A DNA stretch of 64,000 nt from Streptomyces sp. NBC_00390. Its GTDB lineage: Bacteria > Actinomycetota > Actinomycetes > Streptomycetales > Streptomycetaceae. The stretch lies in the NCBI RefSeq assembly GCF_036057275.1, contig NZ_CP107945.1, positions 7,874,001 through 7,938,000 of the forward strand, read 5' to 3'. This document shows, piece after piece, positions 1-64,000 of the stretch. The notes beneath the pieces were generated by a model that was not told the origin of the DNA, searched no databases, and was given only the letters and a program-made list of their open reading frames with translations. Numbering within the stretch: the stretch's first letter is position 1; every line of letters begins with the position of its first letter. The translations under genes were made by a program, and so were the position numbers.

Positions 1-734
1 CCCGCCGCATCGGCCTGGACACAGCACGTGGATGGGGCGAGAGGTCCCTCCACATCACACAGCACCGTCTGCAACGCAGGCACCCCGGGCTGCACGTGGA
101 AACGACGTGGATCCCCGGGGACCCGGTCGACACACTGAGCACCGCGGGGAACGAGGCGGAGCTGCTCGTGCTGGGTTCTCGCGGCCTGAGCGGTATAGCC
201 GGCTTCCTGGCCGGATCCGTATCACTCGCAGTACTGGCCCGCATCCGGCGCCCCGCCGTCCTCGTCCGCCCCCAGACCGCCCCCGTGCCCCAGGAACACG
301 ACCCGGCCGGCGACATCCTGCTCGGACTGGACGCATCCCGGCCCAGCGACGAGATGCTCGCCTTCACCTTCGACACCGCAGACCGGTACAGCTGCGGAGT
401 GCGGGTGCTCTACAGCTGGGCGATGCCGCTGTTGCACGGCCCCGACATGGCCGGCGCCTTGCCGCTGCTGGCGGCCGAACTCGACAACGAGTGGGGCCAA
501 GCCCTCGACGCGGCGCTCACACCCTGGACGAAGAAGTACCCCGCCGTGCCCGTCGTCCGCCAGTGCCAACAAGGGCGTCCGGCACAGGACCTGATCGACG
601 CCGCGCCCCGTGCCCGGCTGGTCGTCGTGGGCCGCAGAAACCGCCGCTCACGGATCGGCACCCACATCGGCGCCGTCACCCATGCGGTTCTGCACCACTC
701 GCCGACTCCCGTCGCCGTCGTACCGCATGACTGA
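1..734 (+). CDS. Universal stress protein, tandem UspA domains (5' end outside window)
   Basis: The reading frame is open from base 3 with no start before the window edge, so the N-terminus is missing and at least 243 residues are visible. The first Usp domain ends with the nucleotide-binding signature GSRGLSGIAGFLAGSVS followed by PAVLVRP. A second Usp domain starts at ILLGLDASRPSDEML and ends VVVGRR...HSPTPVAVVPHD. The second glycine loop is degenerate (RRNRRSRIG), so only the first domain probably binds ATP. Tandem Usp proteins are standard members of DevR/OsdR dormancy regulons, which fits the neighbouring genes. The inner start at 96 would cut through the first domain and is unlikely. 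Function beyond stress survival is inferred. Confidence 0.88.
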   Translation, partial: RRIGLDTARGWGERSLHITQHRLQRRHPGLHVETTWIPGDPVDTLSTAGNEAELLVLGSRGLSGIAGFLAGSVSLAVLARIRRPAVLVRPQTAPVPQEHDPAGDILLGLDASRPSDEMLAFTFDTADRYSCGVRVLYSWAMPLLHGPDMAGALPLLAAELDNEWGQALDAALTPWTKKYPAVPVVRQCQQGRPAQDLIDAAPRARLVVVGRRNRRSRIGTHIGAVTHAVLHHSPTPVAVVPHD

Positions 735-745
735 ATCTGCCGGCC

Positions 746-985
746 TCAGCGCGGCACGTCGATCCGATGCTTTCGACCATGGCCGTCCACGCCGCGGCGG
801 CCCGGCTCGTGGAAGCGGGACAGGTGGTCGAGGGAGGGCTCCAGCCCCGCTGCGACCAGGAAGCCACGGCCGGTCGGCACATCACGTACGAAGAGGCTGA
901 AGGTCGCCGGGGCGTACATACCCTCCCGGAGGTAGGACAGGGCCATCGTGACCTGGTAGAGATCGGTGGTGGTGACCTCAGACAT
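746..985 (-). pseudogene. Nicotinate phosphoribosyltransferase, N-terminal remnant
   Basis: Seventy-nine codons starting at ATG 985 overlap the stop of the upstream CBS gene by 8 bp. The start TTDLYQVTMALSYLREGMY and the following FSLFVRD...GRGFLVAAGLE are the N-terminus of nicotinate phosphoribosyltransferase (first NAD-salvage enzyme, usually about 430-450 residues). After the segment LDHLSRFH the sequence loses similarity and stops, so some 80% of the enzyme, including the phosphoribosyl-pyrophosphate site, is absent. The convergent Usp gene ends 12 bp away, suggesting a deletion joined the two. The overlap with the CBS gene suggests the intact ancestor was translationally coupled to it. 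A short peptide may still be made, but catalysis is not possible. Confidence 0.8.
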
Positions 986-1610
986 GGCTGCCCCCGCTCC
1001 GCGCCAGGCCGCCAGGCGCGTCGTCGCGTTTGCAGGCGAGACGGGCGGTCACGTCCACGACGCCGTCCACGGTCTCGCACAGCCGCACAGTGATCGGTAT
1101 GAGGCTCTGGCGCGGCACGGTGCCGCTCAGCGTGACCCTGCCGTCGTCCACCCCGACCGTGACTGCGGAGGGTGACAGGGCGAGGGTGCGGGTCAGGACG
1201 TCCTCCAGGATCTCCTCCTGGATGGCCCGGTCTCCCCGCAGGAACAATTTCAGCAGGTCACTGCGGCTGATCACGCCCACCAGGCGACCCGAGTCGTCGA
1301 CCACCGGCAGTCGTTTGATGCGGTGTCCTTCCATCACCCTGGCCGCTTTGACGGCGCTCCATTCGGGGTGGGCGATCACTGCTGGGCTGGACATGAGCGC
1401 CTCGGCCGTGCTCGCGCGGCTCCCCGGCGGCCGACTGCGCAGCAGATCGGCCTCGGACACCACACCGACGGGGCGATCACCGGCGTCGATCACTGGTACC
1501 GCCGTGATGCCGTACTCGTCGAGCAGGCGGACGATCTCTTTGAATGCCGTGCCCCGCTGCACGCTGACGGCATTGGACGTCATCAAGTCGGCAACGCTGC
1601 GGTGCCTCAT
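978..1610 (-). CDS. CBS-pair and BON domain protein, copy 1
   Basis: A 210-residue protein with two CBS motifs (about residues 8-60 and 72-125) and a C-terminal BON domain (about 135-200). The first CBS motif starts VADLMTSNAVSV and contains GVVSEADLL. The second contains IKRLPVVDDSGRLVGVISR. The BON part contains VTVGVDDGRVTLSGTV. CBS pairs sense adenine nucleotides, and BON domains often bind membranes or lipids. No catalytic domain is present, so a sensor or adaptor role is likely but unproven. It is one of six intact paralogues in this stress locus. Divergent from the cation ATPase gene, it shares a 196-bp intergenic region that carries a candidate OsdR-type palindrome. Confidence 0.88.
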   Translation of the reverse strand: MRHRSVADLMTSNAVSVQRGTAFKEIVRLLDEYGITAVPVIDAGDRPVGVVSEADLLRSRPPGSRASTAEALMSSPAVIAHPEWSAVKAARVMEGHRIKRLPVVDDSGRLVGVISRSDLLKLFLRGDRAIQEEILEDVLTRTLALSPSAVTVGVDDGRVTLSGTVPRQSLIPITVRLCETVDGVVDVTARLACKRDDAPGGLARSGGSHV

Positions 1611-1709
1611 CGCTGATCAGTTCCTTCCGGACGAGCCGGACCTGTCGGCCTCGATCACCAGCGTGGAACGAGGACCACACCTCGCATAGGGCCTCAGGGG
1701 CATGTTTCC

Positions 1710-1722
1710 GGACCAATGGGTC
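1710..1722. promoter_or_regulatory. Candidate DevR/OsdR-type operator
   Basis: GGACC-AATG-GGTC is an imperfect inverted repeat with a 4-bp spacer, in the intergenic region between the divergent CBS-BON gene (start 1610) and the cation ATPase gene (start 1807/1816). It resembles the GGGCC-N4-GGCCC elements at 16191, 16858 and 19173. A weaker GGGCC-TCAG-GGGCA element lies 20 bp away at 1689. The assignment rests on similarity to the general DevR box pattern (G-rich half, 4-bp spacer, C-rich half) and on position. Confidence 0.45.
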
Positions 1723-1806
1723 TGAGTGGTGAATAGGATGTTCAGAACGTGCCTGCCTGCTCAATGCGGGTTCCCATTCCATGGCGAGTAGGCACCGGCG
1801 AACGGA

Positions 1807-4440
1807 GTGGCGCTCGTGACCCCTCGTCCCGTGCAGATGCCACCCACTGCTGCCGGGGGGAGTACGGGGCTCACGGAGCAAGAGGCAGCGCGCCGTCTCA
1901 TCGAGTACGGCCGCAACGAGGTAGCCGCACGGCGTCCGGTACGGCTGCACGCGCGCGTGCTGGCCCAGCTCCGAGATCCGCTGATCATGGTTCTCCTGGG
2001 TGCCGTGGCCCTGACCGTCGCCATTGGTGATCATGCTGATTCCGTGGTCATCGCCCTGGTGATCGTCGTGAACACCACGGTGGGCGTGGTCCAGGAGATC
2101 AGGGCCGACAACGCGGTGGCTGCCCTCTCCGCCATGTCCGCGCCCAGCGCGCGAGTACTGCGCGACGACGCGGACCGGGAGGTGCCTGCCACGGAGGTCG
2201 TGCCGGGAGACGTGCTGCTGCTGGGCGAAGGCGACATCGTGCCCGCAGACGCCCGCCTCATGGAGGCATCGGCGCTGCTCGTCGACGAGTCGATGCTGAC
2301 GGGTGAGTCCGTTCCGGTCGACAAGGACCTCCGCTCCCCGCGGCCCGAGGCGGCGACACTGAGCGCCGGCACCGTCGTCGTACGGGGGAGGGGGGTGGCA
2401 GAGGTGACGGCCACGGGGTCGGCGAGTGCCCTCGGCCGCATTGCCGCACTGCTCGTGGGCCGGTTGGAGCCGACACCGCTGCAGCGGCGGCTGGCGTCCC
2501 TGGGCCGCGTACTTGCTGTCGTCACGCTTGCCTTGTGTGTGCTCGTGTTCGGGCTTGGCCTTCTCCGCGGTCAGGGACTCGGGACGATGGCGGTGACGGC
2601 GATCAGCCTGGCGGTGGCCGCTGTTCCCGAGTCCCTGCCTGCCGTCGTCACCCTGGCGCTGGCCTTGGGTGCCCGCCGGATGGCAGCTCGGCATGCCGTG
2701 GTGAGGCGGCTGCCGGCGGTGGAGACGCTCGGCTCGGTGACTGTGCTCGGGACCGACAAGACGGGCACCCTCACCGAAGGCCGCATGGTGGTCGAACACG
2801 TCTGGACACCTGAAGGCACGGTGGAGTTCACAGGCGTCGGCTACGAGCCGAGGGGCGAGACGCGCGTCGGCGGAAAGGCCGCAAGTGCTGCCGAACTCGT
2901 CCCCGTGCAAGAACTGCTGACCGTCGCCGCGCTGTGCAGCGATGCCACCCTGCGTCCGCCGCAGTCAGAAGCGGAGCATGTCGACGACGAACGATGGACG
3001 GCCTCAGGAGATCCCATGGAAGCCGCACTGCTCACTGCGGCGGCCAAGGCCGGCTGCGCCGACCATCACGTGCTGCGGCAGCGGTATCCGCGCACGGCCG
3101 AGGAGCCGTTCGACAGCATGCGCAAGCGCATGACGACGCTGCACATGACTCCGTCCGGCCAGGTGATGGTGTGCTTGAAGGGGGCCCCGGAGGCCGTCGT
3201 CCACGAGGCTGTGCTCGACGAGAGCGCAGACCGGCTCGGCCGTGCCCGGCAGGAAGCGGCACGGCTGGCCGCGCAGGGGTACCGAGTGCTTGCTGTTGCT
3301 TCGGCGCTGCGCGACGTCCCGCCGGTGCACGTCGCCGATGCCGAGACGCAACTGCGCCTGCTCGGCCTTGTCGCGCTGAACGATCCTCCGAAGACCGCTG
3401 CGACCGCAACGCTGGCTGCCTGCCGGGCTGCGGGCATCACTCCGGTACTCATCACCGGTGACCATCCCGCCACCGCACGGGCGATCGCTGCGCGAGTGGG
3501 ACTGATCGACGCCGGCTCCGAGGCCCGCGACGTCGTCACGGGCCCTGCCCTGGCATCCGGAGCAGTCGGCGAAGTGACCGAGGTGCGCGTCTTCGCCCGC
3601 ACGGACCCGCAGCAGAAGCTGGACATCGTCCGGGCATGGCAGAGACGGGGCGACGTGACGGCGATGACCGGCGACGGCGTCAACGACGGACCTGCGCTGC
3701 ACCAGGCGGACATCGGGGTGGCCATGGGGCGGCGGGGCACCGAGGTCGCGCGACAGTCGGCCGATCTGGTGCTCACCGACGACGAGTTGTCCACGGTGGT
3801 CGCAGCGGTCGAGGAGGGACGCCGCGTCTACGACAACATCCGCCGGTTTCTGGTCTACGGGCTGGCAGGCGGCGCGGCGGAGATTCTCGTCATGCTCGTC
3901 GGACCCGCCTTCGGGCTTGCCCTGCCGCTGCGGGCCGGCCAGATCCTGTGGATCAACCTGCTGACCCACGGCCTGACGGGGGTGGCAATGGGAGCGGAGC
4001 CTGTGTCACCTCACGCCATGCGACGGCCACCGCGCCCGCCGCACCAGCATGTTCTGGGGCACGGTCTGTGGCAGAGAGTGCTCTTCCTTGCGGCTGTGGT
4101 GACTGTGGCCAGTCTGGCGGCGGGACTGTGGGCCCGGGCTGCGGGAGCGCCGTGGCAGAGTGTTCTGTTCCTCTCCTTGCTGGCCGCGCAGCTCGGGATC
4201 GTCCTTGGCCTGCGCACTCGCCTCCTGACCCGCGAGAACCTGTTTCTCCCGCTGTCCGTTCTGGCCTCGGCCGGGCTGGCGGCTGCCGCCCTCTACTTGC
4301 CTTTCCTGGGCGCGGTGCTGGAGACGGAGCCGCTGGGTGCAGAGGAGGTCGGCATCGCGGCCTGCGCAGGCGTGGCCGGGTTCGTCGCGGCAAGGATGAG
4401 CGGCCAGAGATGGGTGAGGAAGCTTGTCGTGAAGGGATGA
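1807..4440 (+). CDS. P-type cation-transporting ATPase (P2A, CtpF-like)
   Basis: An 877-residue membrane pump. It shows the cation-ATPase N-terminal domain ([18 protein letters not shown]), the actuator motif [12 protein letters not shown], the phosphorylation motif DKTGTLTE with Asp317, and the hinge [10 protein letters not shown] near residue 620. [15 protein letters not shown] helix 4 replaces the usual VPEG. A C-terminal cation-ATPase domain with several membrane helices ends the protein. This architecture is the SERCA/PMCA-like P2A group that includes mycobacterial CtpF, a DevR-regulon pump. Ca2+ or another divalent ion is likely, but the substrate cannot be read from sequence. GTG 1807 is the longest start, but GGAG at 1804-1807 sits 8 bp before GTG 1816, which may be the true start. 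The gene converges with the next CBS-BON gene 14 bp away. Confidence 0.92.
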
Positions 4441-4454
4441 CGAGCCGCAGGACG

Positions 4455-5060
4455 TCAGAACACGGGGTGACGGACGTCGATCTGGGCGTTGACGTCCACG
4501 ACTCCGGGAACAGCCCGCGCCAGCCGGACGAGCACGTCGATCAGCGTGCTGACAGGCACAGCGCCGGTCAGCGTGACGGCACCGTCCTTCACGTGGACGT
4601 CGAGTTCCGACGCCTTGGCAGGGATCAGATGCGCGATCAGTTCGTGGCGCACTTCCTCGGCGATGTCGGCGTCCGAGCGGAGATAGATCTTCAGGAGGTC
4701 TCCCCGGCTGACCACACCGAGCAGGTGTCCCTCGGCATCCACCACGGGCAGACGCTTGAGGTGTCTGCGGGCCATCAACCGTGCGGCGCCCGCGATCGTG
4801 GTGTCCGGTTGCACGGTGACGGCGGGGGTCGTCATGAGCCGGCCCGCGGTCACCGCGCGCGAAGCGTCCTCCCCCTGGGCCTTGATGATCAGGTCTCCCT
4901 CGGAGACGACCCCGGTGACGTGTCCCTCGGCCGAGAGGACGGGCAGGGCGCTGACGTGCCACTGCTGCATGGCCTCCACGATCTCCTTGAACGGTGCGTC
5001 GCTGTTCACCGAGATCACGGCGTGGGTCATCACATCAGCGACGGTTCGTACGTGCTTCAT
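4455..5060 (-). CDS. CBS-pair and BON domain protein, copy 2
   Basis: A 201-residue protein that starts MKHVRTVADVMTHAV. ATG 5060 is chosen because AGGGAGGAACGGTC precedes it. A longer frame to 5177 exists but has a non-protein-like N-terminus. The first CBS motif contains ALPVLSAEGHVTGVVSEGDL, the second LKRLPVVDAEGHLLGVVSR. The BON domain contains VHVKDGAVTLTGAVPV and ends near GVVDVNAQIDVRHP. It probably senses nucleotide or redox state; no enzyme domain is present. The upstream region carries a GGGGCC/GGCCCC palindrome at 5131-5147. Confidence 0.88.
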   Translation of the reverse strand: MKHVRTVADVMTHAVISVNSDAPFKEIVEAMQQWHVSALPVLSAEGHVTGVVSEGDLIIKAQGEDASRAVTAGRLMTTPAVTVQPDTTIAGAARLMARRHLKRLPVVDAEGHLLGVVSRGDLLKIYLRSDADIAEEVRHELIAHLIPAKASELDVHVKDGAVTLTGAVPVSTLIDVLVRLARAVPGVVDVNAQIDVRHPVF

Positions 5061-5130
5061 GACCGTTCCTCCCTGTCGTGTGCATACCTGCCGTAACTCC
5101 GATGGTGCCGTCCGGGAAGTGGTGAGGGCA

Positions 5131-5147
5131 GGGGCCGAGCGGGCCCC
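5131..5147. promoter_or_regulatory. Candidate DevR/OsdR-type operator
   Basis: GGGGCC-GAGCG-GGCCCC is a perfect 6-bp inverted repeat with a 5-bp spacer, located 71-87 bp upstream of the copy-2 CBS-BON start. Its spacer is one base longer than in the GGGCC-GAAN-GGCCC sites elsewhere in the locus, so it is a weaker member of the set. Confidence 0.4.
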
Positions 5148-5439
5148 TCCGAGGGCCGCCCGACCCCCGATGACCACTCTGGCCCGGTGATGTCATGGAA
5201 CTGACGGAAAGGGCCACGAGGAGGCGCGGAGAACCGGCCGACGTGCACCGCGCAATCAGGATCCGCGAGAAGCGGGTGACCCTTTCCGTCTCATGCTGTC
5301 CGGATGAGGGCGGCGCGCCGCTTCTGCTGCCGTGGCCGTCGGTCGCGAGGCCTGTGCTCGTCTCACCATTCTGACCCCAGGACGCTCACCGGTCAGGCCG
5401 AGTGGTGTCCGTGGGGGCGCTCGAGTCCAGGTCCTGGTC

Positions 5440-5693
5440 GTCGATCTCGTAGCCGAGGCTCCGTGGACGGCGACCACCCCGTCCACGGAGCGGCACAGCC
5501 GCTCGACGATCGGCATGTCGGCCCTTTCGGCGACCCGTCCGGTCAGGGTCACTACGCCCTCGCATACGGTGGCGTTGACGCTGCCAGGGACGGGTCCGAG
5601 GGTTTCGCTGAGCACGTCCTGGTGGATTTCGTCGCTGATGGCTTCGTCGCGGCGCAGGAAGGGGCGAAGCAGGTCGCACCTGCTGACCATGCC
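5440..5693 (-). pseudogene. CBS-BON protein remnant (end of second CBS motif plus BON)
   Basis: Reading from about 5693, AGMVSRCDLLRPFLRRDEAI matches the end of the second CBS motif in the paralogues (compare VVSRSDLLKVFLRPDEDI at copy 3). A BON-like stretch follows (VNATVCEGVVTLTGRVAE, then VDGVVAVHG). The first CBS motif and most of the second are gone. Upstream in the same frame is low-complexity sequence unlike protein, and the frame runs on past the BON end without a paralogue-like C-terminus. It is best read as a degraded seventh CBS-BON gene. The rest of the 5061-5915 gap shows no other gene. Confidence 0.72.
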
Positions 5694-5915
5694 GGCCCTG
5701 GGAGCCTGTGGCGGCTCCGCACCCGTACTGCAACTCTCTGGCCTCGCTCCCCGGGAAGACAGAGCCGAATGGTCCCGGAAAGGGACGGCCCGCCCCTGTG
5801 GCGGCGCGTCGTGGGCGTGTGACTCTGATCTCGTCAACAGGACGCTGCGAGGAGCAGGGACATCAGGTCGTTCAATCGTCAAGAGTGGGCGTACGAACCG
5901 AAGAGGGGCAGCGGC

Positions 5916-6143
5916 ATGTGGGCCGGCGTGGGCGATCAGATCGTTGTGGGAGGTCCCACCGTGGGAGATTCGGGCCGCGACGGAGAGATCGTCGGCCTGC
6001 ACCACCCGGACGGGACTCCGCCCTATGACGTGCGCTGGTCGGACACCGGGCGTGTCACCGTGTTCTTCCCGGGGCCGGACGCCCGTATCAAGCACCTCAC
6101 GGACCATGGGCACCACACGGGCAGGGGCACACCGAGGCCATGA
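5916..6143 (+). CDS. DUF1918 domain protein
   Basis: A 75-residue protein that starts MWAGVGDQIVVGGPTVGD after an AGGGGC ribosome-binding site. The core IVGLHHPDGTPPYDVRWSDT followed by VTVFFPGPDA is the DUF1918 family signature, a small beta-barrel (SH3-like) fold common in actinobacteria. It often lies near universal stress and redox genes. Function is unknown. It stands alone on the plus strand between two minus-strand CBS-BON sequences. A weak GGGAC-ATCA-GGTCG element lies at 5857-5870. Confidence 0.82.
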   Translation: MWAGVGDQIVVGGPTVGDSGRDGEIVGLHHPDGTPPYDVRWSDTGRVTVFFPGPDARIKHLTDHGHHTGRGTPRP

Positions 6144-6307
6144 GTCGAAGTGTGCGCGCGGCGCACGGTACCTGAGATGTGTTGCCGGCGGGCCCACGGT
6201 CGGGAGGACTGTGGCGAGTGGGGAGGTGGCGCGTTCGCCGGGTGGACATCGTGACGCACCGAGAGGCCGGGCCACGGCTCGTTCCGCTGTTCGTGCGCGC
6301 GGCGCCT

Positions 6308-6955
6308 TCAAGGCGAGACGCCCTGGGCTTCGTCCAGGTCCAGTCGGACGTCCACCACGCCCTCGACGGCGCTGACGGCCCGGGCCAGCAGCGGTACCAG
6401 CGCCCGGTCCCGCAAACTGCCCTCCAGGGTCACGATGCCCTCCGTGACCGAGACCTCCAACTGCGCGGTGGCAGGCAGGCGGTGGACGATCGTGCTTCGG
6501 ATCTCGCCGGCGATGTCCTCGTCCGGCCGGAGGAACACCTTCAGCAGGTCACTGCGGCTGACCACACCCTCCAGCATTCCGACCTCATCGACCACGGGCA
6601 GCCGCTTCACGCGCCGCCGCGCCATGATCCGGGCAGCCTCGGCCAGCGTGGCGCCCGCGTGGACGGTGACGGCCGGGCTGGACATCAGTTCCTCCGCCGA
6701 CACCGCTCCCGCCTTGGCGGCCTGGGTCGGCGGCCTTCCCCACTGCTCGGAATCACCGTCGCGCGCCTCCTCCTTGGGCAGCAGGTCCGCTTCCGACACC
6801 ACGCCGATGACCCGCCCCTCACCCTCCAGTACCGGCAGCGCGTTGACCTTCCACTGCTGCATCAGCTCGACGATCTCCTTGTAGGTGGCGTGACGCCCTA
6901 CGGCGACAGCGGTGTGGGTCATCACGTCGCTCACCGTGTGCGGTGAATCAGGCAT
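6308..6955 (-). CDS. CBS-pair and BON domain protein, copy 3 (hydrogenase operon)
   Basis: A 215-residue protein. Its ATG overlaps the stop of the hydrogenase large-subunit gene by 8 bp, making it the last gene of that operon. CBS motifs contain VSDVMTHTAVAVGRHATYKE and VKRLPVVDEVGMLEGVVSR. The BON domain contains LEVSVTEGIVTLEGSLRD and ends VEGVVDVRLDLDEAQG. A 25-residue insert rich in charged residues separates the CBS motifs. Because translation is coupled to the hydrogenase, it may report energy status to that enzyme or membrane; this is an inference from position. Confidence 0.88.
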   Translation of the reverse strand: MPDSPHTVSDVMTHTAVAVGRHATYKEIVELMQQWKVNALPVLEGEGRVIGVVSEADLLPKEEARDGDSEQWGRPPTQAAKAGAVSAEELMSSPAVTVHAGATLAEAARIMARRRVKRLPVVDEVGMLEGVVSRSDLLKVFLRPDEDIAGEIRSTIVHRLPATAQLEVSVTEGIVTLEGSLRDRALVPLLARAVSAVEGVVDVRLDLDEAQGVSP

Positions 6956-8306
6956 GGCGGCTCTCCCTTGCCTTCGGGCGGCGCTCGACGGTGAGGTCGA
7001 GGAAGTGGGTGGAACAGGAGATGCACGGGTCGTGATTGCGGATCACCCGCTCGCACAGCGCGGTCAGCACTGCGTCGTCCGCATCGTGCTGCGCCACGGC
7101 GCTGCGGGCGGCGCGGACGAGGTCGTCCTCGATCGCGCCCTGGTTCTGGGCGGTGGGCGGGACCAGTTGGGCATCCGTGACTGTGCCGTCGGCATCGAGC
7201 ACGTACCGGTGGTACAGCAGCCCGCGGGGCGCCTCCGTCGCGCCGTGCCCGGTGCCCGCCACAGGGGGCACATCGGTGTACGGACGTGGCGGGGGAACAT
7301 AGGACTCGATGATCCGCAGCGCTTCCTCCACCGCGTACACGACCTCGACCGCGCGGACCAGGATCGACCGGTAGGGGTTGCGGCACACCGCACCGTCCGC
7401 GGGATCGCCGAGCCCTGCCTCCCGTGCCGCCTGCCTCGCCGTGTGCGACAGTCTCCGGCCGCTGATCGCGAACCGTGCGAGGGAGCCGGTGAGATGACGC
7501 CGCCCGTCCAGACGTGAGTGCAGCGCCGTGGAATGCGGTACCTGCACCTCGCGCACTCGTACGGGAAAGTCGTCCAGGGGGAACGCATAAGACGTCCCGT
7601 CGGGACGCAGTACCGTCGGGGTGCCCGATTCGATGGCGTACGTCCCGGGCTCGGCCAGTGCCAGAAAGTCGGCGTCGGTCTCGGCTTCCGGGAAGTCGAA
7701 GCCGGCGACCCAGCGCACGGTCTCCCAGGCGTCGTCCTGCGCCTGCCGCAATTGCTGGGCCAGCGGGTGCAGTTCAGCTACGGACGGCACCCGGTAGAAG
7801 CCGCCGATCCGGACGTTGACCGGATGGATCGCCCGGCCGCCGAGCAGTTCCATCACGGCGTTGCCCGCCCGCTTCAGCCGCAGTCCCCGCTCCACGTGGG
7901 CGCGTTGGGTGCGTGCCAGCTCGATGGCGCTGTCGTATCCGAGAAAGTCAGGGGCGTGCAGGAGATAGACATGCAGCGTCTGACTCTCGATCCACTCGCC
8001 GCAGTAGAGCAGTCGGCGCAGCTGTGCGACGCCAGGGTCGACCGTGACGCCACAGGCGTCCTCGATGGCGGCGCACGCACTCATCTGGTAGGCAACCGGG
8101 CAGATCCCGCACACGCGGGAGGTGATGTCCGGGGGCTCGGTGTGTCCGCGGCCCCTGAGGAACGCCTCGAAGAAGCGTGGAGGTTCGTAGATGTCCAGGC
8201 GTGCCTCGGTGATCTCGCCGTCGTCCAGTCGAAGGTGAAGCGAGCCTTCGCCTTCGACCCGGGAGAGCGAGCCGATGTGCAGGACACGGGATCCGCGGTG
8301 GGTCAT
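6948..8306 (-). CDS. hydA: [NiFe] hydrogenase large subunit, group 3b-like (HydA/HyhL)
   Basis: A 452-residue catalytic subunit that oxidises H2 or reduces protons. The N-terminal nickel ligands are in [13 protein letters not shown] (Cys66, Cys69), the C-terminal pair in DPCISCSTH (Cys428, Cys431). Eighteen residues follow His434, the C-terminal extension normally removed by a maturation endopeptidase such as the one at 16307. ATG 8306 overlaps the small-subunit stop as ATGA. Companion HydB-, HydG- and HydD-type subunits mark the cytoplasmic NAD(P)-coupled group 3b (sulfhydrogenase) type. In mycobacteria the corresponding enzyme belongs to the DevR regulon. No hyp (HypABCDEF) maturation genes lie in the window. 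Confidence 0.93.
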
Positions 8307-9064
8307 GGCCGGCTGTCCTCTTCTTGGGCGAAGGCGGTGGCGTTGAAGGTGCGCAGGATGCGCTCGGTGTCGCGGTCGTCCATGCCGTCCCGGTGCAGGA
8401 AGGGGATGAGCGCCGGGAGGTTGGTGGATCCGGAGGGTCCGAAGCAGCCGTAGCAACCACGTCCGTAGGCGGGGCAGATGGCTCCGCATCCGGCGTGCGT
8501 GACGGGACCCAGGCAGGGCGTGCCGTGCGCGACCGTGACACAGACCGTCCCGCGGCGCTTGCACTCGAAGCACACGCTGTGGTTCGGCACATCCGGCTTG
8601 CGGCCGAACAGGAAAGCCGTGATGACTTCGAGGAGTTGGCGGCGGTCGATGGGGCAACCACGCAGTTCGAAGTCGACGTCGACATGGTCCGAGACGGGGG
8701 TGGACGTGGACAGTGTCTCGATGTACTCGGGGCGGGCGTAGACGGTGCGGCGGAACTCATCGACGTCCGCGAAGTTGCGCAGTGCCTGAATGCCGCCCGC
8801 CGTGGCGCAGGCTCCGATCGTCACCAGCCGGTGTGCCGCCGCGCGGATCGCGCGGACCCGCTCCGCGTCTGCGGGCGTGCTGACCGACCCCTCGACCAGG
8901 GCGAGGTCGTACGGACCGGGCTGAACCGCACTGGAGGCCTCCAGGAAATGGGTGATCTCCACCCGGCCCGCGAGGGCCAGGAGCTCGTCCTCGCAGTCCA
9001 GCAGGGTCAGCTGGCAGCCGTCGCAGGAAGCGAGCTTGAACACGGCCAGCGTGGGAACGTCCAT
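8303..9064 (-). CDS. hydD: [NiFe] hydrogenase small subunit, group 3b-like (HydD/HyhS)
   Basis: A 253-residue iron-sulfur subunit that carries electrons from the Ni-Fe site. ATG 9064 gives [18 protein letters not shown], with the proximal-cluster cysteines Cys14 and Cys17. Further cysteines lie in [51 protein letters not shown] and GCYGCFG, enough for three clusters. There is no Tat signal, so the enzyme is cytoplasmic. It is coupled to the large subunit by a 4-bp overlap and separated from the flavoprotein subunit by 1 bp. Confidence 0.92.
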
Positions 9065-9065
9065 G

Positions 9066-9872
9066 TCACAGCTCCCTGACGCCGAGCAGCGGAGCGGCAC
9101 GGTCCCAGCTCAGCACGGGTCCGTCGCGGCACAGGAGCACCGGGCCGAGTTGACAGTGTCCGCAGTGTCCCGTCCCGCAGCGCATGTTCCGTTCGAGGGA
9201 CACCTGGATGTGCTGCTCCGGGATCCCGCGGTGCGACAGGTTACGGGCGGCGGAACGGATCATTGGTTCGGGTCCGCAGAGGAACGCCGTGCTGGTCCCG
9301 GGGTCGAAGTGGGTGCTGTCGAGCAGCTGCGTCACCAGGCCCACGTGACCTCGCCACCGGTCGTCCGGCCGGTCCACCGTCACCCCGGTGAAGGTGGTGG
9401 GCCACGTCTCGATCTCCGCCGCGTGGATCAGATCCGCGGGCGTCCGGGCGCCGATCAGCACGTTCAGTCGGCCGAACCTGTCGCGGTCGGCCGTCACCGC
9501 GTGGACGAGCGGCCGCAGGGGCGCCAGGCCGATGCCGCCTGCGATCACCACGATGTCCCGGCCGACGGCCGTCTCGAGGTCCCACGTCGTGCCGAACGGT
9601 CCGCGCAGCCCGATGACCTCGCCTTCGCGGGCTCTGCTCAGCGCTTCGGAGACCGCGCCCACCTCGCGAACGGTGTGGCAGAGCCCGCCGTCCGGGGGGA
9701 TCTCGCTCACCGACAGCGGGATCTCGCCCCGTCCGAAGGCGTACACCATGGCGAACTGGCCCGGCGCGAACGCGGGAAGCTGCTCGGCGACAGGTCGCAG
9801 CCGCAGCGTGGCGGTGTCGTCCGTCTCCTGTCGTCGGGCGACCACGCTGTACGGCACCGGGGCGCCGGTCAT
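9066..9872 (-). CDS. hydG: Hydrogenase FAD/NAD(P)-binding subunit (HydG-like)
   Basis: A 268-residue ferredoxin-reductase-type subunit that passes electrons between the hydrogenase and NAD(P). An FAD-binding domain ([20 protein letters not shown]) is followed by the NAD-binding motif [16 protein letters not shown] and [15 protein letters not shown]-terminal [2Fe-2S] cysteine motif follows: [22 protein letters not shown] 9872 overlaps the upstream stop as ATGA and fits the start of the conserved domain. It is the third catalytic-complex gene in hydB-CNBD-hydG-hydD-hydA order. Confidence 0.9.
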
Positions 9873-10333
9873 GTCGTGCTGCCGCTGCCGTGCGGGGCGT
9901 ACAGGTCCAGCAGCCGGATGCGGGCGGCGTGCAGGCGGTGGGCGATGACCCTGCCGACCCACTGGCCGATCGCGGAGCCGAGGGCCGGGTCCGCGTCCAT
10001 CATCATCCGCACGGTTCTCGCATCGAACTCCTCGGCGCGCACTGGTGTCATGGCCTCGGCACCGAGCTGCCACACATAGGGCGGGAACAGCCAGGACCAG
10101 CCGACGAGCTCCCCGAAACCGAGACTCTCGAGAACCACGGGGCGCTGCCCGGGCACCTGGATGTCGAGCGTCACCGTGCCGGAATGAACGATCCAGAAAC
10201 GGTCAGCAGGCTGTCCCTCCTCGAACAGCCTGTTTCCTTCGGGGATGTTGACCTCGCGGGACACCTCCATCAGACGGGCGTGGTGCTCGGCTGACAGAAC
10301 ACGCGTCATACGGGTGGGAGAAGGGGTGTTCAC
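9869..10333 (-). CDS. Cyclic nucleotide-binding (Crp-like) domain protein inside hydrogenase operon
   Basis: A 154-residue protein made of one cyclic-nucleotide-binding beta-roll and capping helices. [36 protein letters not shown] and the end [10 protein letters not shown] can be seen. No helix-turn-helix follows, so it is not a DNA-binding Crp/Fnr protein. The usual phosphate-cassette arginine and serine are not evident, so ligand binding is uncertain. GTG 10333 overlaps the hydB stop as GTGA, and its own stop overlaps hydG as ATGA. Translation is therefore coupled on both sides and an accessory or regulatory hydrogenase subunit is likely. Confidence 0.85.
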
Positions 10334-11457
10334 TGCCGGGCCTCCGCATCGAGTGCTGCTGCTTCTTCGGTGATGTCGATACCGACCGGGCACCAGACGA
10401 TGCACCGGCCGCAGCCGACGCAGCCGGAACTGCCGAACTGGTCGTACCAGGTGCCGAGTTTGTGCGTGAGCCACTGCCGGTAGCGACTGTGCCCGGAGGA
10501 GCGGACCGGGCCGCCGTGCAGGGCCGAGAAGTCGAGGTCGAAGCAGGAGTCCCAGCGCTGCCACCGCTCGGCGTGGTCACCGGTGAGGTCGGTGACCTCC
10601 TCGGTGGTGGTGCAGAAACACGTCGGGCACACCATGGTGCAGTTGCCGCAGGTCAGACACCGCTCGGCCACGTCGTTCCAGCGCTCGGCGTCCAAGGTCG
10701 CGCCCATGAGCTCCTGCAGGCTGACCGGCGGCATGGAGCGACCCATCCGGTCCGCGGCTTCGTTCACTGCGGTCCGGGCAGCCGAGACGGCTCGCTCGGG
10801 AGCGGGTCGGTGGGGGATTTCGGTGAGGAGTGAGGCGCCCTCGTCGCTGCCGACGCGCACGACGAAGCGATGGCCGTCCGCATCGATCATCTCGGTGAGT
10901 GCCAGGTCGAAGCCGCTGTCGGCGGCCGGCCCTGTTCCCATGGAGGAGCAGAAGCACGTTGCGCCGGGCTCTGTGCACTCGGCGGCGATGAGGAGCGCGC
11001 CGTTGCGGCGCTCCCGGTATCCGTTGTCCGTGAAGCGGCCGCCGGTCAGTACGCGGTCCTGGATCGCGATGGCCCGCAGGTCACAGGGGCGTACCCCCAG
11101 GAAGGCGTAGGAGGGCTGCTCAGGGCGCTCCTCGACCATGTTGAGCGATCCGTCCGGTCCGCGTTCGGCGCTCCACAGCTTCTGCCGTGGTGGGTGCAGG
11201 AAGTTCTTCCAGGACTGCGGCCCGGCGCTGTGGGCGAAGGCTGCTCCGTCGTCGCGGCGGCGCAGCCGGTAGTGCCCTGCTTCGAGCTCGGTACCCCACC
11301 CGTAAGGCAGATCGTCGTCTGCTGTGATGTGGGTGAGGACGATCGCGCCATCACGCACGGCAGGACCGATCACCGCGCGCCCCTGGGCGATCAGGGCCTT
11401 GATCAGAGCGTCGAGCCCCGCCCGGTCGATGATTGCGGTCTGGGTGGTGACGGTCAT
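10330..11457 (-). CDS. hydB: Hydrogenase 4Fe-4S dicluster subunit (HydB-like)
   Basis: A 375-residue electron-transfer subunit (sulfhydrogenase beta family). Two ferredoxin-type motifs are [16 protein letters not shown] and [16 protein letters not shown]. The N-terminal half carries the family motif [21 protein letters not shown] 11457 is chosen because GGAGAGGAGAACCGGTC precedes it; the frame is open upstream but non-protein-like. It is the first gene of the six-gene hydrogenase operon. A GGGTC-GAAC-GGGCC element lies 70 bp upstream. Confidence 0.9.
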
Positions 11458-11526
11458 GACCGGTTCTCCTCTCCAGCAGCCGCTGTCTGCTCTCTCAGAG
11501 TCGGCCGAGGTGCTGCCCGCCGGGGA

Positions 11527-11542
11527 GGGTCGAACGGGCCCC
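11527..11542. promoter_or_regulatory. Candidate DevR/OsdR-type operator for the hydrogenase operon
   Basis: GGGTC-GAAC-GGGCCCC lies between the Rv1733c-like gene stop and the hydB start. It shares the GAAN centre with the perfect sites at 16191, 16858 and 19173. The dyad is imperfect because one half has an extra G. Control of the hydrogenase operon from here is inferred from position. Confidence 0.42.
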
Positions 11543-11554
11543 ACTGCAGGTCCG

Positions 11555-12145
11555 TCAGGCCCGCCGTCGTCCGCTCCACTTCGGTTCCACGCTGATCCAC
11601 TCGCGTTCCCACTCCGCCATCCTGTGCCGGTCGGCGGTTCGTCGCACGGCAAGACGGACCACAAGGACGGCCGCCGCGCTCCCGGCCGTGACGCCGGCGC
11701 CGACTGCGAAGGCCTCCAGCAGGACGTCGCCGTCGTCCTTGGGGGGCGCTGTGACCTTGCCCCGGCTGTCCACCCAGATGTCCGTGCGGTCGCCGCGCTC
11801 CATGCCCTCCGGAACCAGCGCCACGCCCTGTGAGACACCTCCGCCCGGGGTGGCCCAGCGCACCGGCACCCGGTACTTCGCCTGCGTCACGCTGCCGTCG
11901 GAGGAAGGGATGGATTCCGGGGTGTCTCTCAGGAGTTCCGCCCGTACCTGGTGCAGCGACGCCGCCCGCTCCGCTGCCGCTGCCCGGCCCTGCGCGAATG
12001 CCGACCACCCTGAGGCCGTGCCTGCGGCGGGAGCTCCGAGCACAAGGCCCGCGCTGAGCAACAGCGCCGTCCAGGAGCCGACCACATCGGACCGCCGGAG
12101 CAACGGGTTGTGCCGGCGCCGCGCGCGGAGGGTGTCGAAAGCCAT
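11555..12145 (-). CDS. Rv1733c-like membrane protein
   Basis: A 196-residue protein with two hydrophobic segments: about residues 22-45 (VVGSWTALLLSAGLVLGAPA) and 145-168 (LEAFAVGAGVTAGSAAAVLV). Between them is an extracytoplasmic region with RVPVRWATPGGGVSQGVALV and GDRTDIWVDSRGKVTAPP. This layout and the WVD...G motif match the Rv1733c family, a DevR-regulon membrane antigen of M. tuberculosis. Function is unknown. ATG 12145 lies 4 bp after the flavodoxin gene stop, so the two are probably cotranscribed. Confidence 0.78.
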   Translation of the reverse strand: MAFDTLRARRRHNPLLRRSDVVGSWTALLLSAGLVLGAPAAGTASGWSAFAQGRAAAAERAASLHQVRAELLRDTPESIPSSDGSVTQAKYRVPVRWATPGGGVSQGVALVPEGMERGDRTDIWVDSRGKVTAPPKDDGDVLLEAFAVGAGVTAGSAAAVLVVRLAVRRTADRHRMAEWEREWISVEPKWSGRRRA

Positions 12146-12149
12146 GGCG

Positions 12150-12653
12150 TCACGTCCGTCCTGCCACCAGATCGGCAGCGATGGTCTCGGCCCAGCGGCT
12201 GATCCGCGCGACGTCGCGAAAGTCCCCGCCACGTCCTTGTTGAAGGATCATCCGGGCGACCCAGCCGCTCGCTCCTTCCTCGAGCCGCCCGCCGAACGTG
12301 ACATGTTCCTCCGCATCCAGCCTGTGGGCCGCCCGACGGGCCCCCGCCACCGGGGGAATGTCGCGCTCCGATGCCGAGGGGTCGAGAGGACCGCTGCTGA
12401 AGAGCCATACCGGGCGTGCGGCCAGTTCTCGGTGGTGGCGGCGCGCGAAGCGCCGGGCGTCCCGGTGCCAGCGACCCGCGTACAGCGCACCACCGAGCAC
12501 GACGGCGTCGTACGGGCCGACGTCCTGGATCTCGTGGGCGGACCGGGCGTCTGCGTCGATACCGTTGTCGCGGAGGACGGAGGCGATCCATCGCGCGATT
12601 TCGGCTGTCGAGCCGTTCTTGCTGCCGTAGGCGACGAGTGCCGAAGGCCTCAT
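12150..12653 (-). CDS. Flavodoxin-fold protein
   Basis: A 167-residue protein whose start, LVAYGSKNGSTAEIARWIAS, is a flavodoxin FMN-phosphate loop. YDAVVLGGALYAGRWHRDAR and VWLFSSGPLD resemble the flavodoxin_5 / protoporphyrinogen oxidase HemG-like group. It probably binds FMN and acts in electron transfer; the partner is unknown. Its start overlaps the end of the CBS-BON gene upstream (12650-12653), so it belongs to an operon running 16110 to 11555. Confidence 0.85.
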   Translation of the reverse strand: MRPSALVAYGSKNGSTAEIARWIASVLRDNGIDADARSAHEIQDVGPYDAVVLGGALYAGRWHRDARRFARRHHRELAARPVWLFSSGPLDPSASERDIPPVAGARRAAHRLDAEEHVTFGGRLEEGASGWVARMILQQGRGGDFRDVARISRWAETIAADLVAGRT

Positions 12654-13405
12654 TGTGATCGCACTCCTCGTCGCTCTTCGCCACGCAGTCGATCGGGCGC
12701 AAGGTTCGGTGGCGGCTCCTTCGAGCGGTCATCACGGTGGTTCTCGTAGCGGCAGGTGAGCCGGTCGACGACGGAGACCACGCCGTCGACCTGCTGGATC
12801 AGCCGCAGGACCGGGGGAATCTCGCTCCGCTGTCCGAGCTGCCCGCTCACCGTGACCACGCCGTCGCGCACCTCGACGTCGATTGTGGCGGGCGGGATCC
12901 AGCAGGTGCGGTCCAGGACGTCCTCCACGACGACGCGCCGGATCTCGGCGTCCGGTCGCAGGAACACCTTCAGCAGGTCGCGGCGGGTGACGATGCCGAC
13001 GAGGCGGTTCTCCTCGTCCACCACCGGAAGCCGCTCGATGCCGTGCCGCGCCATGATGCGGGCCGCTTCCGCGATGGACTCGTGGGCGTAGGCGTAGACG
13101 GCGGGACGGGTCATCAGCCGGCACGCGGTGAGCGTCATTACGCCGGGGTCCGTGTCCTGGCCTTTCCTGATGAGGGAGGACCAGCGGGCGTGGTGTGCGC
13201 CCTGCCTGTCCTCGGCCGCCGCGGCGTGAGCGAGTAGGCCACTCTCGGAGATCACGCCGATCACCCTTTGGCTGCCGTCGACGACAGGGAGCCCGCTGAT
13301 CCGATGGTCGTCGAGCAGGTGGACGATCTCCCTGAATGTGGTGTCTGCGGTGGCCCGCACGACGTCGCTCGTCATCACGGTGCCGACCATGTCGTGCTTC
13401 ATCAT
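12650..13405 (-). CDS. CBS-pair and BON domain protein, copy 4
   Basis: A 251-residue protein, the longest copy. It has a CBS pair (VGTVMTSDVVRATADTTF and IERLPVVDEENRLVGIVTR) with a 40-residue linker, then a BON domain (IDVEVRDGVVTVSGQLGQ). A basic tail holds an ERRG segment. It is closest in motif wording to copy 6 (18328), suggesting a recent duplication. It begins 12 bp after the GNAT/acyl-CoA synthetase gene and overlaps the flavodoxin gene by 4 bp. Confidence 0.87.
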   Translation of the reverse strand: MMKHDMVGTVMTSDVVRATADTTFREIVHLLDDHRISGLPVVDGSQRVIGVISESGLLAHAAAAEDRQGAHHARWSSLIRKGQDTDPGVMTLTACRLMTRPAVYAYAHESIAEAARIMARHGIERLPVVDEENRLVGIVTRRDLLKVFLRPDAEIRRVVVEDVLDRTCWIPPATIDVEVRDGVVTVSGQLGQRSEIPPVLRLIQQVDGVVSVVDRLTCRYENHRDDRSKEPPPNLAPDRLRGEERRGVRSQ

Positions 13406-13416
13406 GGCTGCCTCTT

Positions 13417-16110
13417 TCAGCGGAGTCGGCGCAGATAGGCGTCGTAGGTCCGCGAGGGCGTCAGCCGGATGCGGACATCGGCGACGGCAGCGCCGTCAGG
13501 CCCGGCGATCACGGGATTGAAGTCGGCCTCGGCCAGCTCCGGCAGGTCGCCGGCGAGCCGCGACAGGCGCAGCAGAAGTTGCTCAAGGCAGCCGACATCC
13601 ACTGGCTTGGCGCCCCGGTGGCCGAGCAGCAGTGGGGCACAGCGCGGTGCGCTGATCAGGTCGTGGACATCCTGGTCGGTGAGGGGTGCCAGCCGCGCGG
13701 CGTGATCGGCGAGCACCTCGGTGGCCGTACCGCCCAGCCCGAACAGGACCAGCGGGCCGAAGACGTCGTCCTGGACCACACCGGCCAGCAGCTCAAGCCC
13801 CCCTTCTGCCAGCGGCTGGACGAGGACACCTGCCAGTCGACCGTGGAACCGGGTGACGAAGTCGCGGTGCGCTGCCCGGATCTGTGCGTCCCCGCGCAGG
13901 TCGAGGCGTACCGCATGCTGTTCGGTCTTGTGGATCATTCCGGGCACGTACGCCTTGAGGACCACCGGCCCGTCCGGTCCCGAAAGACGCTCTGCTTCCC
14001 GGACGGCCTCGTCCTCGTTCTCGGCCCACCCCCAGGGGAGCCGGGGTATCCCGTAGCAGTCCAGCAGCGCGGCGCCGTCTCGTGGTTCGAGCCAGCCGCC
14101 TTCTGGATGGGCACTGAGATACGCCGCTGCGATTCCTGCAGCACGTGCGCTGTGGATTCCTTCGAGCGGGGGGATGCGTCCGGCGTCCCGGCTCAGCCAC
14201 TTGGCACGGGAGACCGCGTGCGCGAGCGCATGGGCGGCGGCCTGCGGGTCCGCGTAGGCGGGAATCGAGCCGCTCTCGGCGGGAAGGAGCCGTACGGACG
14301 CTTCCTGGTCCGGCAGTACGGCGACGATCGGGCACGCGAGGTCGCGTGGCAGGCAGGTGACCGCCCGCGGGAGACGGTCGCCGGTCGCCGCGGCCACTGC
14401 GGTCGGCACGAGCGACACGAGCACCGCGTCGACCTCTTCAGCCGCGGACAGTACGGAGAGGCAGGCCCGCAGCTGGTCCTCGGAGACGGCGGCCGTCGTA
14501 TCGATCGGGTTGTCGGCGACCGCGCCGTGGGGGAGCTCTGTGAGGAGCGCGGCGGTCACTGCCGACGGCAGCGGAGGCACGGTGAGACCCGCCTCCGCAC
14601 AGGCGTCGGCGGCGAGCACACCCGTGCCGCCGGCATTGCTGACCACCGCGATCCGGCGTCCGCCCGGCAGAGGTTGGGCGTGCAGAAGTGCCGCGGTCTC
14701 GAGCAGTTCGGCGATGCTGCGCGTGGCGGTGATGCCTGCCTGGGTGAACAGTGCCTGACGGGTCATCGTCGAAGTTGCTGCGGCGGCCGTGTGCGACGCC
14801 GCCGCGCGTCGGCCCGCGTCCGTGCGGCCGGCGTCGACGGTCAGCACGGGCATCCGCCGGGTCACCCGGCGGGCGGTCCGTGAGAACGTCCGTGGATTGC
14901 CGAAGGACTCGAGGTGGAGCAGCGCCAGATCGGTGCGGTCGTCGCACTCCCACCACTGGAGCAGGTCGTTGCCGCTCACGTCGTACTTGTCTCCGAGGGA
15001 GACGAACGTGGACACGCCGATACCGAGACGGGACAGGCCGCCGAGCAGAGCGATGCCGACACCGCCCGACTGCACGGCGACGCCGGCCGAGCCGGGCTCC
15101 GGGGGATCGGCCGCGAACGTCGCGTCGAGACCGACGCTTCGGTCCGTGTTGGCGATCCCCAGGCAGTTGGGGCCGACCAGTCGCATTCCGTACCAGCGAC
15201 AGGCAGACCGCAGTGCCCCGGCCTGCCGCGCATCGAGGCCCGAGGACACCACGAGCAGGCCCCGCACCCCACGCTTGCCGCATTCTTCGGCGGCGAGGGG
15301 CACGGCCGAGGCGCGCACGGCAAGGACGGCCAGATCGGGGGTGAGAGGAAGAGCCTGGACGTTCGGGTAGGTGGGGGTGCCCAGGACGACGGGCGCATGC
15401 GGATGTACCGCGAAGAGCCGGCCGGTGAATCCGCCGTGGCGCAGTTTCCGCAGGACAGCTCGGCCGACCGATCCGGGGTGGCGCCCGGGACCGATCACTG
15501 CGACCGAGCGAGGCCGCAGCAGCGGACGGAGACTGGCGACGTCGGCCGTCCTGCCGCGCAGGTCGACGGCGGAGAGATACGTCTCGTCCTCGGCGAGGCG
15601 CACCGTGCAGTGCACCTCGGGTCCGTCGAAATGCCTGGTCGTCTGAAGCCCCAGGTCGGCGAAGACCTTGAGCATCGCGTGGTTCTCCGCCAGGGCCTCG
15701 GCACAGAACTGGATGATTCCGTCTGCCCTGGCCAGGGAGACAAGGTGCTCCAGCAGCAGCGTGCCGGCTCTCCGGTGGTGCCAGTGATCGGAGACGGCGA
15801 GCCCTACCTCTGCCTCGGTTCCGGTGCCCGGCAGCGTGTCGTACTCGGCGACTCCCACGAGCTCGTCGCCTGACTCGGCGAGCAGGGCCCGGCGGCCGGG
15901 AGTGGCAGGAGCGCAGAGCCGGTCGGCGGACTGGCGTGCGGAGTTCCGGTTCGCGGTGAAGAAGCGCAGCCGCAGGTTCTCCGTGGACACCCCGTCGTAC
16001 AGCCGCAGAACGCGCTCATGGTCTCCGGGCAGGACCGGACGGATGCGCACCGTGCTTCCGTCGGTGAGCAGCGCGTGGACCTGCTGAGATGCGTTCACTG
16101 TCTCGGTCAT
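13417..16110 (-). CDS. GNAT acetyltransferase fused to ADP-forming acyl-CoA synthetase
   Basis: An 897-residue fusion. Residues about 15-180 are a GNAT domain (VGVAEYDTLPGTGTEAEVGL and HHRRAGTLLLEHLVSLARA). Next come the CoA-binding domain (SVAVIGPGRHPGSVGRAVLR), the ligase domains (VGPNCLGIANTDRSVGLDAT, AVQSGGVGIALLGGLSRLGI) and a C-terminal ATP-grasp (GPVVLKAYVPGMIHKTE). Such fusions acetylate protein lysines in actinobacteria and may be nucleotide-regulated. The catalytic phospho-His of the ligase part is not obvious. ATG 16110 is preferred over GTG 16119 because GGGAG lies 8 bp before it. First gene of a four-gene run. Two candidate operators lie upstream. Confidence 0.88.
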   Translation of the reverse strand: MTETVNASQQVHALLTDGSTVRIRPVLPGDHERVLRLYDGVSTENLRLRFFTANRNSARQSADRLCAPATPGRRALLAESGDELVGVAEYDTLPGTGTEAEVGLAVSDHWHHRRAGTLLLEHLVSLARADGIIQFCAEALAENHAMLKVFADLGLQTTRHFDGPEVHCTVRLAEDETYLSAVDLRGRTADVASLRPLLRPRSVAVIGPGRHPGSVGRAVLRKLRHGGFTGRLFAVHPHAPVVLGTPTYPNVQALPLTPDLAVLAVRASAVPLAAEECGKRGVRGLLVVSSGLDARQAGALRSACRWYGMRLVGPNCLGIANTDRSVGLDATFAADPPEPGSAGVAVQSGGVGIALLGGLSRLGIGVSTFVSLGDKYDVSGNDLLQWWECDDRTDLALLHLESFGNPRTFSRTARRVTRRMPVLTVDAGRTDAGRRAAASHTAAAATSTMTRQALFTQAGITATRSIAELLETAALLHAQPLPGGRRIAVVSNAGGTGVLAADACAEAGLTVPPLPSAVTAALLTELPHGAVADNPIDTTAAVSEDQLRACLSVLSAAEEVDAVLVSLVPTAVAAATGDRLPRAVTCLPRDLACPIVAVLPDQEASVRLLPAESGSIPAYADPQAAAHALAHAVSRAKWLSRDAGRIPPLEGIHSARAAGIAAAYLSAHPEGGWLEPRDGAALLDCYGIPRLPWGWAENEDEAVREAERLSGPDGPVVLKAYVPGMIHKTEQHAVRLDLRGDAQIRAAHRDFVTRFHGRLAGVLVQPLAEGGLELLAGVVQDDVFGPLVLFGLGGTATEVLADHAARLAPLTDQDVHDLISAPRCAPLLLGHRGAKPVDVGCLEQLLLRLSRLAGDLPELAEADFNPVIAGPDGAAVADVRIRLTPSRTYDAYLRRLR

Positions 16111-16169
16111 GACGATCACTCCCTGCCGCGTCGCATCTCCAGAGTTGGTGCGAAAACGCCAGGGGCACA

Positions 16170-16204
16170 GGGCCTACCGGGTCGGCTGGGGGGCCGAAAG
16201 GCCC
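16170..16204. promoter_or_regulatory. Two candidate DevR/OsdR-type operators
   Basis: GGGCC-TACC-GGGTC (16170-16183) and the perfect dyad GGGCC-GAAA-GGCCC (16191-16204) lie 21 bp apart centre to centre, about two helical turns. They are 60-95 bp upstream of the GNAT/acyl-CoA synthetase gene. Paired boxes at helical spacing are typical for DevR-type response regulators that bind cooperatively. Confidence 0.6.
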
Positions 16205-16306
16205 TATCCAGCAGTCTTGCGAACGACTCGGGCGGGCGCCACCGGGCAGGCGGGCAGCCAGCCTCTGCTGTCACAGTCGCAGCTGTCCTCGTGCCGTCGG
16301 GTTCCT

Positions 16307-16798
16307 TCAACCGCTTGCCGTGGCCTCGCAGTGACGGGTGATCTCGTCCTCGACCCTCCGCGCCAGTGATTCGACCACGCCGGCGACAGCGGGCGAGAGC
16401 CCACGGCCCAGGGAGGAGTCCGCGCCCTCGACGGCATAGATCACGAGCCTTCCCGGGAGGCGGCCGAGTACCCGTGCGAGCTCGACGGCCTCGCCGAGCC
16501 CGAGTCCGTGTGAGCTTGCGGCGGGAGCGTGGGCCACCTCGTGGGCACCGAGTTCCAGCCGGTGCACTCGGCCCGGGTGACCGGGGTGTGCGTGTGCCGC
16601 GTCGACGACGACGGCCAGGTCCGCGTCCTCCCAGCATCCGATCAGTCGGCCCGGGTCCGCATCACACGTCAGGAGCCGGGTGCCCGGCGGCAGCGTCCGA
16701 GTGCGCAGCCGCTCCACAACGACCCAGCCGATCGCGTCGTCGTGCCTGAAATCGTTACCGACGCCGATGAGAGCGATTCGCCTGCTGGTCGTTGTCAT
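16307..16798 (-). CDS. [NiFe] hydrogenase maturation endopeptidase (HyaD/HycI family)
   Basis: A 163-residue protease that removes the C-terminal extension of the hydrogenase large subunit after nickel insertion. It starts IALIGVGNDFRHDDAIGWVV with the family's first acidic metal ligand in the GND motif. The second acidic ligand is in TCDADPGRLI, and ADLAVVVDAAHA follows. ATG 16798 follows AAGGAGCCGCG. The only large subunit in the window (6948-8306) is its likely substrate. A perfect 20-bp palindrome is upstream. Confidence 0.88.
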   Translation of the reverse strand: MTTTSRRIALIGVGNDFRHDDAIGWVVVERLRTRTLPPGTRLLTCDADPGRLIGCWEDADLAVVVDAAHAHPGHPGRVHRLELGAHEVAHAPAASSHGLGLGEAVELARVLGRLPGRLVIYAVEGADSSLGRGLSPAVAGVVESLARRVEDEITRHCEATASG

Positions 16799-16854
16799 CG
16801 CGGCTCCTTCCCTGCAGCCATGATTTCGCTCCGCGCGCGGCGAGTGTCCTGTGG

Positions 16855-16874
16855 CATGGGCCGAATGGCCCATG
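16855..16874. promoter_or_regulatory. Candidate DevR/OsdR-type operator (perfect 20-bp palindrome)
   Basis: CATGGGCC-GAAT-GGCCCATG has perfect 8-bp arms and lies 57 bp upstream of the maturation endopeptidase start. It is the longest dyad of the set. A second dyad, GACAC-CCG-GTGTC, follows at 16881-16893 and may be another factor's site. Confidence 0.6.
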
Positions 16875-16969
16875 CCCGGGGACACCCGGTGTCTCGCCCA
16901 GGGACACGCCCCGTGGGAGCGTTGAAAGGAAACTCTGTGATCGGCAGGGACGTGAAGGCGGTGGGACCG

Positions 16970-17396
16970 TGGACACGTGCCCGCTGATCGTCTGCGACGG
17001 CTTGGGGTCGGTCACGGCTCCCTGGATCCGGCGGTGGGCGAGGCCTGCAGACTCCTGGTCGCGCTGCTACCGCACGACTGAACGTACCGGCAAGTGCAGA
17101 GGTGCATCATGCACGAGACCATCACTGTCGGGGTCGACGGTTCACCCGAGAGCGTGGACGCGGTACCCCGGCACACACACCCGTGTTCATCTGCTCGAAG
17201 GCAGCGCCGCCCACCACCTGCGCGCCGCTGCCGATGGGGCGAGTCTCCTCGTCGTCGGCCGTCGCGACACGGCGGGCCACCGCTTGGGCCCGTGACGCAT
17301 TCAGCGATCCACCACGTGGAGTGTCCCGTCGCAGTAGTGCCGCACGGTGCGCAACTGGGTGGCGCCACACCTGCGGTGGAGCAGAAACCTCAATGA
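16970..17396 (+). pseudogene. Universal stress protein, broken by deletion and frameshift
   Basis: MHETITVGVDGSPESVDA (from 17109) is a Usp N-terminus. The next recognisable part is in another frame (frame 1, ending 17295): LLEGSAAHHLRAAADGASLL then VVGRRDTAGHRLGP. The C-terminus is back in frame 3: VTHSAIHHVECPVAVVPHG. About 60-80 central residues are missing and at least two frameshifts are present. Just upstream, 16970-17081 ends in LLVALLPHD before a stop, which looks like the tail of another Usp copy. Clearly non-functional. Confidence 0.75.
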
Positions 17397-17522
17397 CGCT
17401 GCGGAGCAGCTTGCACTGAGCCGGCCGCCGAGCCGGTCGCCGTTGTTCGCCGCAGATGGCGGGCTGATGGGAGCGGCTCGTGCGTGGCGCTCTGTGAGCG
17501 GCTTCGGCCGGGTGGCCGGGTC

Positions 17523-18179
17523 TCACGCGGTGTCGTCCACATCGAAGGACAGGTGGTCCGAGACCGAGACCACTCCGTCGACGCTCATGCACATGCGGTC
17601 GACGGCCGCAAGCATGCCTTTGAACGGCACAGATCCGGTCAGTACGACCTGTCCTTCCCGTACTTCAACGGTGATCGAGGAAGGATCCCGCCTGAGGGTG
17701 CGGGCGAGTACGTCCTGGACGATTTCGAGGCGGATGGCCTCGTCGTCGCGCAAGAAGACACCCAGCAGATCGCGCCGGCTGACGATGCCGATGAGCTTGT
17801 CCGACTCGTCGACCACCGGCAGCCGCTTGACGTTCTGCACCTCCATCAGGCGCGCCGCTTCGACCACTGACCACTCGGGGCGGGCGCACACAGCGGGAGC
17901 GGACATCAGCTCTTCGGCCTTCGTGCCTTCGGCCTTCGCCCGTTCCCAGGCCTCCGGGTCCGGCAGCGGGAGCAGGTCGGCGGATCCGGACTGGTCGGTG
18001 GACTTCCGCAGCAGGTCCTTCTCGGAGACCACGCCGAGTGGACGGTCCTGATCGTCCACCACGGGGAGGGCGGTGACCTGGTGCTCGGTGAGAAGTCGCA
18101 CGATCTCCTTGAAGGGTGCGTCCTGGCGCACGCGGACGACGTCGCGTGTCATGAGCTCCCTGACTTTGCGGTGTCGCAT
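17523..18179 (-). CDS. CBS-pair and BON domain protein, copy 5
   Basis: A 218-residue protein that starts MRHRKVRELMTRDVVRV at ATG 18179, preceded by GAGAAGGAGCGAGAC. CBS motifs contain VTALPVVDDQDRPLGVVSEK and VKRLPVVDESDKLIGIVSRR. The BON domain contains SITVEVREGQVVLTGSVPF and ends VDGVVSVSDHLSFDVDDTA. It resembles copy 1 most. A longer frame to 18356 would run into the neighbouring gene and has no good start. Confidence 0.88.
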   Translation of the reverse strand: MRHRKVRELMTRDVVRVRQDAPFKEIVRLLTEHQVTALPVVDDQDRPLGVVSEKDLLRKSTDQSGSADLLPLPDPEAWERAKAEGTKAEELMSAPAVCARPEWSVVEAARLMEVQNVKRLPVVDESDKLIGIVSRRDLLGVFLRDDEAIRLEIVQDVLARTLRRDPSSITVEVREGQVVLTGSVPFKGMLAAVDRMCMSVDGVVSVSDHLSFDVDDTA

Positions 18180-18327
18180 GTCTCGCTCCTTCTCCCCCGG
18201 GGTTCTCCGCGGTCCGTGGTCCGCGGCGCCACTCCAGCCTGACCGCCCGGCGGGGGGAGTTGCACCTCGGCCTCGCTCACCTTGGGAATGGGACGCGTCG
18301 GGCAGCTGATGCGGGCAGGCCCGACGA

Positions 18328-19065
18328 TCAGCGCCCGACGCCTCGAATGCGGTCATCGGTGGGGCCGAGCGTGCCGCGTGCCGAGCGCTCGGCGTCGGAG
18401 TCGTCGAAGCGGTAGCCCAGCTGACCGTCGACGGAGATCACCCCATCCACCTGCCCGACCATCCGCAGGGCGACGGGGACCTCGCTGCGCCGTTCCAGTT
18501 GCCCGACCACGGTCACCACACCGTCCTTCACGTCGACCCGGACGGCCTCAGGTGGCTGACCCAGCGAGCGGACCAGCACCTCGTCGATCACCTCACGGCG
18601 GATCTCCGCGTCCGGACGCAGGAAGACCTCGAGCAGGTCACGACGGGTGACGATGCCGACAAGGCGGTCTTCCTCGTCCACCACGGGAAGACGTTCGACC
18701 CGGTCCCCGCACATGGTGCGGGCCGCCTCGGCGATGGACTGGTCGGCGTGAACGGTGATGGCGGGGTGTGTCATCAGCTCCCCGGCATCGCGGGCGTGCA
18801 CCTTGGTCTCCTGCGTGTGCCCCCTGCCTGTGATCGAGGACCACCGGAAGCGCCGCGGGGTGACTGCGACCTCGCCCGCCTTCGACCGGTGTGCCATGAG
18901 GTCGGTCTCTGAGATCACTCCGATCACCTTGTCGTCGTCGTCGACCACGGGAAGACCGCTGATCCGGTGCTGAGCCAGAAGCCGGGCGACCTCCTTGAAG
19001 GGGGTGGTGTCGACGGCCCGGACAACCTCGCTGGTCATCACTGTGCCGACTTTGTCGTGCTTCAT
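18328..19065 (-). CDS. CBS-pair and BON domain protein, copy 6
   Basis: A 245-residue protein that starts MKHDKVGTVMTSEVVRAV, nearly the same N-terminus as copy 4. CBS motifs contain ISGLPVVDDDDKVIGVISE and VERLPVVDEEDRLVGIVTRR. The BON domain contains VRVDVKDGVVTVVGQLERRS. A GAAGGAGGCCGGACG ribosome-binding region precedes ATG 19065. It is divergent from the Rv2004c-like kinase gene, and the shared 278-bp region holds a perfect GGGCC-GAAC-GGCCC dyad. Confidence 0.88.
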   Translation of the reverse strand: MKHDKVGTVMTSEVVRAVDTTPFKEVARLLAQHRISGLPVVDDDDKVIGVISETDLMAHRSKAGEVAVTPRRFRWSSITGRGHTQETKVHARDAGELMTHPAITVHADQSIAEAARTMCGDRVERLPVVDEEDRLVGIVTRRDLLEVFLRPDAEIRREVIDEVLVRSLGQPPEAVRVDVKDGVVTVVGQLERRSEVPVALRMVGQVDGVISVDGQLGYRFDDSDAERSARGTLGPTDDRIRGVGR

Positions 19066-19172
19066 CGTCCGGCCTCCTTCCGCGGGATCCGCGCGCGGCG
19101 CGAGCGGCGCGCGATGTCTTCAGCGTCGAGCGTGAGGGTGAGCGGGGCACAGTGCTGCACGGGCAACGGCCA

Positions 19173-19186
19173 GGGCCGAACGGCCC
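19173..19186. promoter_or_regulatory. Candidate DevR/OsdR-type operator, divergent promoter region
   Basis: GGGCC-GAAC-GGCCC is a perfect dyad between the copy-6 CBS-BON gene (start 19065) and the plus-strand kinase-like gene (start 19344). A degenerate second element (GGGCAACGGCC) lies about 13 bp to the left. It could serve both genes. Confidence 0.58.
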
Positions 19187-19343
19187 CTCCTTCCCTTTCC
19201 GGTATCGCACTCGCCGGCCCCAGGGCATCGCCGCACGAGCTTCGCCAGGCTGCGCCGGTCGGGGACGTGGAGCACAGTGAGAGGAGGGGACTGCCGCCCG
19301 ATGCGAGGCTGTCCCGGGTCACGAGTGAATCCAGGGAGCCGCC

Positions 19344-20864
19344 ATGTCCACGATCGGTAGCCCCCACGGGGATCCCTCCGCGTCCCGCGCCGAGGTGCAC
19401 GAGACGCACGCCGCCACTGTTGTCCTCATCGGTGACCGTGCCTACAAGGTGAAGAAGTGCGTCGACCTGGGTTTCCTCGACTTCAGCACACCCGGTGCAC
19501 GACGAACGGCGTGCGAGCAGGAAGTCGCGCTCAATCGCCGGTTCGCTCCCGACGTGTACGAGGGAGTGGCCGAGTTGCACGCTCCCTGGAGCGGCCCGCC
19601 GGAACCGGTGGTCGTCATGCGCCGAATGCCGAGTGACCGCCGGTTGGCGCACCTGGTGAGCGTAGGCGTCCCGGTCGACGACGCGCTGCGGCAGGTTGCG
19701 CGGCTGCTGGCGACCGCCCACGCCAAGTCGCCCCGAGGCGCTGAGATCTCCGCGCAGGGCACCCGTGACGCGCTGCTCGGCAGATGGCAGACCAACCTGC
19801 AGTCGGCCGAGCGCACGGCTGATCAGCAGGGCTTGAGGGGAATCGCCGATATCGATCGCGAGGTGCGTCGCTATCTTGAAGGGCGGCAGGCCCTTTTCGA
19901 TCTGCGCATTCGCGAGGAAAGAGTCGTCGACGGGCATGGCGATCTGCTGGCTCAGGACATCTTCTGCCTTGACGACGGACCGCGTGTGCTCGACTGTCTC
20001 GAGTTCGACGACAAGTTGCGTTACGTGGACGGCCTTGACGACGCGGCATTCCTCGCCATGGACCTCGAGCAACTCGGTGCGCCCGGTGCGGGGAAGTTCT
20101 TTCTCGCCCGGTACAGCGAATACTCCGGTGATCCCGCGCCCCCCTCTCTGCGGCATCATTTCGTCGCGTACAGGGCCTTCGTCCGGGCCAAAGTGTCCCT
20201 GTTCCAGGCCCAGCAGGGCGCGCGCGCGAGGCAGGCAGCGGACCGCCTGGCCGACATGACGCTGCGCCACCTGCGCAACTCGGCAGTGCGGTTGATCCTT
20301 GTCGGTGGCCTGCCGCTCAGCGGCAAGTCCACCCTTGCGGCAGCGCTCGCCGATCGGCTGGGGCTCACCCTTCTCAGCAGTGACCGCACACGCAAGGAAC
20401 TGGCCGGCATTCAGCCGGAGAGATCGGCGGCTGCACCGTTCGAGACAGGCATCTACACGTCCGAGTGGACCACCCGCACCTACGGCGAACTCATCAATCG
20501 GGCCCGCAGGCTCCTCTCGGTCGGTGAGTCGGTGGTGATCGACGCGACGTGGAGTTCCCAGGAGTGGCGCGACGCCGGCAGCGAGGCAGCGAGGCTGTGC
20601 AGCGCCGATCTGGTTTCTCTGAAGTGCCAGATCCCGCGCGGTGTGGCGGACGACCGGTTGCGCCACCGGGCCCCCGGCCCGTCCGACGCCGACAGCGATG
20701 TCCTCGCGGCCATGGCTGCGAGGACAGAACCGTGGCCGGAGGCCGTCATCATCGACACCAGTGGAGCGCTGGGAGCCGCGACAGAACGTGCGATGGCTGT
20801 ACTGCACCCTGACGACATCGAGCGGACAGGGGTGTTCCGACGCCCGTACATGGAACCCGACTGA
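19344..20864 (+). CDS. Phosphotransferase / P-loop kinase fusion, Rv2004c-like
   Basis: A 506-residue two-domain protein. The N-terminal part resembles aminoglycoside phosphotransferase-type kinases (VVLIGDRAYKVKKCVDLGFL, catalytic-loop-like VVDGHGDLLAQDIF near residue 193). The C-terminal part is a P-loop kinase with Walker A GGLPLSGKST near residue 325. This order matches M. tuberculosis Rv2004c, a DevR-regulon protein of unknown substrate. GGGAG lies 6 bp before ATG 19344. Its divergent promoter region with a DevR-type dyad supports membership in the stress regulon. Confidence 0.85.
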   Translation: MSTIGSPHGDPSASRAEVHETHAATVVLIGDRAYKVKKCVDLGFLDFSTPGARRTACEQEVALNRRFAPDVYEGVAELHAPWSGPPEPVVVMRRMPSDRRLAHLVSVGVPVDDALRQVARLLATAHAKSPRGAEISAQGTRDALLGRWQTNLQSAERTADQQGLRGIADIDREVRRYLEGRQALFDLRIREERVVDGHGDLLAQDIFCLDDGPRVLDCLEFDDKLRYVDGLDDAAFLAMDLEQLGAPGAGKFFLARYSEYSGDPAPPSLRHHFVAYRAFVRAKVSLFQAQQGARARQAADRLADMTLRHLRNSAVRLILVGGLPLSGKSTLAAALADRLGLTLLSSDRTRKELAGIQPERSAAAPFETGIYTSEWTTRTYGELINRARRLLSVGESVVIDATWSSQEWRDAGSEAARLCSADLVSLKCQIPRGVADDRLRHRAPGPSDADSDVLAAMAARTEPWPEAVIIDTSGALGAATERAMAVLHPDDIERTGVFRRPYMEPD

Positions 20865-21199
20865 GCCCCCTCCCTGTCGGTGCGCCTCCGTCGAAGTCTT
20901 GGCCCTTAGTAACCCCAGGGGCGTAGCTGGGCTGATGGCACTGCATCCTCTGGGGCGGTTCGTTGCGAACTGCTGGCGGTCGCTCAGTTCCGTTTTTCGC
21001 CAGCACTACTCCGGGCGGTTCTGAGATACCCAAGGGTCCCGTAGATGATCTCCGGGGTCGTGGCTCGCTCTTGGAGTGTCTCCCCGACGCGGTGGGGGCG
21101 GCGGTGCCAGTGGCGGCCTCCCCCCGAGCGGGGCATTCGTCTCCGACCGACGGGCGTGCCCTCATTTCCTCGGGTGTGAGACGGGTGCACACTTCTCGC
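20865..21199. other. Intergenic region without a recognised gene
   Basis: 335 bp between two plus-strand genes. It contains an inverted repeat TGCTGGCG (20971-20978) / CGCCAGCA (20998-21005) with a 19-nt loop holding a T5 run. No ORF with protein-like sequence is visible. The repeat may be a terminator for the kinase-like gene, but its long loop makes that weak. Confidence 0.4.
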
Positions 21200-21925
21200 A
21201 TGCCCGAGGACGAGGCGCAGCGCACCCCTCCCGAACCGCTGTTGCAGGCGATCTCCAACCTTGCTCAGTTCCATCGAGAACATGAGCAGTTCTACTCGCA
21301 GGCGCCGCTGCGGCAGGCCGGAGAGCTTCAGGCGCAGTCCCGGGCATTGAAGTCACTGGCCGGCCGGTGGAGCGTGACCGATGCCGGTGAGCGGTCGGCA
21401 GGGAATCCGTTCGTCGGCGCGGAGGATCTCAATGCCCCCGGGCTCGTCGCGGAGTCGGGGATCCTCTTCATGGAAGGGGAGGACGAGCCCGTTGAGCTCC
21501 AGAGGCTGAAGCGGGATGTCGGGGCGATTGCGCAGGACAGCGAGCAGGCCGGAATCTGGCTGGCGCAGGCGATGGAGCAGGCGTGGGAGGCTGCCGGCCT
21601 ACTGGCCGCCTATCCGGCGCTTGCCGACCTGCTCGGGGAGCGCCACCGCATCATCGCCAACGACTGGCAGTCGGCGGGCCTGCTGGCCCTGGTCGCCAGG
21701 CTGCTGCGCCGCGCCCTTGACTTGCTGGGCCGAGTCACGTTCTCTCCCGCGGCGCTGCGGGCCGACCTCGGTTCCGAGCGGAACGCTCCTGCCTACCTCT
21801 TCTCGGCGTCCGAGCTGCTCGACCGGGCGGCGGACCTCCTCGCGGAATCGGCAATGCTCGTACACGACAACGAGCGGCGCTGGCGCGTGTTCGGCGCCCG
21901 GGTTCGCCAGCTGCGGTCCGGGTGA
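21200..21925 (+). CDS. Conserved actinobacterial protein of unknown function
   Basis: A 241-residue mostly helical protein that starts MPEDEAQRTPPEPLLQAISN. Soluble; no signal, membrane segment or known motif is visible. Alanine/leucine-rich helices include GIWLAQAMEQAWEAAGLLAA and LVARLLRRALDLLGRVTF. A longer frame from 20963 has a low-complexity N-terminus and is rejected. No clear ribosome-binding site precedes ATG 21200, so the start could be GTG slightly upstream. Codon use is typical of the genome, so a real gene is likely, but no function can be given. Confidence 0.6.
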   Translation: MPEDEAQRTPPEPLLQAISNLAQFHREHEQFYSQAPLRQAGELQAQSRALKSLAGRWSVTDAGERSAGNPFVGAEDLNAPGLVAESGILFMEGEDEPVELQRLKRDVGAIAQDSEQAGIWLAQAMEQAWEAAGLLAAYPALADLLGERHRIIANDWQSAGLLALVARLLRRALDLLGRVTFSPAALRADLGSERNAPAYLFSASELLDRAADLLAESAMLVHDNERRWRVFGARVRQLRSG

Positions 21926-22001
21926 GGCGGGGTTCCGCGTGGGGGAGCCGCAAGTTGATTTCATGGCCCGGGGACGATGCCGCCGCGCACGCTGGCATCC
22001 G

Positions 22002-22042
22002 ATCAATTGGGGTTGATGTATCAATCTGACTTGATGTATCTT
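22002..22042. promoter_or_regulatory. Probable ArsR-family operator repeats
   Basis: The half-site TTGAT and its complement ATCAA recur: ATCAA (22002), TTGAT-GT-ATCAA (22013-22024) and TTGAT-GT-ATCTT (22031-22042), the last two 18 bp apart. AT-rich dyads of this wording are classic ArsR/SmtB targets and contrast with the GC-rich surroundings. They lie directly before the ArsR-domain gene, so autoregulation is likely. Confidence 0.65.
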
Positions 22043-22069
22043 CGACATGTGGGATACCGCCCCTGGGGC

Positions 22070-22822
22070 GTGACCGTCACGCCGCCCGAGTTCGTCCGCC
22101 TGGCTGCGCATCCGGTGCGCTGGCGGCTGCTGACGGAACTCGCAGACAGCGACTATCGGGTCCGTGAACTGGTGGAACGCGTCGGGGAGCCGCAGAACCT
22201 GGTCTCGTATCACCTGCGGCTCCTGCGCGATGGTGGTCTGGTCACGGCCAGGCGCAGCAACTGCGATGGCCGGGACAGCTACTACCGCCTGGACCTGGAG
22301 CGTTGCGCTGAGGCGCTGGCGGCCAGCGGCGCCGCCCTGCACCCGGCGTTGTGCCAGGCCCCCTCACCGCCGCGTCGTCCGGTCGTCCGGGGGCGAGCCC
22401 GCCTTGTTTCGGTGCTCTTCGTGTGCACAGGCAACAGCGCCCGCTCGCCGATCGCTGAAGCCCTGCTGCGCCACCACACCGCCGGCCGCGTAACTGCGGC
22501 CAGTGCCGGCACCAGTCCCAAGCCGCAGGTGCACCCGCACGCTGTCCGGGTGCTGCGCGAGTCGTTCGGCATCGACCTTTCCGGTCGGCGTACCCAGCAC
22601 GTGGACGACCTGCTCGGCCGCCGCTTCGACCACGTGATCACCTTGTGCGACAAGGCTCGCGAGGTCTGCCCGGAGTTCGGCTCGCGGCGGGTCCACTGGA
22701 GCATGGCCGACCCGGGGGCGGCCGGTGACACCGGCAAGGTTGGCTATGCGGCCTTTCAGCACGCGGCGGCAGACATAGACGCCCGTATCAAGCATCTGAT
22801 GCCGGTCCTGAACACCCCCTAG
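22070..22822 (+). CDS. ArsR-type regulator fused to low-molecular-weight phosphatase/arsenate reductase
   Basis: A 250-residue fusion. Residues 1-100 are a winged-helix ArsR domain (FVRLAAHPVRWRLLTELADS, recognition region QNLVSYHLRLLRDGGLVTAR). Residues 115-250 are a low-molecular-weight tyrosine-phosphatase/ArsC domain with P-loop VLFVCTGNSARS (Cys plus CX5R-type loop) and a later DPGAAGD acid region. It could sense arsenic or phosphorylated ligands and act as a thioredoxin-type arsenate reductase. GTG 22070 is preferred because the frame's earlier ATGs (21977, 22016, 22034) fall inside the operator repeats; a short leaderless start is possible. Confidence 0.8.
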   Translation: MTVTPPEFVRLAAHPVRWRLLTELADSDYRVRELVERVGEPQNLVSYHLRLLRDGGLVTARRSNCDGRDSYYRLDLERCAEALAASGAALHPALCQAPSPPRRPVVRGRARLVSVLFVCTGNSARSPIAEALLRHHTAGRVTAASAGTSPKPQVHPHAVRVLRESFGIDLSGRRTQHVDDLLGRRFDHVITLCDKAREVCPEFGSRRVHWSMADPGAAGDTGKVGYAAFQHAAADIDARIKHLMPVLNTP

Positions 22823-22842
22823 ACCGTTGCGAGGTCCGAGCC

Positions 22843-23343
22843 ATGACCACTCACGACGAATACGTCAGCGTCCGCTACCTGGTCGACGACGTGCAGGCCA
22901 CCATCGACTTCTACACCACCCACCTCGGTTTCACGCTGCACTCCAGCGCCGTCCCTGCCTTCGCCGACGTGGTCCGTGGCAGGCTGCGGCTGTTGCTGTC
23001 GGGCCCGGCGAGCTCGGGCGCCCGGGCCACCCCGAAGGAGGCTGCCGTCGCGGGCGGCAATCGCATCCACCTCACCTACGACGACCTTGATGCCGAGATC
23101 GCTCGGCTGCGCAGCGCCGGTGTCTCCTTCCGTAGTGAGGTCGTCGCCGGTCCCGGAGGACGCCAGATCCTGCTGTCCGACCCGGCGGGCAACCTCGTCG
23201 AGCTGTTCCAGCCCGCCCGCCCGCCCGCCGGCCCGCCGCGCCGGCCGGCCCTGACCAGGCGCGACGCTGACCGCTCCGTCACTCGCAGCTGCGCCCTGAG
23301 CCGGGGTGCCGCTCTAGGAGGGGGTACCGCCCCTGGGCGGTAG
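22843..23343 (+). CDS. VOC (glyoxalase/dioxygenase fold) family protein
   Basis: A 166-residue protein that starts 20 bp after the ArsR fusion gene, so probably cotranscribed. VSVRYLVDDVQATIDFYTTH, HLTYDDLDAEIARLRSAG and ILLSDPAGNLVELFQPA are the canonical VOC halves, with the last Glu a usual metal ligand. VOC proteins next to ars genes may handle organoarsenicals or act as lyases, but the substrate here is not readable. The 35-residue tail after FQPA is proline/arginine-rich and probably disordered; it may be read-through past an ancestral stop. Confidence 0.8.
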   Translation: MTTHDEYVSVRYLVDDVQATIDFYTTHLGFTLHSSAVPAFADVVRGRLRLLLSGPASSGARATPKEAAVAGGNRIHLTYDDLDAEIARLRSAGVSFRSEVVAGPGGRQILLSDPAGNLVELFQPARPPAGPPRRPALTRRDADRSVTRSCALSRGAALGGGTAPGR

Positions 23344-23790
23344 CGGGGGGCTGGCCGCCGGCGGGGGTGGCGCGGAGCCGACCGTCGGCGGCTGCCCCGG
23401 GGGCATGGGGGCGGGCGGCGGCACCTGAGGAACCGCGGGGGCGGCGGGAGCGGGCGCGGACCTGGGTGTGGACTCGGGGGTGGACGTCGGTGCGGGGGCG
23501 GTCGGAGTTCATCCCACGATGGGGACAGGCCTGAACACGATCTGGATCTCCCTGACGTTGCGCTCTCCCTGCTTCTCATCGTAGTGATCTCCTACGTGGG
23601 AAAGCGGAGCTTGTCCGTGGCGTCATTGATGAAGTGCCAGGGCCGTGCAGGTACTTGGCGGCGATGAGGGTTCCGCTCCTGTCGCCGTCCAACCTGACGA
23701 GACCACTCGGTGTGGATGCGGGTACCTCGGCCGCCATGAAGAACGTGCGGTCGGGTCGGGCCCACCTGTTCACGGTCGCAGGTGGTGAGG
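23315..23790 (-). pseudogene. Decayed gene with frameshifts (proline-rich C-terminus)
   Basis: On the minus strand protein-like pieces occur in order but in different frames. They are FFMAAEVPASTPSGLVRLDG (about 23740), WHFINDATDKLRFPT (about 23635), HVGDHYDEKQGERNVREIQ then IVFRPVPIVG with a stop (about 23600-23520). A proline-rich tail TPTAPAPTSTPESTPRSAPA runs to a stop near 23315. The parts look like one secreted or surface protein broken by at least two frameshifts and a stop. The family is not recognised. This explains the 490-bp gap before the DUF2236 gene. Confidence 0.5.
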
Positions 23791-23852
23791 GAGACTTGAC
23801 ATGACCGCACGTCGAAGTCACCACCTGGTGCCCAGTGGAAAGCGTGGTCACC

Positions 23853-24794
23853 ATGAGCCGGACCGACCCGCACGCGGCCGACCCGGGGCTGTTCGGACCC
23901 GACTCCGTCACCTGGCAGATGCACGGCGACCCGATGATGTGGATCGCCGGGGTGCGGGCGCTGTACCTGCAGGCACTGCACCCCCGCGCGGTACGCGGCG
24001 TGATGCAGAACAGCGACTTCAGGAACGACGCCTGGGGCCGGCTGCTGCGCACCGCGAACTTCGTCGGCACCATCAGCTACGGCACCACCGAGGCCGCGGA
24101 GCGCGCCGGCGCCCGCGTACGGCGCATCCACACCCGCCTGGCTGCCACCGACCCCGGCACCGGCGAGACGTACGGCGTCGACGAGCCGGAGCTGCTGCTG
24201 TGGGTGCACTGCGCCGAGGTCGGCTCCTACCTCGACGTCGCACGCCGCTCCGGCTTTCCGCTGACCGGCGCACAGGCGGACCGCTATCTCGACGAGCAGC
24301 GCGAGAGCGCCCGCCTGGTCGGGCTCGACCCGGGAGCGGTGCCCGCGGACACCCGTCAGCTCGCCGCCTACTTCGAGGAGGTACGGCACGAACTGGCCGC
24401 CGGTCCCGAGGCGCACGACGTCGACGACTTCCTGCGCCGCCCCCCGGTCGGCGCCCTGCTGGTCCCCGCGCGGGAACTGCTGTGGGGACGCGTGGCGGCC
24501 CTTGCGTACAGCGCACTGCCTCCCTATGCCCACGAGCTCTACGGCAGGAGCGCCCCCGCCCCCGAGCGTGTCACCCGCCGGCTGACGGCTGCCGGCAGGC
24601 TGCTGCGCAGCATCCCCGCCCGGGCGCGCTGGCAGCTCCCGCCAGGTCACATTCTGAAGGCGATGGCGCGGCTCGGCCCCGAAGCCCGCCCCTCGCCGTA
24701 CAAACTCCGCAGGCAGGCCGCCATACTGGACCGGCCGGGGAGGGCGCGGGAGAGCAACGGGGGCGACAGCACGCGATGGCGGAAACCAGGCTGA
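23853..24794 (+). CDS. DUF2236 (MpaB/latex-clearing-like) oxygenase
   Basis: A 313-residue protein. The family motif GDPMMWIAGVRALYLQALHP is at residues 24-43, then MQNSDFRNDAWGRLLRTANF, then VHCAEVGSYLDVARRSGF. The conserved Arg and His residues form the haem b site in characterised members (latex-clearing protein, MpaB). It is probably a haem-dependent oxygenase of unknown substrate. ATG 23853 is chosen over GTG 23835 because the domain begins right after MSRTDPHAADPGLFGPDS. Its end overlaps the downstream kinase start by 19 bp. Confidence 0.85.
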   Translation: MSRTDPHAADPGLFGPDSVTWQMHGDPMMWIAGVRALYLQALHPRAVRGVMQNSDFRNDAWGRLLRTANFVGTISYGTTEAAERAGARVRRIHTRLAATDPGTGETYGVDEPELLLWVHCAEVGSYLDVARRSGFPLTGAQADRYLDEQRESARLVGLDPGAVPADTRQLAAYFEEVRHELAAGPEAHDVDDFLRRPPVGALLVPARELLWGRVAALAYSALPPYAHELYGRSAPAPERVTRRLTAAGRLLRSIPARARWQLPPGHILKAMARLGPEARPSPYKLRRQAAILDRPGRARESNGGDSTRWRKPG

Positions 24795-27028
24795 TCCAAG
24801 GCCGGTACCGGCTGCTCGAACTCATCGGGCGCGGTGGGATGGGCGAGGTGTGGCAGGCCCGCGACGAATCGCTCGGGCGGCTGGTCGCCGTCAAGTGCCT
24901 CAAGCCGCTGGGCTCCCAGCACGACCGCCACTTCACCAAGGTCCTCAGGGAGCGGTTCCGCCGTGAGGCGCGGGTGGCCGCCGCGCTCCAGCACCGGGGC
25001 GTGACCGTCGTCCACGACTTCGGCGAGCACGAGGGTGTGCTCTATCTGGTGATGGAGCTGCTGGAGGGCCGCAACCTCAGCCAGCTGCTGGAGGACAACA
25101 AGCAGCGGCCGCTGCCGGTCGCCGATGTCGTCGACATCGCCGACCAGGTCGCCGACGCGCTCGCGTACACCCATGAGCAGGGCATCGTGCACCGGGACCT
25201 CAAGCCGGCCAACATCATGCGGCTCACGGACGGGGCCGTGAAGATCTGCGACTTCGGCATCGCCCGCCTCGGCGAGGACATCGGGTTCACCGCCAAGCTC
25301 ACCGGCACCGGCATCGCCATGGGCACCCCGCACTACATGTCACCGGAACAGATCAGCGGCGGGCAGATCGACCACCGCAGCGACCTGTACTCGCTCGGCT
25401 GTGTGCTGTACGAGCTCGCCACCGGCGCGCCGCCCTTCGACGACGACGACACCTGGGCGATCCTGGTCGGCCACCGCGACACCGCGCCGCAGCCGTTGCG
25501 TGACCGCCGGGGTGAGGTGCCGGACTTCTTCGACCGGGTCGTGCTCGACCTGCTCGCCAAGACCCCCGAGCAGCGCCCGGCCGACGCAGGCGATCTGCGC
25601 CGCCGGATCCGGGCGGCCGCCGCCTCCGCGCAGACCGGTCACCATGGGGCGCGCCCGCCGCAGCCGCCCGTGGCACCGGACCCGGCCGGGCCCGGCCTGC
25701 CGGCCTGGACGCGCGGTATGACCGGTGGCCTCAAGGCGGGCAGCACCACGGCACTGCCACCGCCGCTCCCGGACCACACGGCCGCGCTGACCGGCGCCTG
25801 GACCTCGCACCATGCCGCGCCGGCACCGGCCCGGACCATCCAGATCTCCGCACGCCCCGCATCTGAGCGCCCCACGCCGCCGCCCGAACTGCTCGCCGTT
25901 CTCGCCAGCCGGCACAGCGCCGGTCTGAGTCTTGGCCGGCTGGGCCGCTGGGAGGAGGCGGGCGAGGTGCACCGCGCCGTCGCCGTGGACCGGGAGAGCG
26001 CCCTCGGCCCCGATCACCCCGACACCCTGGCCAGCCGCTACGAGGTCGCCTTCACGCTCGGCCGTACCGGCCGCGCGGGCGATGCGCTGCGGGAGTTCGG
26101 GCATGTCGCCGAGGGCCGTGAGCGTGCCCTGGGCGCCGATCACCCCGACACCCTCGCCGCCCGCCAGGAGACGGCGTACGTACTGGACCAGCTGGGGCGG
26201 CACGGCGAGGCCCACCACGTCTACGTGGCCGTGCTCGCCTCGCGTGAAGGCACGATGGGCGCCGACCACCCCGACACGCTGCGCTGTCGTCACAACCTCG
26301 CGTACAACCTCAGCCGGCTGGGACGCCTGGAGGAATCCCACAGGCTCGCCCAGGACGTGGCCGACGCCCGCAGCCGGGTGCTCGGCGCACACCATCCCGA
26401 CACCCTGGTCACCCGTTACGAGGTCGCCTACGCACTCGGCCGGCTGGAACGCTGGGCCGAGGCACTGCACACCTACCAGGAGGTGACGGCCGCGCGCACC
26501 CAGGTCCTCGGTCCGGACCACCCCGACACCTTCGCCGCCCGCTACGAGGCCGGCGTGTGCCTCGGCCGGCTCGGGCGCATCGCGGAAGCCGTCGACCTCT
26601 ACCGCACCCTTGCCGCCGACCGCACACGGGTGCAGGGACCGGCCGACCCCGAAACGCTCCGGGCCAGGCACGGGCTCGGCGTGAACCTCGGCCGGCTGGC
26701 CCGCTGGGAGGAAGCACTGGCCGAGTCGCGCGACGTGTGCGCGCTGCGCGAGCGGGTGCTCGGCCCCGATCACCCCGACACGCTCGTCAGCCACCGGGAG
26801 GCGGCCGTGGGCCTGGGCCGGCTCGGCCGCTGGGTGGAGGCCCTGAACGTCTATGTGCGTGTCGCCGCCGCGCGCGAGCGGGTCCTGGGCGGTGGCCACC
26901 CCGACACGCTGTCCAGCCGCAACGACGAGGCGCACTGCCTGGAACAGCTCGGCCGGCACACCGAGGCCGTGGAGCTCTACCGGCGCGTCGCGGCGCTCCA
27001 GCATGCAAACCGCACGCAGGGCAGCTGA
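24776..27028 (+). CDS. Ser/Thr protein kinase with C-terminal tetratricopeptide-like repeats
   Basis: A 750-residue protein. The kinase domain (about 8-285) has GRGGMGEVWQARDES, the VAVK lysine, the HRDLKPANIM catalytic loop, DFGIARLGE and GTPHYMSPEQ. A proline/alanine linker follows (about 290-365). Then come eight roughly 42-residue repeats, each with a DHPDTL-type signature and LGRLGRWEEA helix, of the TPR_10/TPR_12 type. No membrane segment is present, unlike PknB-type receptors, so the kinase is cytosolic and the repeats probably bind partners. ATG 24776 overlaps the DUF2236 gene by 19 bp. Confidence 0.92.
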   Translation: MAETRLIQGRYRLLELIGRGGMGEVWQARDESLGRLVAVKCLKPLGSQHDRHFTKVLRERFRREARVAAALQHRGVTVVHDFGEHEGVLYLVMELLEGRNLSQLLEDNKQRPLPVADVVDIADQVADALAYTHEQGIVHRDLKPANIMRLTDGAVKICDFGIARLGEDIGFTAKLTGTGIAMGTPHYMSPEQISGGQIDHRSDLYSLGCVLYELATGAPPFDDDDTWAILVGHRDTAPQPLRDRRGEVPDFFDRVVLDLLAKTPEQRPADAGDLRRRIRAAAASAQTGHHGARPPQPPVAPDPAGPGLPAWTRGMTGGLKAGSTTALPPPLPDHTAALTGAWTSHHAAPAPARTIQISARPASERPTPPPELLAVLASRHSAGLSLGRLGRWEEAGEVHRAVAVDRESALGPDHPDTLASRYEVAFTLGRTGRAGDALREFGHVAEGRERALGADHPDTLAARQETAYVLDQLGRHGEAHHVYVAVLASREGTMGADHPDTLRCRHNLAYNLSRLGRLEESHRLAQDVADARSRVLGAHHPDTLVTRYEVAYALGRLERWAEALHTYQEVTAARTQVLGPDHPDTFAARYEAGVCLGRLGRIAEAVDLYRTLAADRTRVQGPADPETLRARHGLGVNLGRLARWEEALAESRDVCALRERVLGPDHPDTLVSHREAAVGLGRLGRWVEALNVYVRVAAARERVLGGGHPDTLSSRNDEAHCLEQLGRHTEAVELYRRVAALQHANRTQGS

Positions 27029-27070
27029 GCAGGGGGTTACGTGCGGCCGCGCAGCGGTTAGGGTCCGGCC

Positions 27071-28603
27071 ATGCCCGCACACACCTCGTACGACGCAGTG
27101 ATCGTGGGTGGTGGCCACAACGGTCTGGTCGCCGCCGCCTATCTCGCCCGCGCAGGGCGCTCCGTCCTGGTTCTGGAGCGGCGCCCGATCACCGGCGGAG
27201 CGGCCGTGTCCACCCGCCCCTTCCCGGGGGTCGACGCCCGCCTGTCGCAGTTCTCTTATCTGGTCTCCCTGCTGCCCGACAAGATCGTGCGCGACCTGGA
27301 ACTCGACTTCGCGGTACGCAAGCGCACCGTCTCCTCCTACACGCCCAAGGGGGACGGCGGCCTGCTCGTGGGCGCCGGCCGCACCCGCGAGTCGTTCGCC
27401 GGGCTGACCGGCGGCGAGCGGGAGTACGCGGCCTGGGAGGAGTTCTACGGAATCACCCACACGGTCGCCCAACGGGTCTTCCCGACGCTGACCGAACCTC
27501 TGCCGACCCGGGAGCAGCTCCGCGGGGTCGTCGACGACGAGGCGGCCTGGCGGATGCTGTTCGAGGAGCCGATCGGCGTCGCGATCGAGAAGCGGTTCGC
27601 CGACGATCTCGTACGGGGAGTGGTGCTCACCGACGCGCTCATCGGGACGTTCGCCGATGCCCATGACCCGAGCCTGCTGCAGAACCGCTGTTTCCTTTAC
27701 CACGTCATCGGCGGTGGCACGGGCGACTGGGACGTGCCGGTGGGCGGCATGGGCGCGTTCACCGACGCACTGGCCGCCGCCGCGCTCGGAGCGGGGGCAG
27801 AGATCGGGCTGTTGCACGAGGCGACCCGTATCGAGACCGACGGCGAGCGCGCCGAGGTCACCTTCCGCACGCCCGACGGCGAGGGTACCGTTGCCGCACG
27901 CCATGTCCTGGTCAACGCCTCACCGCAGGCGCTCGCCGCCCTCCTCGCCGAGCAGGCGCCCGAGCCGGCCGAAGGCGCCCAGCTCAAGGTGAACATGCTG
28001 CTGCGTCGGCTGCCGAGGCTGCGTGACCGCTCCGTCGACCCGCACGAAGCCTTCTCCGGAACCTTCCATGTCTCCGAGGGATACGGGCAGTTGGCGACGG
28101 CATACCAGGAGGCGGCGTCCGGCCGACTGCCCAGTGCACCGCCGTCCGAGATCTACTGCCACTCACTGACGGACCCGTCGATCCTCGCACCCGAGCTCGT
28201 GGCGCAGGGCTACCAGACCCTGACGCTGTTCGGCCTGCACACCCCGGCCCGCCTGTTCGCCGACGACAACGACCAAGTGCGCGCCGACCTGCTGGCCGCG
28301 ACACTGGCCGAACTCGAGGCCCACCTGGACGAGCCGATCGCCGAATGCCTGGCCCTGGACGAGAACGGCGACCCCTGCATCGAGGCCAAGACCCCCCTCG
28401 ACCTGGAGAGGGAACTGCGGCTGCCCGGCGGTCACATCTTCCACCGGGACCTGTCCTTCCCGTACGCGGGCGAGACGACGGGACGCTGGGGTGTGGAGAC
28501 GACACACGCCAATGTGCTGCTGTGCGGTGCGGGTGCCGTCCGCGGCGGCGGGGTGAGCGGTGTGCCGGGCCACAACGCGGCGATGGCGGCGCTGGGCCGG
28601 TGA
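27071..28603 (+). CDS. FAD-dependent oxidoreductase, phytoene-dehydrogenase/PYROXD2-like
   Basis: A 510-residue flavoprotein. The dinucleotide-binding motif YDAVIVGGGHNGLVAAAYLA is at the N-terminus, followed by VLVLERRPITGGAAVS. The C-terminal FAD motif TTHANVLLCGAGAVRGGGVS is typical of this amine-oxidase/carotenoid-dehydrogenase family. The substrate is unknown; no carotenoid genes are nearby. ATG 27071 lies 42 bp after the kinase stop. A strong hairpin at 28611-28641 ends the transcript. Confidence 0.86.
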   Translation: MPAHTSYDAVIVGGGHNGLVAAAYLARAGRSVLVLERRPITGGAAVSTRPFPGVDARLSQFSYLVSLLPDKIVRDLELDFAVRKRTVSSYTPKGDGGLLVGAGRTRESFAGLTGGEREYAAWEEFYGITHTVAQRVFPTLTEPLPTREQLRGVVDDEAAWRMLFEEPIGVAIEKRFADDLVRGVVLTDALIGTFADAHDPSLLQNRCFLYHVIGGGTGDWDVPVGGMGAFTDALAAAALGAGAEIGLLHEATRIETDGERAEVTFRTPDGEGTVAARHVLVNASPQALAALLAEQAPEPAEGAQLKVNMLLRRLPRLRDRSVDPHEAFSGTFHVSEGYGQLATAYQEAASGRLPSAPPSEIYCHSLTDPSILAPELVAQGYQTLTLFGLHTPARLFADDNDQVRADLLAATLAELEAHLDEPIAECLALDENGDPCIEAKTPLDLERELRLPGGHIFHRDLSFPYAGETTGRWGVETTHANVLLCGAGAVRGGGVSGVPGHNAAMAALGR

Positions 28604-28610
28604 ACACGCC

Positions 28611-28641
28611 TGCCGCCCGCGGGGGTTCGCCGCGGGCGGCA
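28611..28641 (+). terminator. Hairpin terminator after the oxidoreductase gene
   Basis: A perfect 11-bp stem, TGCCGCCCGCG / CGCGGGCGGCA, with a 9-nt loop. It begins 7 bp after the stop at 28603 and lacks a T tract, as usual in Streptomyces. Confidence 0.75.
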
Positions 28642-28644
28642 GAT

Positions 28645-28800
28645 ATCCGGTGCCCTGGCGCCGGCCGGAACAGGTCGCCGAGCTGCTGCGCGGTGCCGGG
28701 ATGGTCGTACGCGCCCGGATGGAGCGCGAGCCCGATGACACCGGCGATTTCACGGAGAAAGACGCCGCAGGCGTTCGTGCCGGCCCGCAAGCCGGCCTGA
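28645..28800 (+). pseudogene. SAM-dependent methyltransferase, C-terminal fragment
   Basis: Plus-strand frame 3 reads RYPVPWRRPEQVAELLRGAG then MVVRARMEREPDDTGDFTEK, the typical last helix and strand of a class I methyltransferase. The expected final strand TPQAFVPARKPA and its stop follow in frame 1, so a frameshift lies near 28760. The N-terminal three quarters including the SAM motif are absent. It ends just before the convergent serine hydrolase gene. Confidence 0.6.
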
Positions 28801-28822
28801 CCGCTCCGTCCCTGACGTACGA

Positions 28823-30646
28823 TCAGTCCCGCGACGCGGTCCAGCCGTTCGCCTCGATCAGGGCGGCGTCCGCGGGCCTCACCTCGTCGAAGACCGTGCG
28901 CCCGGCGTCCTCGACCCGCAGCGCGTCCACGTACGCGCCACGACCGGCATAGAGCCGGTCGGTCGCGTACCGCCAGCGCAGCCGTACCTCCTGGCCGCAC
29001 CACGCCGCGAGGTCGGCGTCCAGGCGGTGCCAGACGCGCCCGGACCAGCCGGTGACCGAGCCCGCCGGGTGGGACACGCCCCCGGCACCCTTGGCGGTGG
29101 TGGTGAACGGCACCGGCTGCCAGCTCACGCCATCGTCCGCCGACGCCTCCAGGTACAGTCCGTCCGCGCCGGGCTCGGTGTCCCACCACAGCGAGCAGGT
29201 CAGCCGGGCCCGGCCGGACGACAGGGCGAGCGGCGGCAGGGCGAGGGTGGCCGTCGTGGATCCGGCCGTACCGGAGAACCAGGCGCTGCGGCCGTGCGCG
29301 GGGCGGACGGCGACCGCCCGGGCCATGTTGTTGGCCGCGGCGACGCGCGGTGCGCTGCCCGAGCGCCAACTGCGGACGGGATGGACGGAGTTGCCCAGGA
29401 CGATCAGGAACGAGTCCGTGGTCGGGTCGAGTACCAGGCTGGTGCCGGTGAATCCCGTGTGTCCTGCGGTGTGCGGGGTGGCCATCGCGCCCATGTACCA
29501 GTGCTGGTAGAGCTCGAAGCCGAGTCCGTGCTCGTCGCCGGGGAAGGCCGTGTTGAAGTCGGTGAACATCAGCTCCACCGACGAGCGGCGCAGAACCCGG
29601 GCGTGCCCGTAGGTTCCCCCGTTCAGCAGGGTGCGGGCGAGGACCGCGAGGTCCCAGGCGCAGCAGAAGACTCCGGCGTGACCGGCCACGCCGCCGAAGG
29701 CGTACGCGTTCTCGTCATGGACCTCGCCCCAGACCAGGCCGCGGTCCAGACCGGACCAGGGGAGCCGGGCGTACTCGGTGGCGGCGGTCTTCGGCTTCCA
29801 GGAGGCCGGCGGGTTGAACCGTGTGCGGTGCATCCCGAGTGGAGCAGTGATCTCGTCGTGGAGCAGGACATCCAGAGTGCGCCCGGTGATCTTCTCCAGG
29901 ACCAGCTGGAGCGAGATCAGGTTGAGGTCGGAGTAGAGATACCTGGTGCCGGGAGTGCTCGCCGGGGGCTCGTTCCACAGCAGCCGGAGCCGGCCCTGCT
30001 GGGTCGGCTCCTTGTACAGCGGGATCCAGGCCCGGAAGCCCGAGGTGTGGGTGAGCAACTGGCGCACCGTGATGTCCTGTTTGCCGGCGCCCGCGAACTC
30101 GGGGACGTAGGAGGCGACCGTGGCCTCGAGCTGAAGAGCACCACGCTCGATCTGCTGGACGGCGAGGATCGAGGTGAACAGTTTGGAGACGGACGCCAGA
30201 TCGAAGATCGTGTCCTCGGCCATCGGGATCTGCTCCTCGGCGGGGAGCTCCACGCCGGTGTCCGTCGTGACGTCGTACGACGAGTAGCGCAGCGCTTTGC
30301 CGATGGGCCGGTGGAGCGCCACGGTGTCGCCGCGCCCGGCCAGCAGCACCGCGCCCGCGTACCAGGGGTACTTGGGGGACGGGCCGAGGAACTGCTCGGC
30401 GTCGGTGACCAGTTGCTCCAGCGGGAGGCGCAGCAGCCCGGCCCGCTCGGGTGAGCCGCGCCGCAGTGTCGAGCGGTGACCGGACCCCGACCCCGACCCC
30501 GGCCCGGCGCCCCTGTCCGACGGTCCTTCCGCTGCCGACGCCGCCGTGAAGGGGATCGGCGCCAGCGCGAACGCTCCGCCCAGTGCCAGCATCCCGCTCC
30601 CCATCCGGCGCCGGCTGATCCCTCGGCCCGCTGCGTCCTCGGTCAT
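28823..30646 (-). CDS. Tat-exported serine hydrolase (beta-lactamase/esterase class C fold)
   Basis: A 607-residue secreted enzyme. The Tat signal GRGISRRRMGSGML plus a hydrophobic stretch ends near AASAAEG. The hydrolase core shows catalytic SxxK in DLASVSKLFT, YSDLN as the tyrosine motif, and HTGFTG as the third motif. The last 150 residues (WDTEPGADGLYLEASADDG...VRLRWRYATD) form a beta-sandwich of the immune-inhibitor-A/MAM-like type, probably for binding. A peptidase or esterase role is likely; beta-lactam hydrolysis is not shown. ATG 30646 follows AAAGGGTTGGGG. Confidence 0.85.
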   Translation of the reverse strand: MTEDAAGRGISRRRMGSGMLALGGAFALAPIPFTAASAAEGPSDRGAGPGSGSGSGHRSTLRRGSPERAGLLRLPLEQLVTDAEQFLGPSPKYPWYAGAVLLAGRGDTVALHRPIGKALRYSSYDVTTDTGVELPAEEQIPMAEDTIFDLASVSKLFTSILAVQQIERGALQLEATVASYVPEFAGAGKQDITVRQLLTHTSGFRAWIPLYKEPTQQGRLRLLWNEPPASTPGTRYLYSDLNLISLQLVLEKITGRTLDVLLHDEITAPLGMHRTRFNPPASWKPKTAATEYARLPWSGLDRGLVWGEVHDENAYAFGGVAGHAGVFCCAWDLAVLARTLLNGGTYGHARVLRRSSVELMFTDFNTAFPGDEHGLGFELYQHWYMGAMATPHTAGHTGFTGTSLVLDPTTDSFLIVLGNSVHPVRSWRSGSAPRVAAANNMARAVAVRPAHGRSAWFSGTAGSTTATLALPPLALSSGRARLTCSLWWDTEPGADGLYLEASADDGVSWQPVPFTTTAKGAGGVSHPAGSVTGWSGRVWHRLDADLAAWCGQEVRLRWRYATDRLYAGRGAYVDALRVEDAGRTVFDEVRPADAALIEANGWTASRD

Positions 30647-30752
30647 CCCCAACCCTTTCCTGAAAGTATCTTTCGGGATCTCCTGGCCCACGTGAAACTT
30701 TCTTACCGCACTGATGTGCTGTCAACCGTCCTGCACTGCCGGCGGACCCAAA

Positions 30753-30775
30753 GAATCTGACACTGCATCAGAAAA
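30753..30775. promoter_or_regulatory. Candidate TetR-family operator, site A
   Basis: GAATCTGAC-ACTGC-ATCAGAAAA sits in the divergent region between the serine hydrolase and nitronate monooxygenase genes, 41 bp before the latter's ATG. It matches site B at 52715-52737 in both half-sites (AATCTGAC and TCAGAAAA) with the same 5-bp spacing. The shared dyad suggests one regulator for two acyl-CoA catabolic operons. Confidence 0.55.
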
Positions 30776-30815
30776 TCTCTTCCCTCGTCCGGCACCCTGC
30801 GGCATCCTGCGGCCC

Positions 30816-31925
30816 ATGGAGACGGAGCTGAGCAGACGACTGGGCATCGAGCACGCCATCTTCGGCTTCACGCCGTTCCCGGCGGTGGCCGCGGCCATCA
30901 GCCGCGCCGGCGGCCTCGGCGTACTCGGCGCGGTCCGCTACACCGCCCCCGACGACCTCGCACGCGACCTGGACTGGATCGAAGCACACATCGGCGACAA
31001 GCCCTACGGCCTCGATGTCGTGATGCCCGCCAGGAAGGTCGAGGGCGTGACCGAGGCCGATGTCGAGGCGATGATCCCCGAAGGGCACCGGCAGTTCGTC
31101 CGCGACACCCTGGCCAAACACGGCGTCCCTGAACTCGCCGAAGGCGAGACATCGGGCTGGCGCATCACCGGCTGGATGGAACAGGTCGCCCGCAACCAGC
31201 TCGACGTCGCCTTCGAGCACCCGATCGCCCTGCTCGCCAACGCCCTCGGCTCCCCACCCGCCGATGTCGTCGAACGCGCCCACCGCCACGGCATGCCGGT
31301 CGCCGCGCTGGCCGGCAGCGCCCGGCACGCACAGCGCCACGCCGAAGCGGGCATCGACATCGTCGTTGCCCAGGGGTACGAGGCCGGCGGCCACACCGGC
31401 GAGATCGCCTCCATGGTGCTGACCCCCGAGGTCGTGGACGCCGTCGGACCCTTGCCCGTACTCGCCGCCGGAGGCATCGGCAGCGGCGAACAGATCGCCG
31501 CGGGGCTCGCACTCGGCGCGCAGGGAGTCTGGCTCGGCTCGCTCTGGCTCACCACCACCGAAGCCACGCTCGGCTCGCGTGCCCTCACCGCCAAACTGCT
31601 CGCCGCCTCGTCCGGCGACACCGTCCGCTCCCGTGCCCTCACCGGAAAACCGGCCCGGCAGCTGCGCACCGAGTGGACGGATGCCTGGGACGATCCGGCG
31701 GGCCCCGGGACGCTGCCCATGCCGTTGCAGGGGCTGCTGGTCGCCGAAGCCGTCTCACGCATCCAGAGGTTCGAGGTCGGACCGCTGCTCGGCACCCCGG
31801 TCGGCCAGATCGTCGGCCGGATGAACTCCGAGCGCAGCGTCCAGCAGGTCTTCGACGACCTCACCCGCGGCTTCGAGCGGGCCGTGGACCGTGTCAACCG
31901 CATCGCCGGAAGGAGCGCACCATGA
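30816..31925 (+). CDS. Nitronate monooxygenase / 2-nitropropane dioxygenase-family FMN protein
   Basis: A 369-residue TIM-barrel FMN enzyme. The phosphate-binding motif PVLAAGGIGSGEQIAAGLAL and GYEAGGHTGEIA (with the catalytic His region) are characteristic. HAIFGFTPFPAVAAAISRAG forms the first strand and FMN contact. The real substrate may be a nitronate or an enoyl-type intermediate; pairing with an acyl-CoA ligase favours the latter. Its stop overlaps the next gene's start as ATGA. Confidence 0.85.
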   Translation: METELSRRLGIEHAIFGFTPFPAVAAAISRAGGLGVLGAVRYTAPDDLARDLDWIEAHIGDKPYGLDVVMPARKVEGVTEADVEAMIPEGHRQFVRDTLAKHGVPELAEGETSGWRITGWMEQVARNQLDVAFEHPIALLANALGSPPADVVERAHRHGMPVAALAGSARHAQRHAEAGIDIVVAQGYEAGGHTGEIASMVLTPEVVDAVGPLPVLAAGGIGSGEQIAAGLALGAQGVWLGSLWLTTTEATLGSRALTAKLLAASSGDTVRSRALTGKPARQLRTEWTDAWDDPAGPGTLPMPLQGLLVAEAVSRIQRFEVGPLLGTPVGQIVGRMNSERSVQQVFDDLTRGFERAVDRVNRIAGRSAP

Positions 31926-33499
31926 CCGAACGGCCGTTGGGGTCCCCCCGGACGCCGTCCCCGGGAGGCTTCTGGTCCCAGGCGACCGCCGACCCGCAGC
32001 GCACCGTCCTGATCACCCCGGACGGCGAACACTGGCCCGCGGGGCGCCTCCACGGCGCCGCCAACCAGCTCGTGCACGGCCTGCGCGCCGCGGGCCTGGA
32101 ACGCGGAGACGCCTTCGCCGTCGTGTTGCCCAACGGGGTCGAACTGCTCACCGCGCACCTCGCCGCCACCCAGGCCGGCTTCTATCTGGTGCCCGTCAAC
32201 CACCATCTCGTCGGTCCCGAGATCGCCTGGATCGTCGCCGACTCCGGTGCCAAAGTGCTCATCGCGCACGAGCGGTTCGCGGCCGCCGCGCAGGCCGCGG
32301 CCGACGAGGCGAAGATGCCCGAGAGCCACCGATACGCCGTCGGTACGGTCGTGGGCTTCCGCCGGTACGCCGAACTGCTGGACGGCCGGCCACGGTCCGT
32401 ACCCGACGGGCGCACGCTGGGCTGGGTCATGAACTACACCTCGGGCACCACGGGCCGCCCGCGCGGTATCCGCCGCCCGCTGCCCGGAAAGCTCCCCGAG
32501 GAGACCCACCTCGGCGGTTTCCTCGGCATCTTCGGCATCAAGCCCTTCGACGACAACGTCCATCTCGTCTGCTCGCCGCTCTACCACACCGCGGTGCTCC
32601 AGTTCGCGGCCGCGGCGCTGCACATCGGCCATCCGCTGGTCCTGATGGACAAATGGACGCCCAAGGAGATGCTGCGTCTGATCGACACCTACCGGTGCAC
32701 CCACACCCATATGGTGCCGACCCAGTTCCACCGGCTGCTCGCACTCCCCGACGAGGTGAAGAAGCGCTACGACGTCTCATCCATGCGGCATGCCATCCAC
32801 GGTGCGGCCCCCTGCCCCGACCATGTCAAGCGGGCGATGATCGAGTGGTGGGGGAACTGCGTCGAGGAGTACTACGCGGCCAGTGAGGGCGGTGGCGCCT
32901 TCGCGACGGCCGACGACTGGCTCAGGAAGCCCGGCACGGTGGGCAGGGCCTGGCCCATCAGCGAACTCGCGATCTTCGACGACGACGGCAACCGGCTCCC
33001 GGCCGGCGAAGTCGGGACCGTCTACATGAAGATGTCGACCGGAGGCTTCCGCTACCACAAGGACGACACCAAGACCAGGAACAACCGCATCGGCGACTTC
33101 TTCACCGTGGGCGACCTCGGCTTTCTCGACGAGGACGGCTATCTCTACCTGCGCGACCGCAAGATCGACATGATCATCTCCGGCGGGGTGAACATCTATC
33201 CGGCCGAGATCGAGGCCGCCCTGCTGGCCCACCCGGCCGTCGCCGACGCCGCCGCCTTCGGCATCCCCCACACCGACTGGGGCGAGGAGGTCAAGGCCGT
33301 TGTCGAGCCGGCGGACGGTCATACGGCGGACGACGAGCTCGCCGCGGCGATCCTCGCGCACTGTGAGCGGCAGCTGGCCGGCTACAAGCGCCCACGGACG
33401 GTGGACTTCATCGAATCGATGCCGCGCGACCCGAACGGGAAGCTCTACAAGCGGCGCCTGCGCGCGCCGTACTGGGAGGGGCACGACCGCGCCGTGTGA
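31922..33499 (+). CDS. Acyl-CoA synthetase (AMP-forming)
   Basis: A 525-residue adenylate-forming ligase that activates a carboxylic acid with ATP and CoA. Visible motifs: A3 MNYTSGTTGRPRGI, A5 YYAASEGGG, A7 FTVGDLGFLDEDGYLYLRDR, A8 hinge KIDMIISGGVNIYP and catalytic Lys in PNGKLYKRRLR. It is the second gene of a two-gene operon translationally coupled to the nitronate monooxygenase-type gene. The acid substrate cannot be told from sequence; fatty, aryl or steroid-derived acids are possible. Confidence 0.9.
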   Translation: MTERPLGSPRTPSPGGFWSQATADPQRTVLITPDGEHWPAGRLHGAANQLVHGLRAAGLERGDAFAVVLPNGVELLTAHLAATQAGFYLVPVNHHLVGPEIAWIVADSGAKVLIAHERFAAAAQAAADEAKMPESHRYAVGTVVGFRRYAELLDGRPRSVPDGRTLGWVMNYTSGTTGRPRGIRRPLPGKLPEETHLGGFLGIFGIKPFDDNVHLVCSPLYHTAVLQFAAAALHIGHPLVLMDKWTPKEMLRLIDTYRCTHTHMVPTQFHRLLALPDEVKKRYDVSSMRHAIHGAAPCPDHVKRAMIEWWGNCVEEYYAASEGGGAFATADDWLRKPGTVGRAWPISELAIFDDDGNRLPAGEVGTVYMKMSTGGFRYHKDDTKTRNNRIGDFFTVGDLGFLDEDGYLYLRDRKIDMIISGGVNIYPAEIEAALLAHPAVADAAAFGIPHTDWGEEVKAVVEPADGHTADDELAAAILAHCERQLAGYKRPRTVDFIESMPRDPNGKLYKRRLRAPYWEGHDRAV

Positions 33500-33514
33500 C
33501 GTCCCGCCACCCCC

Positions 33515-33545
33515 GACGGACCGGCCGCCGAGCGGGCGGTCCGTC
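33515..33545 (+). terminator. Hairpin terminator after the acyl-CoA synthetase gene
   Basis: Perfect 9-bp arms GACGGACCG / CGGTCCGTC, 16 bp after the stop at 33499 and before the antiporter gene. Confidence 0.65.
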
Positions 33546-33581
33546 GCGCGGCCGGGGCCGGTCGCTGGCAGCCTGGCACGC

Positions 33582-34688
33582 ATGAGCGCGGTGAAGAGCT
33601 TGTCCGTGTTGGCCCGGTGGACGGTCTGGGTCCCCCTCCTCGCGATCGTCGCCCTGGTGCTGAGCTGGGGGCGCAGTCTGCCGCCGGCGGCGGTCGCCCT
33701 TGTCGCGCTCTGCCTCGCCGGGGCGGTCCTCGCAGCAGTCCATCACGCCGAAGTGGTGGCGTACCGGGTGGGGGAGCCGTTCGGGTCACTGGTGCTGGCG
33801 GTTGCGGTGACGGTCATCGAGGTCGCTCTGATCGTCACCCTGATGGCCGACGGCGGCCCCAAGACCGCTGCGCTGGCGCGGGACACCGTCTTCGCCGCCG
33901 TCATGATCACATGCAACGGGATCATCGGGCTGTGCCTGCTCGTCGCCGCCCTTCACACCAGGGTGGCCGTCTTCCACGCCGAGGGCTCCGGGGGCGCGCT
34001 CGCCACCGTGGCGACGCTGGCCACTCTCAGCCTTGTGCTGCCGACGTTCACCACGAGCAAACCGGGGCCCGAGTTCTCCACGGCGCAGCTGACGTTCGCG
34101 GCCATCGCCTCGCTGGCCCTGTACGGCCTGTTCGTCGCCGTGCAGACGGTCCGGCATCGTGAGTACTTCCTGCCCGTCACCCGCGAAGGCGCGACCATCC
34201 GTGACGACTCCGACCATGCGCCGCCGCCACCCCGTTCCGCGGCCCTGCTCAGCCTCACTCTGCTGATCGTGGCCCTGGTGGCGGTGGTGGGCGACGCCAA
34301 GGCGGTGTCGCCCGCCATCGAGTCCGGCGTGGAGTCGGCAGGTCTGCCGCAGGCCGTCGTCGGGGTGGTCATCGCACTGCTGGTGCTGCTGCCCGAGACC
34401 CTCGCCGCGGTGCGCGCGGCCCGGCGCGAGCGCGTCCAGACGAGCCTCAACCTGGCGCTCGGTTCGGCGATGGCGAGCATCGGGCTGACGATCCCCGCCA
34501 TCGCGCTGGCCACCATCTGGCTGGAGGGACCGCTGGTCCTCGGACTGGGCGCGACGCACATGGTGCTGCTCGCGCTCACTGTTGTCGTCGGCGCGCTCAC
34601 CGTGGTGCCCGGCCGGGCCACACTGCTCCAGGGCGGCGTACATCTCTCGATCTTCGCCGCCTTCGTCTTCCTCGCCATGAGCCCATGA
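33582..34688 (+). CDS. Ca2+/H+ (cation) antiporter, ChaA-like CaCA family
   Basis: A 368-residue membrane protein with about eleven hydrophobic segments. The two CaCA alpha-repeats are visible: HHAEVVAYRVGEPFGSLVLA...VTVIEVALIVTLM and LVLLPETLAAVRAARRERVQTSLNLALGSAMASIGLTI (split here by the reader at LNL). Acidic Glu residues in GEP and LPE positions coordinate the cation. Its likely role is export of Ca2+ or Na+ in exchange for protons. ATG 33582 is the first start after the terminator. Confidence 0.86.
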   Translation: MSAVKSLSVLARWTVWVPLLAIVALVLSWGRSLPPAAVALVALCLAGAVLAAVHHAEVVAYRVGEPFGSLVLAVAVTVIEVALIVTLMADGGPKTAALARDTVFAAVMITCNGIIGLCLLVAALHTRVAVFHAEGSGGALATVATLATLSLVLPTFTTSKPGPEFSTAQLTFAAIASLALYGLFVAVQTVRHREYFLPVTREGATIRDDSDHAPPPPRSAALLSLTLLIVALVAVVGDAKAVSPAIESGVESAGLPQAVVGVVIALLVLLPETLAAVRAARRERVQTSLNLALGSAMASIGLTIPAIALATIWLEGPLVLGLGATHMVLLALTVVVGALTVVPGRATLLQGGVHLSIFAAFVFLAMSP

Positions 34689-34739
34689 GCCCATGAGGCA
34701 TGCAGGCCCCTGAGCCCGTGAGCCGGCAAGTGCGCCTGT

Positions 34740-34769
34740 GAGCCGGCAAGCCCGTTGGGCCACCGGCTC
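34740..34769. terminator. Bidirectional hairpin terminator
   Basis: GAGCCGG / CCGGCTC arms enclose a nested GCCC-GTT-GGGC stem between the convergent antiporter and acylase genes. A GTGAGCCGGCAAG segment is also repeated directly just upstream. Confidence 0.65.
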
Positions 34770-34813
34770 CGGAACGGGGAGCAGGTGAGCCCGGGGCCGT
34801 CACGGCCGATCCG

Positions 34814-37204
34814 TCACCGCCGCTCGCGTACGCGCACCACCTCCAGCGCGGGCGACCGCAGGATGTCACGTTCGCAGAAGCGCGAGGTCACCCAGCGCTC
34901 GCCCGAGAAGAGCGCGGTCTGGTCGCGGTGGTGCTCCGACGCGGTGCTCGAGGACTGCGAGTACGTCAGCAGGGTGCGCGCCACCGGGCAGCGGCTGCCG
35001 TCCCACCCCACCGCCTGGACATGACTGGAACCGTGCGCGACCTCCGTGTAGCCGCCGCCCGCGGGGTTCCACACCGGCTCGATCTTGTTCCACACGCCCA
35101 GCGACTCCGTGCCGCCGTGCACGGGGATGCGCTTGCCGCCCCGGACGACGAACTGGTGCTCGCCGAGCGGCGCGTCCAGCGGGACACCGGCCTTGTCCAG
35201 GGCGGCCACCGCGTCCACAAGCGCCTTGGCGAAGGCCGGCGAATCCGTGTTGAGCGTGTGGGGTGTGCCCACCGGATCGGCGGGTGAGAACGGCACCTTC
35301 CACAGCTGGGCCGCGGGCACCGACGCGGTCAGCGCCCGCCAGAACCGGTCGAAGAGGAGCGCCCCCCGGCTGCCGGTGTCCATGGTCCGGTCCCACCGCT
35401 CCAGCACACCGCACGCCCGGACCATCTCCGGCGCGAGGGCCGCGCAGCCCTTGACCACGTCCGCGACCGCCAGGTCCGCCGCAGGGACCCGGTTGGCGAA
35501 CTGCTGATGCTGGAGATCGCCCACCGTGAGCCTGCCGCGCCCGGCCATGGCCGCGACATCCTCGACCGCGCCGCGGGTGCGCAGCGAACGCGCAGTGCCG
35601 ATGGTGCCGAACACCCGCTCGTAACCGGTCAGCGGCCGGTCGGCGTTGGCGAGCCAGGCGCTGTCGTTGGAGTTCTCCGCGTACGGCGCGTCCCTGAGGA
35701 CCGGCATCCGCGACGGTCCGAAGATCCCCGGCTGCACCGCGTCCTGGTCGGAGCCGGGCGCGCAGTCACCGCGCGAACCGTCCAGCACGGCCACTCCGGA
35801 CGCCGGATACGTCACCTTGCCCAGCGGCGTGGAACAGCGCTGGGCGAGCTCGTCCGTGATCCGGGGCAGCACCTGGGACTGGGTGAACAGCGAGTGCCCC
35901 CGGGAGTCGGCGGCGATCGTGTTCACCCAGGGCAGGCCCTGGGTGCGCCGCAGCGCCTCCTCGATGCCCGCCGTCGAGCGTGCCCTGCCGAGGGCGAGTG
36001 CGGTGTCGGAGCCACGCAGGTTGAGGGCGTTGGGATCGTTCAGGGCGTACGTGGTGGTCGCCGACCAGGGCAGCGGTAGCGACGCGCCGAGGGAGGTGAC
36101 AACCGGCCCGTATCGGGTCCAGTACTGCGTGCGGGTGAGGGATGTGCCGTCCTTGACCGGCACGGTGACGGTGCGGCGTGTCATCGGCTCCCGCCTGCCG
36201 TCGACGAGATAGACGGTCGGATCGGCCGGATCCAGCGTCAGCTGGTGCAGATTGAGGGTGACTCCGGTCGCGACCGTGTGGCTCCACGCCACCTTGTCGT
36301 TGAAGCCGATGTTGACCACGGCGGTGCCCAGCAGCGAGGAACCGGAGACGTTCAGCTTCCCGGGTATGGTCTGCTGCGACTGCCAGAAGCGGCGGCCGCC
36401 GTGCCAGGGGTAGTGAGGGTTGCCTAGGAGCAGGCCCCGTCCGTTCGCCGTCGTCCCCCCGCTGAACGCAACGGCGTTGGACCCCATGTCGCCGCTGCGG
36501 GCCGCGAACAGTTCCCGTGCCGCCGTCGCGGTCGAGGCTGCATCGCGCCCCGCGACCGGAGCCGGTACGCCGGCCGTGCCGGGTGGCTGAGCCGCGGTGA
36601 TGCCGTCGATGCCTCGTCCCTGGCCGCCGAGCACCGAGACGGCGAAGCCTCGGCGGGCGACGTCCAGGGTCGTCACCGGCCGCACCCAGTCGGAGTCCCG
36701 GCATGCCGGGTCGGTGATCCGGTTCTGCCGCAGCCATGCGTTGTAGCCCGCCGCCCAGCCGCGCATCAGCTCCTTCACATCCCGGCCGGGGCCGGCGGGC
36801 GCGGGCGTGGCCAGCAGTTTCTCGACGGTACCGGCGTCACGTACACCGCGGAAGTACAGATCGCTGGACAGGTTCCTGGCCGCCGACGACAGCGAGCCGT
36901 CCGGCGCGGCGTCGGGCCCGAAGAACCGCGAGCGCTCGCCGCGTACCGTGACGAAGCCGTCCGCGAGTACGCACACCTGGTCGGCCGCCTGGGCCCATCC
37001 GGTGCCGAAGCCCAGGTTCGCGTAGTCCTTCCCCACGATGTGGGGGATTCCGTACTCCGTGTAGCGGATGACGGCGGACAGTCCGCCGCCGGACGGATGC
37101 CGCTCACGCGGATCGGCGGCCGCGCCGGGCGGCACGGTCGCCGTCGCGGTCAGCAGAGTGATGCCGATGAGTGCGAGTCGGCCAAGGCGGGTGCGCAAGA
37201 GCAA
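34814..37204 (-). CDS. Secreted penicillin-amidase-family acylase (AHL / penicillin V acylase type)
   Basis: A 796-residue N-terminal-nucleophile hydrolase made as a precursor. The signal peptide (LGRLALIGITLLTATATV) is followed by the alpha subunit (VIRYTEYGIPHIVGKDYANL). The autocleavage/nucleophile site GDMGSNAVAFSGG gives Ser242 as the first beta residue. Length and motifs fit Streptomyces AhlM, aculeacin A acylase and penicillin V acylase, which cleave long-chain N-acyl amides. TTG 37204 follows GGGGAGGCACG; TTG 37198 or the longer ATG 37255 are alternatives. The upstream DNA belongs to direct repeat A. Confidence 0.87.
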   Translation of the reverse strand: MLLRTRLGRLALIGITLLTATATVPPGAAADPRERHPSGGGLSAVIRYTEYGIPHIVGKDYANLGFGTGWAQAADQVCVLADGFVTVRGERSRFFGPDAAPDGSLSSAARNLSSDLYFRGVRDAGTVEKLLATPAPAGPGRDVKELMRGWAAGYNAWLRQNRITDPACRDSDWVRPVTTLDVARRGFAVSVLGGQGRGIDGITAAQPPGTAGVPAPVAGRDAASTATAARELFAARSGDMGSNAVAFSGGTTANGRGLLLGNPHYPWHGGRRFWQSQQTIPGKLNVSGSSLLGTAVVNIGFNDKVAWSHTVATGVTLNLHQLTLDPADPTVYLVDGRREPMTRRTVTVPVKDGTSLTRTQYWTRYGPVVTSLGASLPLPWSATTTYALNDPNALNLRGSDTALALGRARSTAGIEEALRRTQGLPWVNTIAADSRGHSLFTQSQVLPRITDELAQRCSTPLGKVTYPASGVAVLDGSRGDCAPGSDQDAVQPGIFGPSRMPVLRDAPYAENSNDSAWLANADRPLTGYERVFGTIGTARSLRTRGAVEDVAAMAGRGRLTVGDLQHQQFANRVPAADLAVADVVKGCAALAPEMVRACGVLERWDRTMDTGSRGALLFDRFWRALTASVPAAQLWKVPFSPADPVGTPHTLNTDSPAFAKALVDAVAALDKAGVPLDAPLGEHQFVVRGGKRIPVHGGTESLGVWNKIEPVWNPAGGGYTEVAHGSSHVQAVGWDGSRCPVARTLLTYSQSSSTASEHHRDQTALFSGERWVTSRFCERDILRSPALEVVRVRERR

Positions 37205-37466
37205 CGTGCCTCCCCAAAGTGACTGCGTGGTGAGCAGGTTGGACCATGCAGTCACCCGGGCGGAGCGGTGTCAACATCCCGTCCGGTATCCGTGGTGGCG
37301 TCAGTTTTCGCGGAGCTCCCGGAGGTCCACGATCCGTTTGATCTTGCCCACCGAGCGCTCGAGTGTCTCGGGGTCGACCACTTCCACCGTGACGGACACC
37401 CCGATCCCGTCCTTGACGGCCGCGGCGATCGCCCGCTCGGCCGCCGCGCGCTGCTCGGCACTCGCC
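37201..37466. repeat. 266-bp direct repeat, copy A
   Basis: It is nearly identical to 44435-44700 (about five mismatches seen by eye; constant offset 7234). It contains the acylase upstream region and the last 55 codons of paaK. Identity starts at GCAACGTGCC and ends at ACTCGCC, beyond which the two flanks are unrelated. Confidence 0.92.
37301..37466 (-). pseudogene. paaK 3'-end fragment (in repeat A)
   Basis: It encodes the last residues of phenylacetate-CoA ligase (AIAAAVKDGIGVSVTVEVVD ... IKRIVDLRELREN, then stop), the same as the intact gene at 44535 except D for H. There is no start or N-terminal part; upstream is the Thg1 remnant in the opposite direction. Confidence 0.85.
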
Positions 37467-37467
37467 C

Positions 37468-38175
37468 CCCGACGCACCTACGCGGTGATCCGCGTCGACG
37501 GCCGGGCATTCCACAGCTACCTGCCCGGCGCTGAGCGCCCGTTCGACGAGGGCTTCTTGGCCGACATGAACTCCGTCGCGGAGGCGCTCTGCAAGGAGAT
37601 CAGGGGGCAGTGTTCGCATACATCCAATCCGACGAGACCAGCGTGCTCGTCACGGACTTCGGCTCGTCCAGCACTGAGCCGTGGTTCGGGGGAGTGGTGG
37701 CCAAGCAGCTGTCGATATCCGCAGCGCTCGCCACCGCGGTGCTCAACGAGTGCCGGCCCAGCTCCCGAGCTCTGTTCGCTGCCCGGCTGTTCACCCTGTC
37801 CGTCTCGGTCGAGGTGGCGAACTACTTCGTTTGGCGCCAGCGTGACGCCGTACGCAACTCCATCTCCATGGCCGCCCAGGCCCACTTCTCCCACCGGCGA
37901 CTCCACGGCATGTCCACCGAACGCATGCAGGAGCTCCTGTGGTCCGAGAAGGGCGTCAACCGGAGCGACTGCTCCGCCGGCTGCAAGCGCGGACGGGTAA
38001 GCGCCCGCAAGGTCGACCCCCGCGAGACGACGTACACCGGCATGAAAGCGCATGACCCAGCTGTGCACGGTCAACGCCATCCGCTCCTGGTGGGAGTCCT
38101 CCGGCGCACCGCACTTCACCACCGAGCCCGGCTCCCGGCTGCCGCCATCCCCCACTGCCCAGATTGCAGCGACAG
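37468..38175 (+). pseudogene. Thg1-like tRNA-His guanylyltransferase, truncated and frameshifted
   Basis: Frame 3 starts directly at the repeat boundary with RRTYAVIRVDGRAFHSYLPG, the Thg1 catalytic metal motif (VDGRxFH), but without the usual N-terminus. At a run of five G (about 37604-37608) one base is missing. Frame 2 continues AYIQSDETSVLVTDF, VEVANYFVWRQRDAVRNSIS and SHRRLHGMSTERMQELLW. Near 38045 the frame shifts again: TVNAIRSWWESSGAPHFTTE is in frame 3. Three lesions (truncation and two frameshifts) make it non-functional. Thg1 enzymes add or repair 5' nucleotides of tRNA. Confidence 0.85.
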
Positions 38176-38293
38176 GGGTGACCCCCTGCCCCAATCCGAC
38201 GACCTTGGCAAACAGCCCATAAAAACCATCAGGAACGCTTATACATGCATCATCCCCCCACGCCGCCGCCACAGTCCCGAGGGGAAAGACCCA

Positions 38294-38902
38294 GTGACCT
38301 ACCAGCACCCGGGCCCGCACCAGCCCTACAACCAGCAGCCCCACGCGGGGCAGCAGTACCCCGGCTCCAACTATGCCGGTGGCCCTGCGCCTTACCAGCC
38401 GCCCCCGCCCCCGAAGAAGGGCATGAGTACCGGCGCGATCGTAGGCATCGTCCTCGGCAGCATCTTCGGCTTCGTCCTCTTCCTCGGGATCATCGGTGTC
38501 GCCCTCGACGACGGCAGCAGGACGACCAGCAGCGGCGCGAGCAAGAAGACGGCCTCACCCAAGGAGAAGAGCCTCGAAGAGGAGTATGCGGACCTCGAGG
38601 AGCAGAACAAGAAGAACCTCGAGGAGCGCAAGAAGAACCGCGCCAAGGAGGCGGCGAAGGAGGGCGAGTTCAGCGACGGCGACTACATCGTCGGCGAGGA
38701 CATCCCGCCCGGCACCTACACCTCGGCCGGTGCCCAGAAGGGCGCATTCGAGTTCTGCTCGATCACGACCGACCCCACCGATGACAGCAAGTTCCCCAAG
38801 CTGAAGTCAGCCAACGCGGACGAACGCATCATCATCACGCTCACGGAAGCCGACGGCGTCGTCACCATTAGCGGGTGCGAGCCGCTCAAGCGCCGCAGCT
38901 AG
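38294..38902 (+). CDS. Membrane-anchored protein with proline-rich N-terminus
   Basis: A 202-residue protein. A proline/glutamine-rich cytoplasmic segment (YQHPGPHQPYNQQPHAGQQY) is followed by one membrane helix (STGAIVGIVLGSIFGFVLFL, about residues 47-70). A highly charged coiled coil comes next (LEEEYADLEEQNKKNLEERK). The C-terminal domain holds GDYIVGEDIPPGTYTSAG and ends CEPLKRRS. The VGxDIPPGTY domain is common in actinobacterial surface proteins. GTG 38294 follows GAGGGGAAAGACCCA. Function unknown; an extracytoplasmic sensor or binding role is possible. Confidence 0.75.
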   Translation: MTYQHPGPHQPYNQQPHAGQQYPGSNYAGGPAPYQPPPPPKKGMSTGAIVGIVLGSIFGFVLFLGIIGVALDDGSRTTSSGASKKTASPKEKSLEEEYADLEEQNKKNLEERKKNRAKEAAKEGEFSDGDYIVGEDIPPGTYTSAGAQKGAFEFCSITTDPTDDSKFPKLKSANADERIIITLTEADGVVTISGCEPLKRRS

Positions 38903-39211
38903 CCAGCGGCCGCCAGCCGCCCGCGCCTCGCGGCGGCTGGCGACCCGAGGCCAAGGCCAACCGATCGATTCAATCAACCCATGCCTGCTCTGCCCCTGAG
39001 GGACCATGCGCCGCACCGTCACCGTAGCCATGCTGCTCGTCGCCACGCCCCGACCCTGGAGGCGCCCGAAATGGTAGGTGACCGACGAGGATGAGGACAG
39101 GCCGACGAACTGCCCGATCCTGCGAATGCTGGGCCCTTCTCCGGTGGCGACGATCTCCCCGCGGATGCACCGCAGAATGCGCTCTTGCCGCTCGGCCAGG
39201 TGATCCATCAC
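38807..39211 (-). CDS. LexA-like winged-helix protein, probably truncated
   Basis: The first 55 residues (MDHLAERQERILRCIRGEIV ... GQFVGLSSSSSVTYHFGRLQ) are the LexA N-terminal DNA-binding domain. No S24 peptidase follows. The rest of the 134-residue frame is arginine/alanine-rich, unlike protein, and runs antisense into the 3' end of the membrane-protein gene, so the original C-terminus is probably lost. GTG 39211/ATG 39208 overlaps the stop of the upstream repeat-protein gene, supporting the start. Confidence 0.5.
   Translation of the reverse strand: MMDHLAERQERILRCIRGEIVATGEGPSIRRIGQFVGLSSSSSVTYHFGRLQGRGVATSSMATVTVRRMVPQGQSRHGLIESIGWPWPRVASRREARAAGGRWLAAALERLAPANGDDAVGFRERDDDAFVRVG
38911..38942 (+). 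terminator. Hairpin terminator after the membrane-protein gene
   Basis: A perfect 11-bp stem, CGCCAGCCGCC / GGCGGCTGGCG, with a 10-nt loop 9 bp after the stop at 38902. It lies inside the antisense LexA-like frame, which supports that frame being decayed there. Confidence 0.72.
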
Positions 39212-39957
39212 GACGACCCGTCGGTGTCGCGGCCGGTGGCCAGGTCCTGCAGGGCATCGAGTCGGTCATGGCGGGCGAGCAGGCGGGCGTAGCGGGTAAG
39301 GGTGTTCTCGTTCCGGACGCGGCGGTCGGTGACATGGGTGCCGAATACGCGGATCGCCTCGTCAACGCGGCCGGCACGTTCCAAGACGGTGGCGCGGAGT
39401 TCCTGCAAGGACGACAAATCCCAGTTCCAGGCCTGATCGGCCGCAGCCTGCAGGCCCTTGGCCGCAAGAGTCTCCAGCAGATCCAGTACGCGGTCGTCGC
39501 GGCCCTGCCCGTCGGTCATCTCCACCAGCAACGCGGCGATCCCGCCCTCGCGAACATGGGGCGTCAGGACATCGATGGCCTCGTCAACCCGCCCGGCCTT
39601 CACCAGCAGCTCCGCGAAGTCCCGGCAGCCCCGGCCCGATACCCGATCCAGATCTTCCGGGCCTACCAGCTTCAGACCCTCATCAATACGCCCCCACTCG
39701 ATCAGTACCTCAGCCGCCAGAACCTTGGCGGCCATCAAGCCGATCGCGACGAACGGCTCGATCACCGACCGGGCCCGCTCGAACTCCCCCCGGGCGCACA
39801 GCGCCCGTACAGCCTCCTGCGCGCAGTACCACTCTCCACGCTCAGCCGCCGCCCGCACCGCGGTCTCGAGATGACCCTGCTCCACGAGAAGGATCGCCAG
39901 TCTCGGCGACACCCCGCAGTAGTGCGTCATCTGCCAATGAACATCATCAAGGTTCAT
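39208..39957 (-). CDS. Helical-repeat (TPR-like) protein of unknown function
   Basis: A 249-residue soluble protein that starts MNLDDVHWQMTHYCGVSPRL. Repeats of about 34-40 residues carry a xxAGRVDEAIxVLxPHV pattern (VKAGRVDEAIDVLTPHV, LERAGRVDEAIRVFGTHV, EWGRIDEGLKLVGPE). This is a TPR-like alpha solenoid known from Streptomyces accessory regions. It probably binds protein partners. ATG 39957 is chosen over the longer frame to 40095, whose start is not protein-like. It forms a two-gene operon with the LexA-like fragment. Confidence 0.68.
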   Translation of the reverse strand: MNLDDVHWQMTHYCGVSPRLAILLVEQGHLETAVRAAAERGEWYCAQEAVRALCARGEFERARSVIEPFVAIGLMAAKVLAAEVLIEWGRIDEGLKLVGPEDLDRVSGRGCRDFAELLVKAGRVDEAIDVLTPHVREGGIAALLVEMTDGQGRDDRVLDLLETLAAKGLQAAADQAWNWDLSSLQELRATVLERAGRVDEAIRVFGTHVTDRRVRNENTLTRYARLLARHDRLDALQDLATGRDTDGSS

Positions 39958-40221
39958 GGTCGGCACCGTATGCACCCACACCGACAACCAATGCACCACA
40001 CCGGCCCCGAGACCGGTGGTGCCCACCCCCGCGCTGCTGTCCCGGCGGGGGCCGACGTTGAGACGCTCGTCGAAATGGGCGTCGTCGAAGAACAACCAGC
40101 GCCGCCACCGGGCCCACTGGCGGAGCTACCGGCCGAGTAGCCCTGGACCGCCTCCGTGGTATCCCTGAGGACCATGACGGCGCCCCATCCCGGGTTCTGT
40201 GGGCACCGGTCAGCTTTTCCC

Positions 40222-40243
40222 CCTCCTGCCTTCGGGCAGGAGG
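40222..40243 (-). terminator. UUCG-type hairpin terminator
   Basis: CCTCCTGCC-TTCG-GGCAGGAGG is a 9-bp perfect stem with a tetraloop. It lies in the 419-bp region (39958-40376) between two minus-strand genes and probably ends the flavoprotein transcript. No gene is visible in that region. Confidence 0.7.
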
Positions 40244-40333
40244 AGGCAGGCAACTTTGTGCGTCCGCATGACTGTCAGAGCCCGGTCGTACAGTGGGCTC
40301 ATCATCCACCAAGCATTGCGGTGGTTGCTTCTG

Positions 40334-40367
40334 GCCCCGCTTCGGGAGTGATGCCCCGGAGCGGGGC
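40334..40367 (-). terminator. Second hairpin after the flavoprotein gene
   Basis: GCCCCGCT / AGCGGGGC, 8-bp arms with an 18-nt loop, lies directly after the flavoprotein stop on the minus strand. It may act with the hairpin at 40222. Confidence 0.45.
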
Positions 40368-40376
40368 ACGCTGCTT

Positions 40377-40916
40377 TCAGCGTGGGCCAACTGCCTCAGC
40401 TGCGTCGAGGGCCAGGTGCCAAGGGTAGCCTTCGGGCCGACCTTGTCCTGGCCGGTTGGGCACGAAGCCGCCTTCTCCGTACAGAACTGTGACCCCCGCG
40501 CCCCGCAGGGTCTCCACCGACCGTTCGAACTGCGGGTGCTGCACGTAGGCCGCGTTCACGCACGGCATCGTCACCGTCGGGATCCCCTTGCCGATCCCTT
40601 CGGCCATCACTCCGACGACGAACTTGCTTGTGAGCCCGAGCGCCCACTCATTCATGGTGTTGAACGTCGCGGGAGCGACCAGGATGATGTCAGCGGGCGG
40701 CCAAACGTCTGGCTGGCCAGGCAGTTTGTACTCGGATCGGATCGGGTGACCGGTGAGTGCGGCCAGACCGTCGAGGCTGTTCTCGAGCCAGCGGGCCGCA
40801 GTTGGCGTCAGGCCGAGGCAGACGTCCCAGCTGCGGGTCTGCGCGTCTTCGATCACCTTCGCGATGTCGAACACAGGCGGAGCAGCTGAGGCGAAGAGAT
40901 ACAGAGTCCGGATCAT
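40377..40916 (-). CDS. Flavoprotein (HFCD/phosphopantothenoylcysteine decarboxylase-like)
   Basis: A 179-residue FMN-type protein. MIRTLYLFASAAPPVFDIAK is the FMN phosphate region, and PPADIILVAPATFNTMNEWA followed by LTSKFVVGVMAEGI is the family core (PASANT-like motif reads APATFNT). The catalytic His expected in the decarboxylases is not evident, so the reaction is uncertain. It is divergent from the XRE regulator, a recurrent pairing in Streptomyces. ATG 40916 is the start of the domain. Confidence 0.78.
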   Translation of the reverse strand: MIRTLYLFASAAPPVFDIAKVIEDAQTRSWDVCLGLTPTAARWLENSLDGLAALTGHPIRSEYKLPGQPDVWPPADIILVAPATFNTMNEWALGLTSKFVVGVMAEGIGKGIPTVTMPCVNAAYVQHPQFERSVETLRGAGVTVLYGEGGFVPNRPGQGRPEGYPWHLALDAAEAVGPR

Positions 40917-40977
40917 GGGCCCTATCCGATCACACGACTCCGCCCCGATCCGAGGAGGATTCGGGGCGGAAGTGTGC

Positions 40978-40998
40978 ACTCACATGATAGGCGTGAGT
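40978..40998. promoter_or_regulatory. Candidate operator in the flavoprotein/XRE divergent promoter
   Basis: ACTCAC-N9-GTGAGT is a perfect 6-bp inverted repeat 36 bp before the XRE start. A related CGCTCACA / TGTGAGCG dyad occurs right after the XRE gene at 42232. The shared CTCAC/GTGAG core suggests the XRE protein binds both. Confidence 0.5.
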
Positions 40999-41033
40999 AC
41001 CGTTTCAAGTGGCTGCAAGGAGCGGAGACCAGC

Positions 41034-42218
41034 ATGCCGAGACTGGACGACAACCACACGGGTACCCGCATCAAAGAACAGCGGAAACTGGCCAGGCTCA
41101 CGCAGAAGCAACTATCCGCGCGGATCCCCTACTCGTACAGCCTGCTCAACCAAGTGGAGTGCGGCGCCCGCCCCGCGACGGCGGACTTCGTGGCCGCAGT
41201 TGCGCACGCCCTGCGGATAGACGTCACCGCGCTTACGGGCCAGCCCTACGTGACCGAGCTCCAACAGGACCGCCTGGCCGCCCTGGTGCGTCCCATCCGC
41301 GAGGCGCTCGACCTGTACGACCTTGGCGCGGATCCTGAGCTCGTCGTACGGCCGACCAACGCCCTGGTTACCGCGGCCGACGACTTGTGCCAGCTTGTGC
41401 GTGCCACCCACCTGCGCAAGGCCGCCACCGCGCTGCCCGGCGTCATCGCCGAACTCACCAGTGGAGCCTGGGCCGAACCCAGCACCGAGGCGTGGCAGGC
41501 CCTGGCCTCCACGTACCGCACAGCGCACGATGTGAGCGTCAAGCTGGGCTACTACGACTTGAGCACGGTCGCACTCGACCGCATGGAGTGGGCCGCCCAG
41601 CGCGCCTCGGACCCCTGCCTCGCCGCCGTGCGCCAGTACATGCGGGCTCTGGTCTACTTCCGCGAGGGCGAGCTGCGCATCGGACAACGGCTCATCACTG
41701 CTGGACACGGCATCGTCGGCCAGGCTGACGACACCCGGGAGGCGCAGGCCGTCACCGGACAACTCCACCTCGGAGCTTCCGTCATCGCCGCACGGGCCCG
41801 TGAGAAGACCGTGCTCACCTCACACATCGAGCAGGCCGGGGAGATCGCCAGCCGTATCGGGGACGCCTCGGACGTGCACTGGCTGTCCTTCGGGCCGGCG
41901 AACGTCGCATTGCATCAGGTATCTGCTGCGGTCGAGATGCACCTCTACGACGACGCACTGTGCCAGGCCCGCGACATCAGACTGCCGACGTCCGTCGCCG
42001 TCTCCCGCCGGGCGCACTTCCTCATCGACCGGGCCCGGTCCGAGATGGAGACCGGCCACACCGAGGCCGCGCTCAAGTCCCTGGTGCAGGCTCGGCAGGC
42101 CGCCCCTGAGCAGACCCGGTACCACCCAGGTGCTCGGGAGACCATCACCGGGCTCGTGCACATGGCGCGCCGTACGCCCGATACCCTCAACCGCATGGCC
42201 GCCTGGGTCGGCCTGTAG
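41034..42218 (+). CDS. XRE-family regulator with helical sensor domain
   Basis: A 394-residue regulator. The N-terminal helix-turn-helix (GTRIKEQRKLARLTQKQLSA ... LLNQVECGARPATADFVAAV) covers residues 8-65. It is followed by about 320 residues of helical repeats (LRKAATALPGVIAELTSGAW, VALDRMEWAAQRASDPCLAA, ALKSLVQARQAAPEQTRY). This layout resembles Streptomyces XRE regulators whose C-terminal part senses a small ligand. GGAG is 6 bp before ATG 41034. It probably controls itself, the divergent flavoprotein and the downstream cassette through the GTGAG dyads. Confidence 0.85.
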   Translation: MPRLDDNHTGTRIKEQRKLARLTQKQLSARIPYSYSLLNQVECGARPATADFVAAVAHALRIDVTALTGQPYVTELQQDRLAALVRPIREALDLYDLGADPELVVRPTNALVTAADDLCQLVRATHLRKAATALPGVIAELTSGAWAEPSTEAWQALASTYRTAHDVSVKLGYYDLSTVALDRMEWAAQRASDPCLAAVRQYMRALVYFREGELRIGQRLITAGHGIVGQADDTREAQAVTGQLHLGASVIAARAREKTVLTSHIEQAGEIASRIGDASDVHWLSFGPANVALHQVSAAVEMHLYDDALCQARDIRLPTSVAVSRRAHFLIDRARSEMETGHTEAALKSLVQARQAAPEQTRYHPGARETITGLVHMARRTPDTLNRMAAWVGL

Positions 42219-42231
42219 GTAGCGCTCACGG

Positions 42232-42251
42232 CGCTCACAGTTTTGTGAGCG
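42232..42251. promoter_or_regulatory. CGCTCACA/TGTGAGCG dyad after the XRE gene
   Basis: Perfect 8-bp arms with spacer GTTT, 14 bp after the XRE stop and 215 bp before the DUF6415 gene. It could be a hairpin terminator or an operator for the downstream genes. The core resembles the dyad at 40978, favouring an operator. Confidence 0.5.
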
Positions 42252-42465
42252 TTGACGTCTTCCTCTGCCACGACGCTGGTCCCATGCCCGATCAGCGACG
42301 CGTGGCCATCGCCACCTCCAGTGCCGGGGCGCCCACTCGGGCCGGCCCGCGCTACGACGCCTGCTGTGCGGACACGGACCGGGCGCGTGCTCTGGTTCGC
42401 CACGTAACCCCGGCGACCGCTGACACGGTCCCGGGGCGCGGCCCACGCTTACGAGGAGCGTCGAC

Positions 42466-42888
42466 ATGAAGCAAGGTACAGCGCCACAGACTTCGGCCGC
42501 AGCCGAGGGCCACGACCCGAGACCGGTCGACATCGCCACGATGAGGGGCACCGCCCAGCGCGTGCTCGCCCTTGGTGAGGCACCTCCGCTGCGGGAGGAC
42601 CTGGACCAGCTGGCCGACACCCTCCGCGGCCACCTGAACGTGCTGGTGCCCGAGATCCGAAACAGGGTCAACCAACTGCCCGCAATGGACCCGGCGGCGT
42701 GCGTGGCGCGCATCGGAGTCGACGAGGCGTGGCGGCGGCTGCACACGACCACGGGCTTCGGCCCCGATGCCGCCTACCGGCAGGCCGAGCGCCTCGCCCG
42801 TTCCGTCAGGTCCCTTTGCGACCACTACGAGAACCTGCACCCCCCAACGATCCCCGGCACCACACCCATGGCGACCGAACCGGGTTAA
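42466..42888 (+). CDS. DUF6415-family protein
   Basis: A 140-residue protein with the Streptomyces DUF6415 pattern: RVLALGEAPPLREDLDQLAD, LRGHLNVLVPEIRNRVNQLP, QAERLARSVRSLCDHYENL. Helical, soluble, no known activity. It is common in accessory regions next to XRE regulators, as here. ATG 42466 follows GAGGAGCGTCGAC. Confidence 0.75.
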   Translation: MKQGTAPQTSAAAEGHDPRPVDIATMRGTAQRVLALGEAPPLREDLDQLADTLRGHLNVLVPEIRNRVNQLPAMDPAACVARIGVDEAWRRLHTTTGFGPDAAYRQAERLARSVRSLCDHYENLHPPTIPGTTPMATEPG

Positions 42889-42901
42889 GGGTCGCACTTC
42901 G

Positions 42902-43150
42902 ATGAACGCCCGTCCCGTCGGTGTCCCGGAAGACCCAGCGGGGCGGGTCCGCAAGCCCCCAGCCCCGGGCCGAATCCCGGCAGGACGGTGTCCGCGGCGG
43001 CCTTACAGCAAGTTCCACGCACCCATCACCGTGCAGGAGGAATTGCCAGATGAGCACCCTCGTCGAGGCCGGGACGCGCACTCGCGACCCGCAGGTCATC
43101 CTCAACGGCGTCCAGCCTCACATCCGCCGTCTCACCGGCAACGTGGCTGA
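42902..43150 (+). CDS. Possible small basic protein
   Basis: ATG 42902 opens an 82-codon frame starting MNARPVGVPEDPAGRVRKPP with RYSKFH-like RRPYSKFHAPIT in the middle. Only the first 50 residues look protein-like; the rest overlaps the next gene in another frame. It may be a short cassette gene that lost its stop, or spurious. Confidence 0.25.
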   Translation: MNARPVGVPEDPAGRVRKPPAPGRIPAGRCPRRPYSKFHAPITVQEELPDEHPRRGRDAHSRPAGHPQRRPASHPPSHRQRG

Positions 43151-43541
43151 CGGCGGCACCATTTGGGAGCGCGAGATCGCGCTCCTGCTCCGCGACAACA
43201 CCATGGTCCGCAACATGGCCGAGCGCATCCTCGCGAACGCCGTCATGTACACCATCACGGCCATGGAGCACCCCGAGGTCCACCTCGGCGTTGGGAAGAT
43301 CGTGGACATCGGCGTCCATCAGCTCATCCTCGACACCCCCGTCTACTTCGCCCTCTGCGACGTCTACAACGGCGGCCGGTACAAGCACCACTCGCCGTTC
43401 ATCCAGCGCCGCAGCGACGGCCTGTGCCTGCGCACCGCGGACTTCCTGCGATCGAACGGCTTCGAGATCGACGAGGAGCTGTGGGCCAACGACGGAGCGG
43501 AGTGCTCGCCCTGCGACAACAAGGTCCCTGACAGCCACTGA
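43050..43541 (+). CDS. Conserved protein of unknown function, C-terminal Cys motif
   Basis: A 163-residue protein with an excellent ribosome-binding site (CAGGAGGAATTGCCAG) before ATG 43050. Strongly protein-like, mixed alpha/beta composition: NVADGGTIWEREIALLLRDN, ILANAVMYTITAMEHPEVHL and FIQRRSDGLCLRTADFLRSN. It ends with a cysteine pair in ANDGAECSPCDNKVPDSH. No signal or membrane part. The family is not recognised. It is followed after a strong hairpin by a SAM methyltransferase, a possible modifying partner, though that link is speculative. Confidence 0.72.
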   Translation: MSTLVEAGTRTRDPQVILNGVQPHIRRLTGNVADGGTIWEREIALLLRDNTMVRNMAERILANAVMYTITAMEHPEVHLGVGKIVDIGVHQLILDTPVYFALCDVYNGGRYKHHSPFIQRRSDGLCLRTADFLRSNGFEIDEELWANDGAECSPCDNKVPDSH

Positions 43542-43553
43542 CCGTTCTACGCT

Positions 43554-43589
43554 GGCCCCTGCCCTCCTCCCCTCGGAGGGGCAGGGGCC
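43554..43589 (+). terminator. Hairpin terminator or attenuator before the methyltransferase
   Basis: GGCCCCTGCCC / GGGCAGGGGCC, perfect 11-bp arms, 12 bp after the 163-aa gene stop and 32 bp before the methyltransferase GTG. It can separate or attenuate transcription into the methyltransferase. Confidence 0.65.
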
Positions 43590-43620
43590 TTGCCCGTTCC
43601 CGCCCACGAAAGGGAGTTCT

Positions 43621-44274
43621 GTGCCCGCACAACACGACATTGCTGCTGAGACCGAGCTCTGGGACACGTACGCCAGCAGTGCCTTCAAAGACGACATGGA
43701 GCCCGTCTTCCACTGGACCCAGTACGCGGGCCACGGTCCGGGCCCCGAGCTCCTCGACGACCCGAGCACCGTCCTGGAGATCGGCTGCGGCACCGGCCGG
43801 GCCGTGGCTTACCTGGCACAGAGCGGCATCAAGGCCACGGGGGTGGACCTCTCACCCGTCATGGTGAAGAAGACGGCCGAACGATGGGGGCCCAAGGGCG
43901 CCGCATTCGTCTGTGCCGAAGTGCTCGAGCACCTGCGCGACAGAACGCAGACCTACGACGCCATCTACTCGATCTTCGGTGCCGTGTGGTTCACCGACCC
44001 CACCAAGCTCTTCCCCCTTGTCATCGAGCGGCTCAACCCCGGCGGCGTCCTGGCGTTCTCCCACCCGCCGGCCATCCCGGGCGCCTACGGACCGCAGGGC
44101 ATGTACAAGGGAGGGTTCACCGGGAAGGCCATGTACACCTACCGCTACAGCTACACGCCCGAGCGCTGGACCCAGATGCTCGAGAAGGCCGGCTTCCGAG
44201 ACGTGGAAGCGTCCGTACTCGACGCGCCTGAGCCCGGCCACATCGGTACCCTCCTCATCCGCGCCCACCGCTGA
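43621..44274 (+). CDS. Class I SAM-dependent methyltransferase
   Basis: A 217-residue enzyme. The SAM-binding motif I is VLEIGCGTGRAVAYLAQSGI, motif II VDLSPVMVKKTAERWG, and the acidic region ends in FGAVWFTDPTKLFPL. GGGAG lies 7 bp before GTG 43621. The substrate is unknown. Size and motif spacing fit small-molecule O- or N-methyltransferases rather than DNA methylases. It is the last gene of the island cassette. Confidence 0.85.
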   Translation: MPAQHDIAAETELWDTYASSAFKDDMEPVFHWTQYAGHGPGPELLDDPSTVLEIGCGTGRAVAYLAQSGIKATGVDLSPVMVKKTAERWGPKGAAFVCAEVLEHLRDRTQTYDAIYSIFGAVWFTDPTKLFPLVIERLNPGGVLAFSHPPAIPGAYGPQGMYKGGFTGKAMYTYRYSYTPERWTQMLEKAGFRDVEASVLDAPEPGHIGTLLIRAHR

Positions 44275-44288
44275 CCGTCTGGAACGGA

Positions 44289-44332
44289 CAGCAGTCGGCC
44301 TGCGCACCAGTTGGTGCGCAGGCCGACTGCTG
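44289..44332 (+). terminator. Perfect 21-bp hairpin terminator
   Basis: CAGCAGTCGGCCTGCGCACCA and its exact complement are separated by only GT, 15 bp after the methyltransferase stop. It is one of the longest perfect dyads in the window and marks the right part of the island. Confidence 0.78.
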
Positions 44333-44434
44333 CCTGAAGCACGTCGGGGTGGGGGTCCCGAGGCGAAACCTGTGTCGGTGAGCTCCGGAACGGTCATCTC
44401 CCGTGCGCCGGAGGTCAGAAGCAGCGAGCCGTAG

Positions 44435-44700
44435 GCAACGTGCCTCCCCGAAGTGACTGCGTGGTGAGCAGGTTGGACCATGCAGTCACTCGGGCGGACC
44501 GGTGTCAACATCCCGTCCGGTATCCGTGGTGGCGTCAGTTTTCGCGGAGCTCCCGGAGGTCCACGATCCGTTTGATCTTGCCCACCGAGCGCTCGAGTGT
44601 CTCGGGGTCGACCACTTCCACCGTGACGGACACCCCGATCCCGTGCTTGACGGCCGCGGCGATCGCCCGCTCGGCTGCCGCGCGCTGCTCGGCACTCGCC
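44435..44700. repeat. 266-bp direct repeat, copy B
   Basis: The partner of copy A. It contains the end of the intact paaK gene and the former acylase upstream DNA, whose GGGGAGG site now has no acylase reading frame behind it. Copy B carries the H codon (GTGCTTG region) where copy A has D. Confidence 0.92.
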
Positions 44701-45830
44701 TCCGCGCGTGCCTCGGCGTGCACCGTGAGCGCGTCGAGCCGTCCCTCGCGGGTCAGGCGCAGCTGGAAGTGCGGGGCCACATGGGTCGTGCGCAGCACGA
44801 TCTCCTCGATCTGGGTGGGGAAGAGATTCACGCCGCGCAGGATCACCATGTCGTCGCTGCGCCCGGTCACCTTCTCCATCCGGCGGAACTGCCGTGCCGT
44901 GCCCGGCAGCAGCCTGGTGAGGTCCCGTGTCCGGTATCGGATCACCGGCATGGCCTCCTTGGTGAGCGAGGTGAAGACGAGCTCACCGCTCTCGCCGTCC
45001 GGCAGCACCTCGCCGGTGAGCGGATCGACGACCTCTGGGTAGAAGTGGTCCTCCCAGATGTGCAGTCCTTCCTTGGTCTCCACGCACTCCTGGGCGACGC
45101 CCGGTCCCATCACCTCCGACAGCCCGTAGATGTCCACGGCGTCGATGGCGAACCGCTCTTCGATCTCGCGGCGCATCTCCTCCGTCCACGGCTCGGCGCC
45201 GAATATGCCGACCTTGAGAGAGGTCGCCCGCGGGTCGATGCCCTGCCGCTCGAACTCGTCGAGCAGTGTCAGCATGTACGACGGGGTGACCATGATGATC
45301 TCGGGCCGGAAGTCCTGGATCAGCTGCACCTGGCGTGCCGTCATACCGCCGGATGCGGGGATGACCGTGCAGCCGAGGCGCTCCGCGCCGTAGTGCGCGC
45401 CGAGGCCGCCCGTGAACAGTCCGTATCCGTACGCCACATGGACCTTGTGGCCCGGCCGGCCGCCGGCCGCGCGGATCGAGCGGGCCACCACATCCGCCCA
45501 GGTGTCCAGGTCGCGCTCGGTGTAGCCGACCACGGTGGGCCGGCCCGTCGTGCCGCTGGAGGCATGGATGCGCCGCACCTGGGACTGTTCGACGGCGAAC
45601 ATGCCGAAGGGGTAGTTGTCCCGCAGGTCGGCCTTGGTGGTGAAGGGGAAGCGCGCGAGATCGGCGAGGGTGCGGCAGTCCTCGGGCCGCAGTCCTGCCT
45701 TGTCGAATGCGTCCCGGTAGAAGGCGACGTTCTCGTACACGTGGTGCAGGGTCTGCTGAAGCCGCTCGAGCTGCAGGGCTCCGAGCTCCTCGCGACCGAG
45801 CCGCTCCGCCGCGTCCAGCAGGTCCGTCAT
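44535..45830 (-). CDS. paaK: Phenylacetate-CoA ligase
   Basis: A 431-residue adenylate-forming enzyme that makes phenylacetyl-CoA, the first step of aerobic phenylacetate breakdown. Motifs: RRIHASSGTTGRPTVVGYTE (ATP loop), YGYGLFTGGLGAHYGAERLG, IYGLSEVMGPGVAQEC, and the C-terminal hinge RSDDMVILRGVNLFPTQIEE. ATG 45830 follows GGGAGTTTCCGCG. No paaABCDE epoxidase genes are nearby, so only activation is encoded here. The 3' end lies in repeat B and remains intact. Confidence 0.93.
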   Translation of the reverse strand: MTDLLDAAERLGREELGALQLERLQQTLHHVYENVAFYRDAFDKAGLRPEDCRTLADLARFPFTTKADLRDNYPFGMFAVEQSQVRRIHASSGTTGRPTVVGYTERDLDTWADVVARSIRAAGGRPGHKVHVAYGYGLFTGGLGAHYGAERLGCTVIPASGGMTARQVQLIQDFRPEIIMVTPSYMLTLLDEFERQGIDPRATSLKVGIFGAEPWTEEMRREIEERFAIDAVDIYGLSEVMGPGVAQECVETKEGLHIWEDHFYPEVVDPLTGEVLPDGESGELVFTSLTKEAMPVIRYRTRDLTRLLPGTARQFRRMEKVTGRSDDMVILRGVNLFPTQIEEIVLRTTHVAPHFQLRLTREGRLDALTVHAEARAEASAEQRAAAERAIAAAVKHGIGVSVTVEVVDPETLERSVGKIKRIVDLRELREN

Positions 45831-45856
45831 CGCGGAAACTCCCATCCCGAACCGGG

Positions 45857-45874
45857 CGACCGATCATTCGGTCG
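45857..45874. promoter_or_regulatory. Candidate TetR/PaaR-type operator upstream of paaK
   Basis: CGACCGA-TCAT-TCGGTCG, perfect 7-bp arms, 27 bp upstream of the paaK ATG. PaaR-type TetR regulators control paa genes in several bacteria with dyads of ACCGN-CGGT character. The assignment here is by position. Confidence 0.5.
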
Positions 45875-45954
45875 TGCTGCTCCGGACCAGTTATCCAGCC
45901 CACCCGCCCGGAGTCAAGGCATGGGCCACGGGCTCGTCACCGTACGCTCCGGGC

Positions 45955-46341
45955 ATGGTGCATGTACTGGGCAGCAGGATCCTGCTGCATCCCACCGACC
46001 CTCAGCGGTCGCGCGACTTCTACGGCCGTGCCCTCGGGCTGGCGATCGCCCGCGAATTCGGCACCGGACCCGAGCGCGGCACGGTGTACTTCCTCGGCGG
46101 CGGCTTCCTCGAGGTCTCCGGCCGCTCGGACGTACCGCCGTCACCGGCCCTGCGGATGTGGCTGCAGGTGGCTGATGTGCACGCAGCCCATGAGGAGTTG
46201 CGCGGCAAAGGTGTGGACGTGCTGCGTCCACCGCAGGAGGAGCCGTGGGGACTGGTCGAGATGTGGATCGCAGACCCGGACGGAGTACGGATCGCCTTGG
46301 TCGAAGTGCCGGAACACCACCCGCTGCGCTACCGACCCTGA
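45955..46341 (+). CDS. VOC (glyoxalase) family protein
   Basis: A 128-residue protein. RILLHPTDPQRSRDFYGRAL at the start, MWLQVADVHAAHEELRGKGV and EMWIADPDGVRIALVEVPEH mark the two half-modules; the last Glu is a typical metal ligand. Single VOC domain, probably a dimer. The substrate is unknown. Divergent from paaK. Confidence 0.82.
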   Translation: MVHVLGSRILLHPTDPQRSRDFYGRALGLAIAREFGTGPERGTVYFLGGGFLEVSGRSDVPPSPALRMWLQVADVHAAHEELRGKGVDVLRPPQEEPWGLVEMWIADPDGVRIALVEVPEHHPLRYRP

Positions 46342-46467
46342 CACCGGACACGTCCCCGAAACCGGCGTGCTGGGCCTTCCGTTCGGTCGGTGTCCAGGGA
46401 GGCGGGCGAAAACTCGGTGGGCGACGTGTGCGGGCTGGGCTACGGTCGACCCACAGGTTCATCTGCA

Positions 46468-46537
46468 CCTCCCGGTGCGCAGGCCGCGGTTACTTCTTTG
46501 AGATGAAAGCACCGCAGCCGTCATTGATCTCGGGAGG
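46468..46537 (+). ncRNA. yrlB: Bacterial Y RNA (Ro60-binding), short type
   Basis: A 70-nt RNA closed by CCTCCCG (46468-46474) / CGGGAGG (46531-46537). The conserved Ro60-binding strands follow: GGTGCGCAGG on the 5' side and TTGATCT on the 3' side. They compare with GGUCCGAAGG and UUGACC of animal Y RNAs. An inner stem GGC-C-GCGGT / ACCGC-A-GCC carries a 20-nt loop. It lies 185 bp before rsr on the same strand and 9 bp before the second Y RNA, so both are probably one transcript. A weak TACGGT -10-like element is at 46441. The symbol follows the bacterial Yrl naming. Confidence 0.8.
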
Positions 46538-46546
46538 CACAGCATC

Positions 46547-46686
46547 GGGTGCCCGGTGCGCAGGCGGGGGATACTTCCACTGTCAATGGGGTGGTCGCGG
46601 GTTCGAATCCCGCCGGGGGTCCCGGCCCCTGTAGCTCAGCGGTCAGAGCACCTTGTCTCCTCCACCGACCTTGATCTCGGGCACCC
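46547..46686 (+). ncRNA. yrlA: Bacterial Y RNA with permuted tRNA-like domain (YrlA type)
   Basis: A 140-nt RNA closed by GGGTGCCCG / CGGGCACCC (9 bp). It has the same Ro60-binding strands as the first RNA (GGTGCGCAGG; TTGATCT). Inside is a tRNA fold in permuted order. The T arm is GCGGG-TTCGAAT-CCCGC (46597-46613). The acceptor 3' strand CGGGGGT is joined by loop CCCG to the 5' strand GCCCCTG. Then come TA, the D arm GCTC-AGCGGTCA-GAGC (46634-46649), and an anticodon-like stem CCTTG / TGGGG that opens into the Y stem. This matches the described YrlA architecture and is not a real tRNA: it has no anticodon loop and no free acceptor end. Confidence 0.88.
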
Positions 46687-46698
46687 ACTGCTGAGCTT

Positions 46699-46720
46699 CC
46701 CCTCCGAGCGAGGGGTTTCT
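46699..46720 (+). promoter_or_regulatory. Hairpin overlapping the rsr ribosome-binding site
   Basis: CCCCTC-CGAGC-GAGGGG followed by TTTCTC and the rsr ATG at 46722. The right arm GAGGGG is also the best ribosome-binding site of rsr. The element could terminate the Y RNA transcript and, when transcribed through, hide the rsr ribosome-binding site. Confidence 0.6.
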
Positions 46721-46721
46721 C

Positions 46722-48419
46722 ATGTCCCGCTTCAACACCCGCGGCGCCCGCCCGGCCGCAAGCTCGCCCGTGACCACGACCGGGGAGCGGACCGTCACCC
46801 ACGAGGGAGCGACCGCCCACCTCCGCGACGCCAAGAGCGAACTCTTCCTGCTTGCGGTCTCCAACTTCGTCTCGCAGGACACCTTCTACGAGACCGGCGG
46901 CCGGCGCGACGACCGGTTCACCGCCCTCGTACGGCAGCTCGCCGCCGACGACCCCGCCTGGACCGCCGGCCTGCTCGGCTGGCTCCGCGGCGAGGGCAAC
47001 ATGCGCACCGCGGCGCTCGTCGGCGCCGCCGAGTTCGTCCATGCCCGGCTCGAGGCGGACCGTGCCGCCGCCCCTGGGCAGACTGCCGCCGAGGGAGCCC
47101 TGCCGTACTCGAACCGCGCCGTCATCGCGTCCGTGCTCCAGCGTGCCGACGAGCCGGGCGAGATGCTCGGCTACTGGACGTCCCGCCACGGCCGCCGGCT
47201 GCCGAAGCCCGTCAAGCGCGGTGTCGCCGACGCCCTCCAGCGCCTCTACGACGAGCGGTCGCTGCTGAAGTACGACACCGACTCCAAGGGCTTCCGCTTC
47301 GGCGACGTCCTCGAGCTCGTCCACGCCGCACCGAGCCCTGACCGGGCCTGGCAGGGGCCGCTGTTCAAGCACGCCCTGGACCGCCGCCACGGACGCGACG
47401 AGAGCATCCCGGAGCAGCTTGCGATGCTGCGCCGGCGCGCGAAGCTCATGTCGATGCCCGTGCCCGACCGGCGCGCGCTGCTCCGGGACCCGTGGGACCG
47501 GACGCTGCTCGACGACGCCGGCATGACCTGGGAGGCGCTGGCGGGCTGGGTGCAGGGTCCCCTGGACGCCGCGGCGTGGGAGGCGGTCATCCCGTCGATG
47601 GGGCTGATGGCGCTCGCCCGGAACCTGCGCAACTTCGACCAGGCCGGTGTCTGTGACGCCGTCGCCGCCACCGTCGCGTCGCGGTTCGCCGATGCCGGCC
47701 AGGTGCGCCGCTCGCGCATGTTCCCGTTCCGCTGGTGGGCCGCGTACAAGGCAGCGCCGTCACTGCGCTGGGCGCACGCACTCGAGCAGGCGATCGGGCA
47801 CTCGCTCGCCAACGTGCCCGCGCTGCACGGCCGGACGCTGATCCTGGTGGACCGGTCGCCGTCGATGTTCCCGGGATACGGCTACTCGACTCCGAACCGG
47901 TCGGACATCTCACTTGCGGAGCAGGCCGCCGTGTTCGGGTCAGCCCTTGCGATGCGCGCCGAGCGCCCGACCCTGGTCGAGTTCGGCCAGACCTCGAACG
48001 TCATGAGCGTCCCGAACGGCGGGAGCGTCCTGCGCCTGGTCGAGGCGTTCGGGCAGATCGGTGGCACTGACATCCCCTCGGCGGTGAAGAAGCACTTCGA
48101 CGGGCACGACCGCGTCGTCATCGTCACCGACGAGCAGACCCGGCCCGGCTGGCTGCCGTCGAACTGCTCCGGATACGGGGGGATGCGCGAGACGCAGATC
48201 GACGACCTCATCCCGGGGACGGTGCCGGTGTACATGTGGAACATGGCCGGCTACCGGGAGGCCGCGACGGCCTCCGGCGGCGGCAACCGGCACGCGCTGG
48301 GCGGCCTGACCGACGCGGCGTTCCGCATGATCCCGCTCCTGGACGCCGGTCGCGACGCCTCCTGGCCGTGGGAGCAGCAGGGGCCGAGCACAGGGTCCGA
48401 CGCCCGCCGGCAGAGCTGA
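46722..48419 (+). CDS. rsr: Ro60 orthologue (Rsr), TROVE and vWA domains
   Basis: A 565-residue RNA-binding ring protein. The TROVE HEAT-repeat ring (residues about 20-350) has VSNFVSQDTFYETGGRRDDR and WLRGEGNMRTAALVGAAEFV. A C-terminal von Willebrand A domain has the complete MIDAS motif LILVDRSPSM (DxSxS). Bacterial Rsr binds Y RNA, helps structured-RNA decay with PNPase and aids stress survival in Deinococcus. The Y RNAs immediately upstream are the expected partners. ATG 46722 is set by GAGGGG 7 bp before. Probably cytosolic. Confidence 0.93.
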   Translation: MSRFNTRGARPAASSPVTTTGERTVTHEGATAHLRDAKSELFLLAVSNFVSQDTFYETGGRRDDRFTALVRQLAADDPAWTAGLLGWLRGEGNMRTAALVGAAEFVHARLEADRAAAPGQTAAEGALPYSNRAVIASVLQRADEPGEMLGYWTSRHGRRLPKPVKRGVADALQRLYDERSLLKYDTDSKGFRFGDVLELVHAAPSPDRAWQGPLFKHALDRRHGRDESIPEQLAMLRRRAKLMSMPVPDRRALLRDPWDRTLLDDAGMTWEALAGWVQGPLDAAAWEAVIPSMGLMALARNLRNFDQAGVCDAVAATVASRFADAGQVRRSRMFPFRWWAAYKAAPSLRWAHALEQAIGHSLANVPALHGRTLILVDRSPSMFPGYGYSTPNRSDISLAEQAAVFGSALAMRAERPTLVEFGQTSNVMSVPNGGSVLRLVEAFGQIGGTDIPSAVKKHFDGHDRVVIVTDEQTRPGWLPSNCSGYGGMRETQIDDLIPGTVPVYMWNMAGYREAATASGGGNRHALGGLTDAAFRMIPLLDAGRDASWPWEQQGPSTGSDARRQS

Positions 48420-48422
48420 AGG

Positions 48423-48455
48423 GGCGCCGACGCGGGACCGTGCCGCGTCGGCGCC
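48423..48455 (+). terminator. Strong hairpin between rsr and the nucleotidyltransferase gene
   Basis: GGCGCCGACGCGG / CCGCGTCGGCGCC, perfect 13-bp arms with 7-nt loop, 3 bp after the rsr stop. It may attenuate rather than block, since the next gene follows in 63 bp on the same strand. Confidence 0.7.
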
Positions 48456-48517
48456 GCGCCGGCGGACGAGCAGCCGGTGCTCCCGCCCGCCATACACCAC
48501 ACAAGAGAGAGGCAGCT

Positions 48518-49222
48518 GTGACCTCCAAGAACATCCTGCTGTCCGGCATAGTCGGCTCCACCGCGTACGGCCTTGCCCGCGAAGGATCGGACGTGGACCG
48601 CCTCGGCGTGTTCGCCGCCCCGACCGAGGACCTCCACGGCCTCCACCCCCCGAAGGAGTCGCACGTCACGACCGCGCCGGACAGCACCCTCCACGAGGTC
48701 GCCAAATGGTGCCGGCTTGCCCTGCGCGGCAACCCCACCGTCAACGAACTCGTCTGGCTCCCCGATGAGCTGTACGAGGTGCGCACGCCGCTCGGTGACG
48801 AGCTGATCGGTCTCCGGGCGTCGCTGCTGTCCGCCAAGCGGGTCCGCGACGCCTATCTCGGATACGCCACCCAGCAGTTCAAACGGCTCTACGACCGGGG
48901 CGACGGCGCGCTCTGCGCCGACACCCGCAAGCGCACCGCCAAGCACGCCCGCCACCTCAAGCGCCTCTGCGGGCAGGGCTACGAGCTCTACGCCACCGGA
49001 CACCTGAGCATCCGCGTCGACGACCCCGACGAGTACTACCGGTTCGGTGAACAGGTCGCGGCGGACGCGATGGCCGCGCTGCCGCTGCTGCAGCACTACG
49101 AACAGGCCTTCGACGAGACGCGCAGCGCCCTGCCCGAGCAGGCCGACGAGGCGCCCGCCGAAGCGTGGCTGCGGCGTGTGCGCGCCCACTACTACGCGGT
49201 GGAGGGGCGGGAGGGGTCGTGA
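48518..49222 (+). CDS. RlaP-type nucleotidyltransferase (RNA repair associated)
   Basis: A 234-residue DNA-polymerase-beta-superfamily enzyme. The nucleotidyltransferase motif is GSTAYGLAREGSDVDRLGVF with the two catalytic aspartates in DVD. LALRGNPTVNELVWLPDELY and RVRDAYLGYATQQFKRLYDR continue the family (RlaP, also annotated YcgL-like). RlaP genes are linked to RNA ligase and Ro60 in RNA repair gene clusters. It probably adds or removes a nucleotide at RNA ends. GTG 48518 follows AGAGAGAGGCAGCT. No RtcB, RtcA or RNA ligase is in the window. Confidence 0.85.
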   Translation: MTSKNILLSGIVGSTAYGLAREGSDVDRLGVFAAPTEDLHGLHPPKESHVTTAPDSTLHEVAKWCRLALRGNPTVNELVWLPDELYEVRTPLGDELIGLRASLLSAKRVRDAYLGYATQQFKRLYDRGDGALCADTRKRTAKHARHLKRLCGQGYELYATGHLSIRVDDPDEYYRFGEQVAADAMAALPLLQHYEQAFDETRSALPEQADEAPAEAWLRRVRAHYYAVEGREGS

Positions 49223-49389
49223 CCGACGGCCTGGTGCAGTCCCTGCTCCGGCTCGGCTGTGGGTGCGGCAGGCCGGGACGGGACCACTGACCGCGCTTCG
49301 GTGCAACGCTCGTGGCCGACCGGTCGTCCGGCTGCGCTGTGGGCGCAAGCCCATTGCCACGACGGCGCGCGGCTGGTGAAGATCACCGC

Positions 49390-50223
49390 ATGGGGACGTT
49401 CAGAGCGCATGACGGGACCGAGCTCGCGTACCACCTCATGGGGGAGGGGGAGCCGCTGATCTGTCTGCCGGGCGGTCCGATGCGCGCTTCCGCCTACTAC
49501 GGGGATCTGGGTGGGCTCAGCGGGCACCGACAGCTGGTGCTGCTGGATCTACGCGGCACGGGGGCGTCGGCGGTGCCGGCCGACCCGGAGTCGTACCGGT
49601 GCGACCGGCAGGTCGGCGACGTCGAGGCGCTGCGCGCACATATCGGCCTGGAACAGGTCAACCTGCTGGCCCATTCGGCGGGCGGCAACCTGGCCCTGCT
49701 GTACGCCGCCCGGCACCCGGAGCGCATACGGCGGCTCGCCCTGATCACGCCCAACGCCTGGGCCCTGGAGATGCAGGCCACCGCGGAGGAACGCCTGGCC
49801 GCGGCCCGGCTGCGCAGCGGCGAGCCCTGGTTCGAGGCCGCGTACACCGCCTTCGAGGCGGCGCTGAGCGGTCAGGAGCCGAAGGACTCGTTCGCGCCGT
49901 TCTTCTACGGGAGCTGGGACGCGGCGGCCGAGGCGCATGCCGCGACGGACCTGGAGCAGGTCAACCGCGAGGCAGCCGCCCGCTTCGGCGGCCCCGGTGC
50001 CTATGACCCGCCGGCCGCCCGGGCCGCGCTGAGGGCCCTGGAGGCGCCGGTGCTGGTGCTGGCCGGTGAGCTGGACGGCGCTCCGCGACCCGACCGGGCC
50101 GGTGGGCCGGCTGCGCTGTTCCCGGCCGGCGAATGCGTCGTGCAGTCCGGCGGGGGTCACTTCCCCTGGCTGGACGATCCTCAGTGGTACGTACGGACGG
50201 TTGCCCGGTTCCTGCCCTTGTGA
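49390..50223 (+). CDS. Alpha/beta hydrolase (proline iminopeptidase-like)
   Basis: A 277-residue hydrolase. MGTFRAHDGTELAYHLMGEG leads to the oxyanion region CLPGGPMRASAYYGDLGGLS and DLRGTGAS. The nucleophile elbow is LLAHSAGGNLALLYA, the acid probably in VLVLAGELDGAP, and the His in GGGHFPWLDD. Cap-less small members hydrolyse esters, amides or peptides; the substrate is not readable. It stands alone after the RlaP gene. Confidence 0.83.
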   Translation: MGTFRAHDGTELAYHLMGEGEPLICLPGGPMRASAYYGDLGGLSGHRQLVLLDLRGTGASAVPADPESYRCDRQVGDVEALRAHIGLEQVNLLAHSAGGNLALLYAARHPERIRRLALITPNAWALEMQATAEERLAAARLRSGEPWFEAAYTAFEAALSGQEPKDSFAPFFYGSWDAAAEAHAATDLEQVNREAAARFGGPGAYDPPAARAALRALEAPVLVLAGELDGAPRPDRAGGPAALFPAGECVVQSGGGHFPWLDDPQWYVRTVARFLPL

Positions 50224-50294
50224 GCGGGCGTGATCGGGGGAAGATGCGAGATAGTAGTTGAATCACGCAAACAACCGCCGTGAAGGAGACCGCG

Positions 50295-50825
50295 ATGCCC
50301 CAGCCCGAGGGAACCGAGCTCGAGGCCGTCCGCGCCCGCAGGGAGGAGCTGAAGCGGCGCTATCTGCAGGATCACGAGGACCGGCCCCGGACCACGACGC
50401 GCGGCATCCACCACGTGGCCTTCATCTGCCGTGATGTCGAGGAGACCATCCGCTTCTACCAGGAGTTCTTGGGCTTCCCGCTGGTCGAGATCGTGGAGAA
50501 CCGCGACTACCGGGGCTCCACCCACTTCTTCTTCGACATCGGCAACGGCAATCTGCTCGGCTTCTTCGACTTCCCCGGTCATGAGCATCCGCCCGCCACG
50601 GAGACGGTCGGCGGAGTGCAGCACGTCGCGCTGTCGGTGGAGGCCAGGGAGTTCGACGCGGCACGCACGTCGTTCGACAAGGCGGGCATCGCGTACATCG
50701 GCCCGGACCGGGGGGTGGAGGACAGCCTCTACTTCCGTGACCCCAACGGCGTACCGCTGGAGCTCTACCGGGAGCGGCTCGGCATGTTCAACGGCGAGCA
50801 GGTCCTGCCGGCGGACGACGACTGA
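50295..50825 (+). CDS. VOC-family dioxygenase/isomerase-like protein
   Basis: A 176-residue protein. RGIHHVAFICRDVEETIRFY carries the first metal His, STHFFFDIGNGNLLGFFDFP and GVQHVALSVEAREFDAARTS follow, and FRDPNGVPLELYRERLGMFN has the last Glu ligand. The three ligands (His, His, Glu) suggest an active metal enzyme, e.g. ring-cleavage dioxygenase or epimerase. AAGGAG is 6 bp before ATG 50295; GTG 50280 is less likely. It converges on the acyl-CoA synthetase gene. Confidence 0.82.
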   Translation: MPQPEGTELEAVRARREELKRRYLQDHEDRPRTTTRGIHHVAFICRDVEETIRFYQEFLGFPLVEIVENRDYRGSTHFFFDIGNGNLLGFFDFPGHEHPPATETVGGVQHVALSVEAREFDAARTSFDKAGIAYIGPDRGVEDSLYFRDPNGVPLELYRERLGMFNGEQVLPADDD

Positions 50826-50844
50826 GCCTCGGCACCTGGGGTCG

Positions 50845-50884
50845 CTCCTCTTCCTTCCGTGCCGTTCCGCGGTAGGAAGAGGAG
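50845..50884. terminator. Bidirectional hairpin terminator
   Basis: CTCCTCTTCCT / AGGAAGAGGAG, perfect 11-bp arms with an 18-nt loop between the convergent VOC and acyl-CoA synthetase genes. Confidence 0.72.
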
Positions 50885-51006
50885 GGAGGGGATGCGCACA
50901 GCCGTGCCGTTTCCCGGGCCGCTCGTCGGACGGGGCTTCGGCGGCCGGCGGAACGGCCGGCCCGCGACCCCGGCGGCGGCGCTGCCGGCCCCGGCATGTA
51001 CGCGCC

Positions 51007-52632
51007 TCAGGCGATCTCCGCGGCCTCCACCGCGACCGACCGCGCCCACCGGTAGTCCGCCTTGCCGCTCGGCGAGCGCTGAATCTCCGCCGCGATCACC
51101 AGCTGCCGCGGGATCTTGTAGCCGGCGAGACGGCTGCGGCAGTGGGACCGGATGTCGTCCAGCGTCGGCGCGGGCGCTCCCTCCCGTATCTGCACGACGG
51201 CCGCCACATGGTTGCCCCATGTCGCATCGGGCACCCCCGCCACCAGCACGTCGTACACATCCGGATGGGCCTTGAGCGCCTGCTCGACCTCCTCCGGGTA
51301 CACCTTCTCGCCACCGGTGTTGATGCACTGCGAGCCGCGTCCGAGGACGGTGACGATGCCGTCCTCGTCCACGGTGGCCATGTCGCCGAGCAGCACCCAC
51401 CGCTCACCCTGGCGCTGGAAGAAGGTCTCGGCCGTCTTCACCGGGTCGTTGTAGTAGCCGAGCGGGACATGGCCGCGCTGCGCGATGCGGCCGGGCTCAC
51501 CCGGCTTCACCGGCTCGTGCGTCACCGGGTCCACCACTGTCGTACGGGAGTTGACCCGCAGCCGGAACCCGCTGTCCGGTCCCGAGTCCTCGGTCGCGGT
51601 GCCGTTGAAGCCGGACTCGGACGAGCCGAAGTTGTTCAGCAGCATCACATGCGGAGCCAGGGCGCTGAACTGCGCGCGCACCGTCTCCGACATGATCGCT
51701 CCCGAGCTCGAGACGCTGAACACCGACGAGAGGTCGCAGCCCTTGAGCGGACCGTTCAGTGCGTCGATCAGCGGGCGCAGCATCGCGTCGCCGACCAGCG
51801 ACACGCTGGTGACCTTCTCCTTCTCGATCGTCCGCAGCACCTCGTGCGGCACGAACTTGCGGTGGACGACGATCCGTTGCCCGAAGTTGAAACCGATGAA
51901 CGCCGTCAGTGTCGAGGTGCCGTGCATCAGCGGGGGAGTGGGGAAGAAGGTGATGCCGTCGCCGCCCGCGGCCACGCGCTGGGCCAGTTCCTCGGGGGAG
52001 GAGACGGGTTCGCCGGTCGGTGCGCCGCCGCCCAGTCCCGAGAAGAACAGGTCCTCCTGACGCCACATCACACCCTTGGGCATGCCCGTGGTGCCGCCGG
52101 TGTAGATGATGAACTGGTCGTCGGCGGAGCGCGGCGTGAATCCCCGGTCCGGCGAGGCAGCGGACTCGGCGGCGGTGAAGGAGACCGTGTCCAGGTCCGG
52201 CGCCGACTCGGCCGGGGTGCCGACCCGCACGAGGTGGCGCAGCTTGTCCGTGCGACGCAGCGCGGCCGCGACCCGCCCGGTGAACTCGGCGTCGAAGAGG
52301 AGGGCGGCGAGATCGGCGTCCCGGTAGAGATGGACCAGCTCCTCTTCCACGTAACGGTAGTTGACGTTCACCGGCACGAGGCGGGCCTTGAGTGCGCCGA
52401 GCACGGTCTGCAGATACTCGATGCCGTTGTACAGATGCAGGCCGACGTGCTCGCCAGGCCGCAGACCCGCGTCGAGGAGGTGATGAGCGATGCGGTTGGC
52501 CGCGGCGTCCAGTTCCGCGTAGGTGAGCCGCCGCTCGGCGCCGGTGCCGGGATGGTCGATGTACAGGAGCGCCTCGCGCTCCGGGACCACATCGACGACC
52601 GATTCGAACAGGTCCGCAAGGTTGTACTCCAC
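51007..52632 (-). CDS. Acyl-CoA synthetase (AMP-forming), FadD3/FadD19-like
   Basis: A 541-residue ligase. FIIYTGGTTGMPKGVMW (ATP loop), NNFGSSESGFNGTATEDSG, VLLGDMATVDEDGIVTVLGR (A7) and QCINTGGEKVYPEEVEQALK (A8) are clear; the catalytic Lys is in SGKADYRWAR. The TGGTTGMPKGVMW wording is typical of long-chain or steroid-side-chain acyl-CoA ligases of actinobacteria. GTG 52632 follows GGAGGAGCG. It is divergent from the enoyl-CoA hydratase operon across a shared 183-bp control region. Confidence 0.88.
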   Translation of the reverse strand: MEYNLADLFESVVDVVPEREALLYIDHPGTGAERRLTYAELDAAANRIAHHLLDAGLRPGEHVGLHLYNGIEYLQTVLGALKARLVPVNVNYRYVEEELVHLYRDADLAALLFDAEFTGRVAAALRRTDKLRHLVRVGTPAESAPDLDTVSFTAAESAASPDRGFTPRSADDQFIIYTGGTTGMPKGVMWRQEDLFFSGLGGGAPTGEPVSSPEELAQRVAAGGDGITFFPTPPLMHGTSTLTAFIGFNFGQRIVVHRKFVPHEVLRTIEKEKVTSVSLVGDAMLRPLIDALNGPLKGCDLSSVFSVSSSGAIMSETVRAQFSALAPHVMLLNNFGSSESGFNGTATEDSGPDSGFRLRVNSRTTVVDPVTHEPVKPGEPGRIAQRGHVPLGYYNDPVKTAETFFQRQGERWVLLGDMATVDEDGIVTVLGRGSQCINTGGEKVYPEEVEQALKAHPDVYDVLVAGVPDATWGNHVAAVVQIREGAPAPTLDDIRSHCRSRLAGYKIPRQLVIAAEIQRSPSGKADYRWARSVAVEAAEIA

Positions 52633-52714
52633 CGCTCCTCCTGACCCCCGGCGAACTTCGGCTCGGCGGTCATTAGAGCGCCGCTGTGAACAACAGGGAA
52701 GGTCTCGCGCCAAG

Positions 52715-52737
52715 AAATCTGACTGAGTGTCAGAAAA
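52715..52737. promoter_or_regulatory. Candidate TetR-family operator, site B
   Basis: AAATCTGAC-TGAGT-GTCAGAAAA: CTGAC/GTCAG dyad with 5-bp spacer in the divergent region between the acyl-CoA synthetase (start 52632) and the enoyl-CoA hydratase operon (start 52816). It is almost the same as site A at 30753. Confidence 0.58.
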
Positions 52738-52815
52738 CTATTGAACTGGACCCCCGCCTACTGCAACCTGTTCTAGGTCACCGGAGGGGCACGTCCACGC
52801 AGGGGAGATCCGCAC

Positions 52816-53625
52816 ATGGGACGAGATGGTGGTACCGAACACCTCACCGTGCAGCGCGAAGGCGCGACGCTGGTGCTCACCCTCAACAGGCCCGAGGCCA
52901 GGAACGCACTCTCCATCGCCATGCTCGTCGGGCTCCACGACGGCTGGCTCGCGGCCGACGAGGACGACAGCGTCCGCTCCATCGTGCTGACCGGGGCCGG
53001 CAGCTCCTTCTGTGCCGGCATGGACCTGAAAGCCCTCGCGGGCAAGGACATGGAAGGGCAGCAGTACCGCGACCGGATGAAGGCGGACCCCGATCTGCAC
53101 TGGAAGGCGATGCTGCGCCACCACCGGCCCCGCAAACCGGTGATCGCCGCCGTCGAGGGCCACTGCGTCGCCGGCGGAACCGAGATCCTGCAGGGCACCG
53201 ACATCCGTGTCGCCGGGCAGAGCGCCACCTTCGGACTGTTCGAGGTGCGGCGCGGACTCTTCCCGATCGGCGGCTCGACCGTACGGCTGCCCCGCCAGAT
53301 CCCGCGCACCCACGCCCTCGAGATGCTGCTCACCGGCCGCCCCTACAGCGCCGACGAGGCACAGCGCATCGGACTCGTCGGCCATGTCGTCCCCGACGGC
53401 ACCGCCCTGGACAAGGCGCTCACGATCGCCGAACAGATCAACGCCTGCGGCCCGCTCGCCGTCGAGGCCGTCAAGGCGTCGGTGTACGAGGCCGCGGAGA
53501 TGACCGAGACCGAGGGTCTCGCCGCCGAACTCGTGCGCGGCTGGCCGGTCTTCGACACGGCCGACGCCAAGGAAGGCGCCCTCGCCTTCGCCGAGAAACG
53601 GCCCCCCGTCTACCGGCGCGCCTGA
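52816..53625 (+). CDS. Enoyl-CoA hydratase/isomerase family protein
   Basis: A 269-residue crotonase. GSSFCAGMDLKALAGKDMEG forms the oxyanion loop and AAVEGHCVAGGTEILQGTDI the second; the catalytic Glu is expected near FEVRRGLFPIGGSTVRLPRQ. The AEKRPPVYRRA C-terminus is family-typical. It probably hydrates or isomerises an acyl-CoA from the neighbouring ligase. GGGGAG is 9 bp before ATG 52816. It is the first gene of a four-gene operon with small gaps. Confidence 0.88.
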   Translation: MGRDGGTEHLTVQREGATLVLTLNRPEARNALSIAMLVGLHDGWLAADEDDSVRSIVLTGAGSSFCAGMDLKALAGKDMEGQQYRDRMKADPDLHWKAMLRHHRPRKPVIAAVEGHCVAGGTEILQGTDIRVAGQSATFGLFEVRRGLFPIGGSTVRLPRQIPRTHALEMLLTGRPYSADEAQRIGLVGHVVPDGTALDKALTIAEQINACGPLAVEAVKASVYEAAEMTETEGLAAELVRGWPVFDTADAKEGALAFAEKRPPVYRRA

Positions 53626-53642
53626 CAAGGAGAGTCCGCCCG

Positions 53643-54587
53643 ATGCCCGAAGTCCTCCGTGCACCGCTCGTCGTCGAATTCCCCTTCACGCGCTCGCTCG
53701 GCCCGGTGCAGAGCGCCTTCCTCACCGGCCTGCGCGAGCGGACCGTGCTCGGGGTGCGCACCGGCGACGGCAATGTGCTCGTCCCTCCCGTCGAGTACGA
53801 CCCCGCCACTGCCGAGGAACTGCGGGACCTGGTCGAGGTCGCCGCGACCGGCACCGTCACCACATGGGCCTGGAACCCGCAACCGCGCCGCGGCCAGCCG
53901 CTCGCCACCCCGTTCGCCTGGGTCCTCGTGCGGCTCGACGGAGCCGACACGGCCCTCCTCCATGCCCTGGACGCACCCGGCCCCGAGGCGGTGCGCACCG
54001 GCATGCGGGTCCGCGTCCGCTGGGCCGCGGAGCGCAGCGGCGCCATCACGGACATCGCCTGCTTCGAGGCGTACGCCGGGGAATCCTCCGCCCCCGCGAG
54101 CCCCCACAGCGGGACGTTCGCCGACCCGGTGACCGGCATCGTCGCCCCGGCCCGGCTCGACTACACCTACTCACCCGGCCGCGCCACGAGCGCCTACCTC
54201 GAGGCACTCGCCGAGCGCCGGATCGTGGGCGAGCGCTGTCCGTCCTGCCACAAGGTGTACGTCCCGCCCCGCGGCGCCTGCCCCACCTGCGGCGTCGCCA
54301 CCACCGACCAGGTCGAGGCCGGCCCTCGTGGCACGGTGACCACGTTCTGCATCGTCAACATCAAGGCGAAGAATCTGGACATCGAGGTTCCGTACGTCTA
54401 CGCCCACATCGCCCTCGACGGCGCCGATCTCGCCCTGCACGCACGCATCGGCGGCATCCCGTACGACCAGGTGCGCATGGGCCTGCGTGTCGAACCGGTG
54501 TGGACCGAGGGCGCCCGCCACCCCGACCACTACCGGCCCACCGGCGAGCCCGACGCCGGCTACGACACCTACAAGGAGCTGCTGTGA
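53643..54587 (+). CDS. DUF35 OB-fold/zinc-ribbon protein, two DUF35 modules
   Basis: A 314-residue protein. The C-terminal half has the zinc ribbon CPSCHKVYVPPRGACPTCG and an OB fold (GTVTTFCIVNIKAKNLDIEV). The N-terminal half is a second DUF35 module without zinc cysteines (TGTVTTWAWNPQPRRGQPLA). DUF35 proteins form complexes with thiolase-like aldolases such as Ltp2 in steroid side-chain breakdown. The following thiolase-like genes are the probable partners. Its stop overlaps the next start as TGATG. Confidence 0.85.
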   Translation: MPEVLRAPLVVEFPFTRSLGPVQSAFLTGLRERTVLGVRTGDGNVLVPPVEYDPATAEELRDLVEVAATGTVTTWAWNPQPRRGQPLATPFAWVLVRLDGADTALLHALDAPGPEAVRTGMRVRVRWAAERSGAITDIACFEAYAGESSAPASPHSGTFADPVTGIVAPARLDYTYSPGRATSAYLEALAERRIVGERCPSCHKVYVPPRGACPTCGVATTDQVEAGPRGTVTTFCIVNIKAKNLDIEVPYVYAHIALDGADLALHARIGGIPYDQVRMGLRVEPVWTEGARHPDHYRPTGEPDAGYDTYKELL

Positions 54588-55636
54588 TGCGAGACGTGGC
54601 GATCGTCGCCTTCGCGCAGACCGACCACAGGCGCCGTAGCGACGAACTCTCCGAGGTCGAGATGCTGATGCCGGTCCTGCACCAGGTCCTCACCCGGACC
54701 GGACTGCAGACCGCGGACATCGGCTTCACCTGCTCAGGGTCCAGCGACTACCTCGCCGGGCGGGCGTTCTCCTTCACCATGGCGCTCGACGGTGTCGGCG
54801 CCTGGCCGCCGATCTCCGAGTCCCATGTGGAGATGGACGGCGCATGGGCGCTGTACGAGGCCTGGGTGAAACTGCTGACCGGTGAGGCCGACACCGCGCT
54901 GGTCTACGCCTACGGCAAGTCGTCGTCCGGCGAGGTGCGCGATGTGCTGACCCGCCAGCTCGACCCCTACTACGTCGCCCCGCTCTGGCCCGACTCCGTC
55001 TCCCTCGCCGCCCTCCAGGCCCAAGCCCTGATCGACGCGGGCGCCACCGACGAGCCCGCGCTGGCCGAAGCCGCCGCCCGCAGCCGCGCGGACGCCACGG
55101 CCAATCCGCACGCTCAGCTGAAGGGGGAGGTGCCGCGGGGTGACCACGTCGTCCACCCGCTGCGCACCGCCGACTGCCCACCGATCGGCGACGGCGCCGC
55201 CGCCGTCATCCTCGCCGCCGGCGACAGGGCGCGTGACCTGTGTGATCGTCCCGCCTGGATCCGCGGCATGGATCACCGGATCGAGCCGCACAGCCTCGGC
55301 GTACGCGACCTGACCGACTCACCGTCCACCCGCCTCGCCGCCGAGCGTGCCGGGGCCTTCGAGCGGCGCGTCGACACCGCCGAACTCCACGCCCCCTTCA
55401 GCTCCCAGGAAGTCGTGCTGCGCAGGGCCCTCAACCTCGACGAGACAGTGAGGGTCAACCCGTCCGGCGGAGCCCTTGCCGCCAACCCGGTGATGGCCAC
55501 CGGCCTCATCCGCATCGGCGAGGCCGCCGCCCGCATCTGCCGCGGCGAGTCCGACCGCGCGCTCGCCCACGCCACATCCGGCCCCTGTCTGCAGCAGAAC
55601 CTCGTCGCCGTTCTCGAAGGAGAGGCGCATGCGTAA
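54587..55636 (+). CDS. Thiolase-like lipid-transfer protein, first copy
   Basis: A 349-residue thiolase-fold protein of the sterol carrier/Ltp group. It contains TCSGSSDYLAGRAFSFTMAL where thiolases hold the nucleophile, ELHAPFSSQEVVLRRALNL, and the glycine-rich end VNPSGGALAANPVMATGLIR. The DCPPIGDGAAAVILAA motif is conserved. A Cys in TCSG may be structural rather than catalytic. It probably forms an aldolase complex with the DUF35 protein. ATG 54587 overlaps the DUF35 stop by one base; GTG 54584 is an alternative. Confidence 0.85.
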   Translation: MRDVAIVAFAQTDHRRRSDELSEVEMLMPVLHQVLTRTGLQTADIGFTCSGSSDYLAGRAFSFTMALDGVGAWPPISESHVEMDGAWALYEAWVKLLTGEADTALVYAYGKSSSGEVRDVLTRQLDPYYVAPLWPDSVSLAALQAQALIDAGATDEPALAEAAARSRADATANPHAQLKGEVPRGDHVVHPLRTADCPPIGDGAAAVILAAGDRARDLCDRPAWIRGMDHRIEPHSLGVRDLTDSPSTRLAAERAGAFERRVDTAELHAPFSSQEVVLRRALNLDETVRVNPSGGALAANPVMATGLIRIGEAAARICRGESDRALAHATSGPCLQQNLVAVLEGEAHA

Positions 55637-56795
55637 AGAGCCCGTGGCCGTCATCGGCATCGGCCAGACCAAGCACGTCGCCGCCCGCCGGGACGTGTCC
55701 ATCGCGGGCCTGGTCCGCGAGGCCGCCCGTCGTGCCCTGGACGACGCCGAGCTCTCCTGGGCGGACATCGACGCGGTCGTCATCGGCAAGGCCCCCGACT
55801 TCTTCGAGGGGCTGATGATGCCCGAGCTCTATCTCGCCGACGCACTCGGCGCGGTCGGCAAACCCATGCTGCGCGTCCACACCGCGGGCTCGGTCGGCGG
55901 GTCCACCGCACTCGTGGCCGCCAACCTGGTGGCCTCCCGCGTGCACGGCACGGTCCTCACCCTCGCCTTCGAGAAGCAGTCGGAGTCGAACGCGATGTGG
56001 GGCCTGTCCCTGCCCATCCCCTTCCAGCAGCCGCTGCTGGCGGGCGCGGGCGGATTCTTCGCCCCCCACATACGCGCCTACATGCGGCGCACCGGGGCGC
56101 CCGACACCGTCGGTTCGCTCGTCGCCTACAAGGACCGGCGCAACGCGCTGAAGAACCCGTACGCCCATCTGCACGAGCACGGCATCACGCTGGAGAAGGT
56201 CCAGGCCTCGCCCATGCTGTGGGACCCGATCCGCTACTCCGAGACCTGCCCCTCCTCCGACGGCGCCTGTGCGATGGTCCTCACCGACCGTGCGGGCGCG
56301 GCGCGTTCACCGCACCCGCCCGCCTGGGTGCACGGTGGCGCCATGCGCAGCGAGCCCACCCTGTTCGCCGGCAAGGACTTCGTCTCCCCGCAGGCCGGCA
56401 AGGACTGCGCGGCGGACGTCTACCGCCAGGCGGGCATCACGGATCCGCGCCGCGAGATCGACGCGGTGGAGATGTACGTGCCGTTCTCGTGGTACGAGCC
56501 GATGTGGCTGGAGAACCTGGGCTTCTCCGCGGAGGGCGAGGGCTGGAAGCTCACCGAATCAGGCGTGACCGAACTCGACGGCGATCTGCCCGTCAACCCC
56601 TCGGGCGGGGTGCTGTCCACCAACCCGATCGGGGCGTCCGGCATGATCCGCTTCGCCGAGGCGGCCCTCCAGGTTCGCGGACAGGCCGGCGAGCACCAGG
56701 TCGAAGGGGCCCGCAGAGCGCTCGGCCACGCGTACGGCGGAGGGTCGCAGTTCTTCTCCATGTGGCTGGTCGGCGCCGAGTCGCCCGCGATCTGA
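55629..56795 (+). CDS. Thiolase-like lipid-transfer protein, second copy
   Basis: A 388-residue thiolase-fold protein that overlaps the first copy by 8 bp. It has VAVIGIGQTKHVAARRDVSI, VHTAGSVGGSTALVAANLVA (nucleophile region without Cys), CPSSDGACAMVLTDRAGAAR and the end NPSGGVLSTNPIGASGMIRF. The missing Cys argues against ordinary thiolysis and for retro-aldol (Ltp-type) chemistry or scaffolding. Pairing of two Ltp-like proteins with DUF35 and a crotonase suggests side-chain degradation of a branched or steroid-like acid. Confidence 0.86.
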   Translation: MRKEPVAVIGIGQTKHVAARRDVSIAGLVREAARRALDDAELSWADIDAVVIGKAPDFFEGLMMPELYLADALGAVGKPMLRVHTAGSVGGSTALVAANLVASRVHGTVLTLAFEKQSESNAMWGLSLPIPFQQPLLAGAGGFFAPHIRAYMRRTGAPDTVGSLVAYKDRRNALKNPYAHLHEHGITLEKVQASPMLWDPIRYSETCPSSDGACAMVLTDRAGAARSPHPPAWVHGGAMRSEPTLFAGKDFVSPQAGKDCAADVYRQAGITDPRREIDAVEMYVPFSWYEPMWLENLGFSAEGEGWKLTESGVTELDGDLPVNPSGGVLSTNPIGASGMIRFAEAALQVRGQAGEHQVEGARRALGHAYGGGSQFFSMWLVGAESPAI

Positions 56796-56886
56796 CGGTG
56801 CGCCATGCCGGGGCCGGCCCGCGACCTGTCCGTGACCCGGGACGATCGCTAGGCTGGCCCGGAGACGATGCGGGAGGAGCAGGGAC

Positions 56887-57135
56887 GTGGCCGAGAGCAC
56901 CACCACCACTACCACGCAGTTGTTGTCGGGCTGGGACAAGCCGGAGCTGGACCTCAGCCGTGCCGACTGGCAGTCGAGCAGCCAGGGAATGGGAGACGTT
57001 CAGATCGCCTTCGTCGAAGGTTTCATCGCCATGCGCAACGGCAGGCGGCCGGAGAACCCGTCGCTGATCTTCACGCCGGCCGAGTGGCGAGCCTTCGTCC
57101 TGAACGCACGCGACGGGGAGTTCGACCTCACCTGA
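56887..57135 (+). CDS. DUF397 protein
   Basis: An 82-residue protein. LSRADWQSSSQGMGDVQIAF and EGFIAMRNGRRPEN followed by PSLIFTPAEWRAFVLNARDG are the DUF397 pattern. In Streptomyces these small proteins usually pair with XRE (Scr1/WhiJ-type) regulators; none is adjacent here. GTG 56887 is preceded by GGAGGAGCAGGGAC. Confidence 0.85.
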   Translation: MAESTTTTTTQLLSGWDKPELDLSRADWQSSSQGMGDVQIAFVEGFIAMRNGRRPENPSLIFTPAEWRAFVLNARDGEFDLT

Positions 57136-57938
57136 CGCCCCGGCCGTCTCCCACGGGACGGGACAGCCGCAGGACCGCGGCGCTGACGGGCCGGGACAGT
57201 GCACGGAGGCAGGTCAGCGCCGCGAGCCCCGCGTGGTCGGCCGGGCAGGATGCGGGCACGTCGTCCGCCGGGATCGATGCCCGACCGCCCGGAGGAATAC
57301 CTTGAGCGCAGCTCCGCGAGCGTGACGTCGATGGCCGTGCCGAAGGCATGAGCGTGGCCACCGGCCGCGAGCTCCTCGGCTCGCAGCCACGGCAGCGCGG
57401 CAGAACCGGGACGACCGGGGCCCGGCCGGGCGGAGATGCGAACGGCGTTTGCGCCTGGTCGGCGCGGTGAGCGGCACCGCCGGCCGCTCGTCCGGGGACT
57501 TTGCACCGCCTGCGGCGCAGGCCGTGGATCTTGTGATCCCGTGCAGATGCCGGCCCGGAGGCGGCGAGGTCCACGGTCTGCACCGCAGGCGCAGCGGCAG
57601 GCGCGGAATGCGCGCACACTCACTCACGCGCAACCGCCGGCGGGTCGGGCGCCACGCCCGGGACGAGCGCCCATCGGCAGTGCCGTTCGCCCGCGCAGGA
57701 CCACCGGCCTGTCGACAATCGCCGTCGGCAGGGACGGTGTCCGGCGAGCACCCGTGCCGGGCGCATACCGGACCGATGCACGCCCGGCCCTCGCCTGTCG
57801 CCCTGTCCCGGTGGGCGGCGCGTACCTGGCAGGGGCCGCCGCCCCGCCGGTCCGCCCGGCGGTCCGTCCCGGTGTCCTCTCCCATCGGCGAAGGTGGGGG
57901 TCGGGGACGGACCGGAGGCGTCAGGCGGACGACGGGGG
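57136..57938. other. 803-bp region without an intact gene
   Basis: No convincing ORF. On the minus strand two pieces look protein-like in different frames. One is WLRAEELAAGGHAHAFGTA then IDVTLAELRS (about 57400-57315). The other is IPADDVPASCPADHAGLAAL then LRALSRPVSAAVLRLSRPVG (about 57265-57140). They may be a decayed gene of unrecognised family. The rest is arginine-rich in all frames. Confidence 0.4.
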
Positions 57939-58316
57939 TCAGGCGGACGTCTGGCTCGGCGGGTGTCCCAGGCCCACTGACCCGTTGATCTTCTCTATCG
58001 CCTGGCGGGCATGCTCACCGGGGCTACGGGCGGTGAGCGACGACACCGTCGACGTCGTGGGCGCGGACATCGACGCCGACGCCGGCGGCAGCTGCTGACC
58101 GCGCTCCGGCGCAGGCTTCGCATGGCCGGCCGACCGGCTGCGCAACCGGTGCTGGGCGGCCTCGTCGAGGCCCACGGGGCGCTGCATCTGGGCGGCCAGC
58201 CGCCCGGCCTCCTGTCCCAGCGCGGCGACGTCCTCCCACTGCAGACGGACCACCAGACGGAGCTCCGCCTCACCGTCCGGGAGCGCTTGCAGGGCAGGAC
58301 TGATGGGGTCATTCAT
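57939..58316 (-). CDS. Hypothetical protein
   Basis: A 125-residue soluble protein that starts MNDPISPALQALPDGEAELR at ATG 58316, preceded by GAGGAACAGCCC. LVVRLQWEDVAALGQEAGRL is well formed; the second half is serine/threonine-rich (SMSAPTTSTVSSLTARSPGE). The family is not recognised. Divergent from the next gene. Confidence 0.55.
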   Translation of the reverse strand: MNDPISPALQALPDGEAELRLVVRLQWEDVAALGQEAGRLAAQMQRPVGLDEAAQHRLRSRSAGHAKPAPERGQQLPPASASMSAPTTSTVSSLTARSPGEHARQAIEKINGSVGLGHPPSQTSA

Positions 58317-58503
58317 GGGCTGTTCCTCACGTGTCGGTACGGAAATACTCGCGGCGGACGCTGCTCCTCGCTCATGTCCTCCCGCCCGGTTCTCGCTCGT
58401 GCCGGTACCTCCACAGATACGGAGACCGCCGCCGTCGCGTTCAAACGTCCCGGAGCCGCTCACCCGGCTCGGCCGACTCCGCCCGGGCACGTACCATGGC
58501 CGT

Positions 58504-59004
58504 ATGTCGTTCCTCCGCCGCCGCAGCGCCGCCACACCCGCGGGTCCGGACTTCGATGTCCTGGCCATGGACCCGGGCGACTGGCCCGGCAATCTCGGCG
58601 CCGGTCTGCTGCCCGCTCCCGACGGCAGCTGCCAGGGTGTTTTCCTGCGCTACGACCTGTTCGGCGGCCGTGGCCCGGCGATGATCATCGGCAATCTGCC
58701 CGAGGGCTCGCCCGCCCGTGAGGTGGCGGACGGAGAGGTTCCCTTCGAGGTCGCCCAGCTGCTGATCGCGCTCGAGAACGACGAGTCCGTGCAGGTGGTC
58801 GGCACCGAGGACACACCGGTGATGCAGGGCGACAACCTGTTGATCGTGCGCCGCGTCAAGCTCTCCGAAAGCCGTATCTCCTGCGTCCAGTTCGACCGCA
58901 GCGACAATGTGCTCGTCACGATCGCCAGCTGGGACCGCCCGATCACCGACGATCTGTACGCGCTGCTCAAGCCGCTGCCCGCGGAACTGTTCCAGCAGGG
59001 CTGA
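58504..59004 (+). CDS. Conserved Streptomyces protein of unknown function
   Basis: A 166-residue mixed alpha/beta protein that starts MSFLRRRSAATPAGPDFDVL. It continues with MIIGNLPEGSPAREVADGEV, LIALENDESVQVVGTEDTPV and LYALLKPLPAELFQQG. Codon use is typical, so it is real. No signal or membrane part. Function not recognised. A hairpin at 59037 follows. Confidence 0.7.
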   Translation: MSFLRRRSAATPAGPDFDVLAMDPGDWPGNLGAGLLPAPDGSCQGVFLRYDLFGGRGPAMIIGNLPEGSPAREVADGEVPFEVAQLLIALENDESVQVVGTEDTPVMQGDNLLIVRRVKLSESRISCVQFDRSDNVLVTIASWDRPITDDLYALLKPLPAELFQQG

Positions 59005-59036
59005 ATTCCCCGGGGGCGCCACCGCATCCCGCCACC

Positions 59037-59062
59037 ACTGCCCAGGCCGGTGCCCGGGCAGT
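59037..59062. terminator. Bidirectional hairpin terminator
   Basis: ACTGCCC / GGGCAGT arms followed by TTCTGTTGT, between the convergent unknown gene and the geosmin synthase gene. Confidence 0.6.
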
Positions 59063-59093
59063 TCTGTTGTGCGGCCCGGCGGACTGCGGACGG

Positions 59094-61364
<2,271 letters not shown>

Positions 61365-61429
61365 CTACCCGTCGCCCGGAGCGTGCACGCATCCGGCCGA
61401 TCAGTCGCACAAGCGGACAAATGAATGAC

Positions 61430-61460
61430 GGAGCCGCCAGCCCTCATGGCCGGCGGCTCC
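61430..61460 (-). terminator. Hairpin terminator of the amidase gene
   Basis: GGAGCCGCC / GGCGGCTCC, 9-bp arms with a 13-nt loop, directly after the amidase stop on the minus strand and before the geosmin synthase promoter region. Confidence 0.7.
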
Positions 61461-61468
61461 CGTGGCCT

Positions 61469-63445
61469 CTAGCGCAGCGCGCGCACGTCCGACGCCTTCA
61501 CGAAAGCCACGCGGTGCCCGAACTGGACCTCGTAGTACATCTCCTTGCCGCGGATCACCTGGTGCCCCGCCGTGTCGAAAGTCGTCGCGTACAGGTACTC
61601 GCCCGGCACAAGGCCGCCGACCACGTACCGCTGGCCCGCGAGCAGCTTGTACGGCAGCGGCGAGAGTGGCTGCACCGGCACGCCCGCCGGATAGGCCGAA
61701 GCCTCCGGATAGGCCCGCCCGTACACCGCCACCTCCGCGACGCCCTCCTTCGGTGTGAGCACCTGCGTCCGTGCGCCCACCGCTGTCGGCTGCGTAGGCG
61801 GATTGTGGAACCAGGCCTTCTGGCCCAGGTACCAGATCGCCGTCCACTCGCCCTGCCGTCCGGCCACAGCGAACTGCTGGCCCGTCGAGGCGCGCGCCCC
61901 TGTGTCGTTGACACCGGTCGTCGAGTCCTCGCCGCCCGGGCGCAGACCGATGTCCTTGACGAGTGGGGCGCTCACGCTCGGCGCCGTGTGCAGCCGTACC
62001 GCGCCCGAACCGTGCGGCGCACATGCCTGACCTGCTGTCACACAGCCTGTGTACAGGGGCTGGTGGCGTGTGTAGTCGGGGCGGATGGTCACCGCCGGGG
62101 CGTCCGTACCCACGGCGGGCGTGAACGGCCTGCCGAGCAGCCGGAAGTAGTGCGCCCAGTCCCAGTACGGCCCCGGATCGGTGTGCATCCCGCGGATCGT
62201 CGCCGCCGTCGTGCCCGGCACGTTGTCGTGGCCGAGAATGTGCTGACGGTCCATCGGGATGCCGTAACGGTTGGCGAGATACCGCACCAGCCGGGCAGAC
62301 GAGCGGTACATCGCCTCCGTGTACCAGGCGTCCGGCGACACCAGGAAACCCTCGTGCTCCAGGCCCACCGACTTGGCGTTCACGAACCAGTTCCCGGCGT
62401 GCCAGGCCACATCCTTCAGCGGCACATGTTGGGCGACATGCCCGTCCGAGGAGCGCAGGGAGTACTGCCAGGACACATAGGTCGGGTCCTGAACCAGTTT
62501 GAGCGTGGTCTCCCAGGAGGCCTCGGTGTCATGAATGACGATGTAGTCCACCGACTGCGAGTCGGGGCGGTTCGCCTTGTCGTGATTTCCGTAGTCACCC
62601 TCGCCGAACTCCTCGTACGGCGCGGGGATCCACTCGCAGGCCACGGTGACAGGGCACTGGGTCCCCGACGTATCGGCGGTCCGCAGTCCGAGGCGCGCGA
62701 GCTGGGTGCGGTCGGGAGCCATGCCCGGGTCGGCGGTGAGCACGATCCGCTGACCGCTGTCCGTCGTGCGAGACTCGCCCGTGCGCAGTACATCGAAGAC
62801 ATCGTCGGCGTACGTCGCGGCGGTCGCCGTGTCGTCGGCGCCGGAGTAGCGTGCCACCGCCCCGTACCAGTCGGCCGGGTCGTCGCTCAGCGGCCTCCCC
62901 AGCTCCTTCTGCGCCGCGGCGAGCAGCGCCGCGCCGCCGCGCACATTGGCGGCAGGACTGTCTCTCAATTCAGCCGCGGAGATCCCGGACAGCCCGGCCG
63001 CCCGGTCCAGGGTCCGCAGCCGTGGCGGCAGTTCGACGCCTTCGGCCACCTTGGCCAGGGCGGCCCTGGACACCGTGCGCGGAGCGCGCGCGTCGTCGCC
63101 GCGGGCGTTCTCGGCGCCGTGCGAATGATGGGGTGCGTCGGCCAGAGCGGTCCTTGCATCCGTCAGATGCATCGGCCCGTAGCCGCCGGTCACACTCGCC
63201 GCACCGCCGTGCGTGTCCCAGCGGGACTGCAGATAGGACACGGCGAGCAGAAGGCCCGGCGGCACGTCGTACTCGGCGGCTGCGTCGGCGAAGGTGTCCT
63301 GCAGCGCCCCGGCAGGGGGCCGCGGCGCGGTGGCGGACGGCCCGGCCGAGACCAGCGGCAGCAACAGTGCGGCGCACGCCACCGCGCTCGCGGCTGTCAG
63401 CCGGCGACGGGCGCTCGCTCGCGGTGCAAGGTCTGATCCTGGCAA
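61469..63445 (-). CDS. Secreted N-acetylmuramoyl-L-alanine amidase (Amidase_2)
   Basis: A 658-residue exported cell-wall hydrolase. Signal peptide RRRLTAASAVACAALLLPLV. The N-terminal region (ALQDTFADAAAEYDVPPGLL) has a lysozyme-like helical fold. The amidase domain has Zn ligand candidates in VDYIVIHDTEASWETT, KSVGLEHEGF and HTDPGPYWDW. A C-terminal SH3-like wall-binding part follows. TTG 63445 is preferred because GGAGG lies 5 bp before it and it gives a short signal sequence; ATG 63547 adds 34 odd residues. It probably cuts peptide stems from peptidoglycan in growth or sporulation. Confidence 0.87.
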   Translation of the reverse strand: MPGSDLAPRASARRRLTAASAVACAALLLPLVSAGPSATAPRPPAGALQDTFADAAAEYDVPPGLLLAVSYLQSRWDTHGGAASVTGGYGPMHLTDARTALADAPHHSHGAENARGDDARAPRTVSRAALAKVAEGVELPPRLRTLDRAAGLSGISAAELRDSPAANVRGGAALLAAAQKELGRPLSDDPADWYGAVARYSGADDTATAATYADDVFDVLRTGESRTTDSGQRIVLTADPGMAPDRTQLARLGLRTADTSGTQCPVTVACEWIPAPYEEFGEGDYGNHDKANRPDSQSVDYIVIHDTEASWETTLKLVQDPTYVSWQYSLRSSDGHVAQHVPLKDVAWHAGNWFVNAKSVGLEHEGFLVSPDAWYTEAMYRSSARLVRYLANRYGIPMDRQHILGHDNVPGTTAATIRGMHTDPGPYWDWAHYFRLLGRPFTPAVGTDAPAVTIRPDYTRHQPLYTGCVTAGQACAPHGSGAVRLHTAPSVSAPLVKDIGLRPGGEDSTTGVNDTGARASTGQQFAVAGRQGEWTAIWYLGQKAWFHNPPTQPTAVGARTQVLTPKEGVAEVAVYGRAYPEASAYPAGVPVQPLSPLPYKLLAGQRYVVGGLVPGEYLYATTFDTAGHQVIRGKEMYYEVQFGHRVAFVKASDVRALR

Positions 63446-63555
63446 TGCGGCCTCCAGTGACGAGGGGTGCGCGAAGGGCTTGCGGGGGACGGACAACGAA
63501 CAGGGGTATCGGGTCCCGGACGATCCGTCAATCATGCAACGCGGCAAGGAATATG

Positions 63556-63571
63556 CACGTCAGCGGACGTG
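63556..63571. promoter_or_regulatory. CACGTC/GACGTG palindrome upstream of the amidase
   Basis: CACGTC-AGCG-GACGTG is a perfect 6-bp dyad 111 bp upstream of the proposed amidase start. No known regulator is assigned. The rest of 63446-63869 shows no gene; a GGGCGG/CCGCCC hairpin lies near 63645-63660. Confidence 0.35.
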
Positions 63572-63869
63572 TCGCGGAGTTTCGCGAAGACGGCGCACGG
63601 GCCTGCGGCGCGTCAGTGGCATGAACCAATGTCCCCCGTTAGGGGCGGGTCGCCCCGCCCGGCGTCGCGGCGCAACAATCGCCCTCTGACTGTCGAACCG
63701 TCGGCCGAACAGCTCGGCCGGAGTTCCGGGGGCGGACGCGCGGACGTGTGTGCCGGTGCGGCGTATGTGCCCGGGCGGGCGGCCCCCGGGCCGCACACGC
63801 ACAGCGCGCTGCGCGCCCAGTGTGTCGGCACCGGACGCGCAGCGCGCTTCCCCCTCGGTGGGCGGTCGA

Positions 63870-64000
63870 TCAGCGAGTGCCGACCGCCGCGCGTACGGCC
63901 CGGCGGGCCATCGCGCAGTCGTCGTGCAGCCTTCGCAGCAGCAGACGTTGTTCTTCGCCGGCCGGTACACCGCCAGGATGCGTCTGCGACGCACCCGCGG
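63870..64000 (-). CDS. Unknown protein, C-terminal end (cut by window edge)
   Basis: The minus-strand frame is open from the window edge to TGA at 63870-63872. Its last 42 residues include [20 protein letters not shown] and end [17 protein letters not shown]. The helix looks real and codon use fits. The family cannot be told from this piece. Confidence 0.5.

Follow-up and report, generated by a model that had tools for sequence, protein, structure and literature searches.

Bacterial Rsr/Y RNA pairs are already known. Actinobacteriophages carry 'Ro-like RNA binding protein' modules in which, for most phages examined, a Y RNA array lies 5' of the Ro-like gene; the phage proteins are 40-49% identical, and some of the phage mimics are annotated as tRNAs. 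In Deinococcus (D. radiodurans and the D. gobiensis plasmid locus L217), short units and tRNA-mimic units are also located 5' of Rsr. YrlA (RF02553), which occurs in Salmonella as rsr-yrlBA-rtcBA, in Mycobacterium smegmatis and in phages, lies next to Rsr and joins a Ro stem to a tRNA-like domain. According to PMC8394870 and PMC11472068, the domain of YrlA-type Y RNAs is circularly permuted and has D, T and acceptor arms.

In this study, we analyzed a Streptomyces locus within a 64,000-nt stretch of DNA, referred to as the window. A preliminary description had pointed out two neighboring segments, 9 bp apart, with shared strands and a closing stem of their own, and all of these elements were recovered. 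The first, RNA1 (46468..46537, + strand), is a short Y RNA of 70 nt and of type B, recognized by its strands and closing stem. It has a Ro stem and a small UUC...GAA hairpin without a tRNA-like domain, and its fold z is -2.2. The second, RNA2 (46547..46686, + strand), is a long Y RNA of 140 nt and of type C, composed of a Ro stem and a permuted tRNA mimic. Both stand in tandem 5' of the Rsr gene, with the gap at 46538-46546. In RNA1, CCTCCCG (46468-46474) pairs with CGGGAGG (46531-46537), and in RNA2, GGGTGCCCG (46547-46555) pairs with CGGGCACCC (46678-46686). The Ro strand GGTGCGCAGG is found at 46474 and 46555, and TTGATCT precedes each 3' closing stem. Since the window contains GGTGCGCAGG at six places, compared with a mean of 0.9 in shuffled sequences, the short motif alone is weak, and the two copies in the window are no proof in themselves; the homologues supply the evidence and decide. 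Elsewhere in the window, a perfect 21-bp inverted repeat at 44290-44333 (CAGCAGTCGGCCTGCGCACCA / TGGTGCGCAGGCCGACTGCTG) contains the Ro-strand 10-mer in both arms. It is probably a two-way terminator, and its match to the Ro strand may be due to chance.

We then examined the proposal that the closing stems covary while the Ro strands remain constant. From the Streptomyces upstream regions, 291 distinct units were selected by the two Ro strands only, and their closing stems were then scored. At least five of six closing pairs were formed in 268 units and all six in 208, whereas shuffled partners gave a mean of 67 and a maximum of 86. The strand-selected units contained 20 versions of the closing stem. 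In a background control of 359 kb, the strands picked eight segments, none of which (0/8) had a paired closing stem. The closing stem was nearly invariant inside each orthologous type, indicating that its covariation is mainly between tandem paralogues. A 42-pair structure was also scored on 23 diverse long units. In this alignment, 96.4% of cells were paired. Compensatory changes affected 21 pairs, whereas shuffling gave 12.1 and sliding the structure gave no more than 6; counted by cell, they numbered 112, compared with 30 in shuffles. A covariance model built from long-type units, from which the type of RNA1 was kept out, found RNA1 at 43.3 bits (E 9e-8). The model scored RNA2 at 142.7 bits, RNA2 itself being among the 23 training units. 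The two predicted RNAs have the sequence-level features of bacterial Y RNAs, namely a position adjoining Rsr, a stem formed by complementary ends and conserved Ro strands. The suggested identity of the segments as Y RNAs was supported by the conservation of the Ro strands, by the covarying stems and by a YrlA-type tRNA-like domain.

The gene downstream (46722..48419, + strand) encodes a TROVE-vWA protein of 565 aa with the MIDAS motif DRSPS. It had been taken for a Ro60 orthologue, and Pfam, the PDB sequence search and the fold agreed on this. With a Pfam cut-off of 23 bits, the TROVE domain (PF05731) reached 42.8, and the PDB sequence search likewise pointed to a TROVE/Ro60 orthologue. The predicted model (mean pLDDT 78.6) gave low-E-value fold matches only to Ro60/Rsr structures, among them D. 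radiodurans Rsr (2nvo), Thermus phage Ro60 (9l5y) and animal Ro (1yvp). The protein has both the TROVE domain above the Pfam cut-off and the ring-plus-vWA fold of Rsr. Directly after it, an RlaP nucleotidyltransferase associated with RNA repair is encoded at 48518..49222 (+ strand; PF10127, E 3e-18). An RlaP homologue also adjoins the Rsr gene of a Gordonia phage. RlaP as a conserved partner of Rsr in Streptomyces was rejected because it was absent beside the other Streptomyces Rsr loci examined. No conserved gene was apparent downstream of Rsr, and RtcBA, unlike at the Salmonella YrlA locus, was not seen adjoining the Streptomyces array. In the Streptomyces phage Kela, an annotated RNA ligase gene is located directly 5' of the Ro-like gene (L211:1729-2481). 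These results confirm that the tandem Y RNAs and Rsr form a genuine Ro RNP locus of a known kind, and they support the preliminary interpretation of Y RNAs beside a Ro60 orthologue. That interpretation had missed the permuted tRNA and the anticodon-like arm in RNA2, the lack of this domain in RNA1, the three-RNA arrays and a detached pair.

Along RNA2, a 17-nt arm and a 5-nt variable loop precede the T arm; the 3' half of the acceptor stem then passes through a short loop into the 5' half, and UA, the D arm and A26 follow. As read from the sequence, the predicted mimic corresponds to a tRNA opened at the junction of positions 26 and 27, with its acceptor end closed. The variable-loop equivalent UGGUC (44-48) at 46592..46596 is followed by a T-arm mimic, GCGGG-UUCGAAU-CCCGC (49-65), at 46597..46613. 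The acceptor-stem mimic (66-72 then 1-7) at 46614..46631 has its 3' half looped to its 5' half, without a CCA end, and the D-arm mimic GCUC-AGCGGUCA-GAGC with A26 lies at 46634..46650, all on the + strand. In the long-unit alignment, 100% of T-arm cells were paired with three compensatory pairs, and five of the seven acceptor pairs showed compensatory changes. Canonical T, acceptor and D geometry was found in 83/83 type A units, with all seven acceptor pairs in 80. The permuted T/acceptor/D domain typical of YrlA is present in RNA2 only, and RNA1 lacks it. A comparison with the YrlA model had been proposed as a check, and it held in part: RF02553 matched RNA2 at 39.4 bits (E 3.3e-6), under the gathering score of 69 bits, and RNA1 was not matched. 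RNA2 also differs from YrlA by an added anticodon-like arm between the Ro stem and the T arm. In the Rfam YrlA consensus, four bases separate the outer stem from the T arm and there is no such arm, and the published account of YrlA likewise lists D, T and acceptor arms only. The mimic is not organized as a tRNA gene, which has a free 3' CCA and a linear D-anticodon-T order; it is permuted, and its acceptor halves are joined by a loop.

Origin of the mimics from a single tRNA isotype was rejected, since the tRNAs that match them best, at about 70% identity, are of several kinds (His, Met, Thr and Asn). The mimic of RNA2 was closest to tRNA-Asn (72%), tied with Thr. Side-by-side tRNA genes form the same topology at their junction, which makes partial loss of a tandem tRNA pair a natural origin by which the permutation may have arisen. 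Model hits in other classes and phyla were rejected as Y RNAs because they were mostly junctions of neighboring tRNA genes, and whole-genome counts from the Y RNA model are inflated by this artefact.

The anticodon-like arm of RNA2, UUCCA-CUGUCAA-UGGGG (27-43), is located at 46575..46591 (+ strand) with the triplet GUC at 46582-46584. Such a 5-bp/7-nt arm was found in more than 100 Streptomycetaceae relatives and in other genera. Phages of Gordonia and Streptomyces and a plasmid of Rhodococcus carry related arms. Among the actinobacteriophages, several have such arms, with loops that include CUUCUAA (VanLee), AUGAUAA (BRock) and CUGCUAA (Alone3). The spacing from the arm to the T stem, equivalent to the variable loop, was exactly 5 nt in 81/83 type A units. 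The predicted arm pairing is moderately supported, with 93% of cells paired and compensatory changes in two of the five pairs; in RNA2, the first two pairs are U-G. An alternative pairing of 29-33 with 42-46 was rejected, as 79% of cells were paired with essentially no covariation. ARAGORN called all un-permuted mimics (83/83), but it also called 398/415 (96%) with shuffled arms and was therefore dropped as evidence for the arm. The arm is absent from many type C units and from the D. gobiensis Y RNA, and UUCG-type tetraloops replace the anticodon-like loop in a few arms. The Deinococcus units have a UUC hairpin at the equivalent place, but it is a small UUCG-type loop and not an anticodon arm.

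Changes in the loop were counted by parsimony over 132 units and 118 columns. U33 did not change in any of the 132 units. Positions 34, 35 and 36 changed 42, 33 and 23 times, compared with 5, 12 and 3 changes at positions 32, 37 and 38, and columns 34 and 35 were the fastest and second fastest of the 118. None of the 42 changes at position 34 was into A, whereas 34-36% were into A at unpaired control loop columns (p about 1e-8, a rough value since it is parsimony-based). Real tRNAs also avoid A34. The observed triplets, except for UUCG-like loops, were anticodons present in the same genome. The fixed U33, the absence of A34 and the rapid change at 34 and 35 indicate that the triplet varies widely yet by tRNA rules. 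Judged from these counts, loop letters without meaning would hardly give such variation. Most Streptomyces arms have U36-A37-A38; a strict rule of U36 in every arm, drawn from Streptomyces type A, failed in other genera (GUC, UCC, GUA). Several phage 'tRNAs' 5' of Ro-like genes overlap mimics, namely Arg-cct (L209:2269-2343), Ser-gct (L210:2274-2347), Arg-tct (L212:2204-2275) and Pro-tgg (L219:2245-2335), and these annotations are probably not real tRNAs.

Of 394 genomes sampled from the genus, 213 gave a match to the Rsr protein, as did 35 named contigs that include Kitasatospora, Actinacidiphila, Streptantibioticus and Amycolatopsis. Among the Rsr upstream regions examined, 143/145 had one or more Y units, usually two or three, giving 303 distinct units in total. 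Three types were defined by the closing stem, in the order A-B-C-Rsr. Type A (GTCCAG, about 140 nt) has the tRNA mimic; type B, to which RNA1 belongs (CCTCCCG, about 75 nt), is usually without it; and type C, to which RNA2 belongs (GTGCCCG, usually about 145 nt), usually has it. By distinct sequence, types B, A and C numbered 115, 83 and 102 in 136 loci, and a class II (Leu/Ser-like) D arm was found in 27/103 type C units. Most Streptomyces loci differ from YrlA in that a short unit of the RNA1 type is accompanied by long mimics, giving two or three paralogues, each type with its own closing stem. A second Rsr gene, at 61% identity, is present in the same genome (L002, G000:C1:6498757-6500352), with its own B-type and long Y RNAs upstream, the latter closed by GACGCCTG. 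A detached pair, type B and type C with a class II mimic, is located between metK and priA (G000:C1:7011264-7011554; L252:1397-1660), and no TROVE gene was found within 1.5 kb of it. In 11 further Streptomyces genomes (L315-L325), one or more Y units occupy this site. In a literature search that did not cover Chen 2014 and Sim 2020, we found no prior description of the anticodon-bearing mimic, the multi-type arrays or the detached pair, and their priority is uncertain.

We consider it most probable, at about 0.8, that this is a Ro RNP locus with two Rsr-bound Y RNAs in which the RNA2 mimic is an effector module for a tRNA-recognizing partner. The locus would make two Y RNAs, each bound at its lower stem by the ring of Rsr, the product of the neighboring gene. 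RNA1 would be a minimal Y RNA that may occupy or gate the ring, and the permuted mimic of RNA2 would bring the partner to Rsr or retain it there. Since the mimic displays an anticodon-like arm, the partner may read or cut anticodons. RNA surveillance tethered to Rsr, with the mimic as effector module, is the likely role.

A less likely alternative is a classic RYPER-like tether, in which PNPase or a different processing nuclease would be brought in by the T/D elbow of the mimic, the arm being only a common terminal hairpin whose letters have no meaning. Work on D. radiodurans has established such a PNPase tether (PMC4726728, PMC8394870), and RNA1-type units and the D. gobiensis Y RNA both have a hairpin started by UUC at the equivalent position. 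However, a meaningless loop would hardly exclude A34 in 42 changes, at the rough p given above, or keep U33, a 7-nt loop and a 5-nt variable loop.

A decoy that presents an anticodon is a plausible but rather doubtful alternative. The arm, held by Rsr, would mimic the substrate of anticodon-reading enzymes or of anticodon nucleases, the latter being host toxins or part of a phage-triggered defence, with an arms race over the triplet. The hypervariable triplet, flanked by a fixed U33 and without A34, and the prevalent U36-A37-A38 of Streptomyces arms are consistent with this. Phages rich in tRNA genes also carry Rsr and Y RNAs; beside Rsr, one of these phages has an RNA ligase and another an RlaP homologue. 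RlaP is the next gene here, although it is not kept beside Rsr in Streptomyces. The Salmonella tRNA-like domain was proposed as a competitive inhibitor of an anticodon nuclease, but YrlA was not cleaved in Salmonella (PMC7790460), and no nuclease was identified near the present locus. Slightly less doubtful, and still tentative, is the broader proposal that the complete mimic, with a triplet under diversifying selection that still keeps to tRNA rules, is a decoy or bait held by Rsr for anticodon-recognizing enzymes, and that the metK-priA set detached from Rsr acts in trans.

On the 5' side of the array, TACGGT (46441..46446, + strand) is a candidate -10 element of the TANNNT form, put forward as such because a sigma-70 scan found no full promoter, and a TANNNT hexamer lies about 20-30 nt 5' of the first Y unit in nearly all of 18 relatives compared. 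On the 3' side, a terminator-like hairpin, CCCCTC-CGAGC-GAGGGG followed by TTT (46699..46715, + strand), overlies the Shine-Dalgarno sequence ahead of the Rsr start codon and is kept in most close relatives; the terminator scan found this one hairpin against 0.1 expected. The recurrence of both elements suggests that most transcripts would end 3' of the Y RNAs. The conserved hairpin over the Shine-Dalgarno site would fit an attenuator, with the units as a cis-acting leader of the mRNA for Rsr and not separate RNAs, but this reading is improbable. Detached units without a TROVE gene, and known bacterial Y RNAs acting in trans, argue against a leader, which may be an additional role and not an alternative. 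A real or degenerate tRNA-Asp gene, as called by ARAGORN at 46549-46623 within RNA2, is very improbable because the called acceptor overlaps the closing stem, the anticodon arm comes first and the T, acceptor and D arms after it, a permuted order in which they covary, and the genome has its own Asp tRNAs.

An anticodon arm whose triplet changes fast offers a direct experimental handle on the purpose of the tRNA-like domain of bacterial Y RNAs. The mimics explain tRNA genes, probably misannotated, that phages and bacteria have 5' of their Ro-like genes. With as many as three distinct Y RNAs at one locus and a detached pair besides, the Y RNAs of one cell would seem to divide the labor among them.

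What the first reader, a model, noticed from the sequence alone, without database searches (positions are those of the whole stretch)
46547..46686. Circularly permuted tRNA mimic inside the larger Y RNA
T arm, acceptor 3' strand, 4-nt cap, acceptor 5' strand, U8A9, D arm and anticodon-like stem occur in that order. All seven acceptor pairs (two G-U), the 5-bp T stem and the 4-bp D stem form. The TTCGAAT and AGCGGTCA loops are true tRNA loops. The anticodon end merges into the Ro60-binding helix. It could be processed or modified by tRNA enzymes (e.g. TruB, TrmA-type), and would be misannotated as a tRNA pseudogene.
Basis: partly seen in the sequence, partly recalled or inferred. Interest (0 to 1): 0.85.

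Follow-up and report, generated by a model that had tools for sequence, protein, structure and literature searches.

The report
Y RNA with permuted-tRNA head
Upstream of a Streptomyces Ro60 gene lies a Y RNA whose head is a tRNA cut open and rejoined in circular order; this trick is already known for bacterial Y RNAs, but here the copy also includes an anticodon arm with a real tRNA anticodon loop, and some relatives copy a different class of tRNA.

Summary
In detail: at 46597-46649 a T arm, acceptor 3' strand, 4-nt cap, acceptor 5' strand, UA and D arm follow in that order, inside an RNA (46547-46686) upstream of a Ro60/TROVE gene. It is a YrlA-type Y RNA (RF02553 rings below its cut-off), and circularly permuted tRNA mimicry by YrlA is published, so the core idea is not new. 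Relatives show that the module is real: acceptor, T and D helices covary, and the tertiary Levitt pair 15-48 is G-C or A-U in 201 of 202 Y RNA elements, switching in step. It covaries, and in 120 relatives of this layout 107 loops equal a genuine anticodon loop of the host (here CUGUCAA, Asp). Comparison thus favours a whole cloverleaf opened between positions 26 and 27. Relatives also carry class II (leucine-type) heads. Annotators do call such RNAs tRNAs. The mechanism (Ro60-tethered effector module, modified by tRNA enzymes) is taken from other species. I could not read the founding papers, so priority for the anticodon arm is unproven.

The parts
46547..46686 (+). Larger Y RNA (YrlA type): basal Ro60-binding helix GGGUGCCCGG.../...CUCGGGCACCC around the tRNA-like head
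   Evidence: Fold with closed basal helix; RF02553 hit of 39.4 bits, cut-off 69; Ro60 start codon 35 nt downstream of its end
46575..46591 (+). Anticodon-arm mimic UUCCA-CUGUCAA-UGGGG (positions 27-43; 'anticodon' GUC)
   Evidence: Covarying hairpin; loop identical to host tRNA-Asp(GUC) loop
46592..46596 (+). Variable loop UGGUC (44-48); C48 = 46596
   Evidence: 5 nt as in class I tRNA; 48 covaries with 15
46597..46613 (+). T arm GCGGG-UUCGAAU-CCCGC
46614..46631 (+). Acceptor hairpin: 3' strand CGGGGGU, cap CCCG, 5' strand GCCCCUG (7 bp)
   Evidence: acceptor pairs with double changes
46632..46649 (+). U8-A9 and D arm GCUC-AGCGGUCA-GAGC; G15 = 46639
46650..46655 (+). A26 and CCUUG, which can pair with UGGGG 46587-46591 as an alternative anticodon helix
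   Evidence: possible here, full in only a minority of relatives
46466..46539 (+). Smaller Y RNA (YrlB-like), no tRNA-like head
   Evidence: Fold z -2.3; same basal-helix motifs as the larger RNA
46699..46715 (+). Terminator-like hairpin whose 3' arm GAGGGG is the likely Shine-Dalgarno sequence of Ro60
   Evidence: 1 found, 0.1 expected; similar hairpins in relatives, read by eye
46722..48419 (+). Ro60/Rsr gene (TROVE domain), 565 aa
   Evidence: PF05731 E 5.1e-11; solved TROVE proteins 9l5y, 9kop E 1.7e-25
48236..49222 (+). RlaP-like gene (RNA repair pathway polymerase beta family); the true start is probably further in, since the ORF overlaps Ro60
   Evidence: PF10127 E 2.5e-18, matching residues 95-252

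Best explanation
A YrlA-class bacterial Y RNA made from a small Y RNA locus in front of Ro60. Its two ends pair into the Ro60-binding helix. Its head folds like a whole tRNA whose chain has been circularly permuted: anticodon arm, variable loop, T arm, acceptor hairpin closed by a 4-nt cap, then D arm, with the new ends between tRNA positions 26 and 27. Shown here by comparison: the order of parts, the covarying helices, the tRNA tertiary pair 15-48, and an anticodon loop of genuine tRNA type. Inferred: the T and D loops dock as in tRNA, and tRNA enzymes that read the elbow (TruB, Dus) modify the RNA. Inferred from Deinococcus: Ro60 holds the basal helix while the tRNA-like head tethers or gates a partner such as PNPase. 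Why the anticodon arm is kept is open; most likely it completes the tRNA core and the tRNA look that the partner or modifying enzymes recognise. My confidence is about 0.82 in the anatomy and about 0.5 in the effector role.
For: Anatomy. Rfam YrlA rings with the same element order in its structure line. 31 relatives: 96.6% of cells paired, 12 of 21 pairs with double changes, 0 of 500 shuffles as high. Positions 15 and 48, which the scanner left free: 130 G-C, 71 A-U, no cross combination; 16 switches on the RNA tree, and 6 of 6 independent pairs on well supported branches concordant, p 0.03. Anticodon hairpin: 106 of 112 relatives with 5 of 5 pairs, against 33 for the long-range form and 9 for the shifted register; pairs 30-40 and 31-39 vary as CG/GC/UA and AU/CG/GC/UA; an unconstrained consensus fold finds it in a correctly aligned set. 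107 of 120 loops are host anticodon loops. Literature for DusA, TruB, RYPER and circular permutation.
Against: In the window's own sequence the lowest-energy fold puts the first hairpin in a shifted register (-66.5 against -62.6 kcal/mol for both the anticodon hairpin and the merged form). The first consensus fold, on an alignment that misplaced about eight rows, omitted this hairpin. No expression, probing or protein data for this organism. RF02553 is not reached at its cut-off. Many elements come from close relatives, so raw counts overstate independence.
Confidence: 0.82

Rival explanations
1. One reading: only the T, acceptor and D arms are mimicked; the anticodon helix is made by CCUUG with UGGGG and its loop is opened into the Ro60 helix (the layout of Rfam YrlA and of the sister RNAs).
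For: CCUUG/UGGGG can form 5 pairs in the window; RF02553 and the class II sister RNAs have this layout.
Against: In relatives of the window's layout this helix keeps 5 of 5 pairs in 33 of 112, the hairpin in 106 of 112, and the hairpin is the one that shows compensatory changes.
Confidence: 0.13
2. A tRNA relic or a tRNA-Asp gene, as ARAGORN calls it; or a remnant of a tandem tRNA pair, which gives the same order of parts.
For: ARAGORN call; tandem tRNA-Asn pairs in Streptomyces match the same model at about 72-74 bits.
Against: Rfam's tRNA model does not ring here; no 5' D arm or acceptor partner and no second T arm; the permuted pairs covary and sit in a Ro60-linked Y RNA across the genus.
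Confidence: 0.03
3. A permuted tRNA gene that is processed to a working linear tRNA, as in some algae and archaea.
For: The order of parts is that of permuted tRNA genes (review PMC3978253, listed).
Against: Ends at 26/27 are built into a long conserved Ro60 helix; caps are mostly 3-8 nt and rarely place CCA correctly (17 of 202); bacteria have no known machinery for it (own knowledge).
Confidence: 0.01
4. An anticodon decoy or sensor: the head presents varying real anticodon loops to anticodon nucleases, VapC/MazF-like toxins or repair enzymes.
For: Loops vary between species, yet are mostly genuine tRNA loops, without A34; an RlaP repair gene follows Ro60; a competitive-inhibitor role of YrlA was proposed for Salmonella (PMC7790460).
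Against: No nuclease shown; once A34 is excluded and U36 A37 A38 kept, the remaining enrichment for host loops is modest; sister RNAs lack the loop.
Confidence: 0.12

Closest known systems
YrlA Y RNA (Rfam RF02553; Salmonella YrlA, PDB 6CU1)
   Same: Ro60-linked RNA with T arm, acceptor hairpin and D arm in circularly permuted order inside a basal helix; published as substrate of DusA and TruB (PMC8394870) and as a circularly permuted match to tRNA (PMC11472068).
   Different: Falls under the Rfam cut-off; has a complete anticodon hairpin and class I variable loop 5' of the T arm, where the Rfam consensus has a short helix between the strand before the T arm and the strand after the D arm.
Deinococcus radiodurans Y RNA (RF01053)
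   Same: Ro60 partner with T-arm-like hairpin; RYPER tether to PNPase.
   Different: Chance-level score here (19 bits); its model lacks the acceptor-D order found here.
Permuted tRNA genes (algae, archaea; review PMC3978253)
   Same: 3' half of a tRNA lies before the 5' half.
   Different: Those are processed into working tRNAs; this one is fused into a Ro60-binding helix.
tmRNA tRNA-like domain
   Same: Bacterial non-tRNA that copies the tRNA elbow and carries tRNA modifications (PMC8394870).
   Different: The Y RNA is not known to be aminoacylated, its ends are not at the acceptor, and it binds Ro60.

Membership tests
YrlA / bacterial Y RNA | Encoded next to a Ro60 orthologue | tested here: met
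   TROVE gene at 46722
YrlA / bacterial Y RNA | Basal helix formed by the two ends | tested here: met
   conserved motifs in relatives
YrlA / bacterial Y RNA | tRNA-like head with T arm, acceptor hairpin, D arm in permuted order | tested here: met
YrlA / bacterial Y RNA | RF02553 gathering score (69 bits) | tested here: not met
   39.4 bits; 53.9 for the sister RNA at the second Ro60 locus. The cut-off is a database threshold, not a biological trait
YrlA / bacterial Y RNA | Binds Ro60 in the cell | not testable with these tools
   Needs immunoprecipitation
YrlA / bacterial Y RNA | Carries tRNA modifications (pseudouridine, dihydrouridine) | not testable with these tools
   Published for Salmonella
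tRNA gene (Asp) | Match to the tRNA covariance model | tested here: not met
   RF00005 gives 69 hits in the genome, none here
Permuted tRNA gene | Processed to a mature linear tRNA with CCA end | not testable with these tools

The most novel reading that the evidence does not exclude
Actinobacterial Y RNAs carry complete circularly permuted tRNA cloverleaves, some with a genuine, changing anticodon loop and some of class II (leucine) type, and use them as decoys or sensors for enzymes that read or cut tRNA anticodons.
Probability: 0.12. Interest if true: 0.85.

Novelty: new variant of a known kind. Interest (0 to 1): 0.58.

Why it matters
Permuted tRNA mimicry by bacterial Y RNAs is established, but the papers I could read describe only the T, D and acceptor parts. 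A full cloverleaf with an anticodon loop, and a leucine-type class II version at the same kind of locus, would mean that the head copies tRNA far more closely than described and that different tRNA types were recruited. It makes the question of what reads this head testable: TruB, Dus, t6A and TrmD enzymes, PNPase, or anticodon nucleases. It also warns annotators: ARAGORN and phage records already call these RNAs tRNAs.

Tried and rejected
Rfam at its cut-off: nothing in the window. Model R1 over the phylum and genus: most hits under 76 bits are tandem tRNA pairs, so its tallies of genomes must not be read as Y RNA counts. The anticodon hairpin in the first alignment: MAFFT misplaced the rows with a 4-nt variable loop, and the consensus fold missed the hairpin; realigned (one search held one wrongly typed row and was discarded). 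U8-A14 and the GG of the D loop look invariant, but my scanner required them, so they are no evidence. Statistical claim that the loops copy host tRNAs: P 6e-6 over all 64 triplets, 2e-4 without A34, 9e-4 within U36 loops, and weaker (about 0.05, worked by hand) if both limits are applied; elements are also related by descent. Deriving each module from one specific host tRNA by sequence: best matches scatter over Gly, His, Arg, Asn and others for class I. TROVE family search over the phylum found too few non-Streptomyces loci to extend the survey. Chen 2014, Wang 2018 and the Sim reviews are not in the library.

Full report
What was checked. The unconstrained fold has a long basal helix and, inside it, four hairpins; the last three are the T arm, the acceptor hairpin and the D arm. 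Overall folding energy is not remarkable for its composition (z -1.1), so energy alone proves little. A strict scanner finds one full-score element in the window on both strands; 400 Markov windows gave one in all, 0.0025 per window.

What it is. The next gene is a TROVE/Ro60 protein (PF05731; related to solved TROVE proteins 9l5y and 9kop), followed by an RlaP repair-pathway gene (PF10127). A smaller Y RNA lies just upstream. Rfam YrlA (RF02553) matches the head at 39.4 bits, under its cut-off of 69, and its own structure line shows the same order of T arm, acceptor hairpin and D arm (full-length alignment of the sister RNA). So this is a member of a known kind. Published work already states that YrlA resembles the D, T and acceptor arms of tRNA and is a substrate of DusA and TruB (PMC8394870), and that the crystal structure 6CU1 superposes on tRNA with a circular permutation (PMC11472068).

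Is the head really tRNA-like? Ro60 relatives were fetched and their upstream DNA scanned. In 31 diverse modules 96.6% of cells pair, 12 of 21 pairs show double changes and no shuffle comes near. In 203 elements the tertiary Levitt pair, D-loop position 15 with variable-loop position 48, is G-C in 130 and A-U in 71; the two exceptions are one spurious non-Y RNA hit (L154) and one G-G (L249). Neighbouring positions do not do this. On a tree built without these two columns each position switches 16 times; of the independent pairs on well supported branches 6 of 6 agree (p 0.03). This pair joins the D loop to the variable loop only in a tRNA-like core, so it is strong comparative evidence for that core. 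U8-A14 was required by the scanner and is not counted as evidence.

The missed arm. Directly 5' of the T arm is UUCCA-CUGUCAA-UGGGG (46575-46591) and a 5-nt variable loop UGGUC. This has the geometry of a tRNA anticodon arm. It explains why ARAGORN calls a tRNA-Asp(GUC) at 46549-46623, while Rfam's tRNA model does not. In 112 relatives with the 5-nt variable loop, 106 form all five pairs; the long-range alternative CCUUG/UGGGG does so in 33 and a shifted register in 9. Pairs 30-40 and 31-39 change in a compensatory way (17-row test), and a free consensus fold finds the hairpin once the rows are aligned in register. A first alignment that misplaced about eight rows had hidden it. For the window sequence alone the alternatives lie within 4 kcal/mol and the shifted register is favoured, so the anticodon arm rests on comparison, not on energy.

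The loops. Of 120 such elements 107 carry a heptamer identical to an anticodon loop of this genome's own tRNAs (Met, Ile, Asn, Lys, Ser, Asp, Arg, Thr, Glu, Tyr, Gly and Pro types), 15 of 27 distinct loops. U33 was part of the definition of this class, though nothing with the right geometry was lost by it. A34 never occurs, and U36-A37-A38 dominates. The match to host loops exceeds column-wise chance (0.56 of distinct loops against 0.29, P 0.004), but part of it is the shared U33/A37/A38 frame, and elements are related by descent.

Layouts and classes. I call the window's layout topology 1: permutation between 26 and 27. In topology 2 the anticodon helix joins the strand before the T arm to the strand after the D arm, and its loop is opened into the Ro60 helix, as in Rfam YrlA. 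Thirty-three topology 2 elements have a leucine-type D arm (TGGCGGAA...GACGC), an anticodon helix and mostly a hairpin variable region of 11-19 nt, whose stems vary (GGGG/CCCC-like, CC/GG, CAA/TTG, CCGTA/TACGG), that is, a permuted class II tRNA. Other D arms resemble tRNA-Glu (L062, L192) and initiator tRNA (L175, L182, L183). On the Ro60 tree the Ro60-proximal RNA changes between generic and leucine type at least 7 times, while on the RNA tree the five D-arm classes need only 4 changes, which suggests exchange of heads between loci; several Ro60 branches are weak.

Spread and annotation. The own genome has a second Ro60 locus with its own Y RNA and an orphan Y RNA pair elsewhere. Phages of Streptomyces and Gordonia carry Ro60 with such RNAs; in GiJojo, VanLee and Frankenweenie the record annotates a tRNA-Arg(cct), tRNA-Arg(tct) and tRNA-Pro(tgg) over the Y RNA head. 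VanLee's hairpin loop CTTCTAA is a true Arg(UCU) loop.

Mechanism. Ro60 binding of the basal helix, docking of the T and D loops, modification by elbow-reading tRNA enzymes, and tethering of PNPase or another partner are inferred from Salmonella and Deinococcus work; none was tested in this organism. A decoy role for the anticodon loop is possible and unproven. Salmonella YrlA was reported not to be cut by the tRNA nuclease, and the authors proposed competitive inhibition (PMC7790460).

Limits. The founding papers could not be read, so I cannot exclude that the anticodon arm or class II heads were noted there. I found no expression or binding data for this locus in what I could search.

Noticed in passing
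window 46699-46721: A terminator-like hairpin CCCCTC-cgagc-GAGGGG plus TTTCT ends at the Ro60 start codon; the likely Shine-Dalgarno sequence lies in its 3' arm. Similar hairpins stand before Ro60 in many relatives, which suggests that read-through or unfolding couples Y RNA and Ro60 expression.
   Followed up: partly
L073 770-1060 (own genome C1:7011269-7011559): An orphan pair of Y RNAs with no Ro60 gene seen nearby, in front of an ORF that reads like PriA by eye; the larger has a serine-type D arm, a hairpin before the T arm and another after the D arm. Full-length DNA matches in some other Streptomyces genomes.
   Followed up: partly
L072 690-960 (own genome C1:6498604-6498702): Second Ro60 paralogue (61% identical) with its own small and large Y RNA; the large one is topology 2, 53.9 bits to RF02553.
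   Followed up: partly
L008, L012, L014, L015, L017, L019, L021, L025, L029, L050, L054, L055 and others: Leucine-type, class II permuted heads with a hairpin variable arm in the Ro60-proximal Y RNA; many loci hold two tRNA-like Y RNAs plus a small one.
   Followed up: yes
L265 1269-1343, L268 1204-1275, L274 1245-1335: Phage records annotate Ro60-linked Y RNA heads as tRNA-Arg or tRNA-Pro.
   Followed up: yes
own genome C1:5804927-5805077: Tandem tRNA-Asn genes with a 4-nt spacer match the permuted model at about 72 bits; such pairs occur in most Streptomyces genomes searched and show how a permuted head could arise, and how scans can be misled.
   Followed up: partly
L043, L045, L048 upstream of Ro60: Y RNAs with an acceptor-like hairpin followed by a T-arm-like hairpin whose loop reads as the reverse complement of a T loop; no D arm found.
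   Followed up: no
L062 and L192: Y RNA heads with a Glu-type D arm; in L062 the anticodon-like loop is also that of tRNA-Glu(CUC).
   Followed up: no
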